Assembly (NCBI GenBank): GCA_030681515.1
Contig: JAUXSE010000053.1
Coordinates: 124,001 to 188,000 of the forward strand
DNA: 64,000 bases
Direction of reading: 5' to 3'
Source: Geothrix sp.
GTDB taxonomy: Bacteria > Acidobacteriota > Holophagae > Holophagales > Holophagaceae
Shown: positions 1 to 64,000 of the stretch, piece after piece
Numbering within the stretch: the stretch's first letter is position 1
How the letters are laid out: each line of letters starts with the position of its first letter
Translations under genes and position numbers: made by a program
Notes under the pieces: model-generated
Seen by the model: only the letters and a program-made list of their open reading frames with translations
The model's database searches: none
Told to the model about the DNA's origin: nothing

Positions 1-383
1 CCATCCGGGCCACTTCACAGGATCTCGACGCGGCCCTTCTCATGGGCGTCAATGTCCAGCGGATGAGGGTCGTCACCTTCGGCCTTGGCTCGGGCCTGGT
101 GGGGGCGGCCGGGTGCCTGTTCATTCCCATCTACTATCTCTATCCCGCCCTGGGGGGCCAGTTCACCCTGATCGCCTTCGTCATCACCATCCTCGGGGGC
201 CTGGGTTCCAACGTTGGGGCCATTCTGGGAGGCCTCATCCTGGGCCTCTTCGAGTCGCTGACCGCGACTTATGTCGGCATGGGCTGGGCCCCCGTGGGCC
301 GCTTCTTGATATTCATCGCCGCCCTGCTGTTCCTTCCGGGTGGAGTCGCCTCGCTGCTGAGGAGAAGGACGTTCGGGAAATGA
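1..383 (+). CDS. livH: Branched-chain amino-acid ABC permease LivH, C-terminal part
   Basis: Inner-membrane permease of a high-affinity Leu/Ile/Val-type uptake transporter; the 5' end lies outside the window. The reading frame is open from base 3 and begins inside the cytoplasmic coupling loop (RATSQDLDAALLMGVN), which in this family contacts the ATPases, followed by about three hydrophobic helices and a basic tail. The stop overlaps the livM start as ATGA (380-383), so the two permeases are translationally coupled. Family assignment rests on the coupling loop and on the livM-livG-livF genes that follow. Confidence 0.93.
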   Translation, partial: IRATSQDLDAALLMGVNVQRMRVVTFGLGSGLVGAAGCLFIPIYYLYPALGGQFTLIAFVITILGGLGSNVGAILGGLILGLFESLTATYVGMGWAPVGRFLIFIAALLFLPGGVASLLRRRTFGK

Positions 384-1318
384 ATAGAGTCGCCATCCCC
401 CTCGCCGTTTTCGGTGCGCTCCTGGCGCTCCCCCTGATCGGCCTCAGTTCCTACACCATGCACATCCTGGTCCTGGTGCTCATGTGGACCACCATCGGCA
501 TGGCCTGGAACCTGCTCGGAGGATACTGCGGGCAGGTCTCCTTCGGCCACGCCGCCTACTTCGGCGTCGGCGCCTACACCGCCGGCATCCTCTACTTCAA
601 GCTCCAGATCTCCGCCTGGTGGGGCATTCCGCTCAGCGTCGCCGTGGTGTCGGTTTTCGCCTTCCTGCTCGGCTACATCGTGCTCAAGCTTCGCGGTCCC
701 TTCTTCGCTCTGGCCACCCTCGCCTCGGGCGAAGTTCTCCGGATCACCACGGAAAACATGGGCGAGTTCACCAACGGGACCCTTGGCATCCTCATCCAGC
801 AGCGCACCTGGATCGAGAAGACCTGGTACTACTACATCATCCTGGCCATCGCCGCCCTGACCTTCGTGGTGATCCGGAAGCTCGTCGCATCCAAGTGGGG
901 CTACTATTTCGTCGCCATCCGCGAGGATCAGGATGCCGCCGAATCCCTGGGCATCGACACCACGCGCTACAAGACGATCGCCCTGGTCATCAGCGCCATC
1001 CTGACCGGCATCTGTGGAGCCTTCTACACGAACTACATGGGATACATTGATCCCCACATCGTCTTCGCCCTGCACGACATCAGCATCATCACCATCATGA
1101 TCGTGATGGTCGGCGGCGTCGCGACCGAATGGGGGGCCCTGATCGGGGCGGGCATCATGGTGCTGCTCGCCGAATGGATCCGGGCGATTCCGGGCCTCGG
1201 GGCCTCGCATCAGGCCTTCTTCGGCATCCTGCTGATCGCGATCATCATCTTCCTCCCCAACGGGATCGTAGGGGATCTGCCCAAGATCACGCGATTGTTC
1301 AGGAGGGCACGCGCATGA
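380..1318 (+). CDS. livM: Branched-chain amino-acid ABC permease LivM
   Basis: Second inner-membrane permease subunit, 312 aa. Start chosen at the ATG overlapping the livH stop; the frame is open further upstream but that part only shadows livH. It shows about nine hydrophobic segments, the family motif GYCGQVSFGHAAYFGVGAYT near residue 50, and the coupling loop AIREDQDAAESLGID near residue 180 that docks on LivG/LivF. Its stop overlaps an ATG (1315) opening a short repeat rather than livG itself, which starts 247 bp later. Confidence 0.95.
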   Translation: MNRVAIPLAVFGALLALPLIGLSSYTMHILVLVLMWTTIGMAWNLLGGYCGQVSFGHAAYFGVGAYTAGILYFKLQISAWWGIPLSVAVVSVFAFLLGYIVLKLRGPFFALATLASGEVLRITTENMGEFTNGTLGILIQQRTWIEKTWYYYIILAIAALTFVVIRKLVASKWGYYFVAIREDQDAAESLGIDTTRYKTIALVISAILTGICGAFYTNYMGYIDPHIVFALHDISIITIMIVMVGGVATEWGALIGAGIMVLLAEWIRAIPGLGASHQAFFGILLIAIIIFLPNGIVGDLPKITRLFRRARA

Positions 1319-1564
1319 GCACGCAGCAGGAGCGGAGTGCCACCGGGCGCAGCACGACCCCACAGGGGTGGCGCACAAAAATCCACCCTGGGCCCGGAAA
1401 CCCGGAAAGGATGATTCCCTCCGCGCCGGGTCCCGGCTTCACGGGCTCCACAGGAGCCCGCTCCGCCACCCGGCGGTCGGGAGGTGCGGCATGAGCACGC
1501 AGCAGGAGCGGAGTGCCACCGCGCGCAGCGCGGCCCCCAAGGGGTGGCGCACAGGAGGTGCGGC
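1301..1564. repeat. Duplicated RBS/start segment between livM and livG
   Basis: A 62-bp segment at 1315-1376 recurs at 1491-1552 with about five mismatches. Each copy begins ATGAGC behind a purine-rich ribosome site (AGGAGGG near 1301, GGAGGTGCGGC near 1481). A third GGAGGTGCGGC-ATGAGC at 1555-1570 is the real livG start. The spacer thus carries three look-alike translation starts; the first two open only short frames (near-identical MSTQQERSAT starts). This looks like a repeat expansion or insertion that separated livG from its original ATGA overlap with livM. Whether the mini-frames are translated is unknown. Confidence 0.75.
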
Positions 1565-2287
1565 ATGAGCCTCCTCCAGGTGCAGAACGCATACAAATTC
1601 TTCGGCGGGCTCGCCGCTGTCACCGATGTGAGTTTCGAGATCGAGCCAGGCGAGATCCTGGCCCTCATTGGGCCCAACGGGGCCGGCAAGACCACCGTGT
1701 TCAACGTGGTGAACGGTTTCTACAAGCCTTCCAAGGGCAGGATCTCGTTCAAGGGCGTGGACATTTCCGGGATGAAGCCCCACAAGATCTGCAAGATGGG
1801 GATGGCCCGCACCTTCCAGGTCGTGAAGCCCCTCCAGCGGATGTCCGTCCTCGACAATGTGATCGCCTCGGCCTACCTGCGCACCGACTCGAAAGAGAAG
1901 GCGACGGCCATCGCCATGGAGACCCTGAAGTTCACCGGGCTCTACGAGGATCGGGATGTGATTTCCAAGGGCCTGCCCCTGGGCAAACGCAAGCGGCTTG
2001 AAATCGCCCGGGCCCTTGCCACCCAGCCGGAGTTGCTGCTGCTGGATGAGTCCTTCGCGGGCCTCAATCCCACCGAACTCGACGAATCCATCGGGATCAT
2101 CCGCCGCATCAAGGAACGCGGCATCACCATCATGATCATCGAACACCACATGAAGGTGATCATGTCCATCAGCGACCGCATCGTGGTGATCAACTACGGT
2201 CAGAAGATCGCCGAAGGAACCCCAGAGGAGATCCGGGCGAACCCGGCTGTGATCGAGGCCTACCTCGGGGAGGAACAGCATGCTTGA
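1565..2287 (+). CDS. livG: Branched-chain amino-acid ABC ATP-binding protein LivG
   Basis: Cytoplasmic ATPase, 240 aa, that powers uptake through LivHM. Walker A GPNGAGKT is at residues 36-43, Walker B LLLLDE precedes SFAGLNP, and the switch His lies in IIEHHMKVI. The ABC signature is degenerate (LPLGKRKRLEIARAL instead of LSGGQ), a deviation seen in the LivG branch. Start set at ATG 1565 behind GGAGGTGC; the frame is open upstream but only through the repeat. It overlaps livF by 8 nt. Confidence 0.95.
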   Translation: MSLLQVQNAYKFFGGLAAVTDVSFEIEPGEILALIGPNGAGKTTVFNVVNGFYKPSKGRISFKGVDISGMKPHKICKMGMARTFQVVKPLQRMSVLDNVIASAYLRTDSKEKATAIAMETLKFTGLYEDRDVISKGLPLGKRKRLEIARALATQPELLLLDESFAGLNPTELDESIGIIRRIKERGITIMIIEHHMKVIMSISDRIVVINYGQKIAEGTPEEIRANPAVIEAYLGEEQHA

Positions 2288-2984
2288 GGTGAGGAACCTC
2301 GATGTCTTCTACGGCGATGTCCAGGTGCTCTGGGATGTCTCCTTCCGGGTCAATGCAGGCGAGGTGGTCGCCATCATCGGAGCCAACGGCGCGGGGAAGT
2401 CCACCAGCCTCAAGACCGTGTCGGGCATTGTCCGCCCCGCAAAGGGTGAGGTGCTTTTCGAGGGCGTCCCGATCCACCTCCGCCCAGCCTATACCTTGAT
2501 TGACCTCGGCATCGCCCACTGCCCAGAAGCCCGGAAGCTCTTCGTGGAGATGAGCGTCGAGGAGAATCTGGACATGGGTTCCCTCAAGGGGGAAGCCAGG
2601 CAGAAGCGGCCGCAGACCAAGGAGAAGGTCTTCGGCCTTTTCCCCCGCCTGGCCGAGCGGCGGCGTCAGCTCGCTGGAACGCTCAGCGGTGGGGAACAAC
2701 AGATGGTGGCGGTGGGGCGGGCCCTCATGTCCCTCCCCAAACTCCTCATGTTCGACGAGCCCTCGCTGGGCCTCGCCCCGATCCTGGTCCGCGACATCTT
2801 CAACGTGATCACCACCATCCGCAAGGAAGGCGTGACAGTGCTCATCGTCGAGCAGAATGTAAAGCAGACCCTGGCCATCGCCGACCGGGCCTATGTCCTC
2901 GAGAACGGGAAAGTCGTGATGGAAGGCAAGGGCCAGGACATGCTGAAGGATGAACACGTCCAGTCCGCCTACCTGGGCGTGTAG
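2280..2984 (+). CDS. livF: Branched-chain amino-acid ABC ATP-binding protein LivF
   Basis: Second ATPase of the Liv transporter, 234 aa, pairing with LivG. Walker A GANGAGKS is at residues 34-41, the signature is a canonical LSGGEQQ, Walker B is LLMFDEPSLGLAP, and the switch His region reads IVEQNVKQT, where Gln-Asn replaces His as is common in LivF. Last gene of the livHMGF cassette; the convergent binding-protein gene lies 65 bp beyond its stop. Confidence 0.95.
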   Translation: MLEVRNLDVFYGDVQVLWDVSFRVNAGEVVAIIGANGAGKSTSLKTVSGIVRPAKGEVLFEGVPIHLRPAYTLIDLGIAHCPEARKLFVEMSVEENLDMGSLKGEARQKRPQTKEKVFGLFPRLAERRRQLAGTLSGGEQQMVAVGRALMSLPKLLMFDEPSLGLAPILVRDIFNVITTIRKEGVTVLIVEQNVKQTLAIADRAYVLENGKVVMEGKGQDMLKDEHVQSAYLGV

Positions 2985-3020
2985 GACGATCCTGTCCTTC
3001 CAGGAGAATCAAAGAGAGGG

Positions 3021-3044
3021 CCCCGGATGGCGTCCCCTCCGGGG
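3021..3044. terminator. Possible hairpin between livF and the convergent binding-protein gene
   Basis: CCCCGGA (3021-3027) pairs with TCCGGGG (3038-3044) around a 10-nt loop. It sits between convergent stops, where a bidirectional terminator is expected, but has no clear T tract, so this is tentative. Confidence 0.35.
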
Positions 3045-3049
3045 GTGGA

Positions 3050-4189
3050 TCACTTCCACCGGAAGGGGTAGACCGCCTTCTTGGTGGCGAACCGGGAAGG
3101 CAGCACCGTCTCGTAGTTCCCGTTGAGGATCTGCTGCACGAGCATGGTGTGGTCGTTCTGGTTGGTGAAACCGTCGTAGTCGGCGAACTTGACCTCGCCC
3201 ATCACGCCGTTCCACTTGCCGGCCTTCAGGCCGTCGCGGGTCCTGGCGCGGTCGCCACCGGCTTTATTGGCGGTCTCCGCCATGATCATCATCGAGGCAT
3301 AGGCGCAGGCGGCGTGGTAGGTGGGCTCCTTGCCGAACCTGGCCTTGTAGCGGGCGCCGAAGCTCTTCGCGCCGGGCCAGTTCACATCGTCGGTCCACTG
3401 CGTGCAGGAAATGACACTCTCGGAGATGGCCGTTTCCTTGGCGAACTCGGCAGTCGCGAAGCCGGCGCCGGCGCCGAGGAAGGCCTGGGGCTGGAGCCCC
3501 ACCTCCCTGGACTGCCGCATCAGCAGGGCGGCTTCGGCGTAGGAAACCATGAACACCAGATCGGGATTCTTCGCCTTGATCTGGGCAAGGGCGGATCGGA
3601 AATCCGAAAAGCCCTTGGGATAGGGCACATCGGCCACGACCTGAATCCCCTTGGTGGCGACGTACTCCGTCGCGTTCATCGAGGTGGAGGTACCGAAATC
3701 GGTGTTTTCGTAGATGAAGGCGATGGTCTTGGGCTTCCCGAGGGAGATCGCGGCGTCAATGAGGCTGGAGGCGTACTTGTCCGCGGGGGCGTTCATGCGG
3801 AAGACGTGCTGGAGACCCTGGCGGGTGATCTCCTCCTTGGCCGCCACGGGGATCAGCAAGGGGAGCTTGTACTTCTCCGCGAGCTTGGCCACGGCGTTGG
3901 AGCAGGCCGAGGTGTAGGGGCCCACCACGCCCACCACGTTGTCGCGGGTGGCGAGCTTCTCCATGGCGCTCATGGAAATCTGGGGCTTGCCGGCATCGTC
4001 CTCCCACACCAGCTGGACATGGATGCCCTTCTTCTTGAGATCCTCTTTCGCGAGCCTGATGCCATTGGTGATGTTTTCGCCGATGGGCGCTTCGGGGCCG
4101 CTCATGGAATTGATGACGCCGATCTTCTGCGCCACCAGACATGGAGCCATGGCCAGCGAGATCCCCATGACCAGAAGATACCTGCGCAT
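3050..4189 (-). CDS. ABC transporter substrate-binding protein, Leu/Ile/Val-binding (LivJ/K) family
   Basis: Periplasmic receptor, 379 aa, that would deliver branched-chain amino acids or related ligands to LivHMGF. A signal peptide ends around VAQ at residue 21; the mature protein opens KIGVINSMSGPEAPIGEN, the type I periplasmic-binding start, and shows the family segments VVGVVGPYTS and GVMGEVKFADYDG. A GGAG site stands 5 nt before the ATG. It is convergent with livF. Ligand specificity cannot be told from sequence; aromatic or short-chain organic acids are alternatives. Confidence 0.92.
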   Translation of the reverse strand: MRRYLLVMGISLAMAPCLVAQKIGVINSMSGPEAPIGENITNGIRLAKEDLKKKGIHVQLVWEDDAGKPQISMSAMEKLATRDNVVGVVGPYTSACSNAVAKLAEKYKLPLLIPVAAKEEITRQGLQHVFRMNAPADKYASSLIDAAISLGKPKTIAFIYENTDFGTSTSMNATEYVATKGIQVVADVPYPKGFSDFRSALAQIKAKNPDLVFMVSYAEAALLMRQSREVGLQPQAFLGAGAGFATAEFAKETAISESVISCTQWTDDVNWPGAKSFGARYKARFGKEPTYHAACAYASMMIMAETANKAGGDRARTRDGLKAGKWNGVMGEVKFADYDGFTNQNDHTMLVQQILNGNYETVLPSRFATKKAVYPFRWK

Positions 4190-4252
4190 GACCGCTCCAG
4201 GACAAAGAAGATATGGATGGATGGTATCGGGACTTCCGCACCCTTCAACCTG

Positions 4253-4296
4253 AAAAAACCACGGAACTCATGGGTTGTGACCCATGGGTTCCGTGG
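4253..4296 (-). terminator. Rho-independent terminator of the porin gene
   Basis: A 17-bp stem (4259-4275 with 4280-4296, one wobble) around a TGTG loop. Read on the minus strand it is followed by six T (A6 at 4253-4258). It lies about 40 nt past the porin stop. Confidence 0.9.
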
Positions 4297-4337
4297 CTGG
4301 CGGGATGAGAAGGATCAGGTGCGAACGCTGGCCGGGA

Positions 4338-5600
4338 TCAGAATCCCACCATGATGGAAGCCACGACGCTGTTGCCACCCTGCTCGCCGATCTGGCCAGC
4401 GCTGGTGCGGGGCTGCAGGAAGTTGTCGCTCCGCATGATGTAGTTCACCTTCAGCTTGGCGAAGGAGAACTTGGCGGGGTTGAACACGTAGTTGTAGCCC
4501 AGGATGGCTTCCGTGTACTTGGGGCTGTAGTCGTTGCCGGTGGCCACGCCGGTCGCCACGGTGGTGGTGTAGGGGTTGGTCGCCGAGTACCAGTCGTCGC
4601 CCTCGTTGTAGTTCAGGTAGTCGTAGCGGGCGGTGATCTGGTGATTGCCCATCTTGTAGACGCCAGAGAACGTGTAGGCCATGTACTTCTGGTCCAGGTG
4701 CTGGCGAGCAGCCGGGGTGGCGACGAGGAAGACCGTGGCATTCCGGCGGCCCAGCAGGCCCGTGATCACCTCGGCGGAAGCCTGCCACTTGCTGGTTTCG
4801 TAGACGTAGTAGGCGCCCAGGTTCGTGGTCTTGTCCTTGTTGTCGAGGATCTGCGTGCTGGTGGGGGCATTGACATAGCCCGCGCCGGTCCAGCCCGTTT
4901 GCACGGGGAGGCCGAAGTCCTTCACGGCGGTCACGCCTTCGCGGTAGTAGGTGCCGAACTTGTGATCGGAGCCGAAGCCCATCTCCAGGCGGGCCACCCA
5001 ATCCTTCTGCGCGTTGGCGTCGGCGTTCTTGCCGGCGCTGCCGTCATCGGAGGTGCCGTTGAAGATGCCGAGGTTCATCTTGCCGTTGAAGCCCTTGGCA
5101 TCGCCGAAACCGTAGGTGGCCACGATGCCGCGGTCGCGGCGATCGCCCACCAGGCGGGAGCCCAGGGACCGCTGGTAGAACATGAAGCCGGCGGTGCCGA
5201 CCATGGAGGCTTCCCAGGTCTGCAGGGGCTTGAACTGGCCCGCCTTCAAGCCGAATGCCGGCGTGAACTGGTAGTTGACCCAGGCATCGTTCAGGATGTT
5301 GTTGCCCACGGTGGAGGTCGAGTTGTTCGGATCGAACATCACGCCCCAGGTCAGCTTGTCCGTCATCTTCCCGTTGAGGTAGATCTCGGTGCGGCGGTGG
5401 GAGAACTGGTTCTCCTTGAAGGCCGCGTCCAGCGAGGGATTGGTCATGTAGCCGCCGGGAGCCGCGGAATTCAGCCGCAAGTTGCTGTCCATCATCTGGG
5501 TGTACCAGAACTCCACGATGGCGTTGAGCTTCACTTCCTGGGCCTGGGCGAATCCGGCCGCAAGCAGCGCGGCCACGCCGGCGAGGCGAGAGATCTTCAT
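4338..5600 (-). CDS. Outer-membrane beta-barrel porin
   Basis: Predicted outer-membrane channel, 420 aa from the chosen start. Start placed at the ATG behind AGGAGCAC (MKISRLAGVAALLAAGFAQA, signal peptide ending AQA), 16 codons inside the longest frame. The mature part has alternating beta-strand character with many aromatic-ended segments and ends in Phe (SIMVGF), the C-terminal signature recognised by the BAM complex. It looks like a general or anion porin (phosphate-porin-like families), but I cannot name the substrate. It is monocistronic, with its own strong terminator. Confidence 0.85.
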   Translation of the reverse strand: MKISRLAGVAALLAAGFAQAQEVKLNAIVEFWYTQMMDSNLRLNSAAPGGYMTNPSLDAAFKENQFSHRRTEIYLNGKMTDKLTWGVMFDPNNSTSTVGNNILNDAWVNYQFTPAFGLKAGQFKPLQTWEASMVGTAGFMFYQRSLGSRLVGDRRDRGIVATYGFGDAKGFNGKMNLGIFNGTSDDGSAGKNADANAQKDWVARLEMGFGSDHKFGTYYREGVTAVKDFGLPVQTGWTGAGYVNAPTSTQILDNKDKTTNLGAYYVYETSKWQASAEVITGLLGRRNATVFLVATPAARQHLDQKYMAYTFSGVYKMGNHQITARYDYLNYNEGDDWYSATNPYTTTVATGVATGNDYSPKYTEAILGYNYVFNPAKFSFAKLKVNYIMRSDNFLQPRTSAGQIGEQGGNSVVASIMVGF

Positions 5601-6039
5601 GGGTGTGCTCCTAAAAGGGAGGGTTGGGAGGGCGAGGTCAAGAGACATCCGCCAGGAGTTCCGAGGCTCGGGGCATCAGTCGCAATGAAGTTGGATCAGA
5701 CGCCTTCAACCTAATTGGGCGAAACCACGGCGTCCACCAAAAAGCCCAACTGGTTCCTTATGTTGTGACACCCGGCACAAGGGCGTTTCTACATTTTTGT
5801 GAATTCATGGAAACAGATGTGTTACCAATGGATACCCGCTGTGTCGCCTATTCTTTCCACCCCGGTGCAAGCTGTCCCCACACCTGACCCCGTCGGGTGG
5901 AAATCCGCCTCCATCGCGTTCAATGGCACGACCGGCATCCCTTGCCGTTCGGCCCTGGATTGCCCTTTTTTGCCTCGTGTGGTCTTCGAACTTTCATTTG
6001 TTCCCGACGGGTCCGACAACAGGCCCAACGGAGCACACC
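5601..6039. other. Divergent intergenic region, porin / tetraheme cytochrome
   Basis: About 440 bp, relatively AT-rich in the middle, carrying the promoters for the porin (leftward) and the first cytochrome operon (rightward). I see the CRP-like palindrome described at 5764-5779 and an imperfect stem TTGGGC...GCCCAA around 5715-5755. No credible gene is visible. Confidence 0.6.
5764..5779. promoter_or_regulatory. CRP/FNR-family-like operator
   Basis: TGTGA-N6-GCACA matches 9 of 10 positions of the CRP-type consensus TGTGA-N6-TCACA. It lies about 260 bp upstream of the tetraheme start and about 165 bp upstream of the divergent porin. A similar site lies at 16615-16629. Function is inferred. 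Confidence 0.35.
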
Positions 6040-6738
6040 ATGCGCGCCTTCCTCAGCACCCTCGTCCTTGCCGCCGCCTCGACCCTCGTTTCCGCCGCCC
6101 CTCCCGCCACGGGTGTGGATGGAACCGCCCACGACCTCAGCATCACCGGCCTGAACTCCGTCACCATGGCCACCCGCTCCTGCGTGTTCTGCCACACGGT
6201 CCACAACGCTGGCGGCGGAAGCGGCTCGAAGCTCATTCCGGCATGGAACCACACCACCACCGTCTCGACCTTCACCATGTACAACAACACGAACCATCCT
6301 GGCGCCAGCCTCAAGGGCACCGTGGATTCCCAGCCCACCGGTCCCAGCCTGGCCTGCCTCTCCTGCCACGATGGCACGGTGTCCGTGGGTTCGCTGCTGA
6401 TCGCGCCCAGCGGCGGAGGAAACACGACCTACATCAGCGCCCGGGGCGGCGTCAGCCCGGGCACGGGCCGCATCAGTTCGGGCGCCGCGCTCATCGGCAC
6501 CGACCTCAGCAACGACCACCCCGTGTCCATCACCTACCAGGACAACCTGGACGCCTCGCTCCAGCCCGCGGCATCGCTGTCCGGCGTGCGCCTCTACCCG
6601 GAGAACGTGACGGGCGCGAAGGTCCAGTGCTCCTCCTGCCATGACGCGCACAATTTCGGGTCTCCCGGAACCACCGCGCCCTTCCTGCGGGTGACCATGG
6701 TGGGATCCTTCCTTTGCAAGAGTTGCCACAAGAAATAG
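6040..6738 (+). CDS. Tetraheme c-type cytochrome, OmcE-like
   Basis: Secreted cytochrome of 232 aa with signal peptide (MRAFLSTLVLAAASTLVSA) and four heme sites: CVFCH, CLSCH, CSSCH, CKSCH. Opening GTAHDL, the CVFCHTVH pair, the NDHPVSI segment and the SSCHDAH...FLRV...CKSCHKK ending match the layout I associate with OmcE-type tetraheme subunits that polymerise into extracellular filaments; that link is from memory of the family. A clear paralog lies at 14740-15408. Start chosen at the ATG that gives the signal peptide. It is followed at 135 bp by the 43-heme protein, probably in one transcript. Confidence 0.9.
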   Translation: MRAFLSTLVLAAASTLVSAAPPATGVDGTAHDLSITGLNSVTMATRSCVFCHTVHNAGGGSGSKLIPAWNHTTTVSTFTMYNNTNHPGASLKGTVDSQPTGPSLACLSCHDGTVSVGSLLIAPSGGGNTTYISARGGVSPGTGRISSGAALIGTDLSNDHPVSITYQDNLDASLQPAASLSGVRLYPENVTGAKVQCSSCHDAHNFGSPGTTAPFLRVTMVGSFLCKSCHKK

Positions 6739-6873
6739 CGATCCGCGCAGGTTCCCTGGCAGAACCGGGTGGTGTTCTGAAAAGGGACAACGGACCCCAA
6801 TGGGCTCTTGGTGGAACCAAAGATGATATTAAGATAGGATATGCCTGTCCCCTGACTGGCGCCTTCCACCAAG

Positions 6874-9800
6874 ATGGCCACTACCATGACCACCCCCTTC
6901 CGGACACTCGTATCCCGCCTGCTCGCCCTGGCCTTCAGCACGGGTCTGCTCGCCCAGCCCGCCCCCCGCGCCTGCCGGGAATGCCATCCCAAGGTCCTGG
7001 AGACAGCCGCTCCCGCCACAGGCCACAAGCCACTGCTGGATGGGAACTGCATGTGGTGCCACAAGAAGCACGGCAAGGCCAACGTCAACATCCTTCATGA
7101 GGGCGGTGGCCGGGCGCTGTGCGTCCTCTGCCACAAGACCTTCAAGCCAGCCCCGGGCGAACGCGCCGCGCACCGGTTCGAGGCCAAGGGCGAATGCAGC
7201 GCCTGCCATGGATCCCACGACACGGGCCAGAAGAAGCTGCTCCGCAAGACCACGCAGGATCTCTGCCTGTCCTGCCACGGAGACATCCAGGCCCGCATGG
7301 CCTCGGCCCACCCCCACGCCGCCACGGACGATTGCCTGGCCTGCCACCAGCCGCATCCATCCCCCATCCAATACCTCCTGAAGCCGGGCACGCCGGGCCA
7401 ATGCGATACCTGCCATGACGCCGCCGGCCTTTCGAAATCCCACGCCAGCCTGCCGTTGAAGGCCGGTACCTGCGCCACCTGCCACGATCCGCACGGATCG
7501 AAGACCAAGGGCATGTTGCGGGACCACCAGCACGCTCCCTTCACCCCTGGCCAGTGTTCCGATTGCCACCCGCCCAGCGCCGGGGACCAAGTCCAGCTCG
7601 TCAAGCCCGTTCCCGGCCTTTGCCTGGACTGCCACGGCGCCATCCCCGGCCCCGGGGTCCAGCACCAGCCCGTGAAGGCCGGTGAATGCCTCACCTGCCA
7701 CCTGCCCCACGCATCCAATCGCAAGGGGCTTCTCCGGGCCGCGCCACAGGATCTCTGCCTCCAGTGCCACACCGGCCTCCTCAAGGGCAAGTCCCAGCAC
7801 CCGCCCTTCCGCGAGGGCGCCTGCCTGGATTGCCACAAGCCCCACGAGTCCGCCGGAAAGAAGCTCCTCTCCGCCCCGCCGGAAAAGCTCTGCCTCCAAT
7901 GCCACGAGGATCTGGTCAAGGGCAAGAGCCAGCACGCGCCTGCCGCAGGTGGCGACTGCCTCGCCTGCCATGAATCGCACTCCAGCGCCATCGCGCCGAT
8001 GCTGAAGCAGCCGGCCACTGCCCTCTGCGCCACCTGCCACACGGATGTGGTGAAGGGGCCCATCCCGCACGATCCCGCCAAGAAGGGCCAGTGCCTCGCC
8101 TGCCATTCGCCCCACGCCGCGCCCTCCGCCAGCCTCATCAAGGTCGGCCAGCTGGAAACCTGCGGATCCTGCCACAAGAAGACCGTCACGCGGAAGATGC
8201 TGCACGGACCCGTCAAGACCGGCGCGTGCAGCGCCTGCCACACGCCCCACGGCGGCACCCTCCCCAAGCTCCTGAAGGACGACACGGACAGGCTCTGCAC
8301 GGGCTGCCACGACGGCCTCCTGAAGGGCGACACCAAGCACAAGCCGGCCTTCGGCAAGGGTGGCTGCCTGGCCTGCCACGATCCCCACGGCGGTGACCGG
8401 GCGAAGTACCTCAAACGGGAACAACCCGACAACTGCTATGCCTGCCACGCCCGCAAGGACAAGTTCCAGGTCGTCCACGCCCCCGTGAACGATGGCGCGT
8501 GCAGCGGCTGCCACAACCCGCATTCCGGCACGGGACCCAACATGCTCGTGGCCCCCACCATCCAGGCCACCTGCGCGACCTGCCACGACCTGGATGACGC
8601 CGCCCTGCGCCAGAAGCACCTGGTGGCTTCCCTGCGGAAGGTGGACTGCGCGGGCTGCCACGAGCCCCACACCTCCATGAAGAAGGGGCTCATCCAGAAG
8701 GGGACGCACGCGCCGTTCACGGAAAGCTGCTCCAACTGCCACATGGGCAGCGAAGGCTGCGCCACCTGCCACACCCTCATGGATCCCGGCAAGATCCCCG
8801 GCGTGGGCCTGCATCTGGCCCGGCGCATGCCCCAGCTCTGCACCAGCTGCCACACGGATCTGGAGCCCAAGGGCGCCGCCGTCCAGCACGAGCCCTTCCG
8901 CAAGGGCGAGTGCACGGCCTGCCACAGGCCCCATGCCTCCCGCCACGAAGCCCTGCTCGATAAACCCAAGAGCCTGACCTGCCTCACCTGCCACCCGCAG
9001 CCCGAGACACCGAAGAACGGGTGGGGCCACAAGCCCTATCTCGACAGCAACTGTCGCATCTGCCACGTGGCCCATTTCACCGAGACCAAGGGCCTGCTCC
9101 GCCAGAAGCCCATCGAACTCTGCCTGAGTTGCCACCAGGACATCGCCACGGCGGTGAAGGCCAAGCACCCCCACCAGCCCGCCGCGGCCGGGGACTGCCT
9201 GACCTGCCACGCCGCCCACACGGGAACGCTCGCCAAGGGCCTGAACCAGCCGGCGGATCAGCTCTGCGTCTCCTGCCACGACGTGAAGGATCTCCAGAAG
9301 CCCCACCAGGGCTACCCCGTGTCGGCCAAGGACTGCGTGACCTGCCATGATCCCCACGGGTCGAACCATGGGGGGATGCTCCGCGCCAGCGCCCACGCGC
9401 CCGTGGCCAAGGGCGACTGCGCGACCTGCCATGCCAGCCCGTCGGCCGCCAAACCCTTCGCCACCAGGGAAGCCCTCCCCGGCCTCTGCTTCACCTGCCA
9501 CCAGAGTGTGGCGGCCGCGGCCAGGAAGGCGTTCCCCCACCCGCCGGTGGCCAACGGCGAATGCGCCTCCTGCCACTCGCCCCACGCTTCGAGCCTGCCC
9601 TCCCTGCTCGCCGGTCATCCCAGCGATCTCTGCCTCCAGTGCCACGAAGGGCTGCGCGAAGAGGCCGCCAAGGCGATGTCGAAACACAAGCCCGTGCTCG
9701 AAGGCAAGTGCTCCATATGCCACACCGCCCACGGCGGCGATGCCAGGGGATTCCCCCGCGGCGACATCCAGGCCGTCTGCGTGAACTGCCACAAGGACAA

Positions 9801-9954
9801 GCGGACCAGCCACCCCACCGCCAACCACCCCACCTCGGACCGGACCATCAAGGCGACCGGCAAGGCACTCTCCTGCCTCTCCTGCCACCAGCCGCACTTC
9901 TCCGGGAACCGGAATCTGCTCTCGGTCACGGGATGCGACGCCTGCCACAAGTAG
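6874..9954 (+). CDS. Giant multiheme c-type cytochrome with 43 CxxCH motifs
   Basis: A 1026-aa secreted protein with a signal-like N-terminus (RTLVSRLLALAFSTGLLAQ) and, by my count, 43 CxxCH sites, about one heme per 24 residues. The chain is built of repeats of the doubled CxxCH type: a unit of roughly 45 aa with two hemes, a His a few residues after each site, and recurring KGxxQHxP and LCLQCH strings. Such density suggests a long wire-like electron conduit or heme-based capacitor in the periplasm or on the surface. No S-layer, lipobox or membrane anchor is seen. Start is ATG 6874 or ATG 6886; neither has a strong ribosome site. It sits downstream of the tetraheme gene and convergent with the PPIase gene. 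Confidence 0.93.
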   Translation: MATTMTTPFRTLVSRLLALAFSTGLLAQPAPRACRECHPKVLETAAPATGHKPLLDGNCMWCHKKHGKANVNILHEGGGRALCVLCHKTFKPAPGERAAHRFEAKGECSACHGSHDTGQKKLLRKTTQDLCLSCHGDIQARMASAHPHAATDDCLACHQPHPSPIQYLLKPGTPGQCDTCHDAAGLSKSHASLPLKAGTCATCHDPHGSKTKGMLRDHQHAPFTPGQCSDCHPPSAGDQVQLVKPVPGLCLDCHGAIPGPGVQHQPVKAGECLTCHLPHASNRKGLLRAAPQDLCLQCHTGLLKGKSQHPPFREGACLDCHKPHESAGKKLLSAPPEKLCLQCHEDLVKGKSQHAPAAGGDCLACHESHSSAIAPMLKQPATALCATCHTDVVKGPIPHDPAKKGQCLACHSPHAAPSASLIKVGQLETCGSCHKKTVTRKMLHGPVKTGACSACHTPHGGTLPKLLKDDTDRLCTGCHDGLLKGDTKHKPAFGKGGCLACHDPHGGDRAKYLKREQPDNCYACHARKDKFQVVHAPVNDGACSGCHNPHSGTGPNMLVAPTIQATCATCHDLDDAALRQKHLVASLRKVDCAGCHEPHTSMKKGLIQKGTHAPFTESCSNCHMGSEGCATCHTLMDPGKIPGVGLHLARRMPQLCTSCHTDLEPKGAAVQHEPFRKGECTACHRPHASRHEALLDKPKSLTCLTCHPQPETPKNGWGHKPYLDSNCRICHVAHFTETKGLLRQKPIELCLSCHQDIATAVKAKHPHQPAAAGDCLTCHAAHTGTLAKGLNQPADQLCVSCHDVKDLQKPHQGYPVSAKDCVTCHDPHGSNHGGMLRASAHAPVAKGDCATCHASPSAAKPFATREALPGLCFTCHQSVAAAARKAFPHPPVANGECASCHSPHASSLPSLLAGHPSDLCLQCHEGLREEAAKAMSKHKPVLEGKCSICHTAHGGDARGFPRGDIQAVCVNCHKDKRTSHPTANHPTSDRTIKATGKALSCLSCHQPHFSGNRNLLSVTGCDACHK

Positions 9955-9975
9955 CTTCCCGCCCGCATTCCGGAA

Positions 9976-10008
9976 CCCGCCACCCCGTGGCAGCCACGGG
10001 AGGGCGGG
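9976..10008. terminator. Bidirectional hairpin between convergent genes
   Basis: Nested stem: CCCGCC (9976-9981) with GGCGGG (10003-10008), enclosing CCCGTGG (9984-9990) with CCACGGG (9994-10000) and a CAG loop. It lies between the stops of the 43-heme cytochrome and the PPIase. There is no T tract. Confidence 0.6.
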
Positions 10009-10012
10009 CCGA

Positions 10013-11608
10013 CTACTTCTTCGGGCCCCGCGCTACCCCGGCGGCGGCCCGGGCGTCCAGTTCACGGTCCACCAGGGCCCGGCCGTTCGCCTTGAGGTAG
10101 TCCACGCGAACCGCCTCCCGGCATTCATCCAGAGGCGGCACGGGACCCGGCCGGCGCTCCAGCACGTTGAAGAGCATGAACCCATCCGGGCCCAGCATGG
10201 GGCCCACGGGCTGGCCGAGGGAGCCCGAAAGCAGGGCCTGCATCAAGGACGGCGGCACCAGGTTCCGGAGCGCGGAGACTTCCACCCATCCGGGATCGGG
10301 ATCGCCCGTGGCCTCGGCGCTGCCGAACCGCTCCGCGGCCGCGCGCCAGGCCATGCCCGCGCGCACCTGGTTCAGCGCTTCATCCACCCGGTCCTTCGAT
10401 TCGGCCACCAGCACCTGCAGCCGCAGGGCCCCGATCGGCCGGAACCGTTCCGGGAAGGCCTCCTGGTGCCGCCGCAGATCGGGGTCGGGCACCGGGACGG
10501 AGGCCAGGAAATTCCCGGAGAACCTGGCCATGGCCTTTTCGCGCTCGTCCCTCCAGAGGGCGGCCTGGATATCGGGCCGCCGGTCCAGGCCCTGTTTCTG
10601 GGCCGCCGCCGCGAGCCGGATCTCGTCCGCCAGACCCTCCATGAACCGGGCCTTGGTGGCCGCGCCGAGGGAATGGCTCTGACCCATGGTCTTCAGCACG
10701 ACCTGGAGATGGGCCTTCAGCGCCTTCAGGGAAATCCTGGCGCCGGCCACCCGGCCTGCCACCCGCTTCTCATCGCCGGGAAGCGCCTCCGTGGTCCGGT
10801 CGGAGCCCAGCACGCCCAAGTCGGGGACGAGCGGATGGCGGGTCCGGAGGGTTTCGAGCGCCGCGTCGCGCTTCATCGCGGTCTGGGCATCCGCCGCCTG
10901 TTTCATCAGCGCCGGCCGTGCCGCGGGGAAATCCTCCGCCTTCGGGCGCCGCGCTTCCCAGACCTTGGCCACGTGCCAGCCGAACTCGCTCTTGAAGGGA
11001 CCCACCAGGGCCCCGATGGAAGCCGCGAACACCGGTTCCCCGAACGCGGCCACCAGCTCCCTCTGCCGGATCCAGCCCAGGCTCCCCTGGTTCGTGGCCG
11101 CGCTGGGATCCTTCGAAACGTCCGCCGCGACCGTCTCGAAGGGCTCCCCGCCCTGGAGGCGTTTCAGCGCCGCCTCGGCCTCCTCCTGGGCCTTGCACAG
11201 CACATGGGAAACCCGGCGCTGCTCGCCCTGGGCCAGGTAGGCGGCAAGGACCTGGTCCTCGGTCATGGCGGGGTGGCCGGGTCGCGCCTCCAGGTAGGCT
11301 TTCCCGAGAATCGCCCTCCGTCCCTCCTGCCGATCCTCCTGCCACGCGGGCGTCTTCAGCAATCCCTTGGCCTCGGCCCAGCTCCAGGCTGCCTCCAGCC
11401 GGGCGAGTCTTGCGGCCACGGCCTCGACGGAAAGGGACGGATCCGCGGATCGGATCGCCTGCTGTTTCGCCTGGACCGGGATGCGCGGGGCCTCGGCGGC
11501 CATGGCGGTCATGGCGGCCATGGCCGCACCTGCCAGAGCCGGAACCGCCAGGCAGCCAGCCGCACCGCGCCCGGCAAGGGCGTTCCATCCGAAGGACATG
11601 GGGTGCAT
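10013..11608 (-). CDS. Periplasmic parvulin-type peptidyl-prolyl isomerase (SurA/PpiC-like)
   Basis: Folding factor of 531 aa, probably exported. Start placed at the ATG behind AGGAG (MHPMSFGW...), followed by a hydrophobic Ala-rich signal-like stretch. A canonical parvulin domain spans about residues 140-240 (RRVSHVLCK, then GSLGWIRQRELVAAF and GPFKSEFGWHVAKV); a second, more divergent one lies in the C-terminal third (LRLQVLVAES...GWVEVSALRN). Last gene of the barrel, cytochrome, PPIase set, so its likely job is folding or assembly of the barrel or the cytochromes. Confidence 0.88.
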   Translation of the reverse strand: MHPMSFGWNALAGRGAAGCLAVPALAGAAMAAMTAMAAEAPRIPVQAKQQAIRSADPSLSVEAVAARLARLEAAWSWAEAKGLLKTPAWQEDRQEGRRAILGKAYLEARPGHPAMTEDQVLAAYLAQGEQRRVSHVLCKAQEEAEAALKRLQGGEPFETVAADVSKDPSAATNQGSLGWIRQRELVAAFGEPVFAASIGALVGPFKSEFGWHVAKVWEARRPKAEDFPAARPALMKQAADAQTAMKRDAALETLRTRHPLVPDLGVLGSDRTTEALPGDEKRVAGRVAGARISLKALKAHLQVVLKTMGQSHSLGAATKARFMEGLADEIRLAAAAQKQGLDRRPDIQAALWRDEREKAMARFSGNFLASVPVPDPDLRRHQEAFPERFRPIGALRLQVLVAESKDRVDEALNQVRAGMAWRAAAERFGSAEATGDPDPGWVEVSALRNLVPPSLMQALLSGSLGQPVGPMLGPDGFMLFNVLERRPGPVPPLDECREAVRVDYLKANGRALVDRELDARAAAGVARGPKK

Positions 11609-11683
11609 GGGTGGCTCCTGGAATCCGGGACGACCCCGGGGGTTCAAAGGCCCAGGCATGAGAAGGCTGCCCATGGGCCGGGA

Positions 11684-12892
11684 TCAGTAGCGGGTCTGCA
11701 CATGGTCATGGCCATGACAGGTGAGCGTGCAGGTCCCGCGGCCCAGACCCGCCCGCTGGAAGGAGGGGCCCCCGACGGAGGAGGCGGTCACCACCGACCG
11801 GTCGAATTCGATCAGGGCGGCCTGACGGAGGGAGCCGTGGGAGGCGTGGCAGGTGGCGCAGGTGGCGGGCTCGCCGTAGCCCGGCATGTAGGCACCGCCC
11901 CGGCCCGGCCCGCGGTCCTTCGGCGAACGGATCCCGAGCACCGCCGCGGCTTCCGAAAAGGCGGAGGCCTGGGGCCGGGTGGATCCAGAGCCGCTGTTCG
12001 TGAACCCGTTCAGATGCTGGGCGTGGAAGGGGAAGGACTGGTTGGCGGTGATGGACTGCTTGTCGTGGCAAAGGAAACAGAGATCGTTGACCCGCTCGCC
12101 GAGCCGGGCCAGATCCTTCTCCCGGCCGAAGGGCGCCTTCAGCAGGGAGGCGTGGGGGGACACATGGGGCCCCCGGGCGCCAGCGGGATCGGGGTTGTCG
12201 TGGCAGGAGACGCAATCGAGCCGGCCCTGGAACGCGGAGGTGCGGAGGCTGGGCAGTTCCGGACGGGCGGCGGCGGTGGAACCGATGGCATGGCTGGAGG
12301 CGGCGCCCTTGGCGAAGAGCGACCCCAGATCCGGATGGCCGGAGGGAAGCGGCGCGGCCTCGGGCCCCGCGTGGCAGCCGAAGCAGACCTCGGCCACGGA
12401 CATGGGCTTGCGATCCACCAGCTGGCCGCGGGTGTCGAAGGCCGTGGCCCGCAACCGGCCCCGTTCCTTCCCGTGGGGATCGTGGCACCCCGAGCAATCC
12501 TGGGCCAGACGGACGGTCCGGGTGCCGGCCTTGACGGCGCGGCTGTAGGTTTCGGCCCGGCGGGAGCTGAATCGGTTCTTCAAGTGCCCGGATCCCTGCC
12601 CGCTCCAGGCGGGCAGCTTGGGCGCACCATCCGCGGTGGGTGCCGCATTCAAGCCTTCGTGGCAGGAAAGGCAGATCTGATCAATGGTGCCGCGGCCTGG
12701 CCTGGACCCCTTCAGCGTCATGCCGCCCATGGCCCCCTTGTGTCCCTTGTGGCAGGCGGCGCAGTTCCGGTGGACGCTCGAGGCCCCAACCTTCGCGCGG
12801 GCCAGGCCCTGGGCCGGCACCGGAACGGGCGCCTGGGGCAGCAGGATAGTCGTGAGGCAGACCAGCGTCAGCCGCCGGAGGATGCCCCTCAT
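11684..12892 (-). CDS. Octaheme c-type cytochrome, candidate conduit partner of the outer-membrane barrel
   Basis: Exported 402-aa cytochrome with an N-terminal hydrophobic signal (RRLTLVCLTTILLPQ). Seven CxxCH sites (CAACH, CLSCH, CSGCH, CFGCH, CVSCH, CFLCH, CATCH) plus one unusual CxxxCH (CTLTCH) near the C-terminus, so eight hemes are possible. It overlaps the barrel gene by 4 nt (ATGA), which implies tight stoichiometry; barrel plus multiheme cytochrome is the arrangement of porin-cytochrome conduits (MtrAB, OmbB-OmaB). By analogy it would sit in or under the barrel and carry electrons across the outer membrane. Confidence 0.88.
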   Translation of the reverse strand: MRGILRRLTLVCLTTILLPQAPVPVPAQGLARAKVGASSVHRNCAACHKGHKGAMGGMTLKGSRPGRGTIDQICLSCHEGLNAAPTADGAPKLPAWSGQGSGHLKNRFSSRRAETYSRAVKAGTRTVRLAQDCSGCHDPHGKERGRLRATAFDTRGQLVDRKPMSVAEVCFGCHAGPEAAPLPSGHPDLGSLFAKGAASSHAIGSTAAARPELPSLRTSAFQGRLDCVSCHDNPDPAGARGPHVSPHASLLKAPFGREKDLARLGERVNDLCFLCHDKQSITANQSFPFHAQHLNGFTNSGSGSTRPQASAFSEAAAVLGIRSPKDRGPGRGGAYMPGYGEPATCATCHASHGSLRQAALIEFDRSVVTASSVGGPSFQRAGLGRGTCTLTCHGHDHVQTRY

Positions 12893-14655
12893 CGCCCGAG
12901 CCTCACGCAGGCCGTGTCGAACCAGCGCAGCAGGTCCAGGGTGACTCGCTCGCTGCGGATCCCGTTTTCCATCCTGGATACCTCATACCGGACGCGGAGC
13001 GAAACCTGCCTGAAGCTGAGATCGGCCCAGGTGGACACGGTCGTCGTCGGCGCCGCCAGAGAGGAATCGTAGCGCAGGACCATCACGCCGAAGGGCACCT
13101 TCCAGAGGCGGGTCGTCAGCCCCACCGATTGGTTGCGGCTCTGGGCGTCCAGGTCCGATCCGGCCCAGGCCAGCCCCAGGGTGGAGGCCGAGGCCGTCAG
13201 GCTGCGGTGGGTGCTGCTGTACCCCATGGAACCGGTGATGGACGTATTTCCCATCCGGTAGGATCCGTTGGCCATGAGGTCGGCGTTCCTCGTGTCCATT
13301 CCCTTCTGGGTCATCTCCGCGTCGCGCTTGTAGTCCCCGGCGAGGAAGAGGTGGAAGTTCCCGCGGGTCTGCACCTGGCCCGTCACCCGGGCCCAGTCCA
13401 TCTTCCCCTGGCCCACATTTTCAGCAATCCGCCACAGGTCCGCCGTGAACCCGAAGCTTCCGGTCTGCCGCATCCGGCGCCGCAGCATGTCCTGGGCCAG
13501 CTCGGAGGGAACGAAATCCGGCGGATACTCCTCGCGCACCCGGCGGTCGAAGCTCCAGTCGCTGAGGAAGAACAGGCTGTGGCGGATGAGTTCTGGAACA
13601 TCGCCCCCGCGGGCGATGCCGAGGTTCATGGTGGTGGTGGTGCTGGAGGCATCCCGGTGGTCGAAGGTCTGGCGCAGGCCCGATACGCCGAGATCCGCGT
13701 GGATGCGCCAGTCCTGGTTCAGGGCGTAGGCGCCACCCAGGATCGCGGAGCTCGTGCGCGTGCCCAGGCCCAGATCCCTGGTGGCGGATTGGCTGAAGGC
13801 ACCGGTGGCATGCGCGTTCCATCGGCCCGAGGTGAACACCATGGATTCGGAAGCGAAGGCCGTTGCGGTGCGGTACTGTCCCGCCGTGATCGCCCCGGCG
13901 GAGGCCGTGGTCAGGGAATGCCAGAAGCCGGTGATGGGGCCGTAGAAGGTGGTTCCGAGGTCGAACCAGCGGGTGGTCCCCGTATCCTGGATCTGCGACC
14001 GCGTGCGGAGCATCCACTCGCGCCCGATATGGGATTCCGTATCCAGGCCCGCGATGAACATCCGCCATCCAAAGGCAGAACCGGGGGCCGTGAACTCCTG
14101 CCGGGTGGCCTGGAAGATCGCCTGGGTGGTTCCGTTCCGCTGGTTTGCCTCCAGTTTCCAGAGGGACCAGTCGTCCTTCTGGTCCCCCAGCCGGGAGGAT
14201 CCGTGCCGATAGGACAGGCGGATATCCTGGAGGAGCCTGCTGTTGAAGCTCATTCCGGCCCCCCAGACATCGCCCTTCACCCGGCCCGAATCGAAAAGAT
14301 CCGGCGTCTGGGAATGCTGGTAGTCCACGTGGAGACGGAAGGGGCGGTAGGGAAAGAGGCTGATCCGGGCCCCGTAGCGGCTGAGGCCCGACTCCGAATC
14401 GGATTCGGCGCCATAGGACAGCCGGTTGTACTCCACCGCGCCGTTCACGGCCAGCGCCCCCAGGCGGTAGGTGAAGATGGGCAGGCCCGCCTCCACCTCG
14501 TACAGGGCCTGGGTCGTGGAAGCGGAGGGAGACTGGCTGATCTGCCACTGGTTGTAGTGAAGCTGGAACCGCTGGTTCAGGAAAAGCGGGCAGTCCTCCG
14601 CCGGGGCCGTGGTGGCCGCGCCCAGGAGAAGCAGCGGAAGGAGGCGGAGCTTCAC
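12889..14655 (-). CDS. Outer-membrane beta-barrel protein of a porin-cytochrome conduit
   Basis: A 588-aa exported protein: signal peptide MKLRLLPLLLLGAATTAPA, then a long run of amphipathic strands with turns typical of a large barrel of about 20 or more strands. I see no plug or TonB box. It overlaps the octaheme gene by 4 nt. Sequence is not obviously MtrB or OmbB, but position and length fit a barrel that houses a multiheme cytochrome. It lies downstream of the second tetraheme gene, from which a strong hairpin separates it. Confidence 0.8.
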   Translation of the reverse strand: MKLRLLPLLLLGAATTAPAEDCPLFLNQRFQLHYNQWQISQSPSASTTQALYEVEAGLPIFTYRLGALAVNGAVEYNRLSYGAESDSESGLSRYGARISLFPYRPFRLHVDYQHSQTPDLFDSGRVKGDVWGAGMSFNSRLLQDIRLSYRHGSSRLGDQKDDWSLWKLEANQRNGTTQAIFQATRQEFTAPGSAFGWRMFIAGLDTESHIGREWMLRTRSQIQDTGTTRWFDLGTTFYGPITGFWHSLTTASAGAITAGQYRTATAFASESMVFTSGRWNAHATGAFSQSATRDLGLGTRTSSAILGGAYALNQDWRIHADLGVSGLRQTFDHRDASSTTTTMNLGIARGGDVPELIRHSLFFLSDWSFDRRVREEYPPDFVPSELAQDMLRRRMRQTGSFGFTADLWRIAENVGQGKMDWARVTGQVQTRGNFHLFLAGDYKRDAEMTQKGMDTRNADLMANGSYRMGNTSITGSMGYSSTHRSLTASASTLGLAWAGSDLDAQSRNQSVGLTTRLWKVPFGVMVLRYDSSLAAPTTTVSTWADLSFRQVSLRVRYEVSRMENGIRSERVTLDLLRWFDTACVRLGR

Positions 14656-14688
14656 GGGAGACCTTCAACGAAGGAGGCCAGGCAAAGC

Positions 14689-14716
14689 GCGGGGGGCGGA
14701 TAGGACCGCCCCCCGC
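14689..14716 (-). terminator. Strong hairpin between tetraheme cytochrome and barrel genes
   Basis: Perfect 11-bp GC stem (14689-14699 with 14706-14716) and a 6-nt loop, 23 nt past the tetraheme stop. No T tract. It probably ends or attenuates transcription, or protects the cytochrome mRNA, so that the filament subunit is made in excess over the barrel, cytochrome and PPIase. Confidence 0.7.
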
Positions 14717-14739
14717 AGTCTATGCAGCCAGGCGATCGC

Positions 14740-15408
14740 CTACTTGATGTGGCAGGCGGTGCAGAGGGCTGAGCCGCTCATGGTCACGCGCAGGAAGGGC
14801 GCGAGGGTGTTGCTGTGCACGTTGTGGCAGGAGGCGCACTGCACCTTTTCGGAACCGAGGGTGCCGAAGAGCTTCACGCTGTTGGCCAGGCCGAGCACCG
14901 TCGCCTTGGCCACCAGGCCGGTATCGGTGGCGGGGTAGGTGATGGAGATCGGGTGATCGTTGGTGAGATCCTTGCCGAGCAGGGCGCTGCCGCTGGCAAT
15001 GAAGCCGGTGGCGTTCACGCCGCCCGCCGCGGTGTAGGTCAGGGACACGATGTCGTTGGGCAGGTTGATCATGTTGCCCACGGCCTGGGTGCCGTCATGG
15101 CAGGTGAAGCAGGCCATGCTGGCGCCGGTGGGGGTAGCGTCCACCACACCCTGCAGGCTGGATCCGGGATTGTTGGTGGTGTTGTACATCGTGAAGCCCG
15201 TGGTGACCGTGGTGGTCTTGTTCCACAGGGGCACGATCTGGCTGGCGACGGCGGCGGAGCCGTGGGGCGTGTGGCAGAACACGCAGGTCTGCGTGGTGTT
15301 GGTCCTGGCACCGGAACCCGTGGCGCTCAGGTCGTGCTTGGTGCCCAGGATCTGGGCGCCGAGGCTCATCGAGCCGGCGGCCAAAAGGACGACGAGAAGG
15401 GATTTCAT
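14740..15408 (-). CDS. Tetraheme c-type cytochrome, OmcE-like paralog
   Basis: A 222-aa secreted cytochrome, paralog of the product at 6040-6738. Signal peptide MKSLLVVLLAAGSMSLGAQ, then GTKHDL, four heme sites (CVFCHTPHG, CFTCHDGT, CASCHNVH, CTACH), TNDHPISITYP and FLRV...CTACHIK. These are the landmarks of the OmcE-type tetraheme family whose members form heme-stacked extracellular filaments in Geobacter and relatives. Ribosome site GAGGTGA stands 4 nt before the ATG. The NHL gene is 48 bp upstream. Filament formation is inferred. Confidence 0.9.
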   Translation of the reverse strand: MKSLLVVLLAAGSMSLGAQILGTKHDLSATGSGARTNTTQTCVFCHTPHGSAAVASQIVPLWNKTTTVTTGFTMYNTTNNPGSSLQGVVDATPTGASMACFTCHDGTQAVGNMINLPNDIVSLTYTAAGGVNATGFIASGSALLGKDLTNDHPISITYPATDTGLVAKATVLGLANSVKLFGTLGSEKVQCASCHNVHSNTLAPFLRVTMSGSALCTACHIK

Positions 15409-15456
15409 GGTTCACCTCGTGGGTGGGGGTTGGGGAGGGGGAAAAACGGGGTGCTG

Positions 15457-16512
15457 CTACTGCACGGCGGGAGAGGAAGCGGGGGCTTCCTTTTCCGCTC
15501 GCAAATACTGGAATTTCTGGATGCGGCCATTGATCTGATCGGCCACGTAGATGCCTCCATCGGCGCCGACGGCGATGCCGTTGGGCGCCTGGAACTGGCC
15601 CCTGCGCACGCCACCCTGACCCACGAAGGTCAGGATTCGGCCCTCCTGGTCGAAGACCTGGAAGTTGCTGAAGGTGCCGTCCACCACATAGAGGTTGCCG
15701 TCGGGATCCACGGCGATGCCCTTGGGGCGGGCGAACTGGCCCGGAAGGTCACCGACCTTGCCGAAGGCGCGCAGGAACTTGCCGTTGAAGTCGAAGATCT
15801 GGATGCGGAAGTTGCCCGTATCGGCCACCGCGAAGCCGGTGCCCGGCACGATGCAGACATAGGACGGGAAGTTGAACTGCCCCTCCTCGCTGCCCCGGCC
15901 GCCGATGGTCTTGAGGTGCTTGAAGGCCCGGTTGTAGAAGCGCACCGAATGCTCGTCGCCGTTCACCACGATCAGGAGATCCCGGGCCTCGTCCACCGCC
16001 AGGCCCACGGGCCGGCTGATGCCATCCGCCTTGCCCAAAGCGCCCAATTGCCGGCCTTCCTTGTCGAAGGCCACCACCTGATGGGTGTTGGCGCTGGCGG
16101 CGAACACCATCTTCGAATCCACCGCCAGCCCCGTGGGGGTGGGCAGCGCGGCGCCGCTGAGGCTGGAAAAGGCCCAGATCTTCTTGTTCGCCGGGTCCAT
16201 GGCGATGATGCCGAGGGTGAAATCGCCCACGAAGATCACGCCTTTGTCATCCACCGCCACCGTGAGGGGGCGCTGAAGCCAGATCACGTCTTCGGATTTC
16301 CCCGCCAGCCGATCAATGAAGCTGCGTTTCTTCTTGGCGCTCACATCAAAGGCATTGCGGTACTCGGCCACCCACTTGATGCGGGCCGGCGCGGGCGGAG
16401 CGGGCCAGACGAGCACTTCGTCCACGGGCGCCGCCTTCTGGGCGGCGAGCGGCACCACCGCGCCCGCGGCGAACGCGAGGCCAGCGAACAGCAGGGTGGC
16501 TGGTTTGGACAT
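15457..16512 (-). CDS. Secreted NHL-repeat beta-propeller protein
   Basis: A 351-aa exported protein (signal ending near PLAAQ) with about six NHL-type blades: repeated segments such as GLAVD, GIAVDPDGNLYVVD, GIAVGADGGIYVAD and RIQIFDFNGKFLRAFG. NHL propellers recur beside multiheme cytochrome clusters, where they are thought to act as scaffolds or binding partners. First gene of the minus-strand tetraheme/barrel/cytochrome/PPIase set and divergent from a second NHL gene. No catalytic motif is visible. Confidence 0.88.
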   Translation of the reverse strand: MSKPATLLFAGLAFAAGAVVPLAAQKAAPVDEVLVWPAPPAPARIKWVAEYRNAFDVSAKKKRSFIDRLAGKSEDVIWLQRPLTVAVDDKGVIFVGDFTLGIIAMDPANKKIWAFSSLSGAALPTPTGLAVDSKMVFAASANTHQVVAFDKEGRQLGALGKADGISRPVGLAVDEARDLLIVVNGDEHSVRFYNRAFKHLKTIGGRGSEEGQFNFPSYVCIVPGTGFAVADTGNFRIQIFDFNGKFLRAFGKVGDLPGQFARPKGIAVDPDGNLYVVDGTFSNFQVFDQEGRILTFVGQGGVRRGQFQAPNGIAVGADGGIYVADQINGRIQKFQYLRAEKEAPASSPAVQ

Positions 16513-16822
16513 GCTTTCGGCCTTCCGGATGTCTTGCGTCGGCCAACGTCACAGGAACCTGTCAGCTGACCCCTCAAAATAGGCTCCATAGACGAACATT
16601 GGGTCATCTATTTATGTGACTTCAGTCACCTGACTTTTTTTTCATATCAAGTTTTATGTTCTGCAACCGCGCATCGTGAAGAAGAACTCAACCGTAAATT
16701 TGAGACATAGATCATGCATTCGTCATGAAACGACAAAAGGGCCTATTCTTATGGCAATTCTGGCCCTGGGCCTGGATCGCCACCCCCGAACCCTGTTTGG
16801 CTCCTTCGCGGAGGTCAATCTC
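16513..16822. other. AT-rich divergent promoter region between two NHL operons
   Basis: About 310 bp, clearly more AT-rich than the surroundings. It holds the CRP-like palindrome at 16615-16629, an inverted pair TGACCC...GGGTCA around 16567-16605, and T- and A-rich stretches suited to promoters in both directions. The rightward frame is open across part of it, but the GGAGG-supported start is at 16823. Confidence 0.6.
16615..16629. promoter_or_regulatory. CRP/FNR-family-like operator
   Basis: TGTGA-N6-TCACC, 9 of 10 matches to the CRP-type consensus, with a tight GTGAC-TTCA-GTCAC palindrome. It sits midway between divergent NHL/cytochrome operons (about 100 bp from the leftward start, 195 bp from the rightward one), so one regulator could control both. 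Inferred. Confidence 0.4.
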
Positions 16823-18205
16823 ATGAACGGCCGGTTCATCCCTCTTCGACGGACGATGCTGGCCTGCGCTTGCCTGGTCCTGGGTGTCCCGGGCCTGGTT
16901 GCCCAGGCCACCCTCCCGGTGGCCACGGCCCTGCGATCCTATGACCAGGGATTGCGCGAACCCGTGCGCCTGGCCACGGATGCCGCCGGCCGGCTCTACA
17001 TCGCGGACCCCCGCCTGGGCATCGTCACCGTCCGCGACGAATCCGGCCGGCTGCTCGCCGTCCAGCGCGGCTTCGACAAGCCCCTGGGCGTGGCGGTGGA
17101 TCCTTCGGGCCGGATCTTCATCTGCGAAGCGGGCAAGGGCCGGGTCGCGATCTTCACGCCGGGGTGGATTCCCGCCGGGAGTCTCGGCCAGGGTATTGGC
17201 GAATTCCAGATGCCCAACCACATCCAGATCACGCCCGATGGTCTCGTCTACGTGGTGGACAGCCGGGCCAACCTGGTGAAGGTCTACGGCCCCAACGGCC
17301 TGCTGGTCCGGCAGTTCGGCGGCTACGGCGCGCTCGCGGGCCAGTTCGACTTTCCCACGGGCCTCACCGTGACCCCCGCCGGAGAGATCGTCGTGTCCGA
17401 CCAGGGCAATGAGCGGATCCAGGTCTTCGATCTGGACGGAACCTTCCTCCGCGCCTTCGGAAAAAAGAACATGATCGGCACCAACAGCACCTTCGGGCGC
17501 GTGCAGGGGCTTCAGTCCGATGCCCAGGGCCGCCTCTATCTGGCGGATTCCTTCCGGGGCGTGGTGACGGTGATGACCTCGGCCGGCATCCCCCTCGGGA
17601 CCATCGGCACCTTCGGATCGGGCCCGGGCCAGCTCACGGGCCCCGCCAGCCTGGTGGTGGATCGCAACAACCGCCTCTTCGTGGCCACCCCCGGCAACAC
17701 CCGGGTGGAGGTCTTCGGCCTCGATACCTACACGGATCCCCATATCCTGTTCGCCAGCCTGGTGGTGGAACCCGGCACGCTCGAACGGAACCGTCCGATT
17801 CCCCGGCGCCAGATCCCCGCCTGGCGCGCCCGCCTCAGGGACTCCCAGAGGAACCGGGACGACGATGTCTCCCCTGAGAACAGAGACGATGAGGACGACG
17901 CCCCTCCCCGCCGGAATCTGGTGTCGGTGCTGATCAAGCTCCCGGGCGTGTCCCCGGCCTCCATCCTCCAAGGCTCCATCACGGCCAACGGCGTCTCCCC
18001 GGCCCATGTGCCCGGCGCCTTCATCGGTGATTTCGACGGCGATGGCCTCTTTGAATTCCGCGCCTGGTTCGACGAGCCCCGGCTGGTGGCGACCATGCCC
18101 GACGGGGAGGCCTTCCTGGTGCTTTCGGGACGGCTGGCCGATGGCCGCGCCTTCGAAAGCATCGCCGAGGTGAGAGTCATCAACCGGACGGGGGGTGTCC
18201 AGTGA
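16823..18205 (+). CDS. Secreted NHL-repeat beta-propeller protein with extended C-terminus
   Basis: A 460-aa exported protein: signal peptide around MLACACLVLGVPGLVAQ, then about six NHL blades (RLYIADPRLGIVTV, GVAVDPSGRIFIC, LVYVVDSRANLVKVY, EIVVSDQGNERIQVF, RLYLADSFRGVVTV) to about residue 310. A charged linker (RNRDDDVSPENRDDEDD) leads to a C-terminal beta domain containing GDFDGDGLFEF, a Ca-binding-like DxDxDG loop. Start chosen at ATG 16823 behind GGAGG rather than upstream starts. The stop overlaps the GTG of the 13-heme cytochrome (GTGA), so the two are probably partners. Confidence 0.87.
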   Translation: MNGRFIPLRRTMLACACLVLGVPGLVAQATLPVATALRSYDQGLREPVRLATDAAGRLYIADPRLGIVTVRDESGRLLAVQRGFDKPLGVAVDPSGRIFICEAGKGRVAIFTPGWIPAGSLGQGIGEFQMPNHIQITPDGLVYVVDSRANLVKVYGPNGLLVRQFGGYGALAGQFDFPTGLTVTPAGEIVVSDQGNERIQVFDLDGTFLRAFGKKNMIGTNSTFGRVQGLQSDAQGRLYLADSFRGVVTVMTSAGIPLGTIGTFGSGPGQLTGPASLVVDRNNRLFVATPGNTRVEVFGLDTYTDPHILFASLVVEPGTLERNRPIPRRQIPAWRARLRDSQRNRDDDVSPENRDDEDDAPPRRNLVSVLIKLPGVSPASILQGSITANGVSPAHVPGAFIGDFDGDGLFEFRAWFDEPRLVATMPDGEAFLVLSGRLADGRAFESIAEVRVINRTGGVQ

Positions 18206-20703
18206 TCCGCTTCCCCGCCACCCTCGCCCTTCTGGTCGCCGCCAGCCTCCCGCTCCTCGCCACGGATCCGCCCCATACCGGCGGGGCTGGCAACATCCAG
18301 TGCGTGAGCTGCCACAAGCTGCACAACGCCCCCGGTGGGGTGCTCACCCTGGTGGCGGGCAACACCAATCTTTGCATGAGCTGCCACGTCTCGGGGGGCT
18401 CCGCCACCAACCAGGCTTTCGTGGCCGCCGACCAGGCCATCCCCGCTGGCCTGGCCGGGGCCACCGCCGGCGGCACCTCCCACCGCTGGGATTCGGGGCC
18501 CCAGGGCCGGATCACCAAGGGCACGCCCAACACCTCCACGGGGGTCATCACGCCGTCGGGCGTCTACACGGGCGCCTACGCTTCCACCATCGAGATCAAG
18601 ATCTCCACCGCCGGGGCCACGGGAACCGCCAGGTACGACTGGCGCCAGACCATCAACGGCACCACCACCTTCGGGATCGCCACCACGGCCGTGGCCACCA
18701 CCATCACTCCCGCGATCCTGGGCGCCACCGGCGTCTCGCTGGCCTTCTCCGGCACCGGAACCTTCGTCCTGAACGACATCTTCTACCTCTACATGCGCAC
18801 GGACCTGAGGAACCCGGTCTCCGCGGCCATGTCCGGCCGCCTGGAGGGCGGGAAGATCATGTGCTCCACCTGCCACGATCAGCACTTGCAGGCGAATGCG
18901 CCCTTCGACCCCACCTCCTCCCAGACCTACACCGCCGGAACCACCAGCAACCGCCACTTCCAGCGGGTGCGGAACGACGACGGCGCCATGTGCGGCGATT
19001 GCCACGCCGCCCGCAACGTGGGCAAGGGGGGGACCTCCCATCCCGTGAACCTGCCCGTGGCGGGGGCCGCCAACACCAGGACCCCCACCACGGTGCCCCT
19101 CACCGTCAGCGGCAACGCGCATTGCCTCAGCTGCCACGATATCCACAAGGCCCCCACCACCACCCTTCCCGCGGGCATGTTGCTGCGCGTGAGCAACACC
19201 ACGGCCCTCTGCACGGACTGCCACACCCTCGCCGACACCGCCACGGCCAACACCCACACCAACCCCACCAGCGGGATCCTGTGGCCCGGGGATGGCTACG
19301 GCGGAAGCACCTACCCCGCCATCGTTGACACCACCCTGCGCGGCGCCTGCAAGAACTGCCACACTCCCCACGGCTGGCCCGATGCCACCAACCCGGGCGG
19401 CAAGTACGCCTTCGCCCTCGGCGCCCGCCAGGACAACCTGTGCCTCTCCTGCCACGACGGAACCCCCGCCAAGGATGCCCGGACCCAGATCCTCAAGACC
19501 GTCCGCCATCCGGTGGCCCGCACCACGGGCGGCCGCCTCGTGGGCTGCGCCGACTGCCACAACCCCCACATGGCCCTGCCCGGCGTGCACACCTACGCGA
19601 CCACCGCCACCCTGGACCGCAACCGCATCCGCACCGCCGCCGGCGCCAACCTCATCGGCTCGCTCAAGGGCGCCGACGGTGTCCGTTTCAACTTCAGCGT
19701 CATGGCCAACTGGGCCGTCCCCGCCACGACGAACTACACCAGGCTCGCGGGCGGATCCCCCGCCGTGCCCATCAGCGGCGCCGAGTTCGAGTACCAGGTC
19801 TGCTTCAAGTGCCACACCAGCTACGATCCCGTGGCCTCCACCCTGACCACCCCCGCGATCCGGACCGTGGCCTGGGGCGGCGTCACGAACTACTACAGCA
19901 CCGGCACCGCCAGGTTCACCAGCGGTAGCGCCGCCGTCACGGGCACCGGCACCACCTGGGTGGCCACCATGGTGGGGATGTACATCCAGAAGAACCTGGA
20001 CGCTCCGGCCTACCGCATCACCGCCGCCACGGCCACCAGCATCACCCTGGCCTCGGCCTATGCCGGGGTGACGGACGCCGCGGCCGGGGCCTACACCATC
20101 ACCCGCGAAGAAACCAACCTGGCCCAGGAGTTCAACCCGGGCAATGCCTCGGGGCATCCCGTGGTGACGGGCCTCAGCAACTACACCAACTCCGCCACCC
20201 CGAAGAACCTGACCGCAGGATCGCTGAGGGCCCCCTGGAACGTGAACCCCGGCACCCAGACCATGCTGTGCTCGGACTGCCACAACACCGACGCGGCGAC
20301 CCCCGCGGCCCAAGGCCCCCACGGCTCCGCCGCCCAGTTCATGCTGCGGGGCGCCAATGCCGCCAACTGGCCCGCCGTCACCCTCGCGAGCCGCGCCAAC
20401 AGCTGGTGCTGGAACTGCCATGGCGCCACCACCAACAATACGCACACCAGGAGCGATCACGCCTCCGCCCTGTGCTACCACTGCCACATCACGGTGCCCC
20501 ACGGGGGCAAGGTGGCGCGCCTCATGGCCACCAACACCGCGGGCATGCCCGCCCGCTACGCCTACCAGAACAACAAGACGAACGTCTGGATCCGCTCCTT
20601 CACGAAGGCTGCCGCCTCCTCCTATACCAAGGGCAACTGCGGTTCCGCCCAGAGCGGCTGCACGACCCACAGCTTGGCGTCCACCTCCACCAACTCCTGG
20701 TAG
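18202..20703 (+). CDS. 13-heme c-type cytochrome with beta-rich insertions
   Basis: An 833-aa exported cytochrome starting at GTG 18202. Signal peptide (FPATLALLVAASLPLLA), then 13 CxxCH sites unevenly spread: two at the start, a 110-residue heme-free beta-type stretch, eight more, a second heme-free region of about 130 residues (near 560-690), and three near the end. The C-terminal CGSAQSGCTTH resembles a degenerate wide-spaced site. Thr/Ala/Gly-rich segments suggest immunoglobulin-like or adhesive inserts, as in surface cytochromes. Translationally coupled to the preceding NHL gene. Confidence 0.9.
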   Translation: MIRFPATLALLVAASLPLLATDPPHTGGAGNIQCVSCHKLHNAPGGVLTLVAGNTNLCMSCHVSGGSATNQAFVAADQAIPAGLAGATAGGTSHRWDSGPQGRITKGTPNTSTGVITPSGVYTGAYASTIEIKISTAGATGTARYDWRQTINGTTTFGIATTAVATTITPAILGATGVSLAFSGTGTFVLNDIFYLYMRTDLRNPVSAAMSGRLEGGKIMCSTCHDQHLQANAPFDPTSSQTYTAGTTSNRHFQRVRNDDGAMCGDCHAARNVGKGGTSHPVNLPVAGAANTRTPTTVPLTVSGNAHCLSCHDIHKAPTTTLPAGMLLRVSNTTALCTDCHTLADTATANTHTNPTSGILWPGDGYGGSTYPAIVDTTLRGACKNCHTPHGWPDATNPGGKYAFALGARQDNLCLSCHDGTPAKDARTQILKTVRHPVARTTGGRLVGCADCHNPHMALPGVHTYATTATLDRNRIRTAAGANLIGSLKGADGVRFNFSVMANWAVPATTNYTRLAGGSPAVPISGAEFEYQVCFKCHTSYDPVASTLTTPAIRTVAWGGVTNYYSTGTARFTSGSAAVTGTGTTWVATMVGMYIQKNLDAPAYRITAATATSITLASAYAGVTDAAAGAYTITREETNLAQEFNPGNASGHPVVTGLSNYTNSATPKNLTAGSLRAPWNVNPGTQTMLCSDCHNTDAATPAAQGPHGSAAQFMLRGANAANWPAVTLASRANSWCWNCHGATTNNTHTRSDHASALCYHCHITVPHGGKVARLMATNTAGMPARYAYQNNKTNVWIRSFTKAAASSYTKGNCGSAQSGCTTHSLASTSTNSW

Positions 20704-20751
20704 CCGCGCGGCATCTGCCGGAGTCCCCCCTCACCCGGTCAATCTGGGGTC

Positions 20752-22032
20752 ATGACTTTGGCTTGGATGCGCGGCCTGAAACGCTTCTTCCGCTCCCCGG
20801 CGACCATCGTCGGGGAGTTGCTGTTCCTCACCCTGGCCATGGTGGTGGGTGCCAGCCTGCCCCAGACCGGTACCGCCTCCGCCGCCGATCTGGCCCGCCT
20901 CCGCCAGCACGGCCGCTGGATCACCGCGCTGGTGGACACCCTGGGCCTGGACCACATATTCCAGAGCCCCGCGTTCCTGCTCGCGCTGGCCATGGCCACG
21001 ATCTCCCTCTGCATCGTGCTGCTGGAGCAGCTCCGCCGCCTCCCCGCCGCCTGGCGGCAGCCGCCCACCGAGGCCCAATTCAGGGTGGCCCCGTTCCAGG
21101 CGGACTTCACCCGACCCGCCCGTGGCACCGCCCCGGCCCCAGAAACCCGAATCCGCACCACGGGCCGCCTGGGACTGGCCGGATCCCCGCTGTTTCACCT
21201 GGGCCTGCTCCTGGTGATCGTCGCCGCCACCCTCCGGGCCCTGTTCGGGGTCGAGGCCGCCGTGGACCTGCTGGAGCGGGAGACCCTGCCAGCCACCGTG
21301 GAGGCCTGGGGGGCCCAATGGCCGGGGCCCCTGGCGAAACCCTTCCGCCTGGACGAACCCCTGACCCTGGAGGCCGTGCGGATCTCCCGGTACGAATCCG
21401 GGGATCTCAAGGAGCTCGGCGTGCGGTTCACCCTTCCGGGTTCGGGATCCCACCACCTGGGCATCAATCAGGAGTTCCAGACCTCCCGCGGCCGGGTGTA
21501 CGTGAACTCGGATGTGGGGCCCGCGGCCCTGGTGGAGTGGTCCGATGGCGTGTCGGGCATCCACCGGGAGGCCCTGCTGCTGGCCCGGGAGGGACCCGGA
21601 ACCTTCTCGGCCCGGACCAGCGGGGACATGGCGCTCCACGCCCGGATCCACCTGTCCTCATCGGAGGATCGCCCCTCCTCGATGGAACTCCGCGTGACGG
21701 AAGGTCCTCTCCTGCTTTTCGTGGGGCGGCTGGCGCCGGGAGAGACCGCCACGATCCCGGGGGGCCGTACGGTCCGGCTGGAGGGCCTGCCCTTCTGGGC
21801 GCGTCTGCACGGCAACCGGGATCCGGGGCTGTGGCTGGTCTATGCGGGGTTTGCCGTGGGCCTGATCGGCGCCTCGCTGACCTACGCCGTGATCCGGGTG
21901 GACGAACGCGTCCAGATCACTCCCGGGGATGGCCAGGAGCGGGTGCGGATCGCCCTCCGGCCCCACCGCTTCGCCCCGCTCTTCCGCGATCGCTTCGAGC
22001 GCCTGGTACGCGACCATGGTGGACAGCCATGA
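20752..22032 (+). CDS. resB: Cytochrome c biogenesis protein ResB/CcsB-like
   Basis: Membrane component of the system II (Ccs) heme-handling and ligation complex, 426 aa. Hydrophobic segments lie near residues 17-35, 75-95 and 145-165, followed by a large periplasmic domain and a last segment near 365-385 (LWLVYAGFAVGLIGASLTYAVI), the ResB layout. It precedes a lipoprotein gene and ccsA with 4-nt overlaps, giving a compact maturation operon directly behind the 13-heme cytochrome, whose product needs it. Confidence 0.85.
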   Translation: MTLAWMRGLKRFFRSPATIVGELLFLTLAMVVGASLPQTGTASAADLARLRQHGRWITALVDTLGLDHIFQSPAFLLALAMATISLCIVLLEQLRRLPAAWRQPPTEAQFRVAPFQADFTRPARGTAPAPETRIRTTGRLGLAGSPLFHLGLLLVIVAATLRALFGVEAAVDLLERETLPATVEAWGAQWPGPLAKPFRLDEPLTLEAVRISRYESGDLKELGVRFTLPGSGSHHLGINQEFQTSRGRVYVNSDVGPAALVEWSDGVSGIHREALLLAREGPGTFSARTSGDMALHARIHLSSSEDRPSSMELRVTEGPLLLFVGRLAPGETATIPGGRTVRLEGLPFWARLHGNRDPGLWLVYAGFAVGLIGASLTYAVIRVDERVQITPGDGQERVRIALRPHRFAPLFRDRFERLVRDHGGQP

Positions 22033-22562
22033 GAACGCGCCTCCTGCTCCTGCCCGCCCTGCTCCTCCTGGGCCTCGCCTGCGGGCGCGTCCCGGAGCGC
22101 GAGGCCCGCGCCCTGGTGGAGCGCTACAACCAGGTGGTGAGCGAGGCCTACCGCCGCTGCGATCTCGCGCTCATTGACAGCGTGGTCGCCGCAGACTGCG
22201 TAGCGGGCAGGAACCTGACGGGCCTCATCGGCGTTCGCATGGACATGGGGATCGTCCTGGATTCGCGTCTGGAGGATCTGCAGATCACCGGCGTCCAGCG
22301 CCGGAAAAACGAGCTGGAAGTCCGCACCAGGGAGCGGTGGTCCTACCTGGACCGCCGGTTGGGCACGGGCGAACAGGTGGGCGAGGCCTCGGTGGACCAC
22401 TACGAGATGCTGTACCTGTTCAAGCAGGTGAAGGGTGCCTGGATGGTGACGGAAACCAGGTTCTCGGCCCCTCCCCAGGTGGGGAGACAATCCACGCCCT
22501 GGCAGATGGATGCCAAGGAGGCCCACGCCATGATCGCCCCGGCCCGAGGAACGAAACCATGA
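22029..22562 (+). CDS. Small lipoprotein between resB and ccsA
   Basis: A 177-aa protein with a lipoprotein signal (LLLLPALLLLGLAC, Cys near residue 18), so probably membrane-tethered in the periplasm. The rest is soluble and looks like an NTF2/SnoaL-type cone fold (VERYNQVVSEAYRRCD...VDHYEMLYLFKQVKGAWMVTETRF), a comparison by pattern only. Start and stop overlap resB and ccsA by ATGA, so an accessory role in cytochrome maturation is inferred. A frame running in from within the cytochrome gene is not the real start. Confidence 0.8.
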   Translation: MRTRLLLLPALLLLGLACGRVPEREARALVERYNQVVSEAYRRCDLALIDSVVAADCVAGRNLTGLIGVRMDMGIVLDSRLEDLQITGVQRRKNELEVRTRERWSYLDRRLGTGEQVGEASVDHYEMLYLFKQVKGAWMVTETRFSAPPQVGRQSTPWQMDAKEAHAMIAPARGTKP

Positions 22563-23386
22563 GCCCCTTCCTGCTGGAAACCATCCTCCACTGGGGGGCG
22601 GTGGGCCTCTACATCCTGGCCACCATCCTCTTCGCCCACGCCCTGCTGTGGAATCATGCCCTCCGGGTGCGCTGGGCCCTGTGGCTCACGGCCCTGGGCC
22701 TGCTGCCCCACTCCGCGGCGCTGATCGTCCGATGGGTCGAGGTGGGCCACGGGCCCTACATGCTCAAGTACGAGGTGCTGTCCTCCAACGCCTGGATCGC
22801 CATCGCCATGCTGCTCCTCGTCCTCTGGCGCCGGCCCGCCTGGGCCGGACTCGCCCTGGTGGCGCTGCCCTTGTCCATTTTGATGGTGGGCCTGGGCCTG
22901 CTGAGCAGTCCCGAGGCCCGCAGTCTGCCGCCCACGCTGCGATCCGTCTGGCTGGTGTTCCATGTCCTGTTCAACAAGCTGGCGGTGGGGGCCTTCCTGC
23001 TGTCCTTCGCCTCCGCGGTGGCGACCCTCCGCAAGCAACGCGGGGCGTCCAGCCGCTTTCTCGACCGCCTCCCCGCCGTGGATGTGCTGGACGCCTACAC
23101 GCTGCGCTACGTCGGCTTCGGCTTCGTGTTCTGGTCCACCACCATCGTCATGGGGGCGATCTGGGCGAACCAGTCCTGGGGGCGATACTGGGGCTGGGAT
23201 CCCATCGAGACCTGGTCCCTGGTGACCTGGCTGGCCTACGGCTCCCTGCTCCATCTCCGGCGGTTCTACCGTCTCGGCCCGAAGGCCACGGCCTGGATCA
23301 CGGTGGCTTGCTTCGCGCTGTCGGTCCTGACGGTGTTCATCCTGCCTTTCCTGATTCCTTCCATGCACGCCGCGTACTTCCAGTGA
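22559..23386 (+). CDS. ccsA: Cytochrome c biogenesis protein CcsA
   Basis: Heme-exporting subunit of the system II cytochrome c synthetase, 275 aa, about eight membrane segments. The Trp-rich heme-binding WWD motif is at residues 207-215 (WGRYWGWDP), with conserved His in VFHVLFNK and a C-terminal helix pair. Start is ATG 22559 overlapping the lipoprotein stop. Together with ResB it would attach heme to the many CxxCH proteins encoded nearby. Confidence 0.92.
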   Translation: MSPFLLETILHWGAVGLYILATILFAHALLWNHALRVRWALWLTALGLLPHSAALIVRWVEVGHGPYMLKYEVLSSNAWIAIAMLLLVLWRRPAWAGLALVALPLSILMVGLGLLSSPEARSLPPTLRSVWLVFHVLFNKLAVGAFLLSFASAVATLRKQRGASSRFLDRLPAVDVLDAYTLRYVGFGFVFWSTTIVMGAIWANQSWGRYWGWDPIETWSLVTWLAYGSLLHLRRFYRLGPKATAWITVACFALSVLTVFILPFLIPSMHAAYFQ

Positions 23387-23440
23387 GTTGTGATCCACGA
23401 CGGGGAATCGGGGCCTAGAATCCTGGATAGCGGAGTTTCC

Positions 23441-24958
23441 TTGTCCCGACACACGCCTGAGATCCTGCTGGTCACCCCGCCCTACCACGCGGGAGTGGTG
23501 GAATCCGCCGGTTCCTGGCTGCCCTGCGGCCTGGTCTACATCGGCGGCGCCCTGAAGCAGGCCGGCTACGGCGTGGCGCTCTACGACGCCATGACCCGGT
23601 TCCACACCCTGGATGAGGTCCAGCGGACCTTCCGCGACCAGCGCCCCGATGTGGTGATGGTGTCCTGCATCACGGCCACCGTGGTGGACGGCATCGAGGT
23701 CTGCCGCGTCGCCAAGGAGGAGAACCCTGGAATCCTGACCGTTCTCGGCGGCTCCCACCCGACGTTCATGTACGAGGAGATCCTCCGCGAACATCCCGAG
23801 GTGGACCTAATCATCCTCGACGAGGGTGAAGAGACTTCCGTGAAGCTCATGGATGCCTGGTCCGCGGGCGGCGACCTCAGCCGAGTGGCCGGCATCGTCT
23901 ACCGCGAGGCGGGCCTGGTGGTGAAGACCCCGCGCCGCCCCTTCATCACGAACCTCGATCGGCTGGAACCTGCCTGGGATCTGGTGCCCTGGAAGGAATA
24001 CTCCTACCGGCCCAAGCCCGGATCCACCCTGGCAGTGGTGTCGTCGTCCCGCGGATGCAAAGAGCACTGCTCCTTCTGCTCCCAGCGCCTCTTCTGGAAC
24101 GAATCCTGGCGCGCCGTCTCCGCCGGCCGCTTCGTGAACCAGCTCGAACGGATGCGCCGCGACCATGGCGTGGACGTGGTGATGCTGGCGGACGAGATCC
24201 CCTCCCTGGATGCCGTGCGCTGGGAGAAGATCCTCGATCTGCTCATCGAGCGCGACCTCGGCACGGCGATCCTGCTGGAAACCCGCGTGGACGACATCCT
24301 GCGGGACGAAAAGCTGATGCCGAAGTACCGCCGCGCCGGCATCGAGCACATCTACGTGGGCGTGGAAGCCACCAGCCAGAAGGCCCTCGACCTCTTCAAG
24401 AAGGATCTGAAGGTCGAGGATGGCAAGCGCGCCATTGACCTCATGGCCGCCCACGACATCGTTTCCGAGACCTCCTTCGTCATGGGCATGCCCCACGAAA
24501 CCAAGGAGGACATGGCCCTCACCATCGAGCTGGCGAAGTACTACAACCCGGACATGGCCTTCTTCCTGGCCATCACGCCCTGGCCCTACGCCGATCTCTA
24601 CAAGGACGTGAAGGACCACATCGCCACCACGGACTACCGGAAATACAACCTGGTGGAACCGATCATCAAGCCCGAGACCATGACCATTGACGAAGTGCGC
24701 CAGCAGCTCTTCAACGGGTTCCGCGACTTCTACATGAACAAGATGAAGAACCTGCACACCATGCCCGCGTGGAAACAGGACTTCATGAAGACCCTCATGC
24801 ACCTCTTCATGACCCACTCCTACCTGCGCGATCAGATGGGCGCCCTCATGGACCAGATGCCCGGCCACGCCCAAGGCGCCCCTGGGTCCCGTCCGCACCC
24901 TGTGGCCCCCCAGCCCGACTGGCACCCCCACGGCAACCCGGGTGCTGTATCCAAGTAA
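23441..24958 (+). CDS. B12-binding radical SAM enzyme
   Basis: Cobalamin-dependent radical SAM protein, 505 aa from the TTG at 23441, which has a GGAG site 6 nt upstream; a longer GTG start at 23390 is possible but would add an unconserved-looking leader. The N-terminal domain (about 5-140) has the B12-binding Rossmann pattern (ILLVTPPYH...GLVYIGGALKQAG...LDEGEE). The radical SAM core carries CKEHCSFC from Cys206, binding the 4Fe-4S cluster. The class includes methylases such as the hopanoid methylases and ring-forming enzymes; I cannot name the substrate. It sits between ccsA and a secreted OB-fold gene. Confidence 0.85.
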   Translation: MSRHTPEILLVTPPYHAGVVESAGSWLPCGLVYIGGALKQAGYGVALYDAMTRFHTLDEVQRTFRDQRPDVVMVSCITATVVDGIEVCRVAKEENPGILTVLGGSHPTFMYEEILREHPEVDLIILDEGEETSVKLMDAWSAGGDLSRVAGIVYREAGLVVKTPRRPFITNLDRLEPAWDLVPWKEYSYRPKPGSTLAVVSSSRGCKEHCSFCSQRLFWNESWRAVSAGRFVNQLERMRRDHGVDVVMLADEIPSLDAVRWEKILDLLIERDLGTAILLETRVDDILRDEKLMPKYRRAGIEHIYVGVEATSQKALDLFKKDLKVEDGKRAIDLMAAHDIVSETSFVMGMPHETKEDMALTIELAKYYNPDMAFFLAITPWPYADLYKDVKDHIATTDYRKYNLVEPIIKPETMTIDEVRQQLFNGFRDFYMNKMKNLHTMPAWKQDFMKTLMHLFMTHSYLRDQMGALMDQMPGHAQGAPGSRPHPVAPQPDWHPHGNPGAVSK

Positions 24959-24970
24959 AGGAGTTCCCGC

Positions 24971-25804
24971 ATGCACGGTGCCCTCTTCCTTCTCCTCGCC
25001 GCTCCGGCCATGGCAGGCTACGGCTCGAACCCGTCGAAAACCCCGGCTCCGATGATCGCCGCTCCATCCCAGGCCCCGGTCGCCGCTCCCAGGCTGGCCC
25101 CGGGGTCCCAGATGCCCAAGGATGCCTCCCATGCTGGCGTGCCGGCCGCCCAGGTCAAGGCCCAGCCAGCCCCCGCCATGGGTGAACCGTTGACCGGCGA
25201 GGTGCTGGAGCGCCTCGACGCCCCGCCCTACTGCTACCTTCGCCTGAAGACCGCCAAGGGCGAGGTGTGGGCCGCCATCCCCGAGGCCAAGGCCGAGAAG
25301 GGCGCCGAGGTCACCGTGGCGAACGCCATGCTCATGACGGATTTCCCATCCAAGACCCTGAACCGGACCTTCGCCGAAGTGTACTTCGGCACCCTGGCCA
25401 CCGCGGATACCGCATCCCCGGCCGCGGGAAACAACCCCCATGCCCAGGCTGGCCAGACCGCCACGGCGGCGAAGGTTGGCAAGATCGGGAAGGCCTCCGG
25501 CGCGGATGCCCGCACCGTGTCCCAGGTCTGGGCACAGAAGGACGGTCTGAAGGAAAAGAGCGTCACGGTGCGCGGGAAGGTCGTGAAGTACAGCACTGGC
25601 GTCCTGGGCAAGAACTGGATGCACCTTCAGGACGGCAGCGGCAACCGGACGAAGGGTACCAACGACATCACCGTCACCACCCAGGACGAGGTGGCCATGG
25701 GCGATACCGTGACCATCCGGGGCGTGGTCCGCGTCAACAAGGACTTCGGCGCCGGCTACAGCTACGCCGTGATCATCGAGGACGCGAAAGTGGTCAAGAA
25801 GTAG
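24971..25804 (+). CDS. Exported protein with OB-fold-like domain(s)
   Basis: A 277-aa protein with a short signal peptide (MHGALFLLLAAPAMA), a Pro/Ala-rich linker to about residue 70, then two beta-rich units: one at about 75-140 (GEVLERLDAPPYCYLRLKTAKGEVWAAIP) and a C-terminal one at about 175-275 resembling bacterial OB-fold (tRNA-anti-like) domains (VTVRGKVVKYSTGVLGKNWMHLQDGSG...VTIRGVV). Similar OB proteins occur beside cytochrome genes. It starts 12 nt after the radical SAM stop; last gene of the operon. Function unknown. Confidence 0.75.
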   Translation: MHGALFLLLAAPAMAGYGSNPSKTPAPMIAAPSQAPVAAPRLAPGSQMPKDASHAGVPAAQVKAQPAPAMGEPLTGEVLERLDAPPYCYLRLKTAKGEVWAAIPEAKAEKGAEVTVANAMLMTDFPSKTLNRTFAEVYFGTLATADTASPAAGNNPHAQAGQTATAAKVGKIGKASGADARTVSQVWAQKDGLKEKSVTVRGKVVKYSTGVLGKNWMHLQDGSGNRTKGTNDITVTTQDEVAMGDTVTIRGVVRVNKDFGAGYSYAVIIEDAKVVKK

Positions 25805-25875
25805 GGCAGGCCCCCCCCCGAATACATGCGGGCGACCGCAGCCGCCTCTCCCGTCTGTGGTGGCATCAGCGTTAC

Positions 25876-26901
25876 TTATTTCGCATTCAGGTCAGCCTCG
25901 GCCTCTTCAAGCTGCTGGAGCAACTCGCTGAACGAGGGCTGGGCCGCCAGGAACATGGGCAACATGGAGTCCAGGTCCCGCGCCAGCTCCCCGTGTCTGT
26001 GCTCGGGAGGAACCAGGTGGAAGGTTCCAGGGCTGGCGGTGTCATAACTGGCCCAGGATGAGGCAAAGAACCGCGATTTGTGCCGAACCACATTCTGGAG
26101 AAGATCCAAGCGGGCCATGGCCTTCGAGCGGCTGGGATGCCGCCAGAGCGCGGCCATGTCCGAATAGTGGCGCGCCAAGCGATCCCGCAGGAGTTGGGTC
26201 GCGGGGCGGTGGTACTCGGCATGGAGGATCGTGGCCTTCTCCCAGAAGGTCCGTTCCAGCTCCAGAGCCACGACCGGAACCTTGAAGTCCTCGAAGATCT
26301 CTCCCAGGACATCCGCCAGCATCGGCCGGATGACATGGTTTCCCGTGGGTTGCTGATCGGTCAGGGCACCCAGCTCCAGCTTCACCTGCTTGGCGATGTA
26401 GCCACTCGCCTGCGGGAGCACTGACGGGTAGCGAAACCAGAGGTTGGGAGAACCAGCCATTGGATCCAGCTCGTATTTGAGCCAGGAAGGCTGCGAGGAA
26501 GGTGTCCCAAGGATTTCGGAAATGGAGGCTTCCAGGGCGGGTTGGAATCGCCGCGCAACGCGCTCCTCGCACGCATTGGCCAGTGACTTCACGCGCTTCT
26601 CCCGCTGGCTGGCCGATGGCGCGTCGTCCAGGTCGGCCTCCGAGAACCCCAGGGAAGCTGGGGTCACGGCTAGATCGGCATCTTCTGAAAAGCGCTCGAT
26701 GACTCCGAAGACCTTCGACAGGGAAGTCCCACCCTTGAACACCACGCTTGGAGCCATGGCAGGCGTGGCGTAGATCCGTCCCAGGATCCAGCAGACCCAG
26801 AAATCCTTCTCGACGATCACGGGCAGGATGCCTCGCCGAGCCGCCACCTGCTCGATGATCAGGCGGCGCTCGGCCATGGGGTGCAGGGCAAAGGCGGTCA
26901 T
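25876..26901 (-). CDS. abiEii: AbiEii/AbiGii-type nucleotidyltransferase toxin
   Basis: Toxin of a type IV toxin-antitoxin / abortive-infection system, 341 aa. The nucleotidyltransferase core is visible as KGGTSLSK (residues 56-63) followed by FSEDADLAV with the paired acidic residues D74/D76, as in the DUF1814 family; a downstream ELERTFWEKATILH motif is also typical. AbiEii enzymes transfer nucleotides to RNA targets and stop growth. The start overlaps the antitoxin gene by 4 nt. The pair lies between the cytochrome operon and the left att site, outside the 21-kb element. Confidence 0.9.
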   Translation of the reverse strand: MTAFALHPMAERRLIIEQVAARRGILPVIVEKDFWVCWILGRIYATPAMAPSVVFKGGTSLSKVFGVIERFSEDADLAVTPASLGFSEADLDDAPSASQREKRVKSLANACEERVARRFQPALEASISEILGTPSSQPSWLKYELDPMAGSPNLWFRYPSVLPQASGYIAKQVKLELGALTDQQPTGNHVIRPMLADVLGEIFEDFKVPVVALELERTFWEKATILHAEYHRPATQLLRDRLARHYSDMAALWRHPSRSKAMARLDLLQNVVRHKSRFFASSWASYDTASPGTFHLVPPEHRHGELARDLDSMLPMFLAAQPSFSELLQQLEEAEADLNAK

Positions 26902-27539
26902 GCGTCTTCTCCCGCGATGAAACGCAGGTAGGGATGCATCCAGGCGGGTGCCAAAGGGAGATCCCTCAACAGTCGCTTCCGGTCCTTGAGGTTCAGTGTC
27001 TCCCGAAGGTGGGCCACGCGTGAATGGGTGACATGGTCTTTCCCGAGGCTCCGCAGGGCCGCGAAGACCAGGCTGCTTGTCGAGGCCGCCTTGCCCACCT
27101 GACGCAGGCTGCGCTGCTTGAGCTGCACCGTGAGCGGCCCCACCTTCACGGTGTGGCCGGGACCATCCGTGAGAAACACCGCCTTGACCGGAACCTGCTC
27201 GGAAAGGCCCAGGAGGTTGGCAGCCATGGCTTCCATGGGCTGGATTGTGGCGCCGTCTTTGCGAGCCAGGGCCTGGGCAACCGCCTCGGCGGTGGGCAGG
27301 AGCTCGCCCAGCAAGGCATGGCTCCGGGGTACATCGTAGAGCCCACGGGCAAGACGCCGAAGGCTGCCCCCCCGCACGAGCCGCAGTAAGGTCATGCCCA
27401 CGCTGTGGGGTGACCCGAGATCCAGGAAATCGAAAGGCGTGAAGACCCTGCCGGGATCAGTCCGCGTTTGCCGGGCAATCCGGTGAGCGAGCTTCTTGCT
27501 GAGGGTCGGTGAATTCAGATTCAGGTGATCGGAAGACAT
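26898..27539 (-). CDS. abiEi: AbiEi-type antitoxin / transcriptional autoregulator
   Basis: Antitoxin partner of the AbiEii-like toxin, 213 aa from the ATG behind GGAGGA (27539); a longer frame starts at 27578 but lacks a ribosome site. The N-terminal winged-helix part (KLAHRIARQTRTDPGRVFTPFDFLDLGS...LVRGGSLRRLARGLYDVP) is the DUF6088/AbiEi DNA-binding domain; the C-terminal part (GPLTVQLKQRSLRQVGKA) is the AbiEi core. Family members repress their own promoter by binding inverted repeats; a fitting palindrome lies at 27601-27628. Confidence 0.87.
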   Translation of the reverse strand: MSSDHLNLNSPTLSKKLAHRIARQTRTDPGRVFTPFDFLDLGSPHSVGMTLLRLVRGGSLRRLARGLYDVPRSHALLGELLPTAEAVAQALARKDGATIQPMEAMAANLLGLSEQVPVKAVFLTDGPGHTVKVGPLTVQLKQRSLRQVGKAASTSSLVFAALRSLGKDHVTHSRVAHLRETLNLKDRKRLLRDLPLAPAWMHPYLRFIAGEDA

Positions 27540-27600
27540 GGAAGTCCTCCCAGAAGAGGTGTCAGCCAGGGTCGGCATGCTGGAATATTGGTTCTATTTC

Positions 27601-27628
27601 GTTAAAAAAACAATGTTTAATTTTTAAC
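27601..27628. promoter_or_regulatory. Inverted repeat in abiE promoter, candidate antitoxin operator
   Basis: GTTAAAAA (27601-27608) and TTTTTAAC (27621-27628) form an 8-bp inverted repeat with a 12-bp spacer in an AT-rich stretch 62 bp upstream of the antitoxin start. AbiEi proteins bind such repeats, so autoregulation is plausible. Confidence 0.45.
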
Positions 27629-27669
27629 AAATTTTTTCTTGCATGGTCTGGAAACCAGAGTCATGAAAC

Positions 27670-27695
27670 AAAAACGGCCACCCAGGAGGACGGCC
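27670..27695 (-). terminator. Former tRNA-Arg terminator stranded at the left att site
   Basis: GGCCACCC (27676-27683) pairs with GGACGGCC (27688-27695) around AGGA, with five A at 27670-27674, giving a rho-independent terminator on the minus strand. It lies 18 nt beyond the tRNA 3'-end copy at 27713. It looks like the original terminator of the tRNA-Arg gene, now 21 kb from the gene because the element inserted between them. Confidence 0.65.
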
Positions 27696-27712
27696 ATCGG
27701 AGTTGGGTTAAG

Positions 27713-27757
27713 TGGTGGTCCCGGAGCGATTCGAACGCCCGACCCTCAGATTCGTAG
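27713..27757 (-). repeat. Left attachment site: 45-bp copy of tRNA-Arg 3' end
   Basis: Identical over 45 bp to 48971-49015. It spans the CCA end, acceptor 3' strand, T arm and variable loop to the anticodon of tRNA-Arg(ACG), then diverges. The truncated tRNA copy is a remnant left by integration. Confidence 0.95.
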
Positions 27758-28097
27758 GCTTCGGCGGGCTGTCGGAGGCTTGCGGTCGTTCGTCCACATG
27801 GGTTAGTCTTCGCCTCGTCACAACCGGAGGCGACCCGTGCGATCCACGACTCGAAATGCCATGTGAACGATGCCCTTGAATCGCGCCTAGGCGCTGGATT
27901 CAAGGGCTTCGTTGTCTGGGCGGGCGGCTGTGACCTGATCCCGGTGTGACCCGTTGCGCGGCCCCGCGCTCAGGAACCCGATCCCCCGGACCCTCTCAAT
28001 CGGGCCGTCCTGTGACGGAACGGCCCTTCTCAATCCTGCCCGGCGCCCAGAAAGCGCGGGGCTTCGCCCTGCCTTGCGGGGCTTGGAGACCTTTTAT
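27758..28097. other. Element left end, non-coding and rich in hairpins
   Basis: About 340 bp without a convincing gene. Visible structures: CGCCTC (27811-27816) with GAGGCG (27827-27832), flanked by GGGT/ACCC; an 11-bp perfect stem 27872-27882 with 27897-27907 whose loop contains the 12-bp palindrome GCGCCTAGGCGC (27883-27894); GGGCCGT (28002-28008) with ACGGCCC (28020-28026); and a weaker GC stem near 28058-28080. Such a cluster next to att could be a single-strand origin, a packaging signal or an mRNA leader for the early genes. Function inferred. Confidence 0.6.
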
Positions 28098-28385
28098 ATG
28101 AGCATTGGAGACGTTTTAATCGTCCTGACCATCCTGGTGTTCGCGGCGCTGATCACCCGCTTCATCCGGGGGCGCTGGGGGCGCTTCGTGGGCGTGGGAA
28201 TTTTCATCAATGCCGGGGAGAGCGGGCCGCGCCGCACGCCGGGGGAGATCCACCGGGAGCTGTGGGAGCAGAAGGGGACGCTGGACAAGGCGGTGGCGGA
28301 CTGCGCCAGGGCCCGCGTGACGAATCATGCGAGCTGGCACGCGCCGGACGCGCCCTGCGAAGTGGAGCCGGGAGGTGGCCGATGA
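28098..28385 (+). CDS. Small membrane protein, first element gene
   Basis: A 95-aa protein of unknown function. One N-terminal membrane helix (DVLIVLTILVFAALITRFI), then a short basic stretch and a cytoplasmic tail. GGAG lies about 10 nt before the ATG. It overlaps the next gene by 4 nt. The upstream part of the open frame lies in the hairpin-rich leader and has no ribosome site. Confidence 0.65.
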   Translation: MSIGDVLIVLTILVFAALITRFIRGRWGRFVGVGIFINAGESGPRRTPGEIHRELWEQKGTLDKAVADCARARVTNHASWHAPDAPCEVEPGGGR

Positions 28386-28699
28386 AGATCGTCCGGGTGA
28401 ACGAAAACCAGTGGCTGGATCTGTGGACGCTGACCAGTTTCGAGCGCAAAGCCTATCCCGAGTCAGAAGGGCTGGAGATCAAACTGATGATCGAGCGCCA
28501 TCAGGGGCCCCTGGTGCTGTTCTCTGGGAGCGATGCTCAGGCGGTAGTGGTGGCGTTGGAGGCGGCGGAAGTCAGGGCGTTTCCCTATCCCCTCGCGATC
28601 GGTGTGCCCAAGGAATCGCTGGAGGAGGAGCGGGAGGCGGAAGCCCGCCTGGGGGCGTTTCAGCGGCTGCGGCGCTTCATGTTCGGGAGCGAGCGATGA
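28382..28699 (+). CDS. Hypothetical element protein, 105 aa
   Basis: Not recognised. Soluble alpha/beta-looking protein (MKIVRVNENQWLDLWTLTSF...) with a charged C-terminal helix (LEEEREAEARLGAFQRLRRF). It starts in an ATGA overlap with the preceding gene and ends in an ATGA overlap with the next, which supports it as a real member of the early gene chain. Confidence 0.65.
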   Translation: MKIVRVNENQWLDLWTLTSFERKAYPESEGLEIKLMIERHQGPLVLFSGSDAQAVVVALEAAEVRAFPYPLAIGVPKESLEEEREAEARLGAFQRLRRFMFGSER

Positions 28700-29055
28700 G
28701 GGCCAGCCTAGGAGTCGTCTACATTGCCGGACCCTACTCGTCACCATATTCAAGTATCGTCCGGCAAAATGTGGCCGAGGCCGTAGCCTTTGGACAGCAG
28801 GTCAGGGCTCTGGGCCTGGTGCCCGTGGTGCCCCACGTCGCCATCCTGCCGACGGGCCGCACGGAAGCGGAATACGAGGCGGCCATGATGGAGTGCTTCG
28901 AGCTGCTGAGCCGCTGCGATGCGGTGGTGCTGATGCCGACCTGGCGGAGCAGTCCCGGCGCCGTGCTAGAGCGAGCGCAGGCCGAGGACTGGGGGATTGA
29001 AATCTTCGAGGGAATTGAGGATCTCCGGGAGGTAGCCGATGGCCTTGCCTCGTGA
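28696..29055 (+). CDS. DUF4406-like / nucleoside deoxyribosyltransferase-like protein
   Basis: A 119-aa protein with the opening VVYIAGPYSSPYSSIVRQN typical of the DUF4406 and nucleoside 2-deoxyribosyltransferase fold, and the later SRCDAVVLMPTWRSSPGAVLE motif of that superfamily. Phages often encode such proteins, presumably for nucleotide metabolism or signal removal; the activity here is not established. It overlaps the next gene by 17 nt, which has its own GGGAGG ribosome site inside this gene. Confidence 0.75.
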   Translation: MRASLGVVYIAGPYSSPYSSIVRQNVAEAVAFGQQVRALGLVPVVPHVAILPTGRTEAEYEAAMMECFELLSRCDAVVLMPTWRSSPGAVLERAQAEDWGIEIFEGIEDLREVADGLAS

Positions 29056-29242
29056 TCTGAAGATGCAGTCCCTGCGCCGCGAACTGGGCGCCATGTTGCC
29101 GCCCGATATGCCCCGCCCCGTGCCGCCGGTAGCGGACCCCGTGTTCCAGGCCTGGCGATCCGAATTTCAGGCCTACGTGGATCGCAAGGATTCCCTGGTG
29201 AAGGCCTTGAATATCCTGGAGGGCGGCCATGAGGTTGCGTGA
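29039..29242 (+). CDS. Hypothetical element protein, 67 aa
   Basis: Not recognised. Short, Pro-rich middle (MPRPVPPVADP) and a C-terminal helix. The start lies inside the preceding gene behind GGGAGG, and the end overlaps the next gene by 14 nt. Confidence 0.55.
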   Translation: MALPRDLKMQSLRRELGAMLPPDMPRPVPPVADPVFQAWRSEFQAYVDRKDSLVKALNILEGGHEVA

Positions 29243-29411
29243 GCGCGAGGAGTTCTTCCGCAAGAAACACAACGTGCAGACGATCAACGATGTCCACCGG
29301 GAGCGGCGCCTGGCGGAAGCGGCGGAGAAGGCGGCAGAGGAGCGGCGCCTGAAGGTCGTGAAGGAATCCACCAAGGGGGCCATGCTGCCCGGACTGGAGG
29401 TGCCGCGATGA
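29229..29411 (+). CDS. Hypothetical charged helical protein, 60 aa
   Basis: Not recognised. Almost entirely charged helix (REREEFFRKKHN...RRLAEAAEKAAEERRLK), probably coiled-coil. Linked by overlaps on both sides to its neighbours. Confidence 0.55.
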   Translation: MRLREREEFFRKKHNVQTINDVHRERRLAEAAEKAAEERRLKVVKESTKGAMLPGLEVPR

Positions 29412-29659
29412 TCGGATGGTTGATCGGCATCGGCATCCTCGTCCTCTTCACGGGCTCCATCGCTGTGGTGCTGATGGATCAGGACCGGGACCACCCCGCC
29501 AAGCATCGGCCCAATGAGCTGGATCAGGCCCGATACCACGCCGTGCGCCTGCGCCACGCGCTGGAGTATCTGATCTCCCGGTGGCCGGATCGTTGCAATT
29601 CCGAGGCACTGGAACAGGCGCGGAACGTCGCCAAGGAAGCGGCGAGGGTTGGGCTATGA
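29408..29659 (+). CDS. Small membrane protein, 83 aa
   Basis: N-terminal membrane helix (MIGWLIGIGILVLFTGSIAVVL) and a helical cytoplasmic tail (DQARYHAVRLRHALEYLIS). Start and stop are ATGA overlaps. Function unknown. Confidence 0.6.
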   Translation: MIGWLIGIGILVLFTGSIAVVLMDQDRDHPAKHRPNELDQARYHAVRLRHALEYLISRWPDRCNSEALEQARNVAKEAARVGL

Positions 29660-30111
29660 TCCGCGCCGAGGTATTCCACCCGAGGGGCGAGGAATCAGAC
29701 TGGACCTTGACGGCTGTGTCTTTTGGACGCGGTATGCGCCTCGGTTGCCTTGGTCATGCATTCGTTGCACAGGTTCCTTCCGTCGCCCCAGATAGGCCGG
29801 AAGTCAACCGCATCTGGAGCCCCGCAGAGGTCGCAGGGATCGTTAAAGATCTCGTCCTCCTCAAGGATGTCGAGGGGATCGCGTGGAAGAAGTCCGGCGT
29901 CATCAAGCTGGTCCCGAAGTGGCCTCTGGATTGGATCAACCATCGGGGCGGCCGGATTGATCGGTTTGCGGTGGCGGTGTCGGCTCCTGGCCATGGCGCG
30001 GTCTCCTCGGTTGAAGGGTTCCGGATCATCCTACCCGCCAACGAAATCAGGCGGTCCATTCGCAAGTTGCGGCAGGCCATTCGGGTCTTGAATCGGCAGG
30101 TGACGCCATGA
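29656..30111 (+). CDS. Hypothetical element protein, 151 aa, overlapping an antisense zinc-ribbon frame
   Basis: ATGA overlaps at both ends fit the gene chain, and the C-terminal part (EIRRSIRKLRQAIRVLNRQV) looks coding. The middle, however, lies opposite a minus-strand frame (29695-29994) with a convincing CxxC...CxxC zinc motif, so part of this sequence may be an antisense shadow. Function unknown. Confidence 0.5.
   Translation: MIRAEVFHPRGEESDWTLTAVSFGRGMRLGCLGHAFVAQVPSVAPDRPEVNRIWSPAEVAGIVKDLVLLKDVEGIAWKKSGVIKLVPKWPLDWINHRGGRIDRFAVAVSAPGHGAVSSVEGFRIILPANEIRRSIRKLRQAIRVLNRQVTP
29695..29994 (-). CDS. Possible antisense zinc-ribbon protein, 99 aa
   Basis: Minus-strand frame with ribosome site GAGGAG 8 nt before its ATG. 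It has a basic N-terminus (ARSRHRHRKP) and a two-knuckle zinc motif CDLCG...NLCNEC spaced by about 22 residues, as in small phage zinc-finger proteins. If real it is one of very few minus-strand genes in the element. It lies entirely inside the plus-strand gene at 29656-30111; only one of the two may be functional. Confidence 0.45.
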   Translation of the reverse strand: MARSRHRHRKPINPAAPMVDPIQRPLRDQLDDAGLLPRDPLDILEEDEIFNDPCDLCGAPDAVDFRPIWGDGRNLCNECMTKATEAHTASKRHSRQGPV

Positions 30112-30473
30112 TCCGCGAGGAAGCTGAATTCATTTTGGCGCCGATCATCCTGGGCTTTGAGGTGGCGAAGGACCGAGTCACCGAGCTACTCAGACAAAGC
30201 CAACCCAAAACAGGCATGAATCGCGCCGCCTACCACGAGCTTGTCCGCCATGAATCAGATCTGGAGCAGGCCCTGGCCTACCTGATGGCCAGAGAGAAGG
30301 CGTGGGCCGTGGATGGGCTCATGCAGGCCGTGGACACCGGGCGCACCGTCGCCACCTGGCCGTCCGTGATGCCAGGCTCCGACTATCCGTCTCGGATCAT
30401 TGCCGCCTGGAGAGACAGCAAGTCCGAAACCAAAGCCGCCCCGAACGTGGCACCACTGGCGAGGCCCGCATGA
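30108..30473 (+). CDS. Hypothetical element protein, 121 aa
   Basis: Not recognised. Mostly helical, without membrane segments (EEAEFILAPIILGFEVAKDRVTELL...YHELVRHESDLEQALAYLM). ATGA overlaps with both neighbours support it. Confidence 0.6.
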   Translation: MIREEAEFILAPIILGFEVAKDRVTELLRQSQPKTGMNRAAYHELVRHESDLEQALAYLMAREKAWAVDGLMQAVDTGRTVATWPSVMPGSDYPSRIIAAWRDSKSETKAAPNVAPLARPA

Positions 30474-30613
30474 TCGGCGTATGCAGGCACGGGAGCGGAG
30501 AATACGACAGCTGCGAAATTTGCCAGCGGCTGATGAAAATGGGCAGCTACCCATTGGCTTGGTATGAGAACCACTACCAGCCAAGCCTCTTCAGTCTGGA
30601 GCCGGAGGCGTAA
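30470..30613 (+). CDS. Small Cys-rich protein, 47 aa, candidate zinc-binding
   Basis: Starts at ATG 30470 overlapping the previous stop. Contains CRHG...CEIC, a possible C-H-C-C zinc site, within 18 residues. Last gene before the structured region upstream of rep. Confidence 0.5.
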   Translation: MIGVCRHGSGEYDSCEICQRLMKMGSYPLAWYENHYQPSLFSLEPEA

Positions 30614-30707
30614 TCGTCAGGGGTGTCGGCCGCCGGAGGCGGTCGGCACCCCTAGTCTTGACTCCGGCGCTACATTTTTCGCGCCGGGGTTCCAGGAAGG
30701 GAACCTA
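30614..30707 (+). promoter_or_regulatory. Three stacked hairpins upstream of rep, candidate rolling-circle origin
   Basis: Hairpin 1: 30619-30634 with 30638-30653 (16 bp, two wobbles, GGA loop). Hairpin 2: 30664-30670 with 30681-30687 (7 bp perfect, 10-nt T-rich loop). Hairpin 3: 30688-30693 with 30700-30705 (6 bp). CTTG at 30657-30660 stands single-stranded between hairpins 1 and 2, recalling the CTTG nick site of pC194/phiX-type initiators. Hairpin 1 may also terminate the upstream genes. Origin function is inferred. Confidence 0.5.
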
Positions 30708-32549
30708 GTGAAACAAGAGAAGATCGAAGCGGCGACCCCTGGCGAAGTCGCCGCCGCTTTGCGGGATTCCATCAGTCAGGACCACCTGGACCGGACCCTC
30801 CACCCAGAGGACGCCGAGGATGGCCGGGAGCTGGCCCGATGGGGCCGCGCCTTCGGGTTGGCCCATGATGCCCATGAGGCCCTGGGCCTGGAGCCCTGGA
30901 AGAGGCTCAGCCTGGACGACCTGGCGGCCTTCGTCGCGAAGACCATCAGCCCGCATCCTTCCGTCTTCGCCGAGAAGGCCGAGGCGATGCAGGAACTGGA
31001 AGGCCGGAGGCTGTGGCAGGAGGGGAAGCGCCTGGACTCTTGCGGCACGCCCTGGGGCCGAATCGTCCGCCTGTTCTGGAAGGACCGCAAGGGCCGGGAG
31101 ATCATGCGAACCAGAGGCGTGCACAGTTGCAAGCACCGCTGGTGCCCGCGCTGCGGAAAGCCCCGGCAGACGCGCCTGGCCGGTCAGATGGAGCGCGTGG
31201 TGGAGCTGGCCCGGGAGTGGGGCTTCAATGAGGCACACCTGCGGTTCGTCACCCTCACGGTCCCCAACGGGGAGAATGTCACTGACCTGCGAGAGAAAGC
31301 ACATTCCGCGTGGGCCAGGCTTCAGCGCACGCGCTGGTGGCCGGCCCGGGTCTTCGGGTGGTTCCGCGGCTCAGAGGTCATCACCGGCAAGGATGGCCGC
31401 TGGAATCTCCACCTTCATGTGGTGGTGATCCTCTGGTCCAGGCAGATCAGCTACCAGAACGTCTGGGATGCCTGGGAAGTGGCGTGCGGGAAGCGGTATC
31501 AGGTGGACATCGAGGGGCTGAGGGATATTCGGCGCAAGGCCAAGGGCCGGGGCACCACGCGGGCCATCCACTACATCAGCAAATACATCGCCAAGCGCGA
31601 GGATCTGGCGAAGCTCAAGGCCGGACCCGGAGGACTGGCCCACCTCTTCAGTGGCACGCGAGGGATGCGCACCTTCGCGATGGGTGGCGGGTGCAGTGTG
31701 CTGCGGAGGCTTCTAGACGTGCTCATGCCCACCTGGGCCCTTCAGGCGGAGCGAGTCATGGAGGATGCCGAGATGCGAGATGGCAAGGCCCCTTTCCGCT
31801 GCGAGGAGGTGGACACCAGCACCGGGGAGATCATGGAGGCCACGATCCCCAAGCCCTACCTGGATGCACGGGAGAAGGCCCGATGGAGAGCCCTGGCGGA
31901 GCCACTGTGGTTCGACAGCACAAGGACCGTGGGACGAAAGGCCGGGCCGCGAGGCCAGTTCCGGCGCATCGGCATCCTGCCCTTCCAGGGCGAGGTGACG
32001 ACGCTGGACGATCACCGGAAGGGCCGCCCTCAACAGGGCATCCGGGCCTTGGTGGCAGGCGGGCGATGGCGAGTGCAGCAGTGGGAGGAACTGAGCAAGA
32101 AGACCGGCAAGGTGCTGAAGTTCAGTGTGGTCCTGCCCATCGGACGCTACGCCTGGCGTCCCATCGCCGCTGAAGTCTGGGCCGCCATGGGGCTGGATCA
32201 GGGTGGATGGGCCAAGGCTCGCCGCGCCGCGTTCCGAGCCCACTCCAACGCCGCGATGGATCCCCTCGCGAAGCGCGACAACATGCACATCATCAAGGCA
32301 GCGTTGGATGACCGCGTGACCTTCAAGATGGATGAGCACGGGAAGCCCGTCACCCGCCGCAGCCTGAAGGCCGCCGAGTTGTGGAGCGATTACCTGCACG
32401 AGATGCGGTCGAATCCAGGTGCCGTCTGGGACGATGGAATCCAGGCCATCCGACGTCACGCGCTATCGCTCGAACGACCAGGCCTTCTTGAGATCGAAGG
32501 CCCCGAACTACGGCAGCTTAGGAAAGGCCTTCAATCGGAGATCCCATGA
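30708..32549 (+). CDS. Rolling-circle replication initiator (HUH endonuclease, Rep_1-like)
   Basis: A 613-aa initiator starting at GTG 30708. It would nick one strand at the origin and stay bound to the 5' end. Landmarks in order: zinc-binding HSCKHRWCPRC (Cys141, 146, 149); motif 1 RFVTLTVPN; HUH metal motif H235-L-H237 in WNLHLHVVV; catalytic region Y289-I-S-K292-Y293-I-A-K, with Tyr289 or Tyr293 as nucleophile. This is the pC194/Rep_1 order. The C-terminal 300 residues are not recognised; no helicase Walker motif is seen. The length is well above small-plasmid Reps of about 300 aa. The stop overlaps an HTH gene by 4 nt. Confidence 0.9.
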   Translation: MKQEKIEAATPGEVAAALRDSISQDHLDRTLHPEDAEDGRELARWGRAFGLAHDAHEALGLEPWKRLSLDDLAAFVAKTISPHPSVFAEKAEAMQELEGRRLWQEGKRLDSCGTPWGRIVRLFWKDRKGREIMRTRGVHSCKHRWCPRCGKPRQTRLAGQMERVVELAREWGFNEAHLRFVTLTVPNGENVTDLREKAHSAWARLQRTRWWPARVFGWFRGSEVITGKDGRWNLHLHVVVILWSRQISYQNVWDAWEVACGKRYQVDIEGLRDIRRKAKGRGTTRAIHYISKYIAKREDLAKLKAGPGGLAHLFSGTRGMRTFAMGGGCSVLRRLLDVLMPTWALQAERVMEDAEMRDGKAPFRCEEVDTSTGEIMEATIPKPYLDAREKARWRALAEPLWFDSTRTVGRKAGPRGQFRRIGILPFQGEVTTLDDHRKGRPQQGIRALVAGGRWRVQQWEELSKKTGKVLKFSVVLPIGRYAWRPIAAEVWAAMGLDQGGWAKARRAAFRAHSNAAMDPLAKRDNMHIIKAALDDRVTFKMDEHGKPVTRRSLKAAELWSDYLHEMRSNPGAVWDDGIQAIRRHALSLERPGLLEIEGPELRQLRKGLQSEIP

Positions 32550-32770
32550 CCCTCGAAAAGCAGGCCTATCGCTACTCGGACGCGGCGGTGGTGCTGGGCG
32601 TGAGCCCTCGGACCATCCGGAGATGGGTGGACCTGGAAATCCTGCCTGTGGTCAGGGTCACGCAGCGGACCATCTTCGTTTGCCGAAGGGCGGTGGAAGC
32701 CTTGATGAGGTCGCCACTGCCTTGGAGTGAGGCCGATGCCAAGGTGATCTTCGCCCACCGGCGAAGCTGA
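32546..32770 (+). CDS. Excisionase/MerR-type helix-turn-helix protein, 74 aa
   Basis: Small DNA-binding protein: YRYSDAAVVLGVSPRTIRRWVDLEIL is a classic MerR/excisionase helix-turn-helix, followed by a short wing and helix (VCRRAVEALMRS). ATGA overlap with rep. Could be the excisionase that directs the integrase, or a copy-control or early regulator; the 11-bp repeats at 33468-33522 are a possible target. Confidence 0.8.
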   Translation: MTLEKQAYRYSDAAVVLGVSPRTIRRWVDLEILPVVRVTQRTIFVCRRAVEALMRSPLPWSEADAKVIFAHRRS

Positions 32771-32815
32771 TCCCTGGACGACGACGGCCACCAGGCCGAA
32801 GATGGAGGCCAGAGG

Positions 32816-33049
32816 ATGCCCATGCCCACCAAGCCGAAGACCACCACGCCCAAGAAGGCCACTGCCGCTCCCAGGCGGGCGAGAACCAATCCCACGGAAC
32901 CAGAGTTCTTCACGGTCAAGCTCCCCTTGCACATGCCCAAGGGCTTGAGCTACGTCTACGACGAGAAGATCAAGCAATGGGTATGGCAGGCAAAAACCCA
33001 TGCCGGCCAACAGGCGCTCATGGATATGATCCGAAACGGGGAGCTGTGA
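32816..33049 (+). CDS. Hypothetical protein, 77 aa, paralog of the product at 35342
   Basis: Basic Pro/Lys/Thr-rich N-terminus, then FTVKLPLHMPKGLSYVYDE, matched in the later protein as LPRHLPKGVKLVYQE. GGAGG lies 7 nt before the ATG. It is followed by a partner gene with a GTGA overlap, the same order as the downstream pair. Function unknown; an antitoxin-like or accessory role is only a guess. Confidence 0.6.
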   Translation: MPMPTKPKTTTPKKATAAPRRARTNPTEPEFFTVKLPLHMPKGLSYVYDEKIKQWVWQAKTHAGQQALMDMIRNGEL

Positions 33050-33375
33050 CGGCCGCCCGGCGATTTTTCCTCACTCGTTTCCATCCTGGGGCACTCGCTG
33101 ACTTGATTGAGATCGAGCTGCGATCCTCATGGGTGTTTGACTGCACAAACCAGGAGCTGATCCGGATCAAGGCCCGGAGAGACGAGGCGGACCCAAAAAG
33201 AGGACGGCTTGAAGGCTGCCTATCCCACAGCTTCAAAGCCGATCCAGAAGATCGCGATTTCACCGGCAGGATCGTTTACAAGGTGGACGGGCTGGTCCTC
33301 TGGATCCTTGCCGTCCACCCTGACCATGACGAGGCCTACCGAAGAGCGCGAGCCCGGCTCAGGCGCCTCGGCTGA
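33046..33375 (+). CDS. RelE/ParE-like protein, 109 aa
   Basis: Starts at GTG 33046 in a GTGA overlap. The C-terminal part GRIVYKVDGLVLWILAVHPDHDEAYRRA resembles the last strands of RelE/ParE-fold toxins, though the usual catalytic residues cannot be assigned. It aligns with the split frames at 35611-35933 (shared DPK..RL.G and DHD.AY). A terminator follows 20 nt after the stop. Confidence 0.55.
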   Translation: MTAARRFFLTRFHPGALADLIEIELRSSWVFDCTNQELIRIKARRDEADPKRGRLEGCLSHSFKADPEDRDFTGRIVYKVDGLVLWILAVHPDHDEAYRRARARLRRLG

Positions 33376-33395
33376 ACTCCCTGACACCTCACCCC

Positions 33396-33418
33396 AAGGC
33401 CTGGAATAGGCCTTTTTT
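33396..33418 (+). terminator. Rho-independent terminator ending the replication module
   Basis: AAGGCCT (33396-33402) pairs with AGGCCTT (33408-33414) around GGAAT and runs into six T (33413-33418). It separates the rep module from the virion-type genes. Confidence 0.88.
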
Positions 33419-33467
33419 GCCTTATCCACCCCTGACCACTCTCTCAATCGGACCTCCGTAAGGGGAT

Positions 33468-33522
33468 ATGGCGGGGGAATGGCGGGGGAATGGCGGGGAC
33501 ATGGCGGAGACATGGCGGGGGA
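33468..33522. repeat. Five tandem 11-bp repeats (iteron-like)
   Basis: Units begin at 33468, 33479, 33490, 33501 and 33512 with the pattern ATGGCGGGGGA, allowing G/A and A/C changes at the end; a partial sixth follows at 33523. The 11-bp period places every unit on the same face of the helix, typical of iterons or operator arrays. Located between the rep-module terminator and the first late gene. Confidence 0.85.
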
Positions 33523-33602
33523 ATGGGTTGATTTGGCCGCACGGAGGACAGAAGCGGCCACATGAGACCCCCCGAAACGGGACGATGGGATGGAGGTGAT
33601 CC

Positions 33603-35327
33603 ATGCCCGAGCGCGACGACAAGATCAACTGGATGGAGCCGCCCAAGGCGACAGAGGATCTCCCGGGATGGGCCAAGCCGGGCCGGCCGGATCTGGCGAT
33701 CCCGAAGCCAGCGCTGAGCCAGGACGAACTGAGCGCCATCCATGAGGCGGCCCAGCGGAAAAAGGAACTGGACTACACCGAGGCCGTGGCCCGCGGCGCC
33801 GCCCTCAAGGCGGTGAACGGCATCCTCGATGAGCAGCGGCGTTCCGCGGCATCAGCCCAGGACGAGGAGCGGAGCAAGCTGTCCCCGTTCTTCGCTTACA
33901 TGAACAGCCTGCGGGATCTGTCCGGTGAGGAGCAGGACGAGGCCCGGACGGAACTGAAGCTCCAACTCTTCAGGCTGGAGGATACCGGCGGCCCCAGGCC
34001 CCGGAAAATCTACTGTCAGGAGCTGACCCTGGACCAGGCCGAGGTGAAGACCATGGGAGATCCCGCCTTTGAGCGCCGGACCCAGGACTACGCCGAACGC
34101 GCGGGCCGGTTCGGACGCTACGAGTGGAGGATGAAGGGCTGGGCGATGGGGGAACTGACCCTGGACACCAGCGTTTCAGTCCATGTCGAGGCGCCCCCGG
34201 GCTACGTCCCGCCCCTGAACCTCATCCCGGAAGAAAAACCAAAGGCGGACCCCATGGAAGGCTTCAGCGGCACCCTGGACCTGGTGGGCCGGGTGGCGGC
34301 CATGTTCGGCAGCAAGAACGACGGGAACATGGCTCCCCTGGAGCTGAAGAAGCTCGAAGCCATGTCCTACGAGCAGGGCCAGCGGGCCGGGAAGATGGAG
34401 GGCCGGTATGAGGCCGAACGGGAGCACCGGAAGGAGCTGGACGACCTGCGAGAACGCCACCGTCGCGACCTGGACGATGCCGAGCGCAGGGGCCTTGACC
34501 GGGGGAAGGTGGATGGCGCGCGGGAAGTGCGCGACGAGCTCACCCCGAAGCTCTGGCAACTGGAACACGCGAACGGAATGCCGGAATCCAGCCTGGTCAG
34601 CGATCTGGTGGTCAACCTCGGAGGCCCAGAAGCCTTCCAGGGCCTGGTGGGGGCCGTGGTGACGAACCTGAACAAGCCCAAGCCGAATCCAGCACCAGCA
34701 ACCCGACGCATGGCCCATGCAGGGAATCCACCGATCCCCCTGGTCCCCGGCCCCAAGGTGGCCCTGAATCCGGCTCAGTCCGAGGAGCCCAGCCGAGCCG
34801 ATTACCTGGAGGCCATGAACCTGGTGGAAGAGGCCGTGGCGATCATTGAAGAGGCCATCCCGAACGAGACCCCGGAGAACGCGGCGAAACTGGGCCAGTT
34901 GCAGCCCCTGCTGGAGGCCTTCCACGGAGAAGGACTGAAGGAGGGCCCGCTGGCGACCTGGTGGGCCGACTGGAATCAGCGGTGGAAGCCCATCGTTGAA
35001 GCCGTGTTGAACGCCGCCGAGGAGCACCAGGCAGGACAAGAAGCCGAACCTCAACCCGAACCAGCACCCGGCCCCGAACAGGAACCCGAGGAGGAATCCG
35101 TGAACCTGGAAGCCCTGAGGGCCATCCTGATCGAGGCCTTGGACGAAGGCAAGGAAGATCCGGCGATCCTGGAGCACCTGAAGGCCATGGTTCCGGAGGA
35201 GATCCGAGCTATATGGAGGCGGCAGACCAAAGGCTGGCCCCTCGCGATGCTGGCGGGAATGATCGGCCAAGGCCAGCACCAGGGACGCCTGAAGCAACTG
35301 TTGGAGGCCTTCCGGGCTGGACAGTAG
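33603..35327 (+). CDS. Hypothetical protein, 574 aa, first late gene
   Basis: Not recognised. Strong ribosome site GGAGGTGA. N-terminal half soluble (to about 215); a charged coiled-coil spans about residues 255-310 (REHRKELDDLRERHRRDLDDAERR); a Pro/Ala linker follows near 360-390; the C-terminal part has acidic helices and QPEPAPGPEQEPEEE near 480-500. No transmembrane helix, no Walker A, no nuclease motif. First gene of the late transcript behind the 11-bp repeats; a scaffold, packaging or virion-assembly role is possible but unproven. Confidence 0.7.
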   Translation: MPERDDKINWMEPPKATEDLPGWAKPGRPDLAIPKPALSQDELSAIHEAAQRKKELDYTEAVARGAALKAVNGILDEQRRSAASAQDEERSKLSPFFAYMNSLRDLSGEEQDEARTELKLQLFRLEDTGGPRPRKIYCQELTLDQAEVKTMGDPAFERRTQDYAERAGRFGRYEWRMKGWAMGELTLDTSVSVHVEAPPGYVPPLNLIPEEKPKADPMEGFSGTLDLVGRVAAMFGSKNDGNMAPLELKKLEAMSYEQGQRAGKMEGRYEAEREHRKELDDLRERHRRDLDDAERRGLDRGKVDGAREVRDELTPKLWQLEHANGMPESSLVSDLVVNLGGPEAFQGLVGAVVTNLNKPKPNPAPATRRMAHAGNPPIPLVPGPKVALNPAQSEEPSRADYLEAMNLVEEAVAIIEEAIPNETPENAAKLGQLQPLLEAFHGEGLKEGPLATWWADWNQRWKPIVEAVLNAAEEHQAGQEAEPQPEPAPGPEQEPEEESVNLEALRAILIEALDEGKEDPAILEHLKAMVPEEIRAIWRRQTKGWPLAMLAGMIGQGQHQGRLKQLLEAFRAGQ

Positions 35328-35341
35328 GAAATCCAAGGCCG

Positions 35342-35614
35342 ATGATGAATCCGGAGGCTGACGTGATTCCTGTCCGGCGCAACCCAACCCAGCTTCCACG
35401 CCACCTTCCCAAGGGCGTGAAGCTCGTCTATCAGGAAACGCCCTCCGGAGGCTTCAACACAGGGCGGAATCCTCACCTGAAGAACTCCATCGAATGGGTG
35501 GCCTTCGAGCGCCACCGAGAAGAAAACTGGGAGCCATGGGTCTGGTCATTCGCGAGCTTCCGGGCCTTCATCCTTTTTCAGGTCCATCGAGCGGTTGAGC
35601 GAGGCGAACAGTGA
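35342..35614 (+). CDS. Hypothetical protein, 90 aa, paralog of the product at 32816
   Basis: Shares the LPRHLPKGVKLVY block with the 77-aa product upstream, then adds an insert and a Trp-rich C-terminus (ENWEPWVWSFASFRAF). It is followed by split partner frames with a GTGA overlap, repeating the order of the 32816/33046 pair. Confidence 0.6.
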   Translation: MMNPEADVIPVRRNPTQLPRHLPKGVKLVYQETPSGGFNTGRNPHLKNSIEWVAFERHREENWEPWVWSFASFRAFILFQVHRAVERGEQ

Positions 35615-35733
35615 TCGCAAGACGACGGCTCAACCTGAAGATTGAGGCCGGGGCACAGCAAGACCTGGACGACATCCAAGACCGAGCGCCGGAGGCTCTG
35701 GGATTCGCCCTTTCTGCGATCAACGCAGGGTGA
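35611..35733 (+). CDS. N-terminal piece of a split RelE-like protein, 40 aa
   Basis: Starts at GTG 35611 in a GTGA overlap. ARRRLNLKIEAGAQQDLDDI matches the N-terminus of the intact 109-aa paralog (ARRFFLTRFHPGALADLIEI). It ends where the next frame begins, offset by -1. Either two coupled genes or one gene broken by a frameshift. Confidence 0.5.
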   Translation: MIARRRLNLKIEAGAQQDLDDIQDRAPEALGFALSAINAG

Positions 35734-35933
35734 GAATCCCACAGAAGATGGACCCGAAGACCAAGCGGCTGGATGGCCACAGGTCTTTCTCCTTCCCGGC
35801 TGGGCCGGACGACGTGAAGCAACTCGGCAGGATGATCTCGGAAATTGTTGGGAACACCCTGATCGTGGTGGCCGTGGACGAAGACCACGACAGGGCCTAT
35901 GCGAAGGCAAAGGCCAGAACCCGCAAGCGCTGA
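35730..35933 (+). CDS. C-terminal piece of a split RelE-like protein, 67 aa
   Basis: GTG 35730 overlaps the previous stop as GTGA. Its sequence DPKTKRLDGHRSFSF...VVAVDEDHDRAYAKAKAR aligns with the C-terminal half of the product at 33046-33375. A terminator hairpin follows 15 nt downstream. Confidence 0.55.
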   Translation: MRIPQKMDPKTKRLDGHRSFSFPAGPDDVKQLGRMISEIVGNTLIVVAVDEDHDRAYAKAKARTRKR

Positions 35934-35948
35934 GGAATAACGACCACA

Positions 35949-35974
35949 GAAGGCCCGCTATCCGGAGGGCCTTC
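35949..35974 (+). terminator. Terminator-like hairpin
   Basis: GAAGGCCC (35949-35956) pairs with GGGCCTTC (35967-35974); a short pyrimidine run follows. Confidence 0.65.
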
Positions 35975-36042
35975 TTCATGTCTGCCGCCAGTTGCGGCCC
36001 CAAGCGGCCACAGAGGGCGCCCGATGGCCAGACGCTGGGGCC

Positions 36043-36717
36043 ATGCTCTGGACACCGCCCGCCTCCCCGTTGGACTACCGCCCTCCCGTGCTGGCAGCCC
36101 AGGCCATCGTGATGCGATCAGGCATAGCCGAAACATCGCGTGCCCTGATCCCAGCCAAGCCCCCGGCGCTGATGCCGAAAAGCGCGGTGCCGACAACGAA
36201 GACCGTGCGGATCCAGGGCAGTTCAGACGAACAGGCCATCCAGAAAGTGAAGCTGCTCAAGGACCAGGTCGTGAAGCCCGCCCTGGGCGCGGGGCCGCGC
36301 GGAATGGCCTACACGCGAAACCTGTTGGCCGAAGCCCTGGGCGGAGCGCCCAAGGGGGTCAACGGCCACAACAAATCAGTCGAGGCCGTTAGGATTTTTG
36401 AATGGGTGCGGGCCCGTGTCCGATACGTGAATGACCCCGTAGGACGCGAGTTGTTCCAGCAGCTTCCCGAGCTGATGAAGCTGGGAATTGGTGACTGCGA
36501 GGATTTCACGGCCTTGATCGCCTCGCTATTCACGGCGGCGGGAATCAAGGTCAAGGCCCGCATCATCCAGATTCCCAAGAAGAGCGGCTGGGCACACATC
36601 TACCCAGTGGCAGAGCTGGAGGGGAAGTGGCGAGCCTTCGACGCGACCGAGCGCCAGCGAGCCGGGTGGGAGTTCCCCACCATCAAGCGAAGCATGGATC
36701 TGGAGGTGGTAGCTTGA
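36043..36717 (+). CDS. Transglutaminase-like (papain-fold) protein
   Basis: A 224-aa protein with the full triad of the transglutaminase-like superfamily: C152 in GIGDCEDFTALI, H185 in GWAHIYPV and D200 in WRAFDATE. Bacterial and phage members are usually Cys proteases or cross-linking enzymes; they also occur among phage head genes. Start chosen at ATG 36043; the frame continues upstream without a ribosome site. It is followed by a TTGA overlap with the first of three related membrane-anchored proteins, so a role in virion maturation or anchoring is plausible. Confidence 0.8.
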   Translation: MLWTPPASPLDYRPPVLAAQAIVMRSGIAETSRALIPAKPPALMPKSAVPTTKTVRIQGSSDEQAIQKVKLLKDQVVKPALGAGPRGMAYTRNLLAEALGGAPKGVNGHNKSVEAVRIFEWVRARVRYVNDPVGRELFQQLPELMKLGIGDCEDFTALIASLFTAAGIKVKARIIQIPKKSGWAHIYPVAELEGKWRAFDATERQRAGWEFPTIKRSMDLEVVA

Positions 36718-37160
36718 GCGAGATCATGGTCCTGGGCAGCGTGGAAGGGTTCGCAGGGGCTGATGAAGATCTGCCCTACCTCGTGCCCCTGGCGGCGCCC
36801 AAGGTGGCGACGAAACCCATCTCCTACACCCTGAAGCCCAGCGGATCCAGCTCGGGAGGATTCTTCTCCAGCCTGACGAAGGGCATCGGCAACGTGGGGA
36901 ACTGGTTTTCCAGCAACTCCCAGGGCGTGGTCCAGGTGCTCGATGCCGCGGGACGCCTCAAGTCAGGCGCCAAGGCGCAGACAACCTCCATCAACGATGC
37001 CTACTACCGCAACATCGTGAACACGCCGCCCCGCAGTTGGTTCGACGACGAAATGATCCCCGGCCTGAAGAACTCTGCCCTGGTGGTCATCGCCGGCGGC
37101 CTGGCGGTGGGCCTGTTCCTCATGTCCCGCAAGAGCGCGGCGCCACCGGTGCAACCGTGA
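36714..37160 (+). CDS. C-terminally anchored membrane protein with IPGLKN motif (1 of 3)
   Basis: A 148-aa protein with TTG start in a TTGA overlap behind GGAGGTGG. A Ser/Gly-rich soluble part (SGSSSGGFFSSLTKGIGNVGNWFSS) leads to SWFDDEMIPGLKN, then one membrane helix (SALVVIAGGLAVGLFLM) and a basic end SRKS. The same module closes the next two gene products. Type of membrane unknown; virion inner membrane or host membrane. Confidence 0.7.
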   Translation: MSEIMVLGSVEGFAGADEDLPYLVPLAAPKVATKPISYTLKPSGSSSGGFFSSLTKGIGNVGNWFSSNSQGVVQVLDAAGRLKSGAKAQTTSINDAYYRNIVNTPPRSWFDDEMIPGLKNSALVVIAGGLAVGLFLMSRKSAAPPVQP

Positions 37161-37459
37161 GCGCCCGCGTGGTGACGAAGACCGCCTTTCAGATCGAGGA
37201 GCTGACGCCGCTGGTGCGAAGGGCCGATGGCCGGTTGACGCCTGCCACGCCGGGAGAAATGGTCTCTCTGGGATACCCCAGCTTCACGCCCGGTCCCGGG
37301 GGAACGCAGCCCACCATCCCGGAGCCGCCCAAGGCCTCATGGATGGACCGGGAAGACCTGGTCCCCGGACTGAAGAACAGCACGGTCGTCTTTGGAGCTG
37401 GAGCCATGGCCCTGGTGATCGCCTTCCTCGCAATGAAACAAAAGCAGGTGGTGGGATGA
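37157..37459 (+). CDS. C-terminally anchored membrane protein with VPGLKN motif (2 of 3)
   Basis: A 100-aa protein with GTG start in a GTGA overlap. Soluble N-terminus, Pro/Gly-rich middle (FTPGPGGTQPTIPEPPK), then SWMDREDLVPGLKN, one membrane helix and KQKQ. Shares its anchor with the genes on either side. Confidence 0.7.
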   Translation: MSARVVTKTAFQIEELTPLVRRADGRLTPATPGEMVSLGYPSFTPGPGGTQPTIPEPPKASWMDREDLVPGLKNSTVVFGAGAMALVIAFLAMKQKQVVG

Positions 37460-37989
37460 CCGCCTTTGGCATGATCTCCCGCCAGAAGCTCATGGATGAA
37501 GCGCCTGAGGGCCGAATCCCGCGCCCTATGCTGCTTCGCCGGCCGATCCAAAGGCCCCTACCGGAGGGGACCAGGCCAAGGCCCCGGATCCTGCCCCCGA
37601 ACCGGAACCCCAAGATCCTTTGGAACCGGGAAATCGTGACGCTGCCAACGCCTTCCGCGATCCAGCCAAGCCCCATGCCTGCGGTCCAGGCATCTCTCCC
37701 ACTGGCATCGTTCATCCAGGCCGCTCCGGCTGTGGTGCCCCAGGTGATCGCTCCCTCGCCGGGAGTTCCCATCCAGACCGGGACGATCCTGACCGCGAGA
37801 ACGGAAACGGCAAGATTGGAACCCGTTTTCGAGCGCACCAGGTCCGGGAAAGAAAGCATCGGCCCGGAACTTCAGACCGATGCCCCGGGCTTCTTTGATC
37901 AGGAACTGATCCCCGGCGTGAAAAACCTCTACCTGGCCGGGGGAGCGGCGGCCCTGCTGCTGGTGCTGATGATGAGGAAGAAGTCATGA
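37456..37989 (+). CDS. C-terminally anchored membrane protein with IPGVKN motif (3 of 3)
   Basis: A 177-aa protein with ATGA overlaps at both ends. Pro-rich extended region (residues 20-110), then GFFDQELIPGVKN, a membrane helix (LYLAGGAAALLLVLMM) and RKKS. The N-terminal regions of the three paralogs differ, so the anchor seems to be a shared sorting or docking module. Confidence 0.7.
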   Translation: MTAFGMISRQKLMDEAPEGRIPRPMLLRRPIQRPLPEGTRPRPRILPPNRNPKILWNREIVTLPTPSAIQPSPMPAVQASLPLASFIQAAPAVVPQVIAPSPGVPIQTGTILTARTETARLEPVFERTRSGKESIGPELQTDAPGFFDQELIPGVKNLYLAGGAAALLLVLMMRKKS

Positions 37990-38867
37990 GCCAAATCACC
38001 ATCCTGCACCGCCCCTTCAACCCCCTCGCGCTCCAGTTCCATGCCGCGCAGCAAGCGCAGCGCCAGCCCATGGGATGGACCCCTTGGACGCCCCTGGACG
38101 ATTACGAACAGATGGAGGGCCTCGGCAGCTTCCTGAAGAAGGCCGCCAAGTCCATCACGAAAATCGCGCGGGCGCCCATTAAGCTGGTGGCCCCCAAGCT
38201 GGCCAAGAAGCTGGAAAAAATTGACAACAAGATCATTGACAACGTGGACAGCGTCCACACCAAGATCAACGTGGCAGCGAAGAAGGCCGGAAAATCCGTC
38301 GGCAAGTTCGTCAAGAAGAACTGGAAATGGATCATCGTGGCGGCGGCCATCGCCATCACCATCTACTCGATGGGTTCCGGCTCCACCATCGCCGCAAAGA
38401 TGATGAGCGGCCTGACCAAGGTGAAGGGCTACATCGCAACCGGCAAGGAATGGGCGGGCGCCAAGCTGAAATCCGGCTGGAAGGCTGTGACTTCCGGCAT
38501 GACGAAGCTGCTCAATGGCAAGAAATTCGGAGAGCTGAATCCCAACGAAGTCGAAGCCTTGGCCGAAGCGAACGAGCAATCCGGCGAAAGCCTCATCCCG
38601 TGGGAAGTTCTCGGCATGATCGGGAAGAAGGCGCTGACACCCTCCGAGCAAACAGCCTCGGATGCCATGCAGTTTCAGAGCGAAGGCGGCGGATTCCCCG
38701 GAGCGGAGTATCCCGGCCAAGGCGCGGGCGGCGGCGCGGAGTATCCCGGCCAAGGCGCGGGCGGCGGCGCGGGCTTTCCCGTTGGGCCGTCCAGCGCCTC
38801 CCCGTCCTGGTTGATGCCCGCTCTGATCGGCGCCGGAGCCCTCGTGCTCATCATGGCGGTGACCTGA
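37986..38867 (+). CDS. Membrane protein with two helices and a Gly-rich repeat, 293 aa
   Basis: Not recognised. A Lys-rich amphipathic region (GSFLKKAAKSITKIARAPIKLV, VAAKKAGKSVGKFVKKN) precedes a membrane helix near 118-135 (WKWIIVAAAIAITIYSMG). A long soluble part ends in two exact AEYPGQGAGGG repeats and a last membrane helix (WLMPALIGAGALVLIMAV). The charged amphipathic part could bind membranes or nucleic acid. ATGA overlap upstream; TGATG joins it to the next gene. Confidence 0.65.
   Translation: MSQITILHRPFNPLALQFHAAQQAQRQPMGWTPWTPLDDYEQMEGLGSFLKKAAKSITKIARAPIKLVAPKLAKKLEKIDNKIIDNVDSVHTKINVAAKKAGKSVGKFVKKNWKWIIVAAAIAITIYSMGSGSTIAAKMMSGLTKVKGYIATGKEWAGAKLKSGWKAVTSGMTKLLNGKKFGELNPNEVEALAEANEQSGESLIPWEVLGMIGKKALTPSEQTASDAMQFQSEGGGFPGAEYPGQGAGGGAEYPGQGAGGGAGFPVGPSSASPSWLMPALIGAGALVLIMAVT
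38703..38768 (+). repeat. Tandem 33-bp coding repeat
   Basis: Two near-identical copies of 11 codons (AEYPGQGAGGG) inside the 293-aa membrane protein gene. The repeat length is in frame, so copy number can vary without a frameshift. Confidence 0.8.
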
Positions 38868-39583
38868 TGTATGCCGAAACGTTCAAGGTTCAGGGATGGA
38901 TGGAAACGCAAGCCAAATGGCTGCGATGGGCCATGCAGAGCCTGACGGCGAGGAAGCTGGAAGACGTGCGCTACAACCTCCAGAAGTTCTGGGAGAGCTT
39001 GTCGGACGCGAAGGGCCGGGCCGCAAAGCCTCAGGACTGGGGCGACATCATGACCCTGGACGCCCAGAGTCAGTGGACCCTGGGAAACCTCTACCAGAAC
39101 GACCAGGCCGATATGTTGAAACAGCTCAACAACTTCATGCTCGCTCGAAACGTTGGTGTCGCGATGACGGGACCAATTCTGATGTCAACAGCGGCAAAAT
39201 ACTTCGCCGCAGGGACCACAGAAATCCGATCCAAAATCGAGAACCTGGGGGCCTCGGCAAGCGCAGCATTCAAGGCTCAGTCGAACCTAGCGAGCCAGGC
39301 AGAGGCCGAATACCGGAAGGCCGGAATCCAGGACAACCAGGCCAGAAGCACGGGCCAGGTCGCGTCCTACGCCGTCACGGGAGCCCCCCTGGAAACCAAG
39401 AACAACCTGCGCCAAGCCTCCACCATCGCCAAGCCTCCAGAGATTCCGAACCCCTTCAGCCTCGACTTCCTGGGCTTCCCGTTGTGGGCCTGGATCGCGG
39501 GCGCGGCGGGCATCGCCCTGCTGGTGGCCACCGGTCCCACCGTGGTCATGGCCTCGAATGCCTACCGCAAGGCGACAGCATGA
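38867..39583 (+). CDS. C-terminally anchored membrane protein, 238 aa
   Basis: Not recognised. Helical soluble part (WLRWAMQSLTARKLEDVRYNLQKF..., then a long Ala/Ser/Gln-rich helix near 120-190), PPEIPNPFSLDFLG, and one C-terminal membrane segment (WAWIAGAAGIALLVATGPTVV). TGATG overlap with the previous gene, ATGA with the next. Confidence 0.65.
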   Translation: MYAETFKVQGWMETQAKWLRWAMQSLTARKLEDVRYNLQKFWESLSDAKGRAAKPQDWGDIMTLDAQSQWTLGNLYQNDQADMLKQLNNFMLARNVGVAMTGPILMSTAAKYFAAGTTEIRSKIENLGASASAAFKAQSNLASQAEAEYRKAGIQDNQARSTGQVASYAVTGAPLETKNNLRQASTIAKPPEIPNPFSLDFLGFPLWAWIAGAAGIALLVATGPTVVMASNAYRKATA

Positions 39584-41631
39584 GCGAGACCACGGCAACA
39601 GCGAAAGGGCATCCGAAGACCACCCGGTTCCTTCCGGGAACAGCCTTCTGGATCCTCACAGGACTTGCCCCAAGACCACTACACGCGGACTTGGCGTGGA
39701 TTCGCACCAAGCACAAGAACGAGTTCAAGCGCGATGAAGACGTGACGGATCACGTTGCCGAGGTGATCGCCGGGGCCTCAGATGTTGCCATGGGATCGAG
39801 AAAAAACAGCCGCATCGTCCTCAAACGGGAAGGGCGGCGGGTTCTCGTTCTGGAGGTCAGCGCCAAGAAGGACCGCTTCCTGGGTGAGCACTACGTCATC
39901 AATTCCGCCTACACCATGAAACCATCCCAGGCCCAGAGGATCGTGGGATGGGACAAGTTTGGAAGTTCCTCGCCGGATGGGCACCCGGTGGCCAGCCCCA
40001 CGGGGCCTAAGCCCCCAACGTCTGGATCCCCGGGCCACCTCACGGAAGGCTTCGAGGAACAATCCAACAGAGATTCTACACCGTTCAGGAAGGTCCGCAA
40101 GCCCAACCCGTCGGCAGCTCGAAGGCGCATGGACGTTCTCAGGGACATCCACGACACGGGATCCGTGCATGGCGTCCACAAGGTCATGTTGGAGCGATTC
40201 AAGGCCAAGGGCTACATCCAGCAGGAAAAGGGCGGCGCCTGGACCCTCACGAAGATGGGCCAGGCCGTCATGGAAGGCCGCATCGGCAAGGCCGGGCGCG
40301 GCGCCGTGGACATGGGCAGCGCCCGCTACAAGGCGCAGCGGAGCGGGCCTGGAGGCCGGAGCGGATCCAGGACCAAGGGCCGGGACATGGCGGCCTACAT
40401 GCTGGGTGATGGCGTGAGCGCCCTGAAGAAATTCGAGAAGGAAGAGCGAAAGCGGTTCGAGGCGGACGGTGACCGCCTGAAAGCCGAGTTGGACAAGGAA
40501 CAAGCCGTCTACCAGACCGCCCTGACCCGGATTCTGGGGCCGAAGGGAACCACCCGCGCCGTGAAGATCAGCCGGGCCGATGGCCTGCCGCTCCACCGGG
40601 AAGACCTGACGGAGTTTCAGGCCGCCGGGTGGGAGATCCACCCCGGGGGGACCATCGCGGCCCAGCTTGGCAAAGCCCTGAGGGGTGCCCGATTGGCCCA
40701 GGAGTTCAACCCGGTGGATCCGCTGGAAAGGGCCCTCGGACCCGAGGGAGAAACCAGGGCCGTGGTGCTGGTAGCCGAAGGCATTACCGAAGAGACCTTG
40801 CACCAGCTCCGAGGATCCGGCTACGACCTGAGCCCAGCGCCCAAGCGAATCCGGGATGAGAGTCGAGCCCTGAATCCCACCGGGCGCAAGCGGCCCCATG
40901 CGGCCACGGCGTCGAAGCGGCAGGCTCAGCCTGGAGCCATGACGAAGGCGAAGCCCTCCCCCAAGGCCCCGGCGAAGGCCAGGAAGACCACCGCGGCGAA
41001 GGTGGCGAAGAAGTCCGCCACCACGGGGACAGACAAGATCCAGCCCCTGAAGTCCAAGGCGGCGGCAAAGCACCGCATGGCGACGGAACTCGGCAAGCTG
41101 CTGAAGGGCACCGCGGCGCCGGCCAGGACCAAAGCCAAGGCCCCAAAGCCCACGCTGGAGAAGTTCACCCTCACGGGCCGCTTCAACCCCAGTTCCTCCG
41201 ATGACCTGGCCAAGGTCTGGAAGACCTGGACGGGCACGGATCCGGATCAGGCGCTGAGCTTCGAGGTGGAAAGGCCCACCGTCGCGCTGAAATCCGGCGG
41301 ACGGGTGACCATCCCTGAAAAGGTGGTGGTGCTGGGCCGCGTGTCGAAGCTCATCACCAAAGCAGGGCGCCTGGCAGACTTCGGCGCGGAAGGACCGCTC
41401 ATGGTGACGGACGCCAAGGCCGAACGCATCTGGCTGCTGGCAGGCAAGCCCTTTCACTTCGACCTGGAGCCCTCGGTCGTCGCCTACCTGGCCCGAAAGG
41501 CCAAGTTCGGAGACCAGCACATCATCGAATACGTCCACGCCTTCAAGGGCCGGGTCCGAGCCGTGATGGCCGGTCAGATCGGCGCGATGACCGGCGGATT
41601 CCGCATCACCCCGCGCGGGCTGGAGGACTGA
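39580..41631 (+). CDS. Large basic protein with H1-like Lys/Ala-rich segment, 683 aa
   Basis: Not recognised. An N-terminal beta-type domain (to about 130) is followed by a winged-helix-like stretch near 195-225 (ERFKAKGYIQQEKGGAWTLTKMGQAVMEGR), charged helices, then a Lys/Ala/Pro-rich histone-H1-like tract near 445-530 (KAKPSPKAPAKARK, KVAKKSATT) and a C-terminal alpha/beta domain. The basic tract suggests DNA condensation or packaging. No Walker A, nuclease or polymerase motif. Linked by ATGA to the gene before it and 3 bp from the next. Confidence 0.65.
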   Translation: MSETTATAKGHPKTTRFLPGTAFWILTGLAPRPLHADLAWIRTKHKNEFKRDEDVTDHVAEVIAGASDVAMGSRKNSRIVLKREGRRVLVLEVSAKKDRFLGEHYVINSAYTMKPSQAQRIVGWDKFGSSSPDGHPVASPTGPKPPTSGSPGHLTEGFEEQSNRDSTPFRKVRKPNPSAARRRMDVLRDIHDTGSVHGVHKVMLERFKAKGYIQQEKGGAWTLTKMGQAVMEGRIGKAGRGAVDMGSARYKAQRSGPGGRSGSRTKGRDMAAYMLGDGVSALKKFEKEERKRFEADGDRLKAELDKEQAVYQTALTRILGPKGTTRAVKISRADGLPLHREDLTEFQAAGWEIHPGGTIAAQLGKALRGARLAQEFNPVDPLERALGPEGETRAVVLVAEGITEETLHQLRGSGYDLSPAPKRIRDESRALNPTGRKRPHAATASKRQAQPGAMTKAKPSPKAPAKARKTTAAKVAKKSATTGTDKIQPLKSKAAAKHRMATELGKLLKGTAAPARTKAKAPKPTLEKFTLTGRFNPSSSDDLAKVWKTWTGTDPDQALSFEVERPTVALKSGGRVTIPEKVVVLGRVSKLITKAGRLADFGAEGPLMVTDAKAERIWLLAGKPFHFDLEPSVVAYLARKAKFGDQHIIEYVHAFKGRVRAVMAGQIGAMTGGFRITPRGLED

Positions 41632-41634
41632 CCC

Positions 41635-42381
41635 ATGAAGATCCAGGCCCTGAACGGCACCGATGACCAGATCACCCTGGAGGCCCTCAAGCAGGCCGCC
41701 AGCAAGGCGAAGGGCAAAGCCCGCGCCACCATCCAGGGAGTCCTTGATTCCCTGCTTTCACAACCTGCGGCCCGTGGCCGCTCTGCAAAAGGAGCTTCTG
41801 TGAAGAAGCAGACCAAGCGGGCCGCGAAGCGCACGGCCCGTCGCAAGTCCAACCCCACGCGCAAGGCCCAGGCCCCTGCGGCCTACCGATACCACCGCAA
41901 GCGGGCCACCCGCCACAACCCGACCAAGGCTTCCGGAGGCTTCGGCGGCAAGTTCAACACGGACGCCATCATGGACGTCCTGAAGGAAGGCGGTCTGGTG
42001 GCCCTGGGCGCCCTCGGCAGCTCGTTCGTCGAGCGGCAGTCCGAGCGGATGCTTCCCGACCTGAACCCCAGCATCCGGACCATCGGTTCGGCGGCTGTGG
42101 TGGCCGGCGCCGCCCTCTACTTCGGCGGCAAGACCCTCGGCAAGAACATCGCCGTCGGAGCCATCGCCGAAGGCATCCGGAGCCTCGGACGCACCTTCAT
42201 GCCCAGCGTCTTTGCTGGGACCGAGGGGGAATACGAGGACGAAGGCGTGTCCGGCGTCACCGGCTACTGGGACGAGAACGGCCAGTGGATCGAAACCTCC
42301 GAGGTGAACGGCATCGAAGGGCTGGCCTACGACCTGTCCTACCCCGCCCCGTCCCTCGCTCTCCGCCCCGAAGGCGTGTAG
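41635..42381 (+). CDS. Basic protein with hydrophobic C-terminal half, 248 aa
   Basis: Not recognised. Residues 45-100 are extremely basic (KKQTKRAAKRTARRKSNPTRK, RYHRKRATRH), so nucleic acid binding is likely. Hydrophobic segments near 117-133 (GGLVALGALGSSFV) and 145-170 (GSAAVVAGAALYFGGKTLG) could be membrane-inserted; the tail is acidic. A protein bridging genome and membrane would look like this, which is inference. Confidence 0.65.
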   Translation: MKIQALNGTDDQITLEALKQAASKAKGKARATIQGVLDSLLSQPAARGRSAKGASVKKQTKRAAKRTARRKSNPTRKAQAPAAYRYHRKRATRHNPTKASGGFGGKFNTDAIMDVLKEGGLVALGALGSSFVERQSERMLPDLNPSIRTIGSAAVVAGAALYFGGKTLGKNIAVGAIAEGIRSLGRTFMPSVFAGTEGEYEDEGVSGVTGYWDENGQWIETSEVNGIEGLAYDLSYPAPSLALRPEGV

Positions 42382-42391
42382 GAGCCCGCCC

Positions 42392-43033
42392 ATGTTCAAA
42401 CGCACCCGTATCGTGCCCCAGGCCCGCAAGGCCGCCCCCATGCCCACGCAGGCCGTGATTGTCGCGGCCCCCCCCCAGGAGAAACGCCCCATGTCCCTCA
42501 ATCAGTTGGGCGAAAAGGACACCCAGCCCCTGTTCCACCGCCTGGTCCTCGCGGCGGGCACCGTCGTCGCCGGCCGTGCGCGGATCCACATCTTCAACAA
42601 GGCCAAGAACGTCAACCCCGAGCTGACGAACCTGGAAGTCGCGGGCGCCATGCCCAACACGAGCCGGTTCACCTTGGCGGGCATCGAGATCCGCGTCAAC
42701 CCGAACACCACCTCCGCCGCGCTGGCGATGTTCCTCAAGGCCACCCGGATGACCCTGTCCGTGGGAGCCAAGAACTACGAGAAGCTGAATCAGCCCTCCG
42801 TGATGTTCCCTGGCCTCTCCGCCGTGAAGGGCGTCGCGGGCCTGGACTTCACCGCCGTTCACGCCAAGGGGCTCTACATCTTCAACCCCGGCGAAGAAGT
42901 GATCCTCCAGGAATCCCAGACCTTCGACGCGGGCTTCGAGGTGGATCCCACGGGCTTCATCCTTGGCGCTGGCGACCTCCTGGACATCGTGATCGTCTAC
43001 AAGGGCCAGAAACAGGCCGTCGTGGCGCTGTAG
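42392..43033 (+). CDS. Candidate major capsid protein, 213 aa
   Basis: Strong ribosome site (GGAG) and its own terminator hairpin right behind it, as expected for an abundant product. A basic N-terminal arm (FKRTRIVPQARK) is followed by alternating beta-strands with Asn/Pro loops (TNLEVAGAMPNTSRFTLAGIEIRV, KGLYIFNPGEEVILQESQTF, GDLLDIVIVYKGQKQ), a pattern compatible with a jelly roll. It opens a run of small beta-rich proteins. The assignment is an inference from position and pattern; a spike or minor coat protein is possible. Confidence 0.5.
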   Translation: MFKRTRIVPQARKAAPMPTQAVIVAAPPQEKRPMSLNQLGEKDTQPLFHRLVLAAGTVVAGRARIHIFNKAKNVNPELTNLEVAGAMPNTSRFTLAGIEIRVNPNTTSAALAMFLKATRMTLSVGAKNYEKLNQPSVMFPGLSAVKGVAGLDFTAVHAKGLYIFNPGEEVILQESQTFDAGFEVDPTGFILGAGDLLDIVIVYKGQKQAVVAL

Positions 43034-43041
43034 GAAACCCA

Positions 43042-43070
43042 GCGGGAGGCTCCATCCCGGGGCCTCCCGC
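43042..43070 (+). terminator. Hairpin after the capsid-protein candidate
   Basis: GCGGGAGGC (43042-43050) pairs perfectly with GCCTCCCGC (43062-43070), 8 nt past the stop, followed by a pyrimidine run. Partial termination here would raise the level of the upstream product relative to the downstream ones. Confidence 0.7.
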
Positions 43071-43088
43071 CCTTCTCTGAGGTGAATC

Positions 43089-43514
43089 ATGGGCCTTCCG
43101 CAAGTGGCCTCCTTCAAAATGCTCCTCGGTGCCACCGCTCCGACCCAGAAGTCCTTGGACATCATGGGACGGTCGCGAATCGTGGTGGATCGCATCGCGG
43201 CCAAGCTGATCGTCAGCCCTTCCGCTCTGGGGGCCCTGCCCACGATGGACCAGGTCCGCGCAGCGGAACGCCTGGTCCGATTCCGCCTGGCCCTGGACCA
43301 GAACGATGCTCGCGTGTTGACCATCGGAGACCAGGCCGTGAGCACCTTCAGCCAACTGGACCAGGGGCCCGTGCCGGTCGCGCCGTTCCCCTTGAGCGGA
43401 AACGAGCAGCCCACGGTCAAGGTGAGCATCACCCCCAATTTATTCCAGAACACCGTGTTCACCGCCTTCGGGACGGTTGAACTGGAGCTTGTCCTCTGGG
43501 GACAGGAGGCCTAG
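43089..43514 (+). CDS. Beta-rich virion-type protein, 141 aa
   Basis: Not recognised. GAGGTGA ribosome site. Soluble, no membrane segment; strands in the second half end with AFGTVELELVLWGQEA. One of four short beta-rich genes surrounding the lytic transglycosylase gene. Confidence 0.6.
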   Translation: MGLPQVASFKMLLGATAPTQKSLDIMGRSRIVVDRIAAKLIVSPSALGALPTMDQVRAAERLVRFRLALDQNDARVLTIGDQAVSTFSQLDQGPVPVAPFPLSGNEQPTVKVSITPNLFQNTVFTAFGTVELELVLWGQEA

Positions 43515-43517
43515 ACC

Positions 43518-43895
43518 ATGCGCCTGGTGGACATTGACCCCGCCGAGCTGAACCCGCTTTCGCTCGCCCTGGTGGGCAAGCTGGGGGACGTGTTGACCGG
43601 CGCCGGATTCATTGAGGCAGTGGACGAATCGCGGGGATGGCGCCGCTACCAGTTGCTGCGCTACTTCTGCGGCTCTGACGCATTCGCCCGCCTGGTGCGG
43701 CTCCAGATCATCGTGGCCGGAGAAGTCCGCCAGACCATCACCCCCAAGGGCGCGGCGGATGAGCTGTATCTGGAAGGCCTGGTATCCCCGGGCCAGCCGT
43801 TGACCCTGCGCATCGTTCGGGATCCCCTGACCTCTGCCGTGGTGCTTCCCAACCCCTTCCCGGACGTGGACGTTCGATTCGAGGTGTTCGGATGA
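43518..43895 (+). CDS. Beta-rich virion-type protein, 125 aa
   Basis: Not recognised. Strand-rich (LQIIVAGEVRQTI, DELYLEGLVSPGQPLTLRIV), ending VLPNPFPDVDVRFEVFG; a PNPFP motif also closes the 160-aa product at 44407. Three nt after the previous stop and ATGA overlap with the transglycosylase gene. Confidence 0.6.
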   Translation: MRLVDIDPAELNPLSLALVGKLGDVLTGAGFIEAVDESRGWRRYQLLRYFCGSDAFARLVRLQIIVAGEVRQTITPKGAADELYLEGLVSPGQPLTLRIVRDPLTSAVVLPNPFPDVDVRFEVFG

Positions 43896-44410
43896 GCTTT
43901 CTCGACCTGAAACCCCTGATCACCGCCATCTCCGAAGCGCACGGCTACGACGCCGCGATGCTGGCGGCCCAGGCGCATCAGGAAAGCGCCTTCAAGCTGG
44001 ATGCCGTCTCCAAGGCCGGAGCCCAGGGCCTCATGCAGTTCATGCCCGCCACCTGGCAGGAATGGGGCAAGGGCCTGGATCCCTTCGACGCGAAGGCCAG
44101 CCTCGACGCAGGCGTTCGCTACATGAAGATGCTGACGGCGCGATATCGCGGCGCATCGGATCCGATCTCCCTGGCCCTGGCAGCCTACAACGGCGGCATG
44201 AAGCGCGTGGACGACGCGATCAAGCGCACCGGACGGACCGACTGGCAAGGCATCGAAGCCGCTCTACCCCAGGAGACCCGGGCCTACGTGCCCGCGATCC
44301 TCAACCGGGCCACCTTCTACAAGACCATCTTCGTGGCAGGCATCGCCGGGCCGGTTGTGGCGATCCTGGCCATGTTGACCTTTCTCATTGTGCGGAGGGT
44401 GATGGCATGA
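43892..44410 (+). CDS. Membrane-anchored lytic transglycosylase (SLT domain)
   Basis: Peptidoglycan-cleaving enzyme of 172 aa. The SLT fold is clear: catalytic Glu31 in QAHQESAFK, GAQGLMQFMPATW, and LALAAYNGGMKRVD. Unusually, a C-terminal membrane helix (VAGIAGPVVAILAMLTFLIV) with a basic end follows and there is no signal peptide. Such tail-anchored transglycosylases suit entry enzymes carried in a virion membrane, as in PRD1-like viruses; an exit lysin is the alternative. Confidence 0.88.
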   Translation: MSFLDLKPLITAISEAHGYDAAMLAAQAHQESAFKLDAVSKAGAQGLMQFMPATWQEWGKGLDPFDAKASLDAGVRYMKMLTARYRGASDPISLALAAYNGGMKRVDDAIKRTGRTDWQGIEAALPQETRAYVPAILNRATFYKTIFVAGIAGPVVAILAMLTFLIVRRVMA

Positions 44411-44889
44411 GCGAGCTGTTTTCCTCAGGTTCCAACCTTCTGCACTTGGAACAGATTGAGCAAAAAGAGAGGCATTCCGTCACCTTGGTCCAACAGGTGA
44501 TGACCGATTTCTTGGGAGGATTCATACCGAATGGCGAGCCATGGCCCTTTCATCCGGTGGCGCTGGGGCCCCTGCTCCTGGACATCTACAATGACGCTTT
44601 CATCATCCCGGCAGAGGTCTACTGGTGTGAGGATGACAACGCCTACGCAGTTGCAGAAGCCCTGGGGCTTGGGTTGAACGTGAACCCCGTAACGCGACAG
44701 GGAATCATCAGCGCGCCGCAGGGCGTCCGCAAGCGCGTGGTGATCAGCCCATCCTGCCGATTCGTGGGCATCCGAACCAATTACATCCTGACGAACGTGA
44801 GGATCGTTGGAGTCGTGGACCGCGGGCCAAGTTCGATCCTGGCAAACGCTCCCATCCAGATCACAGTTCCCAACCCCTTCCCACCCTGA
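44407..44889 (+). CDS. Beta-rich virion-type protein, 160 aa
   Basis: Not recognised. ATGA overlap with the transglycosylase gene. The first part is helical; the second has strands and loops (KRVVISPSCRFVGIRTNYILTNVRIVGVVD) and ends ITVPNPFPP, like the 125-aa neighbour. Candidate minor capsid or spike protein. Confidence 0.6.
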   Translation: MSELFSSGSNLLHLEQIEQKERHSVTLVQQVMTDFLGGFIPNGEPWPFHPVALGPLLLDIYNDAFIIPAEVYWCEDDNAYAVAEALGLGLNVNPVTRQGIISAPQGVRKRVVISPSCRFVGIRTNYILTNVRIVGVVDRGPSSILANAPIQITVPNPFPP

Positions 44890-44898
44890 GATCACACC

Positions 44899-45342
44899 AT
44901 GTCCAGCCTGCAACCCGTCCTAATCCTCCGACCCGATTACACGCCGGTCATCATGCCGGCGCTGGAAGACCTGCAAGCTCAAACGGTCGATCTGGTGGCG
45001 AATCTTCAGCAAATCAGCGGCAGGGGGCTGGATAATACCATCCTGCTCACCAGTCTTGAATCCTTGCTGAAAAGGAATTCGCTCGTCCATCAGGTGACCA
45101 TCAGCCTCGTGGCGGCTGTCGTCAATCAGGCGGTAGTCATCGGACTGCTGACGGAGGTGGAGACGGTGGTGGTGAAGGCCCTCGCTGGTGCCACGGCAAC
45201 CCTGAGGTTCGGCCCTCTGGCCCAACCGGCCATCCCGGTGATCCAAGGCGAGGTGAGGAACAACCTGCGGCTCACCACGCTGATCCTGAACAGCCCCGGC
45301 GGCGCGGGCGGCACCATCACGCTTGAGCTACAAGGACGGTAA
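44899..45342 (+). CDS. Beta-rich virion-type protein, 147 aa
   Basis: Not recognised. Helix-rich start, then Val/Leu-rich strands (HQVTISLVAAVVNQAVVIGLLTEVETVVVKA) and a Gly-rich end (NSPGGAGGTITLELQGR). Last of the four short beta-rich products near the transglycosylase. Confidence 0.58.
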   Translation: MSSLQPVLILRPDYTPVIMPALEDLQAQTVDLVANLQQISGRGLDNTILLTSLESLLKRNSLVHQVTISLVAAVVNQAVVIGLLTEVETVVVKALAGATATLRFGPLAQPAIPVIQGEVRNNLRLTTLILNSPGGAGGTITLELQGR

Positions 45343-45344
45343 TT

Positions 45345-45560
45345 GTGGGAGACATGCAGTCCGTCCTGAAGGCCTTCCTGGACCCGACCACGAGCATGGG
45401 CACCGCCCGCTGGGTCGCCATTGGCATGACGGCCTATGACATCGCCAGGCACCACCTGAACCTCACCAATGGCGCCGTCCTGCTGCTCCTCGCGGGCGTG
45501 GACATCGCCGCGAGGTGGTTCAACCAGGGCCCGCGAATTGGTCCCACGGCGGCGCCATGA
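45345..45560 (+). CDS. Small membrane protein, holin-like, 71 aa
   Basis: GTG start behind AAGGA; ATG at 45354 is an alternative. Hydrophobic stretches near 22-36 and 41-58 (GAVLLLLAGVDIAARWF). Size and position between virion genes and a spanin-like gene fit a holin, but membrane topology alone cannot prove it. Confidence 0.5.
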   Translation: MGDMQSVLKAFLDPTTSMGTARWVAIGMTAYDIARHHLNLTNGAVLLLLAGVDIAARWFNQGPRIGPTAAP

Positions 45561-45919
45561 TGGAGGCGAGCATGAGATCCATCACGTGGCTGGAGGTGAT
45601 CGCCTGGGGCGGCCTCACCCTGCTGCTGCTGAGCCTGCTGGGCGTGGCCCTGCGATACGTGTGGATGGACAAGGTCCGCCGGATCCAGTGCCTGGAAGCC
45701 TGGCGGGAACGCCACGAGGCCGGGGAAACCCAGATGCTCCTGGTGGTCCGCGATCTTCAGAACGAAAGCCGGAATCACACGAAGATCCTCGAACGCATGG
45801 AAAAGCAGTTCGAGGGCATGGGGAATCAGCTCCGGGACGTGGCGGCCCTAGTGGGCAACCGCCGCACGGAGGACCGCCGCTGGGAAGACGGCGGGCTCAA
45901 GGTGCATCCCCTCTCATGA
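45557..45919 (+). CDS. Membrane protein with coiled-coil, spanin-like, 120 aa
   Basis: ATGA overlap with the holin-like gene. One N-terminal membrane helix (VIAWGGLTLLLLSLLGVALRYV), then a charged helical coiled-coil (ESRNHTKILERMEKQFEGMGNQLRDVAAL). This is the layout of inner-membrane spanins, but also of many small phage membrane proteins. Confidence 0.5.
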   Translation: MMEASMRSITWLEVIAWGGLTLLLLSLLGVALRYVWMDKVRRIQCLEAWRERHEAGETQMLLVVRDLQNESRNHTKILERMEKQFEGMGNQLRDVAALVGNRRTEDRRWEDGGLKVHPLS

Positions 45920-46491
45920 CCCTCCGCGCCTGGGGCCTGGCCCTCCTGGCGGCCATGGCGTGCGGCTTCATCGCGGGCCGGTGGTCCGTGCCCCCGGCCA
46001 AGCCCCTCACCATCGGCGCGAAGCAGGCCCTTCCAGAGCGCGATCTGAGCCCCAAGGGCGAAGTCCGGACGGTCATCGTCACGCGGATCGTTCCCGGGAC
46101 GCCTGAGGCCCCCCCGGCGCATCCCGAGGGCATCGGGCAGCACCTGAGCACCACGGCCACCGCCCTGCCCGCCCTGGCCGGTCCTGGCACCTTCCATAGC
46201 GCCATCTTCGGCCAGGTCGAAGGCCCGCGGCTGACCCTGCGAACTCTCCAATGGCTGGATACCCCCGCCGGGCGCGTGAGCCTGGGAGACGCCAGCACCC
46301 GCGAAACCGTGACCAGCTTTCCCATGCCCCGGGCCCGCCCCGAGCCGCGCTGGACCGTCGCGGCCCTGCCAGCCGTGCAGGATGGCCGCCTGATCGTGGG
46401 GGCCATGGTTGAGCACACCCGAGGCCCCCTGGTGATCGGCGTAGGCTACCTGGACAACCGCGCCTTCGGCATCGTGGGCGCCCGCTGGTAG
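45916..46491 (+). CDS. Exported or membrane-tethered protein, 191 aa
   Basis: N-terminal hydrophobic signal (AWGLALLAAMACGFIAG) with a Cys that could be a weak lipobox, then a Pro-rich linker and a beta-rich domain (AIFGQVEGPRLTLRTLQWLDTPAGRVSLGD). ATGA overlap with the spanin-like gene. It could be the outer-membrane spanin partner or a virion/host surface protein. Confidence 0.55.
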   Translation: MTLRAWGLALLAAMACGFIAGRWSVPPAKPLTIGAKQALPERDLSPKGEVRTVIVTRIVPGTPEAPPAHPEGIGQHLSTTATALPALAGPGTFHSAIFGQVEGPRLTLRTLQWLDTPAGRVSLGDASTRETVTSFPMPRARPEPRWTVAALPAVQDGRLIVGAMVEHTRGPLVIGVGYLDNRAFGIVGARW

Positions 46492-46511
46492 AATCCAAAC
46501 CGGAGGCAGTC

Positions 46512-46688
46512 ATGCCGAGAAAGCGCAAAGCGGTAGACATCGAAGAGCTAGGCGGTGAAATCGCTTGGACCAAAGAAGGCCTGACGATTTTCATTCCCCA
46601 AGAGGTCATCCAGCACTGGACTGCCGCCGAGTTCATTTATGACGAGGCCGAAGACTGCATCAAGATTTACCCCGTTGAGGACGAGTAA
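46512..46688 (+). CDS. Small acidic protein, 58 aa
   Basis: ATG 46512 with GGAGG about 7 nt upstream, stop TAA. Begins MPRKRKAVDIEEL and continues LTIFIPQEVIQHW, ending acidic IYPVEDE. Two nt before the HicB-like gene, so it belongs to the same cargo operon. Function unknown. Confidence 0.55.
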   Translation: MPRKRKAVDIEELGGEIAWTKEGLTIFIPQEVIQHWTAAEFIYDEAEDCIKIYPVEDE

Positions 46689-46689
46689 G

Positions 46690-47049
46690 ATGCATCTCAA
46701 CCCTCATCACCAACCGATTCCCGGGCGTTATCCGCTACCAGTATCCTTCCGGCAAACGAAACTTTCGATCCACGCCGTGCCACCTGCTGAAAGAGCAGAT
46801 CGCATTTTCAAGGAACGACTTGCGCCCCTCGGCTGTCGGATTGAGTTTGGACCAACCGATGAAGGCGGAGTCTTCATCGAAATGGCGTCTATCCGACTGA
46901 CCGATTACGGGCCAACGCTTGAACAAGCCATCTTGAACTTCGTGGAATCCGCCCAGGAAGTGGCAGACATGAAGAAAGCCCCAGGAGAGCGGTGGACCAA
47001 GGATCTTGAAACCCAGCATCGCATCCTGAAGAAGGCCCTTGCCCGATGA
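46690..47049 (+). CDS. HicB-like antitoxin candidate, 119 aa
   Basis: From ATG 46690. The core EGGVFIEMASIRLTDYGPTLEQAILNFVES matches the HicB partial-RNaseH pattern (exposed strand, then an EA..N helix), though the usual Gly-rich loop is changed. It overlaps the HicA-like gene by 4 nt, antitoxin first. The pair lies between virion genes and integrase, a usual place for phage cargo. Confidence 0.5.
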   Translation: MHLNPHHQPIPGRYPLPVSFRQTKLSIHAVPPAERADRIFKERLAPLGCRIEFGPTDEGGVFIEMASIRLTDYGPTLEQAILNFVESAQEVADMKKAPGERWTKDLETQHRILKKALAR

Positions 47050-47324
47050 GGAAGCTCAAAGAGACGGTGGCCGCGCTGGAGAAGAAGGGCTTCACCAAGC
47101 GGGAAGGCAGGGATTATAACTTCAGGTTCCACACCAAAGATGGGGCGCCCAGTGGCGTGAAAACCCGCGTCCCGAAGGGGCGGGGAGACCTCCAGCCCTG
47201 GGAGGTTCACGGATTGCGGAAGGATCTCGGACTCACTGAACCCGAATTGCTGGCCCTCATTGACTGTCCGATGTCGCGCGAGAAATTGGAACAGATCCTC
47301 CGAGAGCGGGGCCTCATCCAGTAA
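47046..47324 (+). CDS. HicA-like toxin candidate, 92 aa
   Basis: Small basic protein beginning KETVAALEKKGFTKREGRDYNFRF, which resembles the HicA dsRNA-binding-type fold, followed by VPKGRGDLQPWEVHGLRKDLGLT. The usual catalytic GSH His is not in the canonical form (GRDYNF instead), so the toxin may be inactive or of another family. Its 3' end overlaps a convergent minus-strand frame. Confidence 0.5.
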   Translation: MRKLKETVAALEKKGFTKREGRDYNFRFHTKDGAPSGVKTRVPKGRGDLQPWEVHGLRKDLGLTEPELLALIDCPMSREKLEQILRERGLIQ

Positions 47325-47593
47325 TCGGACGTGACCAAGCCCTCAGTGCCCCCACGCGCCAGGAGATCCGCTGGGGGGGCTTCGCCGCTTTGCAGGATGT
47401 CATCCTGTTCTGCGGCCGCAGCGTCCAGGATGAAGGCCAGATCATCCAGGGACACCACCGCGGCCACCGGGCGGCCATCCCGCACCGGCACCACGCTCCC
47501 GCCGTCTTTTGCAACGGCGAACAGGATGCCCGAGTCAACTTCCCACGCGCGAAGACCGCAGGTCCGGATCAGGGATGCCAGGTTCTCATCCAT
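47207..47593 (-). CDS. Possible Phd/YefM-like protein on the minus strand, 128 aa
   Basis: The N-terminal part contains FAVAKDGGSVVPVRDGRPVAAVVSLDDLAFI, reminiscent of Phd/YefM antitoxins. The C-terminal third lies antisense to the HicA-like gene (118-bp overlap) and may be spurious. One of only two candidate minus-strand genes in the element. Confidence 0.4.
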   Translation of the reverse strand: MDENLASLIRTCGLRAWEVDSGILFAVAKDGGSVVPVRDGRPVAAVVSLDDLAFILDAAAAEQDDILQSGEAPPADLLARGGTEGLVTSDYWMRPRSRRICSNFSRDIGQSMRASNSGSVSPRSFRNP

Positions 47594-47817
47594 GCGGGAA
47601 GCCTCGCAGGGGCAACGCGGCGCGACAAGCCCCCGTTTCGACTCGGCACAAACAAAGCATTAATTTATGTTATAGGCAAAAAAGTTGCAGCTCCGGGGCA
47701 GGAGTCAACCGAATGCCCCCACCCTGCCCCGCCCGCACCTTCCATCGGGCCCGACCCTTGCCATGTCCACCTGGTCCGCGCAGCGAAAGGGCCCCTACCG
47801 GGCCGGGAAGGCATCGT

Positions 47818-48729
47818 ATGCGCGGCCCCAACCTCACGATCCAGATGGCCGCCGAGGCCTACCTGGACGCCTGCCAAGTGAATGGCAACGGACGCCCCTG
47901 GGTGTATCAGCAAGGGGTCATCATCCAGGACTTCGTGATCTTCGTGGAGCGCCTCGGTATCCGGCAGATCTGCCACGCCGAAGTCCATCACCTGTTCAGC
48001 TTCCTCGCCAGTTGCAAGGCCGCCAAGGGAAACGGCCTTCGGACCCTGCATCGCAAAGGCACCGTCATCCGCGCCTTCGCCCGGTGGACGGTCACCAGTG
48101 GCATCGTCAAGCGGGCGCCCATCGCCGATGCGGAATTGCGGACCCCACAGCAGGCCCCTCTGGACATCGAACCCTTCAGCGTCTACCTCAATTTAGCTGA
48201 AAACTGCCTGGAACCCGACACGCGAGACGCCCTGCTCCTCCTCCTGGCCAGCGGTCTCCGGCGCGGCGAACTGCTGGCCCTCCGCTGGAAGGATTGCGAT
48301 CTGGCGGCTGGACTGCTGGACGTGCGGCCGCAGCGCCCGCAGGCCCACCAGGCCGAAGGCTGGAAGCCCAAGTCCAAGCGGCACCGGGCGGTAGGGGTGC
48401 CACCCTGGGCGGTCGAAATCCTGACCCGACGCCTCGAAAAAGGCGGCGCCGGCCCCTTCATGACCGATGCAGGAAAGCCCATCTTCGACCCCTCAACCCT
48501 GTCCCATCGCTTCCTGCGAATGGCTCGCGCCAAGGGCCTGACCATGCGCCTGCATGACCTGCGGCACGCGCACGGAACCGAAGCCCTGACCCTGGGCGCT
48601 ACCATCCGTGAAGTTCAGATTCAACTGGGCCATGCGAGCGTCAGCACCACCGAGCGGTATACCCATGTCAACCGCGCATCCCCGCGCCGCGTGGCGGCGC
48701 TCTTCGCGAACGCGAGGAGCGCGGGATAG
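47818..48729 (+). CDS. int: Tyrosine recombinase / integrase
   Basis: Site-specific recombinase, 303 aa, with N-terminal SAM-like core-binding domain (QMAAEAYLDACQ...) and the catalytic set R148 (SGLRRGELLALRW), H246-x-x-R249 (HDLRHAHG), H272 (LGHAS) and nucleophile Y281 (TERYTHVN). It would catalyse integration into the tRNA-Arg 3' end and excision with an Xis. Start chosen at ATG 47818; the frame runs further upstream through low-complexity sequence. It lies 240 bp from the right att site and has its own terminator. Confidence 0.95.
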   Translation: MRGPNLTIQMAAEAYLDACQVNGNGRPWVYQQGVIIQDFVIFVERLGIRQICHAEVHHLFSFLASCKAAKGNGLRTLHRKGTVIRAFARWTVTSGIVKRAPIADAELRTPQQAPLDIEPFSVYLNLAENCLEPDTRDALLLLLASGLRRGELLALRWKDCDLAAGLLDVRPQRPQAHQAEGWKPKSKRHRAVGVPPWAVEILTRRLEKGGAGPFMTDAGKPIFDPSTLSHRFLRMARAKGLTMRLHDLRHAHGTEALTLGATIREVQIQLGHASVSTTERYTHVNRASPRRVAALFANARSAG

Positions 48730-48740
48730 GCACAGAAACG

Positions 48741-48766
48741 ACCAGGCCCCCGAATGGGGGCCTGGT
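48741..48766 (+). terminator. Terminator hairpin of the integrase gene
   Basis: Perfect 11-bp stem (48741-48751 with 48756-48766), GAAT loop, 11 nt past the integrase stop. No T tract. Confidence 0.7.
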
Positions 48767-48811
48767 GTGTCAAACCGGAAGGGATGTTGCGTGAAGAACC
48801 ACGGTATCACG

Positions 48812-48842
48812 AAAAACCCCCCAGGGACGATCCCTGGGGGGT
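48812..48842 (-). terminator. Rho-independent terminator at the element right end
   Basis: Perfect 12-bp stem (48816-48827 with 48831-48842), CGA loop; read on the minus strand it is followed by T5 (A5 at 48812-48816). It can stop the transcript of the reconstituted tRNA-Arg gene, replacing the terminator displaced to 27670-27695. Confidence 0.8.
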
Positions 48843-48970
48843 CCAGGTGGGGAAGTTTTTGTCACAACCGGAACCCCACCTGTCGAGCGGATGAAGGAGC
48901 CTGAAACTTTTTTTTGAAAAATTTCAGGGGCTTTGCTGCTGGTTTTTTACATCCTGCGGCTAGGTATTGC

Positions 48971-49015
48971 TGGTGGTCCCGGAGCGATTCGAACGCCCGA
49001 CCCTCAGATTCGTAG
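48971..49015 (-). repeat. Right attachment site within tRNA-Arg
   Basis: 45 bp identical to 27713-27757, forming the 3' part of the intact tRNA gene. The crossover lies somewhere inside this identity block; the anticodon sits at its edge. Confidence 0.95.
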
Positions 49016-49047
49016 TCTGATGCTCTATCCAGCTGAGCTACGGGACC
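48971..49047 (-). tRNA. tRNA-Arg(ACG), intact, element-supplied 3' end
   Basis: A 77-nt gene including encoded CCA. Acceptor GGTCCCG/CGGGACC with discriminator A, D arm AGCTCAGCTGGATAGAGC, anticodon stem TCAGA/TCTGA with loop CTACGAA (anticodon ACG), T loop TTCGAAT. The 3' 45 nt are duplicated at the left end of the element, showing that integration rebuilt a full tRNA. Confidence 0.97.
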
Positions 49048-49064
49048 GCACTGAAGGAATGATT

Positions 49065-50309
49065 TTAGCGGATCTGCGCTTTCTGTCCATCCCAAAGGCG
49101 CAGGGGCTCGGTGGTGGAGGCTTCGCAACGCCGCCCGGTGAGGCCGGTGGCCAGGTGGTCCATGAGGGCCCGGGCGGTGGTGAGCTTGCCGCCGAGGACC
49201 AGGGTGAGGTTGGCGAACCGCGGATGCCGATCCAGGATGGCCTCCCGGCTGAGGTGGGTGGTGACGCCGCCCGCGGCCACGAGAGGCCGGACGCCCAGTT
49301 CCTCGGACCGCACCGGCATTCGCCGCCAGGGGATGGCGGGCAGGTTCGCTTCCAGGGCCTCGAACAGTTCTTCGCGCTCGGCCGCCACGATGGGCACCCA
49401 GCCGTCCTCCACTTCCCGCTCGGTGGTGCCCACCTGCAGCATCCCGTCCCGCGGGATCACGAAGAGGATGCGGCCCCTGGGGCGGCGGATGGCCCAGGGG
49501 CGGTCGCAGCCGGGCACCGCGTCGAACCAGAGGTGGATGCCGGAGGAGAGGCGCAGACGCTTCCGAGTCTCGCCAAACCACTGGGCCATCGCGCCATCGG
49601 TCCAGGGGCCCAGCGCGAAGACCCACCGGCGGGCGCGAAGCTGCCGGAGGGTCCCGTCGGCGCGGTCCCTCAGGCGGACTGATCCCAGCCCCTCTGCGGT
49701 GGTCTCAAAACCTTCGGGTTCGTGGAAATCCAGACGAACGGCTTCGCTGGAGGCGGCTAGGTCCTTGGTGAGTTCCCGGTCCCAGGTCATGAGGTCGGCA
49801 TAGGCCGTGGCGCCGCGGAAGGGCCCTCCGGCGCTCCGGGCATCAGCCTGAAACACGCCCTGCGGCACGCGGCCCAACGCCAGATCCGCCGACCACCCGG
49901 GCCGCTCGGCGCCCCAGTGGTCGTAGAGCCCGATGCCGAACCGGTGGGCCAGGCCCTCCAGCCAGTACCGATGGGGCATCCAGAAGGCCTCCCAGCGGCA
50001 GCGATGGGGAGCGATGCGGGCCCAGGTGGCGCGTTCGGCCAGGCCCTCCCGCATCTGGCGGATGTCGCCCGTCAGCATGTAGCGGATGCCGCCATGGAGG
50101 AGCTGGCTGGACCACTGGCTGGTGCCGCCGCCCACCTCGCCCTTGTCCACCAGGGCGCAGGAAACCCCGCGCAAGGTCAATTCCCGGGCCAGGGCCGCGC
50201 CGTGGATGCCGGCGCCGAGGATGGCCACCTCCACCTCCAGGGTCGCGGGCAGCGGGCTGATGGCATCGCGGGGGATGGGGGGTGGGGCGGGCCAGGCGGG
50301 ATCGGACAT
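49065..50309 (-). CDS. glpD: FAD-dependent glycerol-3-phosphate dehydrogenase (GlpD-like)
   Basis: Flavoprotein, 414 aa, oxidising glycerol-3-phosphate to DHAP and passing electrons to quinone at the inner membrane. FAD-binding GAGIHGAALARELTLRG near residue 31, GlpA/GlpD signature SQWSSQLLHGGIRYM near residue 64, and later VGTTEREVEDG and GGKLTTARALMDHLA. It lacks the extra C-terminal DAO_C domain of classical GlpD (about 500-550 aa), so the name is family-level. It is divergent from an MFS gene. Confidence 0.85.
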   Translation of the reverse strand: MSDPAWPAPPPIPRDAISPLPATLEVEVAILGAGIHGAALARELTLRGVSCALVDKGEVGGGTSQWSSQLLHGGIRYMLTGDIRQMREGLAERATWARIAPHRCRWEAFWMPHRYWLEGLAHRFGIGLYDHWGAERPGWSADLALGRVPQGVFQADARSAGGPFRGATAYADLMTWDRELTKDLAASSEAVRLDFHEPEGFETTAEGLGSVRLRDRADGTLRQLRARRWVFALGPWTDGAMAQWFGETRKRLRLSSGIHLWFDAVPGCDRPWAIRRPRGRILFVIPRDGMLQVGTTEREVEDGWVPIVAAEREELFEALEANLPAIPWRRMPVRSEELGVRPLVAAGGVTTHLSREAILDRHPRFANLTLVLGGKLTTARALMDHLATGLTGRRCEASTTEPLRLWDGQKAQIR

Positions 50310-50350
50310 GGAAGCAGTGTGCCCCGTCCCTGTGATTCAATGAAGCCACC

Positions 50351-51571
50351 ATGACCCCGACCCGCATCCGCTCCGTCCTGAACCTCACCGTCCTCGTGGC
50401 CGCCCTGGGCTACTTCGTGGACATGTTCGACCTGCTGCTCTTTCCCATCGTGCGCCAGGCCAGCCTCACGGCCCTGGGCGTCGCCGCGGACCGGCAGATC
50501 GAAGTGGGCGCCTTCCTGCTGAACTGGCAGATGACCGGGATGCTGCTGGGCGGCATCCTCTGGGGCATCCTCGGGGATCGCAAGGGACGGCTGTCCACGC
50601 TCTTCGGCAGCATCGCCCTCTACTCGGTGGCGAACCTGGCCAACGCCTTCGTGACGGGCATTCCCAGCTACGCCTTCTGGCGCTTCATGGCGGGCCTGGG
50701 CCTGGCGGGGGAACTGGGCGCGGCCATCACGCTGGTGTCCGAGGTGCTGCCTAAGGATCTTCGCGGCTACGGCACGGCCCTGGTGGCCTCCGTGGGCGTG
50801 TTCGGCACCGTCACCGCCGCCCTGGTGGGACGCTACCTCACCTGGCAGCAGGCCTACCTGGTGGGAGGCGGCCTCGGCATCGTGCTGCTCTTCCTGCGGG
50901 TGGGCCTCCGCGAAAGCTTCATGTTCCAGAGGGCCCATGAGACCACCGTGAAGCGGGGCGACTTCCTGAGCCTCTTCACGGCCTGGAGCCGCTTCGGCCG
51001 CTATGCCCGCTGCATCCTCATCGGCCTGCCCATGTGGTTCGTGGTGGGCATCCTCATCATCTTCATCCCGGAATTCGCGCCGAGCCTGGGCGTCACCGGA
51101 AAGCTCGACGCCTCGACCGCCGTGGCCTGCTGCTACAGCGGCATCACCGTGGGGAGCCTGGCCTCCGGGTTCCTCAGCCAGATGTGGGGGACGCGCACCA
51201 AGGTGGTGGGGCTCTTCATGGGCGCGTCGTTTCTGGGCGTGGCGATCTTCCTGCTCGGCCGGGGCTTCAGCCCCTTCGGAATGTATGTCCTGGCCACCTT
51301 CCTGGGCCTGGCCACGGGCTACTGGGCCGTCTTCGTCACCGTGGCCGCCGAGCAGTTCGGCACCAACCTGCGAGCCACCGTGGCCACCACCGTGCCGAAC
51401 TTCGTGCGGGGGGCCGTGGTCCTGATCACCAGTGGTTTCCTGGCCCTGAAGGGTCACCTGGGCCTGCTCGGTGCCGCCTGGGCCGTGGGCCTCGTCTGCT
51501 TCGCCCTCGCGGCCATCAGCCTCGCGGGGCTGGAGGACACCCACGGGCGGGATCTGGATTTCGTCGAGTGA
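50351..51571 (+). CDS. MFS transporter, sugar/metabolite type
   Basis: Inner-membrane carrier, 406 aa, twelve predicted helices. MFS loop 2-3 motif GILGDRKGRLS near residue 75 and membrane-embedded YFVDMFDLLLF in helix 1, as in the sialate/aromatic-acid:H+ symporter branch. Shares a 41-bp divergent promoter gap with the GlpD-like gene. Substrate unknown. Confidence 0.88.
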   Translation: MTPTRIRSVLNLTVLVAALGYFVDMFDLLLFPIVRQASLTALGVAADRQIEVGAFLLNWQMTGMLLGGILWGILGDRKGRLSTLFGSIALYSVANLANAFVTGIPSYAFWRFMAGLGLAGELGAAITLVSEVLPKDLRGYGTALVASVGVFGTVTAALVGRYLTWQQAYLVGGGLGIVLLFLRVGLRESFMFQRAHETTVKRGDFLSLFTAWSRFGRYARCILIGLPMWFVVGILIIFIPEFAPSLGVTGKLDASTAVACCYSGITVGSLASGFLSQMWGTRTKVVGLFMGASFLGVAIFLLGRGFSPFGMYVLATFLGLATGYWAVFVTVAAEQFGTNLRATVATTVPNFVRGAVVLITSGFLALKGHLGLLGAAWAVGLVCFALAAISLAGLEDTHGRDLDFVE

Positions 51572-51577
51572 CAGGGC

Positions 51578-52306
51578 CTAGTAGACGGCGTCGGCTCCGC
51601 CATCAATCGTGATCACACTCCCCGTCGTCCACGCGCTCTCATCGCTCAGAAGATGGGCCGCGAGAGCGCCGATTTCGGTTTCCGTACCCAGTCGCCCCAG
51701 CGGATTCACGGCCGCCAACTTGGCCAGATCCCCGATCGGGTCAACGCTGGCCCGCAGGCGTGCCTCTACCATGGCGGTATGCACGGGTCCGGGCGCGAGG
51801 GCGTTGCAGCGGATCCCCCGGGGTGCCCACTCCAGCGCCAGCACCTTCGCCAGCATGTGGACGCCCGCCTTGGCCACGCTGTAGGCGGCACTGTCCGGGA
51901 TGGCGCGGAGGCCGATATTGGAGCCCACCAGCACCACGCAAGACCCCTGAGTGAGCTTCGGTCCCAGGTGGTGGGCCATCAGCCAGGGCCCGCGGAGGTT
52001 GGTCCTGATCATGGCGTCGAAATCCGGGACGGGAGTGGATTCGACCGATCCAGTCCTGATCTCCCCCGCTGCCAGGAACATCCCGTCCAGCGGCGCGCAG
52101 GCGCGGGCGAAGGCGGCCACGGCGGCCTCGTCCGCATGGTCCAGGGGGGCGTGTTCCGCATCTGGCAGGGTCTCCTGAAGCGCGGACAAACGCCGCCCCA
52201 CCAGCACCAGCTCGGCCCCGCGGTCCCGGAACATCCGCGCCGCGGCGCGGCCGATGCCGCTGCCGGCGCCGGTCACGAGGATCTTCTTGCCCTGAAGGCC
52301 GCTCAC
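51578..52306 (-). CDS. Short-chain dehydrogenase/reductase (SDR)
   Basis: NAD(P)-dependent oxidoreductase, 242 aa from GTG 52306, which overlaps the upstream stop; longer frames only shadow the DUF502 gene. Cofactor site TGAGSGIG near residue 11, catalytic Tyr/Lys in YSVAKAG with preceding Ser in VGSNIGLRA, and the C-terminal SDEGAWTTG-type motif (SDESAWTTGSVITIDGG). 3-oxoacyl-reductase-like, substrate unknown. Confidence 0.9.
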   Translation of the reverse strand: MSGLQGKKILVTGAGSGIGRAAARMFRDRGAELVLVGRRLSALQETLPDAEHAPLDHADEAAVAAFARACAPLDGMFLAAGEIRTGSVESTPVPDFDAMIRTNLRGPWLMAHHLGPKLTQGSCVVLVGSNIGLRAIPDSAAYSVAKAGVHMLAKVLALEWAPRGIRCNALAPGPVHTAMVEARLRASVDPIGDLAKLAAVNPLGRLGTETEIGALAAHLLSDESAWTTGSVITIDGGADAVY

Positions 52307-52941
52307 GGCTGTTCCGGCATCCGGAACGAACCCGTGCTCGTGCGGGCCGGCACCACCACGCCGCCACTGACGGCCCAGGTCAAGGCCTGGTCGGCGCTGA
52401 GCTCCACCGGTTTCACCTTCGTGGCCTCGATCATGACCACGTAGCCGGAGGTGGGATTGGGGGAGGTCGGAACATAGACGGCGATCATGCCCTGGCCCCC
52501 GGGAATCGCCCAGGAGCAGTCCCGGCTGGCCACGAAGCCCAGGGTGTACGACCCGGGGTACGGCCACTCGACGAGCACCACCTCCTTGAAGCTGCCCCCG
52601 TGACCAGACTGGATGGCGCCCAGGAGCTGGCGGATGGCGCCGTAGATGGTCTTCACCACGGGCACGTACATCATCAGCTCGTCCAGCCAGGCCAGCAGCT
52701 GCCGGCCGATGAAGTTGCCCACCAGGGCGCCCACCAGCAGCAGCAGCAGCACCGTGGCCAGCGCCGAGAACAGCGACAGGCCCCAGGCCGGCGGGTCCGG
52801 CATCTGGATCTGGTGGGCCGCCCAGGTCAGCGGTCCCCGGAAGATGCCCGCCAGGGTGGTGAAGATGCCCTTGAGGATCCAGAGCGTCACCACCAGGGGA
52901 AGCAGGGTAATGAGGCCGGCGAGAAGGTACTTGCGGATCAT
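52303..52941 (-). CDS. DUF502 family membrane protein
   Basis: A 212-aa inner-membrane protein with two helices (YLLAGLITLLPLVVTLWILKGIF and LFSALATVLLLLLVGALVGNFIG) and the DUF502 blocks VPVVKTIYGAIRQL and VPTSPNPTSGYVVMIEA. Function not established. Overlaps pgsA and the SDR gene by 4 nt each, so it is in the pgsA transcript. Confidence 0.9.
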   Translation of the reverse strand: MIRKYLLAGLITLLPLVVTLWILKGIFTTLAGIFRGPLTWAAHQIQMPDPPAWGLSLFSALATVLLLLLVGALVGNFIGRQLLAWLDELMMYVPVVKTIYGAIRQLLGAIQSGHGGSFKEVVLVEWPYPGSYTLGFVASRDCSWAIPGGQGMIAVYVPTSPNPTSGYVVMIEATKVKPVELSADQALTWAVSGGVVVPARTSTGSFRMPEQP

Positions 52942-53585
52942 TCAGAATCCTCGGGTCCGGTCAGGTGGCTGTTCCCGGCCATGATGCGGGGTCCCACCAC
53001 CTTCCAGAATCCGTGGAAGTAGGAGATCGCGCTCCAGATGGCCAGGATGACGGCTCCCCACAGCAGCAGGATGCCCATGCCCCAGAAGAAGGTGTAGGGC
53101 CTGTTCAGCTGGATGAAGAAGTGGAAGATCTCCTTGTGGGTCCATTCGTAGAGCCAGTAGTCGAGGCGGGGGCCAAGGATGAGGCAGGAGATCGCCGCCA
53201 CCTGGAAGCCCATCTTCCACTTGCCGACAGGGCCGGCGGGGATGGTGAGCCCCTCCTCGCTGGCGATGCCGCGGAGTCCCGTGATCGCGAATTCACGAGC
53301 CACGATGACGAAGGTCATCCAGGCTGGGGCCAGATTGAGCTCCACCAGCGAGATCAACGCGCCCGATACCAGCAGCTTGTCCGCCAGGGGATCCAGCAGC
53401 TTGCCCAGCGTCGTCACCTGCTTCCAGCGGCGGGCCAGGTAGCCATCCAGCCAGTCCGTGATGGAGGCCACCCAGAACACCACCACGCCGATCACTTCGT
53501 GGTTCGTCACCTTGGTCATGAGTACGACCACCAGGACCGGCACCATGAGGATCCGGACGAGCGAAAGGAAATTGGGCAGGTTCAT
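52938..53585 (-). CDS. pgsA: CDP-diacylglycerol-glycerol-3-phosphate 3-phosphatidyltransferase
   Basis: Makes phosphatidylglycerol phosphate, the committed step to PG and cardiolipin; inner membrane, 215 aa, about four or five helices. The CDP-alcohol phosphotransferase motif DG-x2-AR-x8-G-x3-D-x3-D is complete (DGYLARRWKQVTTLGKLLDPLADK region, split here only by name). Start at MNLPNFLSLVRI, the usual PgsA N-terminus; a longer open frame upstream lies over the QueG region and is spurious. Confidence 0.95.
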   Translation of the reverse strand: MNLPNFLSLVRILMVPVLVVVLMTKVTNHEVIGVVVFWVASITDWLDGYLARRWKQVTTLGKLLDPLADKLLVSGALISLVELNLAPAWMTFVIVAREFAITGLRGIASEEGLTIPAGPVGKWKMGFQVAAISCLILGPRLDYWLYEWTHKEIFHFFIQLNRPYTFFWGMGILLLWGAVILAIWSAISYFHGFWKVVGPRIMAGNSHLTGPEDSE

Positions 53586-53640
53586 GGCGAGTGTTCGGCT
53601 CCGCATCCAGCCTACTACAGCGCGGTTATGCCGCCCGGGC

Positions 53641-53675
53641 CTAGGAGCGCGTCCAAGTATTGGACACGCTCCTAG
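53641..53675. repeat. Long near-perfect palindrome between pgsA and queG
   Basis: 16-bp arms (53641-53656 and 53660-53675) with one mismatch and a GTA loop, in the divergent gap. It has no T tract and is too near promoters to be an obvious terminator. Could be a REP-like element or an operator. Confidence 0.75.
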
Positions 53676-53714
53676 AAGACCGTGACATCGGGCCGTTCGA
53701 GGGGGAGGATATCC

Positions 53715-54758
53715 ATGGGAGGTGGCCTTCGCGTGCCAGTTGAACACCTGGATCCGCTGGCATTCAAGGCTTGGCTTCGCTCCGAGGCCCTTTCCTCGGG
53801 CTTCGCCCTGGCAGGATTCGCCCCCTGTGAACCTTTTGCCTCGGAGATGGAACACCTCGGGGCCTGGTTCCGGGAAGGCCGGGGGTCCCTGCTGCCCTAT
53901 CTCGCAACCATGTGGGTCGCGGAGGAGGCTCCGGGGGAGCCTTCGCAGCGGGGCCCCACAGGGAGCGAATCCCTTCCAGGCAGGACGTTGCCTCCACTGC
54001 TCGATCCCCGGTCCGTCTTTCCCCAGGCCCGCACGGCCCTGGTGGGGTTCTTCCCCTATGCCCGGCCGGAGGCCGTCCCGGGCGCGGCCCCGGACAGCCT
54101 CAAGCTGAGCCGGTACCTTTGGGGCCCGGACTACCACATGATCCTGAAGCCCCGGCTGGCCCGGCTGCTGGAGGCCGCCCAGGTCCGGTGGCCGGGACTG
54201 GAAGGCCGGGTCTGCGTGGATACGGCCCCCCTGCTGGAGCGGCAGTTGGCGGCCCGCGCGGGACTAGGCTGGCAGGGCAAGCACACCCTGCTCATCGCCG
54301 GGAAGGACGGCTCCTGGGGGTTTCTGGGCGTGCTGCTGCTGTCCGTGGAGCTTCCGCCGGATGAACCGTTCACGACCGAACATTGCGGATCCTGCACCGC
54401 CTGCCTGGAGGCCTGCCCCTCGGGGGCCCTGGAACCCTTCCGGCTGGATCCGGCCCGTTGCCTGACGACCTACACCATCGAGACCGAAATGGAGCCGCCC
54501 CCGGACATTGCCAACGCCCTGGCGGACAGCCGCTGGGCCGCGGGCTGCGATGCCTGCCAGGAAGCCTGCCCCTGGAACCGGGCCCCTCTCTGGGGCGACC
54601 CGGCGCTGTGGGGTGGCCCGAGCCCGCTCCATACCCGCGCCGCGGCTGATCTTCCCCGGGGCGCGGCCCAGTGGCGCAAACTCACCCGGAGGACCGCTTT
54701 GAGGCGGGTGAGGGATCGCCACTGGCGGGCCACCCTGACCCGGATCCTGGGAATCTGA
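53715..54758 (+). CDS. queG: Epoxyqueuosine reductase QueG
   Basis: Cytoplasmic cobalamin and iron-sulfur enzyme making queuosine in tRNA, 347 aa. Two ferredoxin-type clusters: CGSCTACLEACP and CDACQEACPWNR, the latter a QueG signature; RYLWGPDYH and VDTAPLLERQLAARAGLGWQGK are also diagnostic. Start at ATG 53715 behind GGGGGAGG; a longer GTG frame lacks a site. The usual C-terminal HEAT repeats are absent, giving the short form. Confidence 0.93.
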   Translation: MGGGLRVPVEHLDPLAFKAWLRSEALSSGFALAGFAPCEPFASEMEHLGAWFREGRGSLLPYLATMWVAEEAPGEPSQRGPTGSESLPGRTLPPLLDPRSVFPQARTALVGFFPYARPEAVPGAAPDSLKLSRYLWGPDYHMILKPRLARLLEAAQVRWPGLEGRVCVDTAPLLERQLAARAGLGWQGKHTLLIAGKDGSWGFLGVLLLSVELPPDEPFTTEHCGSCTACLEACPSGALEPFRLDPARCLTTYTIETEMEPPPDIANALADSRWAAGCDACQEACPWNRAPLWGDPALWGGPSPLHTRAAADLPRGAAQWRKLTRRTALRRVRDRHWRATLTRILGI

Positions 54759-54844
54759 TTATTTCATTGGAACTGTTGGGCTTTTTTTCATATAAACGAA
54801 CTTCCGGCCGAAGGTGGCCGCCCCGATTCAAGGAGGCCCCTCGG

Positions 54845-56740
54845 ATGCCCATGAAGCACTGGACGGTCCAGGACGCCGCGACCCTGTACGGAATTCACGA
54901 GTGGGGCAACGGCTACTTCGGCATCAACGCCAAGGGCCATCTGGAGATCACGCCCACCAAGGACGAGTCCCTCAGCTGCGATGTCTACGAGATCGTCCAG
55001 CACCTGAAGAAGAAGGGCATCCGCACCCCCGTGAATCTGCGCTTTCCCCAGGTGCTGGCCCACCGGGTGGTCGAGGTCAACGAGGCCTTCCGGCACGCCA
55101 TCACCGAATTCGGCTACGAAGGCGGCTACCAGGGCGTCTATCCCGTGAAGACCAACCAGACGAAGGAAGTGGTCGAGGAGATCATCCGGGCCGGCAACAA
55201 GTACCACTACGGGCTGGAGGCCGGCTCCAAGCCCGAGATGATGATCGCCCTCAGCCTGGATCTGCACCCCGAGGCGCTGGTGCTTTGCAACGGCTACAAG
55301 GACGAGTCCTTCATCCGCATGGCCCTGCTGGCCCGCAAGGCCGGGCGCAAAGTGGTCATCACAGTCGAGAAGATGACCGAGCTGCCGCTGATCCTGAAGG
55401 TGGCCAAGGAACTGAAGGTGGAGCCCCTCATCGGGCTGCGGGCCAAGCTCAACGCGCAAGGGTCGGGCAAGTGGGAGACCAGCGCCGGGGACCACGCCAA
55501 GTTCGGCCTCACCACCCGCGAGATCCTGGATGCCGTGGAGGTGCTGGAGAAGCGGGATCTGCTGGACAGCATCATCGAGCTGCACTTCCACATCGGCAGC
55601 CAGATCACGGACATCCGCAAGATCAAGTCGGCCATGAAGGAGGCCACCCGCATCTACGCCAAGCTGCGGAAGCTGGGCGTGCCCATCCGCTACCTCAACG
55701 TGGGCGGCGGCCTCGGCGTGGACTACGACGGCAGCCGGACCACCTTCAGCAGCTCCATGAACTACACCATCGCGGAGTACGCCGCCGACGTGGTCTACAC
55801 CACCAAGGACATCTGCACCCAGGAGCAGGTGCCCATGCCGGACCTGATCAGCGAATCGGGCCGCGCCATCGTGGCCTACCACGAGGTGGTGGTGGTGGAC
55901 ATCATCGGCCTCATTGACACCACTCACACCAAGTACACCGTGACGCTCACCGGCAATGAGCCCCAGATCCTCAAGGAACTGGCCTACACCCGGGACAACA
56001 TCTCCGTGAAGAACTTCGCCGAGATGTACCACGACGCCATCACCCAGAAGGATGAGCTGCTCACCCTCTTCAACCTGGGCTACCTGGGCCTGGAGGACCG
56101 CAGCAAGGGCGAGACCCTGTTCTGGGAGGTCTGCCGGAAGCTCTCCCGCATCCTCAAGAGCAAGACCCTGAAATACATCCCCGAGGAATTCCAGGACCTC
56201 AACAAAAGTCTGGCGGACAAGCTCATCGCCAACTTCAGCCTCTTCCAGTCCATGCCGGACCACTGGGCCATCGAGCAGCTCTTTCCGGTCATGCCCGTCC
56301 ACCGGTTGAAGGAAAAGCCCGCCCTGTCCGCCACCCTGTGCGACATCACCTGCGATAGCGACGGGAAGATGGAAAAGTTCATCGACCTCAAGGATGTCCG
56401 CGACGAGATCCCCCTCCACGAGCCCCGGGGCGGCGAGGCCTACTACGTGGCCTTCTTCCTCACGGGGGCCTACCAGGACATCCTGGGCATGAGGCACAAC
56501 CTCTTCGGCGCGCCCAACGAGGCGCACATCGTCGTCCACGAAGACGACACCTTCAAGGTGCAGCACATCGTGAAGGGCGACACCGTGGACCATGTGCTTC
56601 GCAGCGTCCACTACGATCCCGACGTGCTGATCCAGGGCCCCCAGACCAGGCGCAAGGCCAGCGCGAAGAGTGATGCCGCGGAAGCCCTGCGCGCCCTGCT
56701 CACCGAAGAGCGGAAGCTCCACACCTATCTGGAGATCTGA
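54845..56740 (+). CDS. speA: Biosynthetic arginine decarboxylase SpeA
   Basis: PLP enzyme converting arginine to agmatine in polyamine synthesis, 631 aa, normal family length. PLP Lys102 in YPVKTNQ; GLEAGSKPE, HFHIGSQITDI and LNVGGGLGVDY phosphate-binding motifs; ISESGRAIVAYHE and CDITCDSDGK near the C-terminal active-site half. Start at ATG 54845 behind AGGAGG, after an AT-rich stretch (54765-54805) that should hold the promoter. Confidence 0.96.
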   Translation: MPMKHWTVQDAATLYGIHEWGNGYFGINAKGHLEITPTKDESLSCDVYEIVQHLKKKGIRTPVNLRFPQVLAHRVVEVNEAFRHAITEFGYEGGYQGVYPVKTNQTKEVVEEIIRAGNKYHYGLEAGSKPEMMIALSLDLHPEALVLCNGYKDESFIRMALLARKAGRKVVITVEKMTELPLILKVAKELKVEPLIGLRAKLNAQGSGKWETSAGDHAKFGLTTREILDAVEVLEKRDLLDSIIELHFHIGSQITDIRKIKSAMKEATRIYAKLRKLGVPIRYLNVGGGLGVDYDGSRTTFSSSMNYTIAEYAADVVYTTKDICTQEQVPMPDLISESGRAIVAYHEVVVVDIIGLIDTTHTKYTVTLTGNEPQILKELAYTRDNISVKNFAEMYHDAITQKDELLTLFNLGYLGLEDRSKGETLFWEVCRKLSRILKSKTLKYIPEEFQDLNKSLADKLIANFSLFQSMPDHWAIEQLFPVMPVHRLKEKPALSATLCDITCDSDGKMEKFIDLKDVRDEIPLHEPRGGEAYYVAFFLTGAYQDILGMRHNLFGAPNEAHIVVHEDDTFKVQHIVKGDTVDHVLRSVHYDPDVLIQGPQTRRKASAKSDAAEALRALLTEERKLHTYLEI

Positions 56741-56767
56741 TACCCATCCGCCGTCAAGGGAAGAGAT

Positions 56768-57244
56768 TCACCATGGAGCCTCGGGCTTCTGCTTCCAGAG
56801 CCAGATGATGTAGTCCACGTTCCTGGGCGCGGCGCCCAGGGCCTTGAGCCGGGTCATGTTCTGGCCCCGGTGATGCTGGGTGTGCAGGCAGACCTGCAAC
56901 AGCGCGTCCGACACGGAAACGACGCAGGGCGGATCAGGAAACCAGGGCACGCGCACGGTGCGCGCCAGCGAGGCATCATCCAGTCCCCTCCCCAGCGCCT
57001 TGAACACCTGATGGCCGGCTTCGCACCGTGCCTTCAGATCCTGGAAACCCGGCAGGGGCTGTTCGGGAACGGCCACCTCGTCACCCTTGAGCACCTGGAG
57101 GAAGGCCTCCTGCACGGAGACCAGATGCTCCGTCCGGGTGCGCAGATCCGCGTCGTCCAGGGCGCCAGAGGCCTCCCAGGCCCGGAAGAACCTCGCGTCC
57201 GCCCAGGCCTGATGGCCTAGCAGATCCTTCAGCGGGCCGATCAT
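56768..57244 (-). CDS. DinB-family protein
   Basis: A 158-aa four-helix-bundle protein of the DinB/YfiT superfamily. Metal-site histidines appear in LGHQAWADARFF and in LHTQHHRGQNMTRLKALG, the family motif. Members are thiol-dependent transferases or of unknown role. Monocistronic, convergent with speA. Confidence 0.88.
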   Translation of the reverse strand: MIGPLKDLLGHQAWADARFFRAWEASGALDDADLRTRTEHLVSVQEAFLQVLKGDEVAVPEQPLPGFQDLKARCEAGHQVFKALGRGLDDASLARTVRVPWFPDPPCVVSVSDALLQVCLHTQHHRGQNMTRLKALGAAPRNVDYIIWLWKQKPEAPW

Positions 57245-57349
57245 GGTCCCTCCTGAAACACGCCGAGGATACTACCGCCAGCACCCTACCGGAGGTCATC
57301 CCTACCGCCGGTGGCGATTCCCCGGAGAATGGGGGCCTAGGAGGCACGA

Positions 57350-58237
57350 ATGGACATCCAGAGCATCGGCATCGTCGGCTGCGGACTCATGGGCTCGGGC
57401 ATCGCCCAGTGCGCCGCGGAGGCGGGCTGCCAGGTCTTTGTGAAGGAGGCGGACGAGGCCCTGCTCGCCAAGGGGCTGGCCCGCGTCCACGGCGCCTGGG
57501 ACCGGGCGGTCGCCAAGGGGAAGATCCAGGAAGATCAGCGGAACGAATGGCGCCGGAACCTCCATGGCACCCTCGCCTTCGCCACCCTGGCGGACTGCGA
57601 TCTGGTGGTGGAGGCCATTCCGGAGCGCCTCGACCTCAAGCTCCAGACCTTCGCGGAACTCGACCGGGTGCTGGGCGCCTCGGCGCTCCTCTGCACCAAT
57701 ACCTCCAGCCTCTCTGTGGCCCAGCTCAGCCCCGCCCTGGCACCCCACCGCCTGTCCCGGCTCGCGGGTCTGCACTTCTTCAATCCCGTCCCCGCCATGC
57801 CCCTGGTGGAGATCATCCGCACCCTCGCCACCGGTGAAGACACCCTGGCCACGCTGCGCGGCTTCGTCCAGAAGCTCGGCAAGACCGCGGTGATGGCCCC
57901 CGATGCGCCGGGCTTCGTGGTCAACCGGCTGCTGGTGCCCTACCTGCTGGACGCCATGCGCTGCGCCGAGCAGCGGCTGGCCACGGTCGAGGATCTCGAC
58001 ACCGCCATGAAGCTGGGCTGCGGACATCCCATGGGACCGCTCCACCTGAGCGACTTCATCGGCCTCGACACCATGCAGAGCGTCGCCGAAGTGCTTTTCG
58101 ACGCCTTCGGCGAACCCCGGTTCAAGGCCCCTGCCCTGCTGCGCCAACTGGTCGCCGCGGGCCGCCTGGGCCGCAAGACGGGCTCGGGCTTCTACCGCTG
58201 GGAGGGTGAGAAGCGGATGGAGGCCCTGCCGCTGTGA
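57350..58237 (+). CDS. 3-hydroxyacyl-CoA dehydrogenase (3-hydroxybutyryl-CoA type)
   Basis: NAD(P)-dependent enzyme of 295 aa for butyrate-type or beta-oxidation metabolism. Rossmann motif GCGLMGSGIA from residue 10, catalytic His in LAGLHFFNPVPAMPLVEII, and C-terminal GFVVNRLLVPYLLDA plus the LGRKTGSGFYRW ending. GGAGG lies 6 nt before the ATG. Confidence 0.93.
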   Translation: MDIQSIGIVGCGLMGSGIAQCAAEAGCQVFVKEADEALLAKGLARVHGAWDRAVAKGKIQEDQRNEWRRNLHGTLAFATLADCDLVVEAIPERLDLKLQTFAELDRVLGASALLCTNTSSLSVAQLSPALAPHRLSRLAGLHFFNPVPAMPLVEIIRTLATGEDTLATLRGFVQKLGKTAVMAPDAPGFVVNRLLVPYLLDAMRCAEQRLATVEDLDTAMKLGCGHPMGPLHLSDFIGLDTMQSVAEVLFDAFGEPRFKAPALLRQLVAAGRLGRKTGSGFYRWEGEKRMEALPL

Positions 58238-58260
58238 CGGGATTCAGCTAGGCTGGCGGG

Positions 58261-58611
58261 ATGCTCGACCTCCTGCTGATCCCCGCGGCCCTGCTGCCCG
58301 CCCTGCCCCTCCTGGCGGTGCGGCGCGGCGAGCATCGCCTGCACGGGTACCTCATGACGGCCACGCTCACGCTTCTGGGCGTGCGCCTCCTGCTGCATCC
58401 GCGGCCCCTGGGCCGCTTCCACCTAGCCCTCTGGCTCGCGGCCCTGACTGTGGCCGGGGCCACGCTGCTCATGGGGCGCCTGGCCCTGGCCTGGCGGGAA
58501 GCGCGCAGCACGCATAGCGCCTACCCGCGATTCCACCGCGCCCTGGGTTGCCTCACGCTGGTGGGGCTGGCCATCACCGTCCTGGTCTGGCTGCTACGCC
58601 ATCGAAGTTGA
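58261..58611 (+). CDS. Small membrane protein, 116 aa
   Basis: Four hydrophobic helices (LLLIPAALLPALPLLAV, YLMTATLTLLGVRLLL, LALWLAALTVAGATLLM, LGCLTLVGLAITVLVWLL) and a His/Arg-rich loop. Reminiscent of DUF420-type heme-copper-oxidase accessory proteins, but not firmly. 23 bp after the dehydrogenase gene. Confidence 0.7.
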   Translation: MLDLLLIPAALLPALPLLAVRRGEHRLHGYLMTATLTLLGVRLLLHPRPLGRFHLALWLAALTVAGATLLMGRLALAWREARSTHSAYPRFHRALGCLTLVGLAITVLVWLLRHRS

Positions 58612-58703
58612 AGCGGTCCAAGCTTCGAGAAGCAGAGGATGGCTGGGAACGAATTTTTGTCCTCCGCTTTTCTATGTTTCTCCGCGCACCTCCGCAGGAG
58701 CCC

Positions 58704-58826
58704 TTACTCACCATGGATCTGGTGCCATAGAGATTCGAGCAACCCTGGGCCTTCCGAAATGTGGAGGTAAAGAACAAGCCCAACGGCTATCAACAGGGCG
58801 ATGCCGATGATGATTCGCTTACGCAC
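58704..58826 (-). CDS. Small membrane protein, 40 aa
   Basis: GTG start with GGAG about 8 nt upstream, stop TAA. VRKRIIIGIALLIAVGLVLY forms one helix with a basic start, followed by LHISEGPGLLESLWHQIHGE. It lies 78 nt behind the ABC permease on the same strand and may be its accessory peptide; conservation is untested. The rest of 58612-58904 shows nothing else convincing. Confidence 0.45.
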   Translation of the reverse strand: MRKRIIIGIALLIAVGLVLYLHISEGPGLLESLWHQIHGE

Positions 58827-58904
58827 GGCGGTATCTCCGAGGACGAAGGAAAAAAGGGGTTCCTGTGTTTCTGACAAGCCGTTTTCGAGTTCTAAAACTA
58901 CGCC

Positions 58905-61199
58905 CTATTCATACGCGAGAGCCTCACGGGTGCTGATTCGTACAGCCGACCTGGCTGGAAACCGATTGGCCAGATAGCCGAACAGGATCGACGTGATCAC
59001 TGTGATTCCCAGACCAGAGAAGCTGAAGGCGAAACGCAAAACGGCGCCTTCTCCCAGCATCAACGTGCCAAAAAAGGAGGAGGCCACCCGACTCAAGGGC
59101 AAGGACAGGATCAACCCAAGGCCCAGCCCTGTCAGGCTCGCCTTCATCCCTTCCGCCACGAACATCTGGATGATGCGTTCCGGCGTCGCACCGATGGCTC
59201 GCAGCACCCCGATTTCCCGGGTCCGCTCCATTACGGTGATGGATGTGGCCGAAGCCATACCCAAGGCACTGACCCAGAGAACCAGGAAGGCCAGGATCAA
59301 GAGCACCGCCAGAATGATGTTGAGGTGATCGGCAATGATCTTGGTCCGCTCCGCCTGGGACAGGACGTACAACACCTTCAGGTCAGAGGCTTGGATGGCC
59401 CTTTCGATGTTCTTCTTCAGGGTCATCACGCTGTTGAAGTTTTTATCCTGGGCGCTGAACATCAGGCTGTTCATCAGGTGTTCAGGGTTGGCCCACTGAT
59501 CGTAAAAGGTGTCGGCCAGATAGATTTTGGGAACGTCGATCTCTTCCGCTACGCCCACCAGGGTCATCGTCCGTTCCTTGCCTCCGATCCCTACCCTCAA
59601 TCGTTGCCCGATTTTTGGGACATTGAAGATGCTCAAAGCGGCCTGATTTAACACGACTTCGGGCTCGAGTGGTGATTGCAGCCAGCGACCTTCGAGCATT
59701 TTCAATGCGACCATTTTTGAATCCAATGGCAGGGAAACGATCCCGATCCCCTGATCGGTTCCCACGACACCCGTTTGAAGCAGGCCCTTCCCCCCGTTCC
59801 AGGCTTCGGTGTGCTCGATGTTGGGAATCCCTGCAAAGGCCTTTTCAAAAGCTTCTGCATTCATCGGCTGGGTCAGAACCACCTGGACATCGTGGCGCAT
59901 GGAGCCCCGGGTGGATGCCAGGAATTGGAAGAGGCTCTCCCGAATGTTGAAACCCGTGCTGAAGATCGCCACCCCAAGGGCAGTGGCCGCCACCGTCATC
60001 GTCATCCGAGCTGAAATCCGGGCTCGAAGGGCGAGTCGCGTTTCCCCAAGCGCTTCCCGGACACTGATCCGGCCAGCCCGGACCAGGGTGGGTCCCGCAA
60101 AGAGGAAGGGCAACACCAGCGAGGCCAGGATGAGCAGAACCCAAACGCTCAAGGGGAGATGGGTGGTGAGAATTTTAAAATTGAGAATGCCCGCACAAAA
60201 TGAGGAGAAGCCGTACCCTGTGATCACCGCCAGAGGAATGGCCACCAACCCGGAAGCGCCGGCGTAAAAAAGCAGGTTCAGGGCGTAGATCCCGATCACC
60301 TGAAATCGAGTGGCTCCGATGGCCTTGAGGATGCCAATCTGCCGGACCTGCTTGGCCAACAGGGCCGCCACCACCTGACTGACGAGGACTGAACTCATGA
60401 GGAAGGCCACAAGGCCAATGGTTCCGATGATGGCGAGGAGCATGTCAAGCTGCCACTGGTGGGGGTGTTTCAAGAAGGCTGGGACCACCACGGAGGCAAC
60501 CGCGGTACCTTCCTTGCCCCACGTTGCCCTCAGGTTGGCCACGGCCTGCTCCACCTCGGCCTTGGAGTGAACGTTCTTGAACCGGACGATGATCCGTTTC
60601 CCTGGGGCCTCTCCGCTGATTTGGGCATAGGTCTGGGAATCGGTGTAGGCATAGATGAAGTGGTCTTGAGTCGATGGGGCCTGCGCCGGATCAAAGACGA
60701 CACCATCAATGCGGACCTCCAGCTTCCGCTCGCCATGGCGGACTTGGGCGATTCGCCCCGTGTCCAGGGCCGAGATGAGGCGGCCATTCCGTTCGATCAG
60801 AATGGTCCCTGGTGTTGGTACTGGGGCCCCTTCCTGAGACGTCACCCGGGCGAGCTGGACATGCCTGAAATCCTCGACTCCGAACAACCACAAGGGAATC
60901 CATTCGTTGGGATGAACCTCGACCCGGAGCATGGCCAGGTCACGGCATTCGGCCGATTCGATGTCCGTCCGCGCCCGAAGGACTTCAAGGTTTAATTGGC
61001 CCGGTTCCTTGAGGGTCACCACCGCGTGGACCGGAGATGTGCCGAGAAAGTTGTCTCTCAGGTCATGGCTGAGGATCCGGTAGGAGACCAGCACCGAACC
61101 CAGGCCCCACAACCCAAGGGTGAGGGCAAAAATGACCAGAAGCGATTTGGCGCCGCCAGCCTTCACGTCCATCCACGCTTTTAGGGTCTGGTACCTCAT
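58905..61199 (-). CDS. ABC transporter permease, FtsX/MacB type
   Basis: A 764-aa inner-membrane permease with two FtsX domains: an N-terminal helix, a periplasmic domain, a three-helix block near 255-375 containing GILKAIGATRFQVIG, a further helix and periplasmic domain, and a last three-helix block near 635-760 with MERTREIGVLRAIGATPERI. This is the lipoprotein-release or peptide-export type. Starts in a 4-nt overlap with the ATPase gene. Substrate unknown; antimicrobial-peptide resistance or lipoprotein trafficking are options. Confidence 0.9.
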   Translation of the reverse strand: MRYQTLKAWMDVKAGGAKSLLVIFALTLGLWGLGSVLVSYRILSHDLRDNFLGTSPVHAVVTLKEPGQLNLEVLRARTDIESAECRDLAMLRVEVHPNEWIPLWLFGVEDFRHVQLARVTSQEGAPVPTPGTILIERNGRLISALDTGRIAQVRHGERKLEVRIDGVVFDPAQAPSTQDHFIYAYTDSQTYAQISGEAPGKRIIVRFKNVHSKAEVEQAVANLRATWGKEGTAVASVVVPAFLKHPHQWQLDMLLAIIGTIGLVAFLMSSVLVSQVVAALLAKQVRQIGILKAIGATRFQVIGIYALNLLFYAGASGLVAIPLAVITGYGFSSFCAGILNFKILTTHLPLSVWVLLILASLVLPFLFAGPTLVRAGRISVREALGETRLALRARISARMTMTVAATALGVAIFSTGFNIRESLFQFLASTRGSMRHDVQVVLTQPMNAEAFEKAFAGIPNIEHTEAWNGGKGLLQTGVVGTDQGIGIVSLPLDSKMVALKMLEGRWLQSPLEPEVVLNQAALSIFNVPKIGQRLRVGIGGKERTMTLVGVAEEIDVPKIYLADTFYDQWANPEHLMNSLMFSAQDKNFNSVMTLKKNIERAIQASDLKVLYVLSQAERTKIIADHLNIILAVLLILAFLVLWVSALGMASATSITVMERTREIGVLRAIGATPERIIQMFVAEGMKASLTGLGLGLILSLPLSRVASSFFGTLMLGEGAVLRFAFSFSGLGITVITSILFGYLANRFPARSAVRISTREALAYE

Positions 61200-61894
61200 C
61201 GGACACTCCACTCGTCGCCCACAATGGCCCCATCCTGAAGCGTGACGACGCGGCCGGACTCATCGCTCAGGCTGCGTTCGTGTGTCACCACGATCACGGT
61301 CTTACCGGCTTTGACCAGATCCCGAAAGAGTTCCAGGACCAGTCCGGCATTCCGGCTATCGAGGTTGCCGGTGGGTTCATCGGCCACCAGCAGAGGGGGA
61401 TCATTGGCCAAGGCCCGGGCGATGGCCGCCCTTTGCTGCTCTCCCCCCGAAAGCTCTGAGGGAAGCTTGTCCGCATGGGCCCCGATCCCCGTTTGCTCCA
61501 GCAGAGCCAGGGCCCGAGCGCGGCGATCCCCCAGTGGAACCGAGCCCACAAATTCCATGGGCAGGAGCACATTCTGGAGGATGGTCATGGTCGGGATGAG
61601 CTGAAAGAACTGAAACACGATCCCCACTGTCCGGCCTCGCCAAAGGGCCAAAGGGCTCTCCTTGAGGGTGTGGACGGTCGTGCCACCCACGATGACCTCG
61701 CCCCGGCTGGGGTGGTCGATCCCCGTGATCATGTTCAGCAGGGACGATTTGCCGCTTCCCGATTTGCCCACGATGGCCAGGTGTTCCCCGGCCCCAATCG
61801 TCAGGTTGATGTTTTTGAGAGCCTGGAATCGTGTTCCATCGGCCCCGTAGGTCAGGGACACTTCGTTGAGTCGGATGAACTCCGAGGTTGGCAT
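61196..61894 (-). CDS. ABC transporter ATP-binding protein, LolD/MacB type
   Basis: Cytoplasmic ATPase, 232 aa, energising the adjacent permease. Walker A GKSGSGKS at residues 43-50, signature LSGGEQQRAAIARAL, Walker B LLVADEPTGNLDS, switch His in VVTHE. Start at the ATG behind AGGAG; a longer frame to 61942 lacks a site. Confidence 0.94.
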   Translation of the reverse strand: MPTSEFIRLNEVSLTYGADGTRFQALKNINLTIGAGEHLAIVGKSGSGKSSLLNMITGIDHPSRGEVIVGGTTVHTLKESPLALWRGRTVGIVFQFFQLIPTMTILQNVLLPMEFVGSVPLGDRRARALALLEQTGIGAHADKLPSELSGGEQQRAAIARALANDPPLLVADEPTGNLDSRNAGLVLELFRDLVKAGKTVIVVTHERSLSDESGRVVTLQDGAIVGDEWSVR

Positions 61895-61955
61895 GGATGA
61901 CGCTCCTTTGGTTGCCGCAAGGACCAACCTGGGGCCTGTCACCCAGCCCGTCGTC

Positions 61956-63068
61956 TCATGGGGACGGTTGAGACCTGATTTCCTCTTGCCTCAGTTGAGA
62001 AGGAGTCTTCCCGGTATGTTTCAAGACGACTTTGTTGAAGGTCGGTTTGGAATTGAATCCAGCATCAAAAGCCAGGGTCAGGAGTTTCTCCCTCCTTTTT
62101 ACGGGATCAGCCAGGAAGGACCGGAATTCCCTCACCCGGTATCCGTTGACCAGGTCATAAAAATTCACCCCCAGTTCCTGGTTGATGACGGCGGACAACT
62201 GGTTCCGGGGAACCTCCAACAGCCGGGCCAGGTCGGCCAGGCCCAGTTCGGGTTCAAGGTAGGGTTTCTGGGTTTCAAGAACCCTGATGAGTGCCTTTTT
62301 GATCCAGGAGACATCCGGGTCTGAGCTGAGAACCTGCTCCACTGGGAAAGGGCCTTGGGCTTCAAGGGCCTCAGGCGCCTCGGGGGTCTCCGGGATTGTC
62401 TGGGACAGGCCTCGGTATCCCAGAATCCACACCGCCGTCGTCATGGTCAGGGAGACGCCACGGCTCAGGTACAGGGGCGGAATGCGATGCGCCAAGAGGA
62501 GAAGCACGGCCCCCGAAAGCAGGCACAAGCCGACGGTCACGATAAAAAACCAGCGCAGCCAGTTCAAATCAACCCTCTCCAGGTTGGACACGCGCTCCTT
62601 GAGTGAGTTCTGGTATCGCCGGAGGATCCCCAGCGCCGGAACCAGATAGCACCCCATCTGGATCGACAAAAAGCCCCACAACATCAGGGAGATCCAAGGC
62701 GATGAAGTCCGATGGAGGGTGAACACCACGGCAACGGCACTTGCCGCGAAAAACGGGAGGAAGTGGAGGAGGTGGGCGGGTCTGACCTCGAAGTCGCCTC
62801 GAAGCAGGGCCGAAGCATAGGCCGTCATCAAGGGGGCCAGCAAAAACTGCAGCGGCTCGAACAGCTGGAACGAATGGGCGGGATGGAAGGCGAAGGCCCG
62901 GATGAGGCTCGGATGCGCCGCGTTGAGGGCACAAGCCAGAATCAGCAGCCCCAGAATCTGCTGAGAGCGGGCGGCCCGCCCTTCCTGGGTCACCAGGAAG
63001 AGGATCAGGAAAAGGCCCAAGAACAGGGCTCCACCCGACAAAAAGAAGAAGAATTGATCTAGGTTCAT
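61956..63068 (-). CDS. Membrane-bound AraC-type transcriptional regulator
   Basis: A 370-aa regulator: about seven membrane helices in residues 1-220, then a cytoplasmic AraC/XylS DNA-binding domain (residues about 265-365) with two helix-turn-helix motifs (LADLARLLEVPRNQLSAVIN and LLTLAFDAGFNSKPTFNKVV...TGKTPSQLRQ). Members sense a membrane signal and control a neighbouring transporter; here the ABC exporter genes follow 62 bp downstream. Confidence 0.9.
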   Translation of the reverse strand: MNLDQFFFFLSGGALFLGLFLILFLVTQEGRAARSQQILGLLILACALNAAHPSLIRAFAFHPAHSFQLFEPLQFLLAPLMTAYASALLRGDFEVRPAHLLHFLPFFAASAVAVVFTLHRTSSPWISLMLWGFLSIQMGCYLVPALGILRRYQNSLKERVSNLERVDLNWLRWFFIVTVGLCLLSGAVLLLLAHRIPPLYLSRGVSLTMTTAVWILGYRGLSQTIPETPEAPEALEAQGPFPVEQVLSSDPDVSWIKKALIRVLETQKPYLEPELGLADLARLLEVPRNQLSAVINQELGVNFYDLVNGYRVREFRSFLADPVKRREKLLTLAFDAGFNSKPTFNKVVLKHTGKTPSQLRQEEIRSQPSP

Positions 63069-63205
63069 GGAGGCCCAAGTTTAGCGGATCCCTTGGAGCC
63101 TGGGATAGACGGGCCAGAACAGGCATCCCGATGGCCCTACCCGCATCCCCTTACACCCTTCACCCTTTCCAGGCGGGGGCTAGGAGTCGAACACGCCGCC
63201 GCGAT

Positions 63206-64000
63206 TCACCACGGATCCTGAACGGTCTTCCCGGCTTCGGCGTGCTTCAGGGCCTTGAACCCGATGTCCCGCCGCACCTGCATGCCGGGCCAGTGGACCT
63301 GCGGCAGGGCGGCCTCGATGGCGGCCCGGGCGGCGGCGAGATCCGGCGCGGAGGTGGCCAGGTTGAGAACCCGGCCACCATTCGTCAGCCACTGGCCATC
63401 CTGCTTGCGGGTGCCCGCGTGGATGACGGTGACGGCGGGCGATCCAATCGTGATGGGCACGCCCTTCTTCGCGCCTTCCGGATAGTCTTCGGCGGCCAGC
63501 ACCACGGTGATGGCCGTGTGGGGCTTGAGCTTCAGGACGCGGGCCTTCAGCCGACCCTCGGCGACTTCCAGCAGCAGGGCCGCCAGATCCTCGTCCAGCA
63601 GCTGCATGAGCACCTGGGTTTCGGGATCGCCGAAGCGCACGTTGTACTCCAGCAGCTCCGGACCCGAGGCCGTCCACATGACGCCCAGGAAGAGCACGCC
63701 GCGGGCCGCGAGGCCGTCCTGCCGAAGGCCTCTCACGGTGGGTTCCACCAGATCAACGCGCATGCGCTCGATGTCCCGAGGGCGCAGGAAGGGGATGGGT
63801 CCGAAGGCTCCCATGCCGCCGGTATTGGGGCCCTGGTCGCCGTCGAAGATGCGCTTGTGATCCTGGCAGGCGGGCAGCAGGGCATAGGTGGCGTGATCAG
63901 CATCCACATCCACCAGCACGTGCAGCGAGAGTTCCATGCCCACCAGGGGCGCCTCGAAGACCACCGTCTGGCTGGCCGCTCCGAACTGCCCGGCCAGGAA
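63206..64000 (-). CDS. purD: Phosphoribosylamine-glycine ligase PurD, 3' part
   Basis: ATP-grasp enzyme of purine synthesis (GAR synthetase); the 5' end lies beyond the window. Visible: VVFEAPLVGMELSLHVLVD, ATP-grasp blocks QDHKRIFDGDQGPNTGGMGAFGP and EYNVRFGDPETQVLMQLL, and the C-terminal GGRVLNLAT domain. The 137-bp gap to the AraC-type gene shows no further feature. Confidence 0.95.
   Translation of the reverse strand, partial: FLAGQFGAASQTVVFEAPLVGMELSLHVLVDVDADHATYALLPACQDHKRIFDGDQGPNTGGMGAFGPIPFLRPRDIERMRVDLVEPTVRGLRQDGLAARGVLFLGVMWTASGPELLEYNVRFGDPETQVLMQLLDEDLAALLLEVAEGRLKARVLKLKPHTAITVVLAAEDYPEGAKKGVPITIGSPAVTVIHAGTRKQDGQWLTNGGRVLNLATSAPDLAAARAAIEAALPQVHWPGMQVRRDIGFKALKHAEAGKTVQDPW

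Follow-up and report, generated by a model that had tools for sequence, protein, structure and literature searches.

This locus raises the open question of how electrons cross the periplasm to extracellular cytochrome nanowires. The stretch of DNA analysed, hereafter the window (64,000 nt), comes from a genome related to species of Geothrix (family Holophagaceae, Acidobacteriota). It encodes a multiheme cytochrome for which the original prediction, made from the sequence alone, had proposed 43 heme-binding motifs and a role as a periplasmic bridge or charge store. That prediction treated the protein as a single cytochrome, which was incomplete: it is a fusion of two known cytochromes with 26 and 16 hemes that are widespread as a pair, the 43rd motif is extra, and the gene is part of a larger conserved cluster.

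Heme count and integrity of the repeat

Recounting by regular expression gave 43 CXXCH motifs in the 1026 aa of the open reading frame, at a mean spacing of ~23.5 residues, in agreement with the predicted coordinates, count and density (about one motif per 24 residues). There were no CX3CH or CX4CH motifs, and all 86 Cys residues were located inside CXXCH motifs. Shuffled sequences of the same composition contained a mean of 0.61 CXXCH motifs and a maximum of 5, compared to the 43 observed. The Pfam family Paired_CXXCH_1 matched 20 stretches of the protein (E=5.6e-201), and the regular doubled-heme repeat that had been described is therefore real.

The longest exact internal DNA repeat of the gene was 21 nt. 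Full-length copies with near-identical inter-heme spacings and 42 motifs were present in independent Geothrix genomes, isolates among them, and in related genera; the homologues from G. fermentans DSM 14018, G. paludis SG195 and G. fuzhouensis SG12 were 68−70% identical over their full length. Based on the short repeat and the same spacings in independent genomes, collapse or expansion of the repeat number during assembly, which the original prediction had named as what could overturn its count, was considered very unlikely and was rejected. The accompanying remark that few cytochromes reach this number was fair; however, the number is not exceptional, as cytochromes with 49 and 63 hemes have been reported (PMC7399161, PMC5566968). 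Two Geothrix genomes, G014 (loci L024 and L025) and G016 (L018 and L027), each carried two paralogous 42-heme clusters.

A fusion of 26-heme and 16-heme cytochromes

Split and fused loci were searched for in Acidobacteriota and in the phylum of locus L017, which is taken to be Desulfobacterota from the literature on the cluster, L017 itself belonging to a MAG labelled Proteobacteria. At L017, a 26-heme lipoprotein-like gene (10004−11932) was followed by a 16-heme gene (11961−13202) with its own signal peptide, the two together matching the fused protein in length, and the split between them coincided exactly with the variable junction of the Geothrix proteins. Adjacent 26-heme and 16-heme genes were found at 39 loci across the two phyla. 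In all 39, the genes shared a strand and were separated by a short gap, and the 26-heme gene preceded the 16-heme gene. The fused form, a single ORF, was found at 17 loci, comprising the window and 16 others. These were from Geothrix, two more Holophagaceae genera, and three other Acidobacteriota families (genomes G433, G595 and G386); L017's phylum contributed a single genome (L084). In a further Acidobacteriota family (G416), the copy was cut by the contig end.

The second signal peptide was gone in the fusions, and hemes 26 and 27 were mostly 23−28 residues apart, as for any adjoining pair. Since the two proteins can be fused without altering the usual distance between hemes, the end of the 26-heme protein and the start of the 16-heme protein should adjoin. 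One or several fusion events may lie behind these loci: FastTree and a quick IQ-TREE run placed the G595 and G386 fusions (L104 and L110) apart from those of Holophagaceae, yet a single fusion clade was not rejected (AU p=0.198, or 0.463 without L084).

Three side observations were made among these loci. The contig with the fused L084 gene (G204:C53) also carried a separate 26+16-heme pair (L085). Among loci L055−L087, a lipobox was present in the 26-heme genes of some lineages and absent from others, so the anchoring of this protein seems variable. Three loci of another Holophagae family (L090, L093 and L094) had a different pair of neighbouring cytochromes, with 11 and 13 hemes, in comparable surroundings.

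A constant total of 42 heme sites

The 56 loci (39 split, 17 fused) were selected for open frames with 15−16, 25−26 or ≥42 motifs, such that other numbers or broken frames would escape; within this set, the sites summed to 26+16=42 in every locus when CX4CH was counted. The 26-heme module had 26 CXXCH motifs in 55 loci and 25 in L080, which has an N-terminal CX4CH. The 16-heme module had 16 in 51 loci and 15 in the other five, each with one CX4CH. Median pairwise identity across the loci was 36% for the 26-heme module and 35% for the 16-heme module.

The unfiltered list for these loci showed no other heme number among its top-ranked full-length 26-heme matches. A printed exception is the QYQD01 MAG, described with 26 and 12, not 16, hemes (PMC12246660). 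In the alignments, 26 non-motif His residues were conserved in the 26-heme module, one per heme, and 14 were conserved at ≥95% in the 16-heme module. The strict total of 42 suggests an electrical wire of fixed length, probably crossing the cell envelope and serving an extracellular nanowire.

The junction and the 43rd motif

All fused relatives had 42 motifs, compared to 43 in the window protein. The junction of the latter holds both CSNCH (residue 619) and CATCH (residue 629), while most relatives have a motif at the first position alone. In the sister proteins L018 and L024, which group with the window protein at 99% SH-aLRT, the first motif is lost and only the second is present. A likely history is that this clade acquired the second site, which in the sisters then took over from the first, while the window protein retained both.

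An AF2 model computed without hemes had a pLDDT of 85 overall and fell below 50 in one stretch only, model residues 602−618 (protein residues 628−644), which includes CATCH 629. A heme number of 43 for the family was rejected; 42 is canonical and the 43rd CXXCH is an extra motif in the linker. Judged from its motifs, the window protein would carry at least 42 hemes, with CATCH 629 as a putative further site.

Neighbouring genes

The features of the cluster are listed in Table 1. The gene for cytochrome A lies upstream of the 42/43-heme gene on the same strand, and the block from the peptidyl-prolyl isomerase (PPIase) to the first NHL protein faces them on the other strand. This order was mostly kept in other Geothrix genomes with the 42-heme cytochrome. 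Both flanking tetraheme proteins matched OmcE (7TFS) along their whole chain, and the upstream gene, originally described as filament-type, was thereby confirmed as OmcE-like. The likeness to OmcE belongs to these two neighbours, not to the 43-motif protein. For the barrel, BLASTP gave no support for homology with the L017 barrel (E=0.47). The real start of cytochrome A is probably the ATG near 6040, and the PPIase may have an OscH-like role.

Table 1. Features of the cytochrome cluster, with positions in the window
Feature	Position	Strand	Remarks
OmcE-like tetraheme nanowire-type cytochrome A	5923..6738	+	7TFS E 5e-24; 9YUQ E 5e-26
42/43-heme cytochrome, 26-heme (OscI-like)+16-heme (OscJ-like) fusion	6874..9954	+	Sec-type N-terminus, without lipobox
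26-heme module, hemes 1−26	6973..8742	+	Residues 34−623; 26 conserved distal His
Junction linker with extra CXXCH	8743..8837	+	CATCH, residues 629−633; gene-split point in other bacteria
16-heme module	8839..9948	+	Residues 656−1025
PpiC/SurA-type peptidyl-prolyl isomerase	10013..11674	-	
7-heme cytochrome	11684..12892	-	4-nt overlap with barrel gene
Outer-membrane beta-barrel	12889..14655	-	~28 predicted strands; best VIA-align match MtrB
OmcE-like tetraheme nanowire-type cytochrome B	14740..15408	-	7TFS E 4e-34
NHL beta-propeller protein	15457..16512	-	
Second NHL beta-propeller protein	16676..18205	+	
13-heme cytochrome	18202..20703	+	
ResB-like cytochrome c maturation protein	20752..22032	+	

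Relation to described systems

Three described systems bear on the pair. The osc operon of Geobacter sulfurreducens accompanies omcS (Shen 2025, as reported in PMC13194489); GSU2495 is a 26-heme protein (PMC12977616, PMC2996986) corresponding to oscI, with GSU2494 as oscJ, and both are listed as periplasmic (PMC13194489). A SEEP-SRB operon combines 26-heme and 16-heme cytochromes with a PPIase and a propeller (Skennerton 2017, as cited in PMC12246660). The OetABI conduit consists of a barrel with periplasmic and extracellular cytochromes (PMC10553843). From these descriptions, the 26+16-heme pair is therefore already known. The fused single-chain form appears to be new: the papers searched describe no such fusion, and the paper search found no published Geothrix cytochrome with 42 or 43 hemes, though one may exist.

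The likeness to OscI/OscJ lies in the 26-heme protein and the company of a nanowire cytochrome (PMC12977616, PMC13194489), GSU2495 and GSU2494 being likened by published description. The order of 26 then 16 hemes was seen in the two modules of the window protein, as in all 56 loci. PPIase and propeller genes stood beside the pair in many, though not all, of 22 loci examined, and the window has both types. In contrast to the two genes of OscI/OscJ, the Geothrix protein is one ORF, and in place of the hexaheme OmcS-type filament gene of the Osc system its cluster has tetraheme OmcE-like genes. The SEEP-SRB/Oet systems share the 26+16 hemes, a PPIase upstream and a beta-propeller downstream, arranged as in L017; however, the SEEP-SRB 26-heme and 16-heme genes are separate. 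The PCC3 cytochromes (He 2017, PMC5566968) are similar in having very few residues per heme and in being proposed as envelope-spanning wires, but their heme numbers range widely, unlike the invariant total found here.

Sequence and fold similarity to MtrA

A PDB sequence search with the 42/43-heme protein gave one match only, MtrA of 6R2Q (E=4.6e-12). The chain is taken as MtrA because the entry is titled ‘Structure of the Mtr complex’, although the sequence file gives the molecule another name. Foldseek returned the same chain (E=3.7e-6), and VIA-align gave MtrA a Z of 9.4 over 221 residues, with the next match at Z 4.5; no other solved structure matched convincingly. The NCBIfam DmsE model TIGR03508 matched eight stretches with 411.6 bits, about twice the cut-off of 192.2. 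MtrA and DmsE are decahemes, compared to the 42−43 hemes of the Geothrix protein. In MtrA, such units make a linear heme wire inside a barrel. The wire nature of the 42/43-heme protein is well supported.

Proposed role and alternatives

The reading that we favour, and to which we give somewhat better than even odds, is that this fused OscI-OscJ-type cytochrome acts within the cell envelope as an electron wire of fixed length and supplies a filament system of the OmcE type. The 26-heme and 16-heme rods, each of doubled-CXXCH units with bis-histidine ligation and MtrA/DmsE-like packing, would be joined into a linear heme wire. Electrons would enter from periplasmic or inner-membrane donors, travel from heme to heme as far as the outer-membrane barrel and the 7-heme cytochrome, and from there reach OmcE-type tetraheme filaments outside the cell. 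The PPIase and NHL proteins may aid the folding or export of the parts. The direction of electron flow, the contacts between partners and linear stacking along the whole 42-heme chain are presumed; the two modules meet at the low-confidence linker of the heme-free AF2 model (pTM 0.48), across which we infer a continuous straight wire.

The bridging wire of the original prediction gained support from the OmcE-like neighbour, the MtrA-type sequence and fold, and the co-occurrence of the barrel described below. Its periplasmic location, and a placement spanning the periplasm, we only infer; in a related conduit, one cytochrome was placed outside the cell by the OetABI papers, which conflicts with a role confined to the periplasm (PMC10553843). 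At MtrA spacing, 42 hemes would by our own estimate extend ~30 nm or more, near the scale of the periplasm plus outer membrane. Tentatively, and with the odds against it, the total of 42 (26+16, split or fused, in two phyla) could be a ruler, a two-rod wire matched to the distance between inner and outer membranes, with the fusion revealing end-to-end work as a single continuous wire across the periplasm. The fixed total at least suggests a testable length constraint. In the culturable genus Geothrix, the single-chain form supplies physical evidence for an end-to-end partnership between the 26-heme and 16-heme proteins of the osc/oet type, and it is a simple subject for structural and conductance studies.

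Alternatively, one end of the wire may thread the barrel as MtrA does MtrB, making a single chain from periplasm to surface. The best PDB matches of the cytochrome and barrel, MtrA and MtrB, are chains of one complex, and a barrel with periplasmic and extracellular cytochromes has the precedent of OetABI (PMC10553843). Of 77 Holophagaceae genomes, 13 had the 42-heme cytochrome; 12 of these also had the barrel, which was absent from all 64 others (Fisher p=3.5e-13, kinship ignored), the one discordant genome, with the cytochrome and no barrel, being 76% complete. However, the barrel gene is overlapped by the 7-heme gene, whose product could equally well be the plug. The barrel match itself (VIA-align Z 18.1 for MtrB) depends on a model with a pLDDT of 77 and has 8% identity, and its gross features are common to large barrels such as LptD, which ranked next at Z 15.1. 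Ushers and other large barrels also ranked close in Foldseek, so barrel size partly drives the match. A threaded wire is regarded as unlikely, at about one chance in a handful.

An assembly or anchoring part, serving as base, cap or folding platform of OmcE-type filaments rather than as the main current path, would suit the OmcE-like subunits and PPIase nearby and the description of the osc operon as a system for OmcS folding, secretion and morphology (PMC13194489). Against this, 26+16 hemes with conserved distal ligands would be a costly scaffold, and we consider it improbable. Still less credible is the charge store first suggested, a periplasmic capacitor without a fixed path: its high heme density (~24 aa per heme) fits, but a store should tolerate a variable heme number, as seen in PCC3 and in the large cytochromes (type 2) of Burkholderiales (PMC5566968, PMC7399161), and not the 42 sites of all 56 loci. 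That the protein is itself an extracellular cytochrome or filament subunit like OmcS, OmcE or OmcZ is highly implausible, for although it is secreted and clustered with filament-type genes, VIA-align gave no convincing match to filament cytochromes (OmcE at Z 2.4 over 82 residues) and GSU2495 and GSU2494 are listed as periplasmic (PMC13194489).

Other features of the window

Further along the window, an AbiEii nucleotidyltransferase toxin and a DUF6088/AbiEi-like partner form a type IV toxin-antitoxin pair (25876−27578, − strand). The region at 30564−45919 (+ strand) encodes a Rep_1 rolling-circle replication protein, an SLT transglycosylase and a run of long ORFs without a family match; it may be a non-tailed phage that has integrated, or another kind of mobile element.
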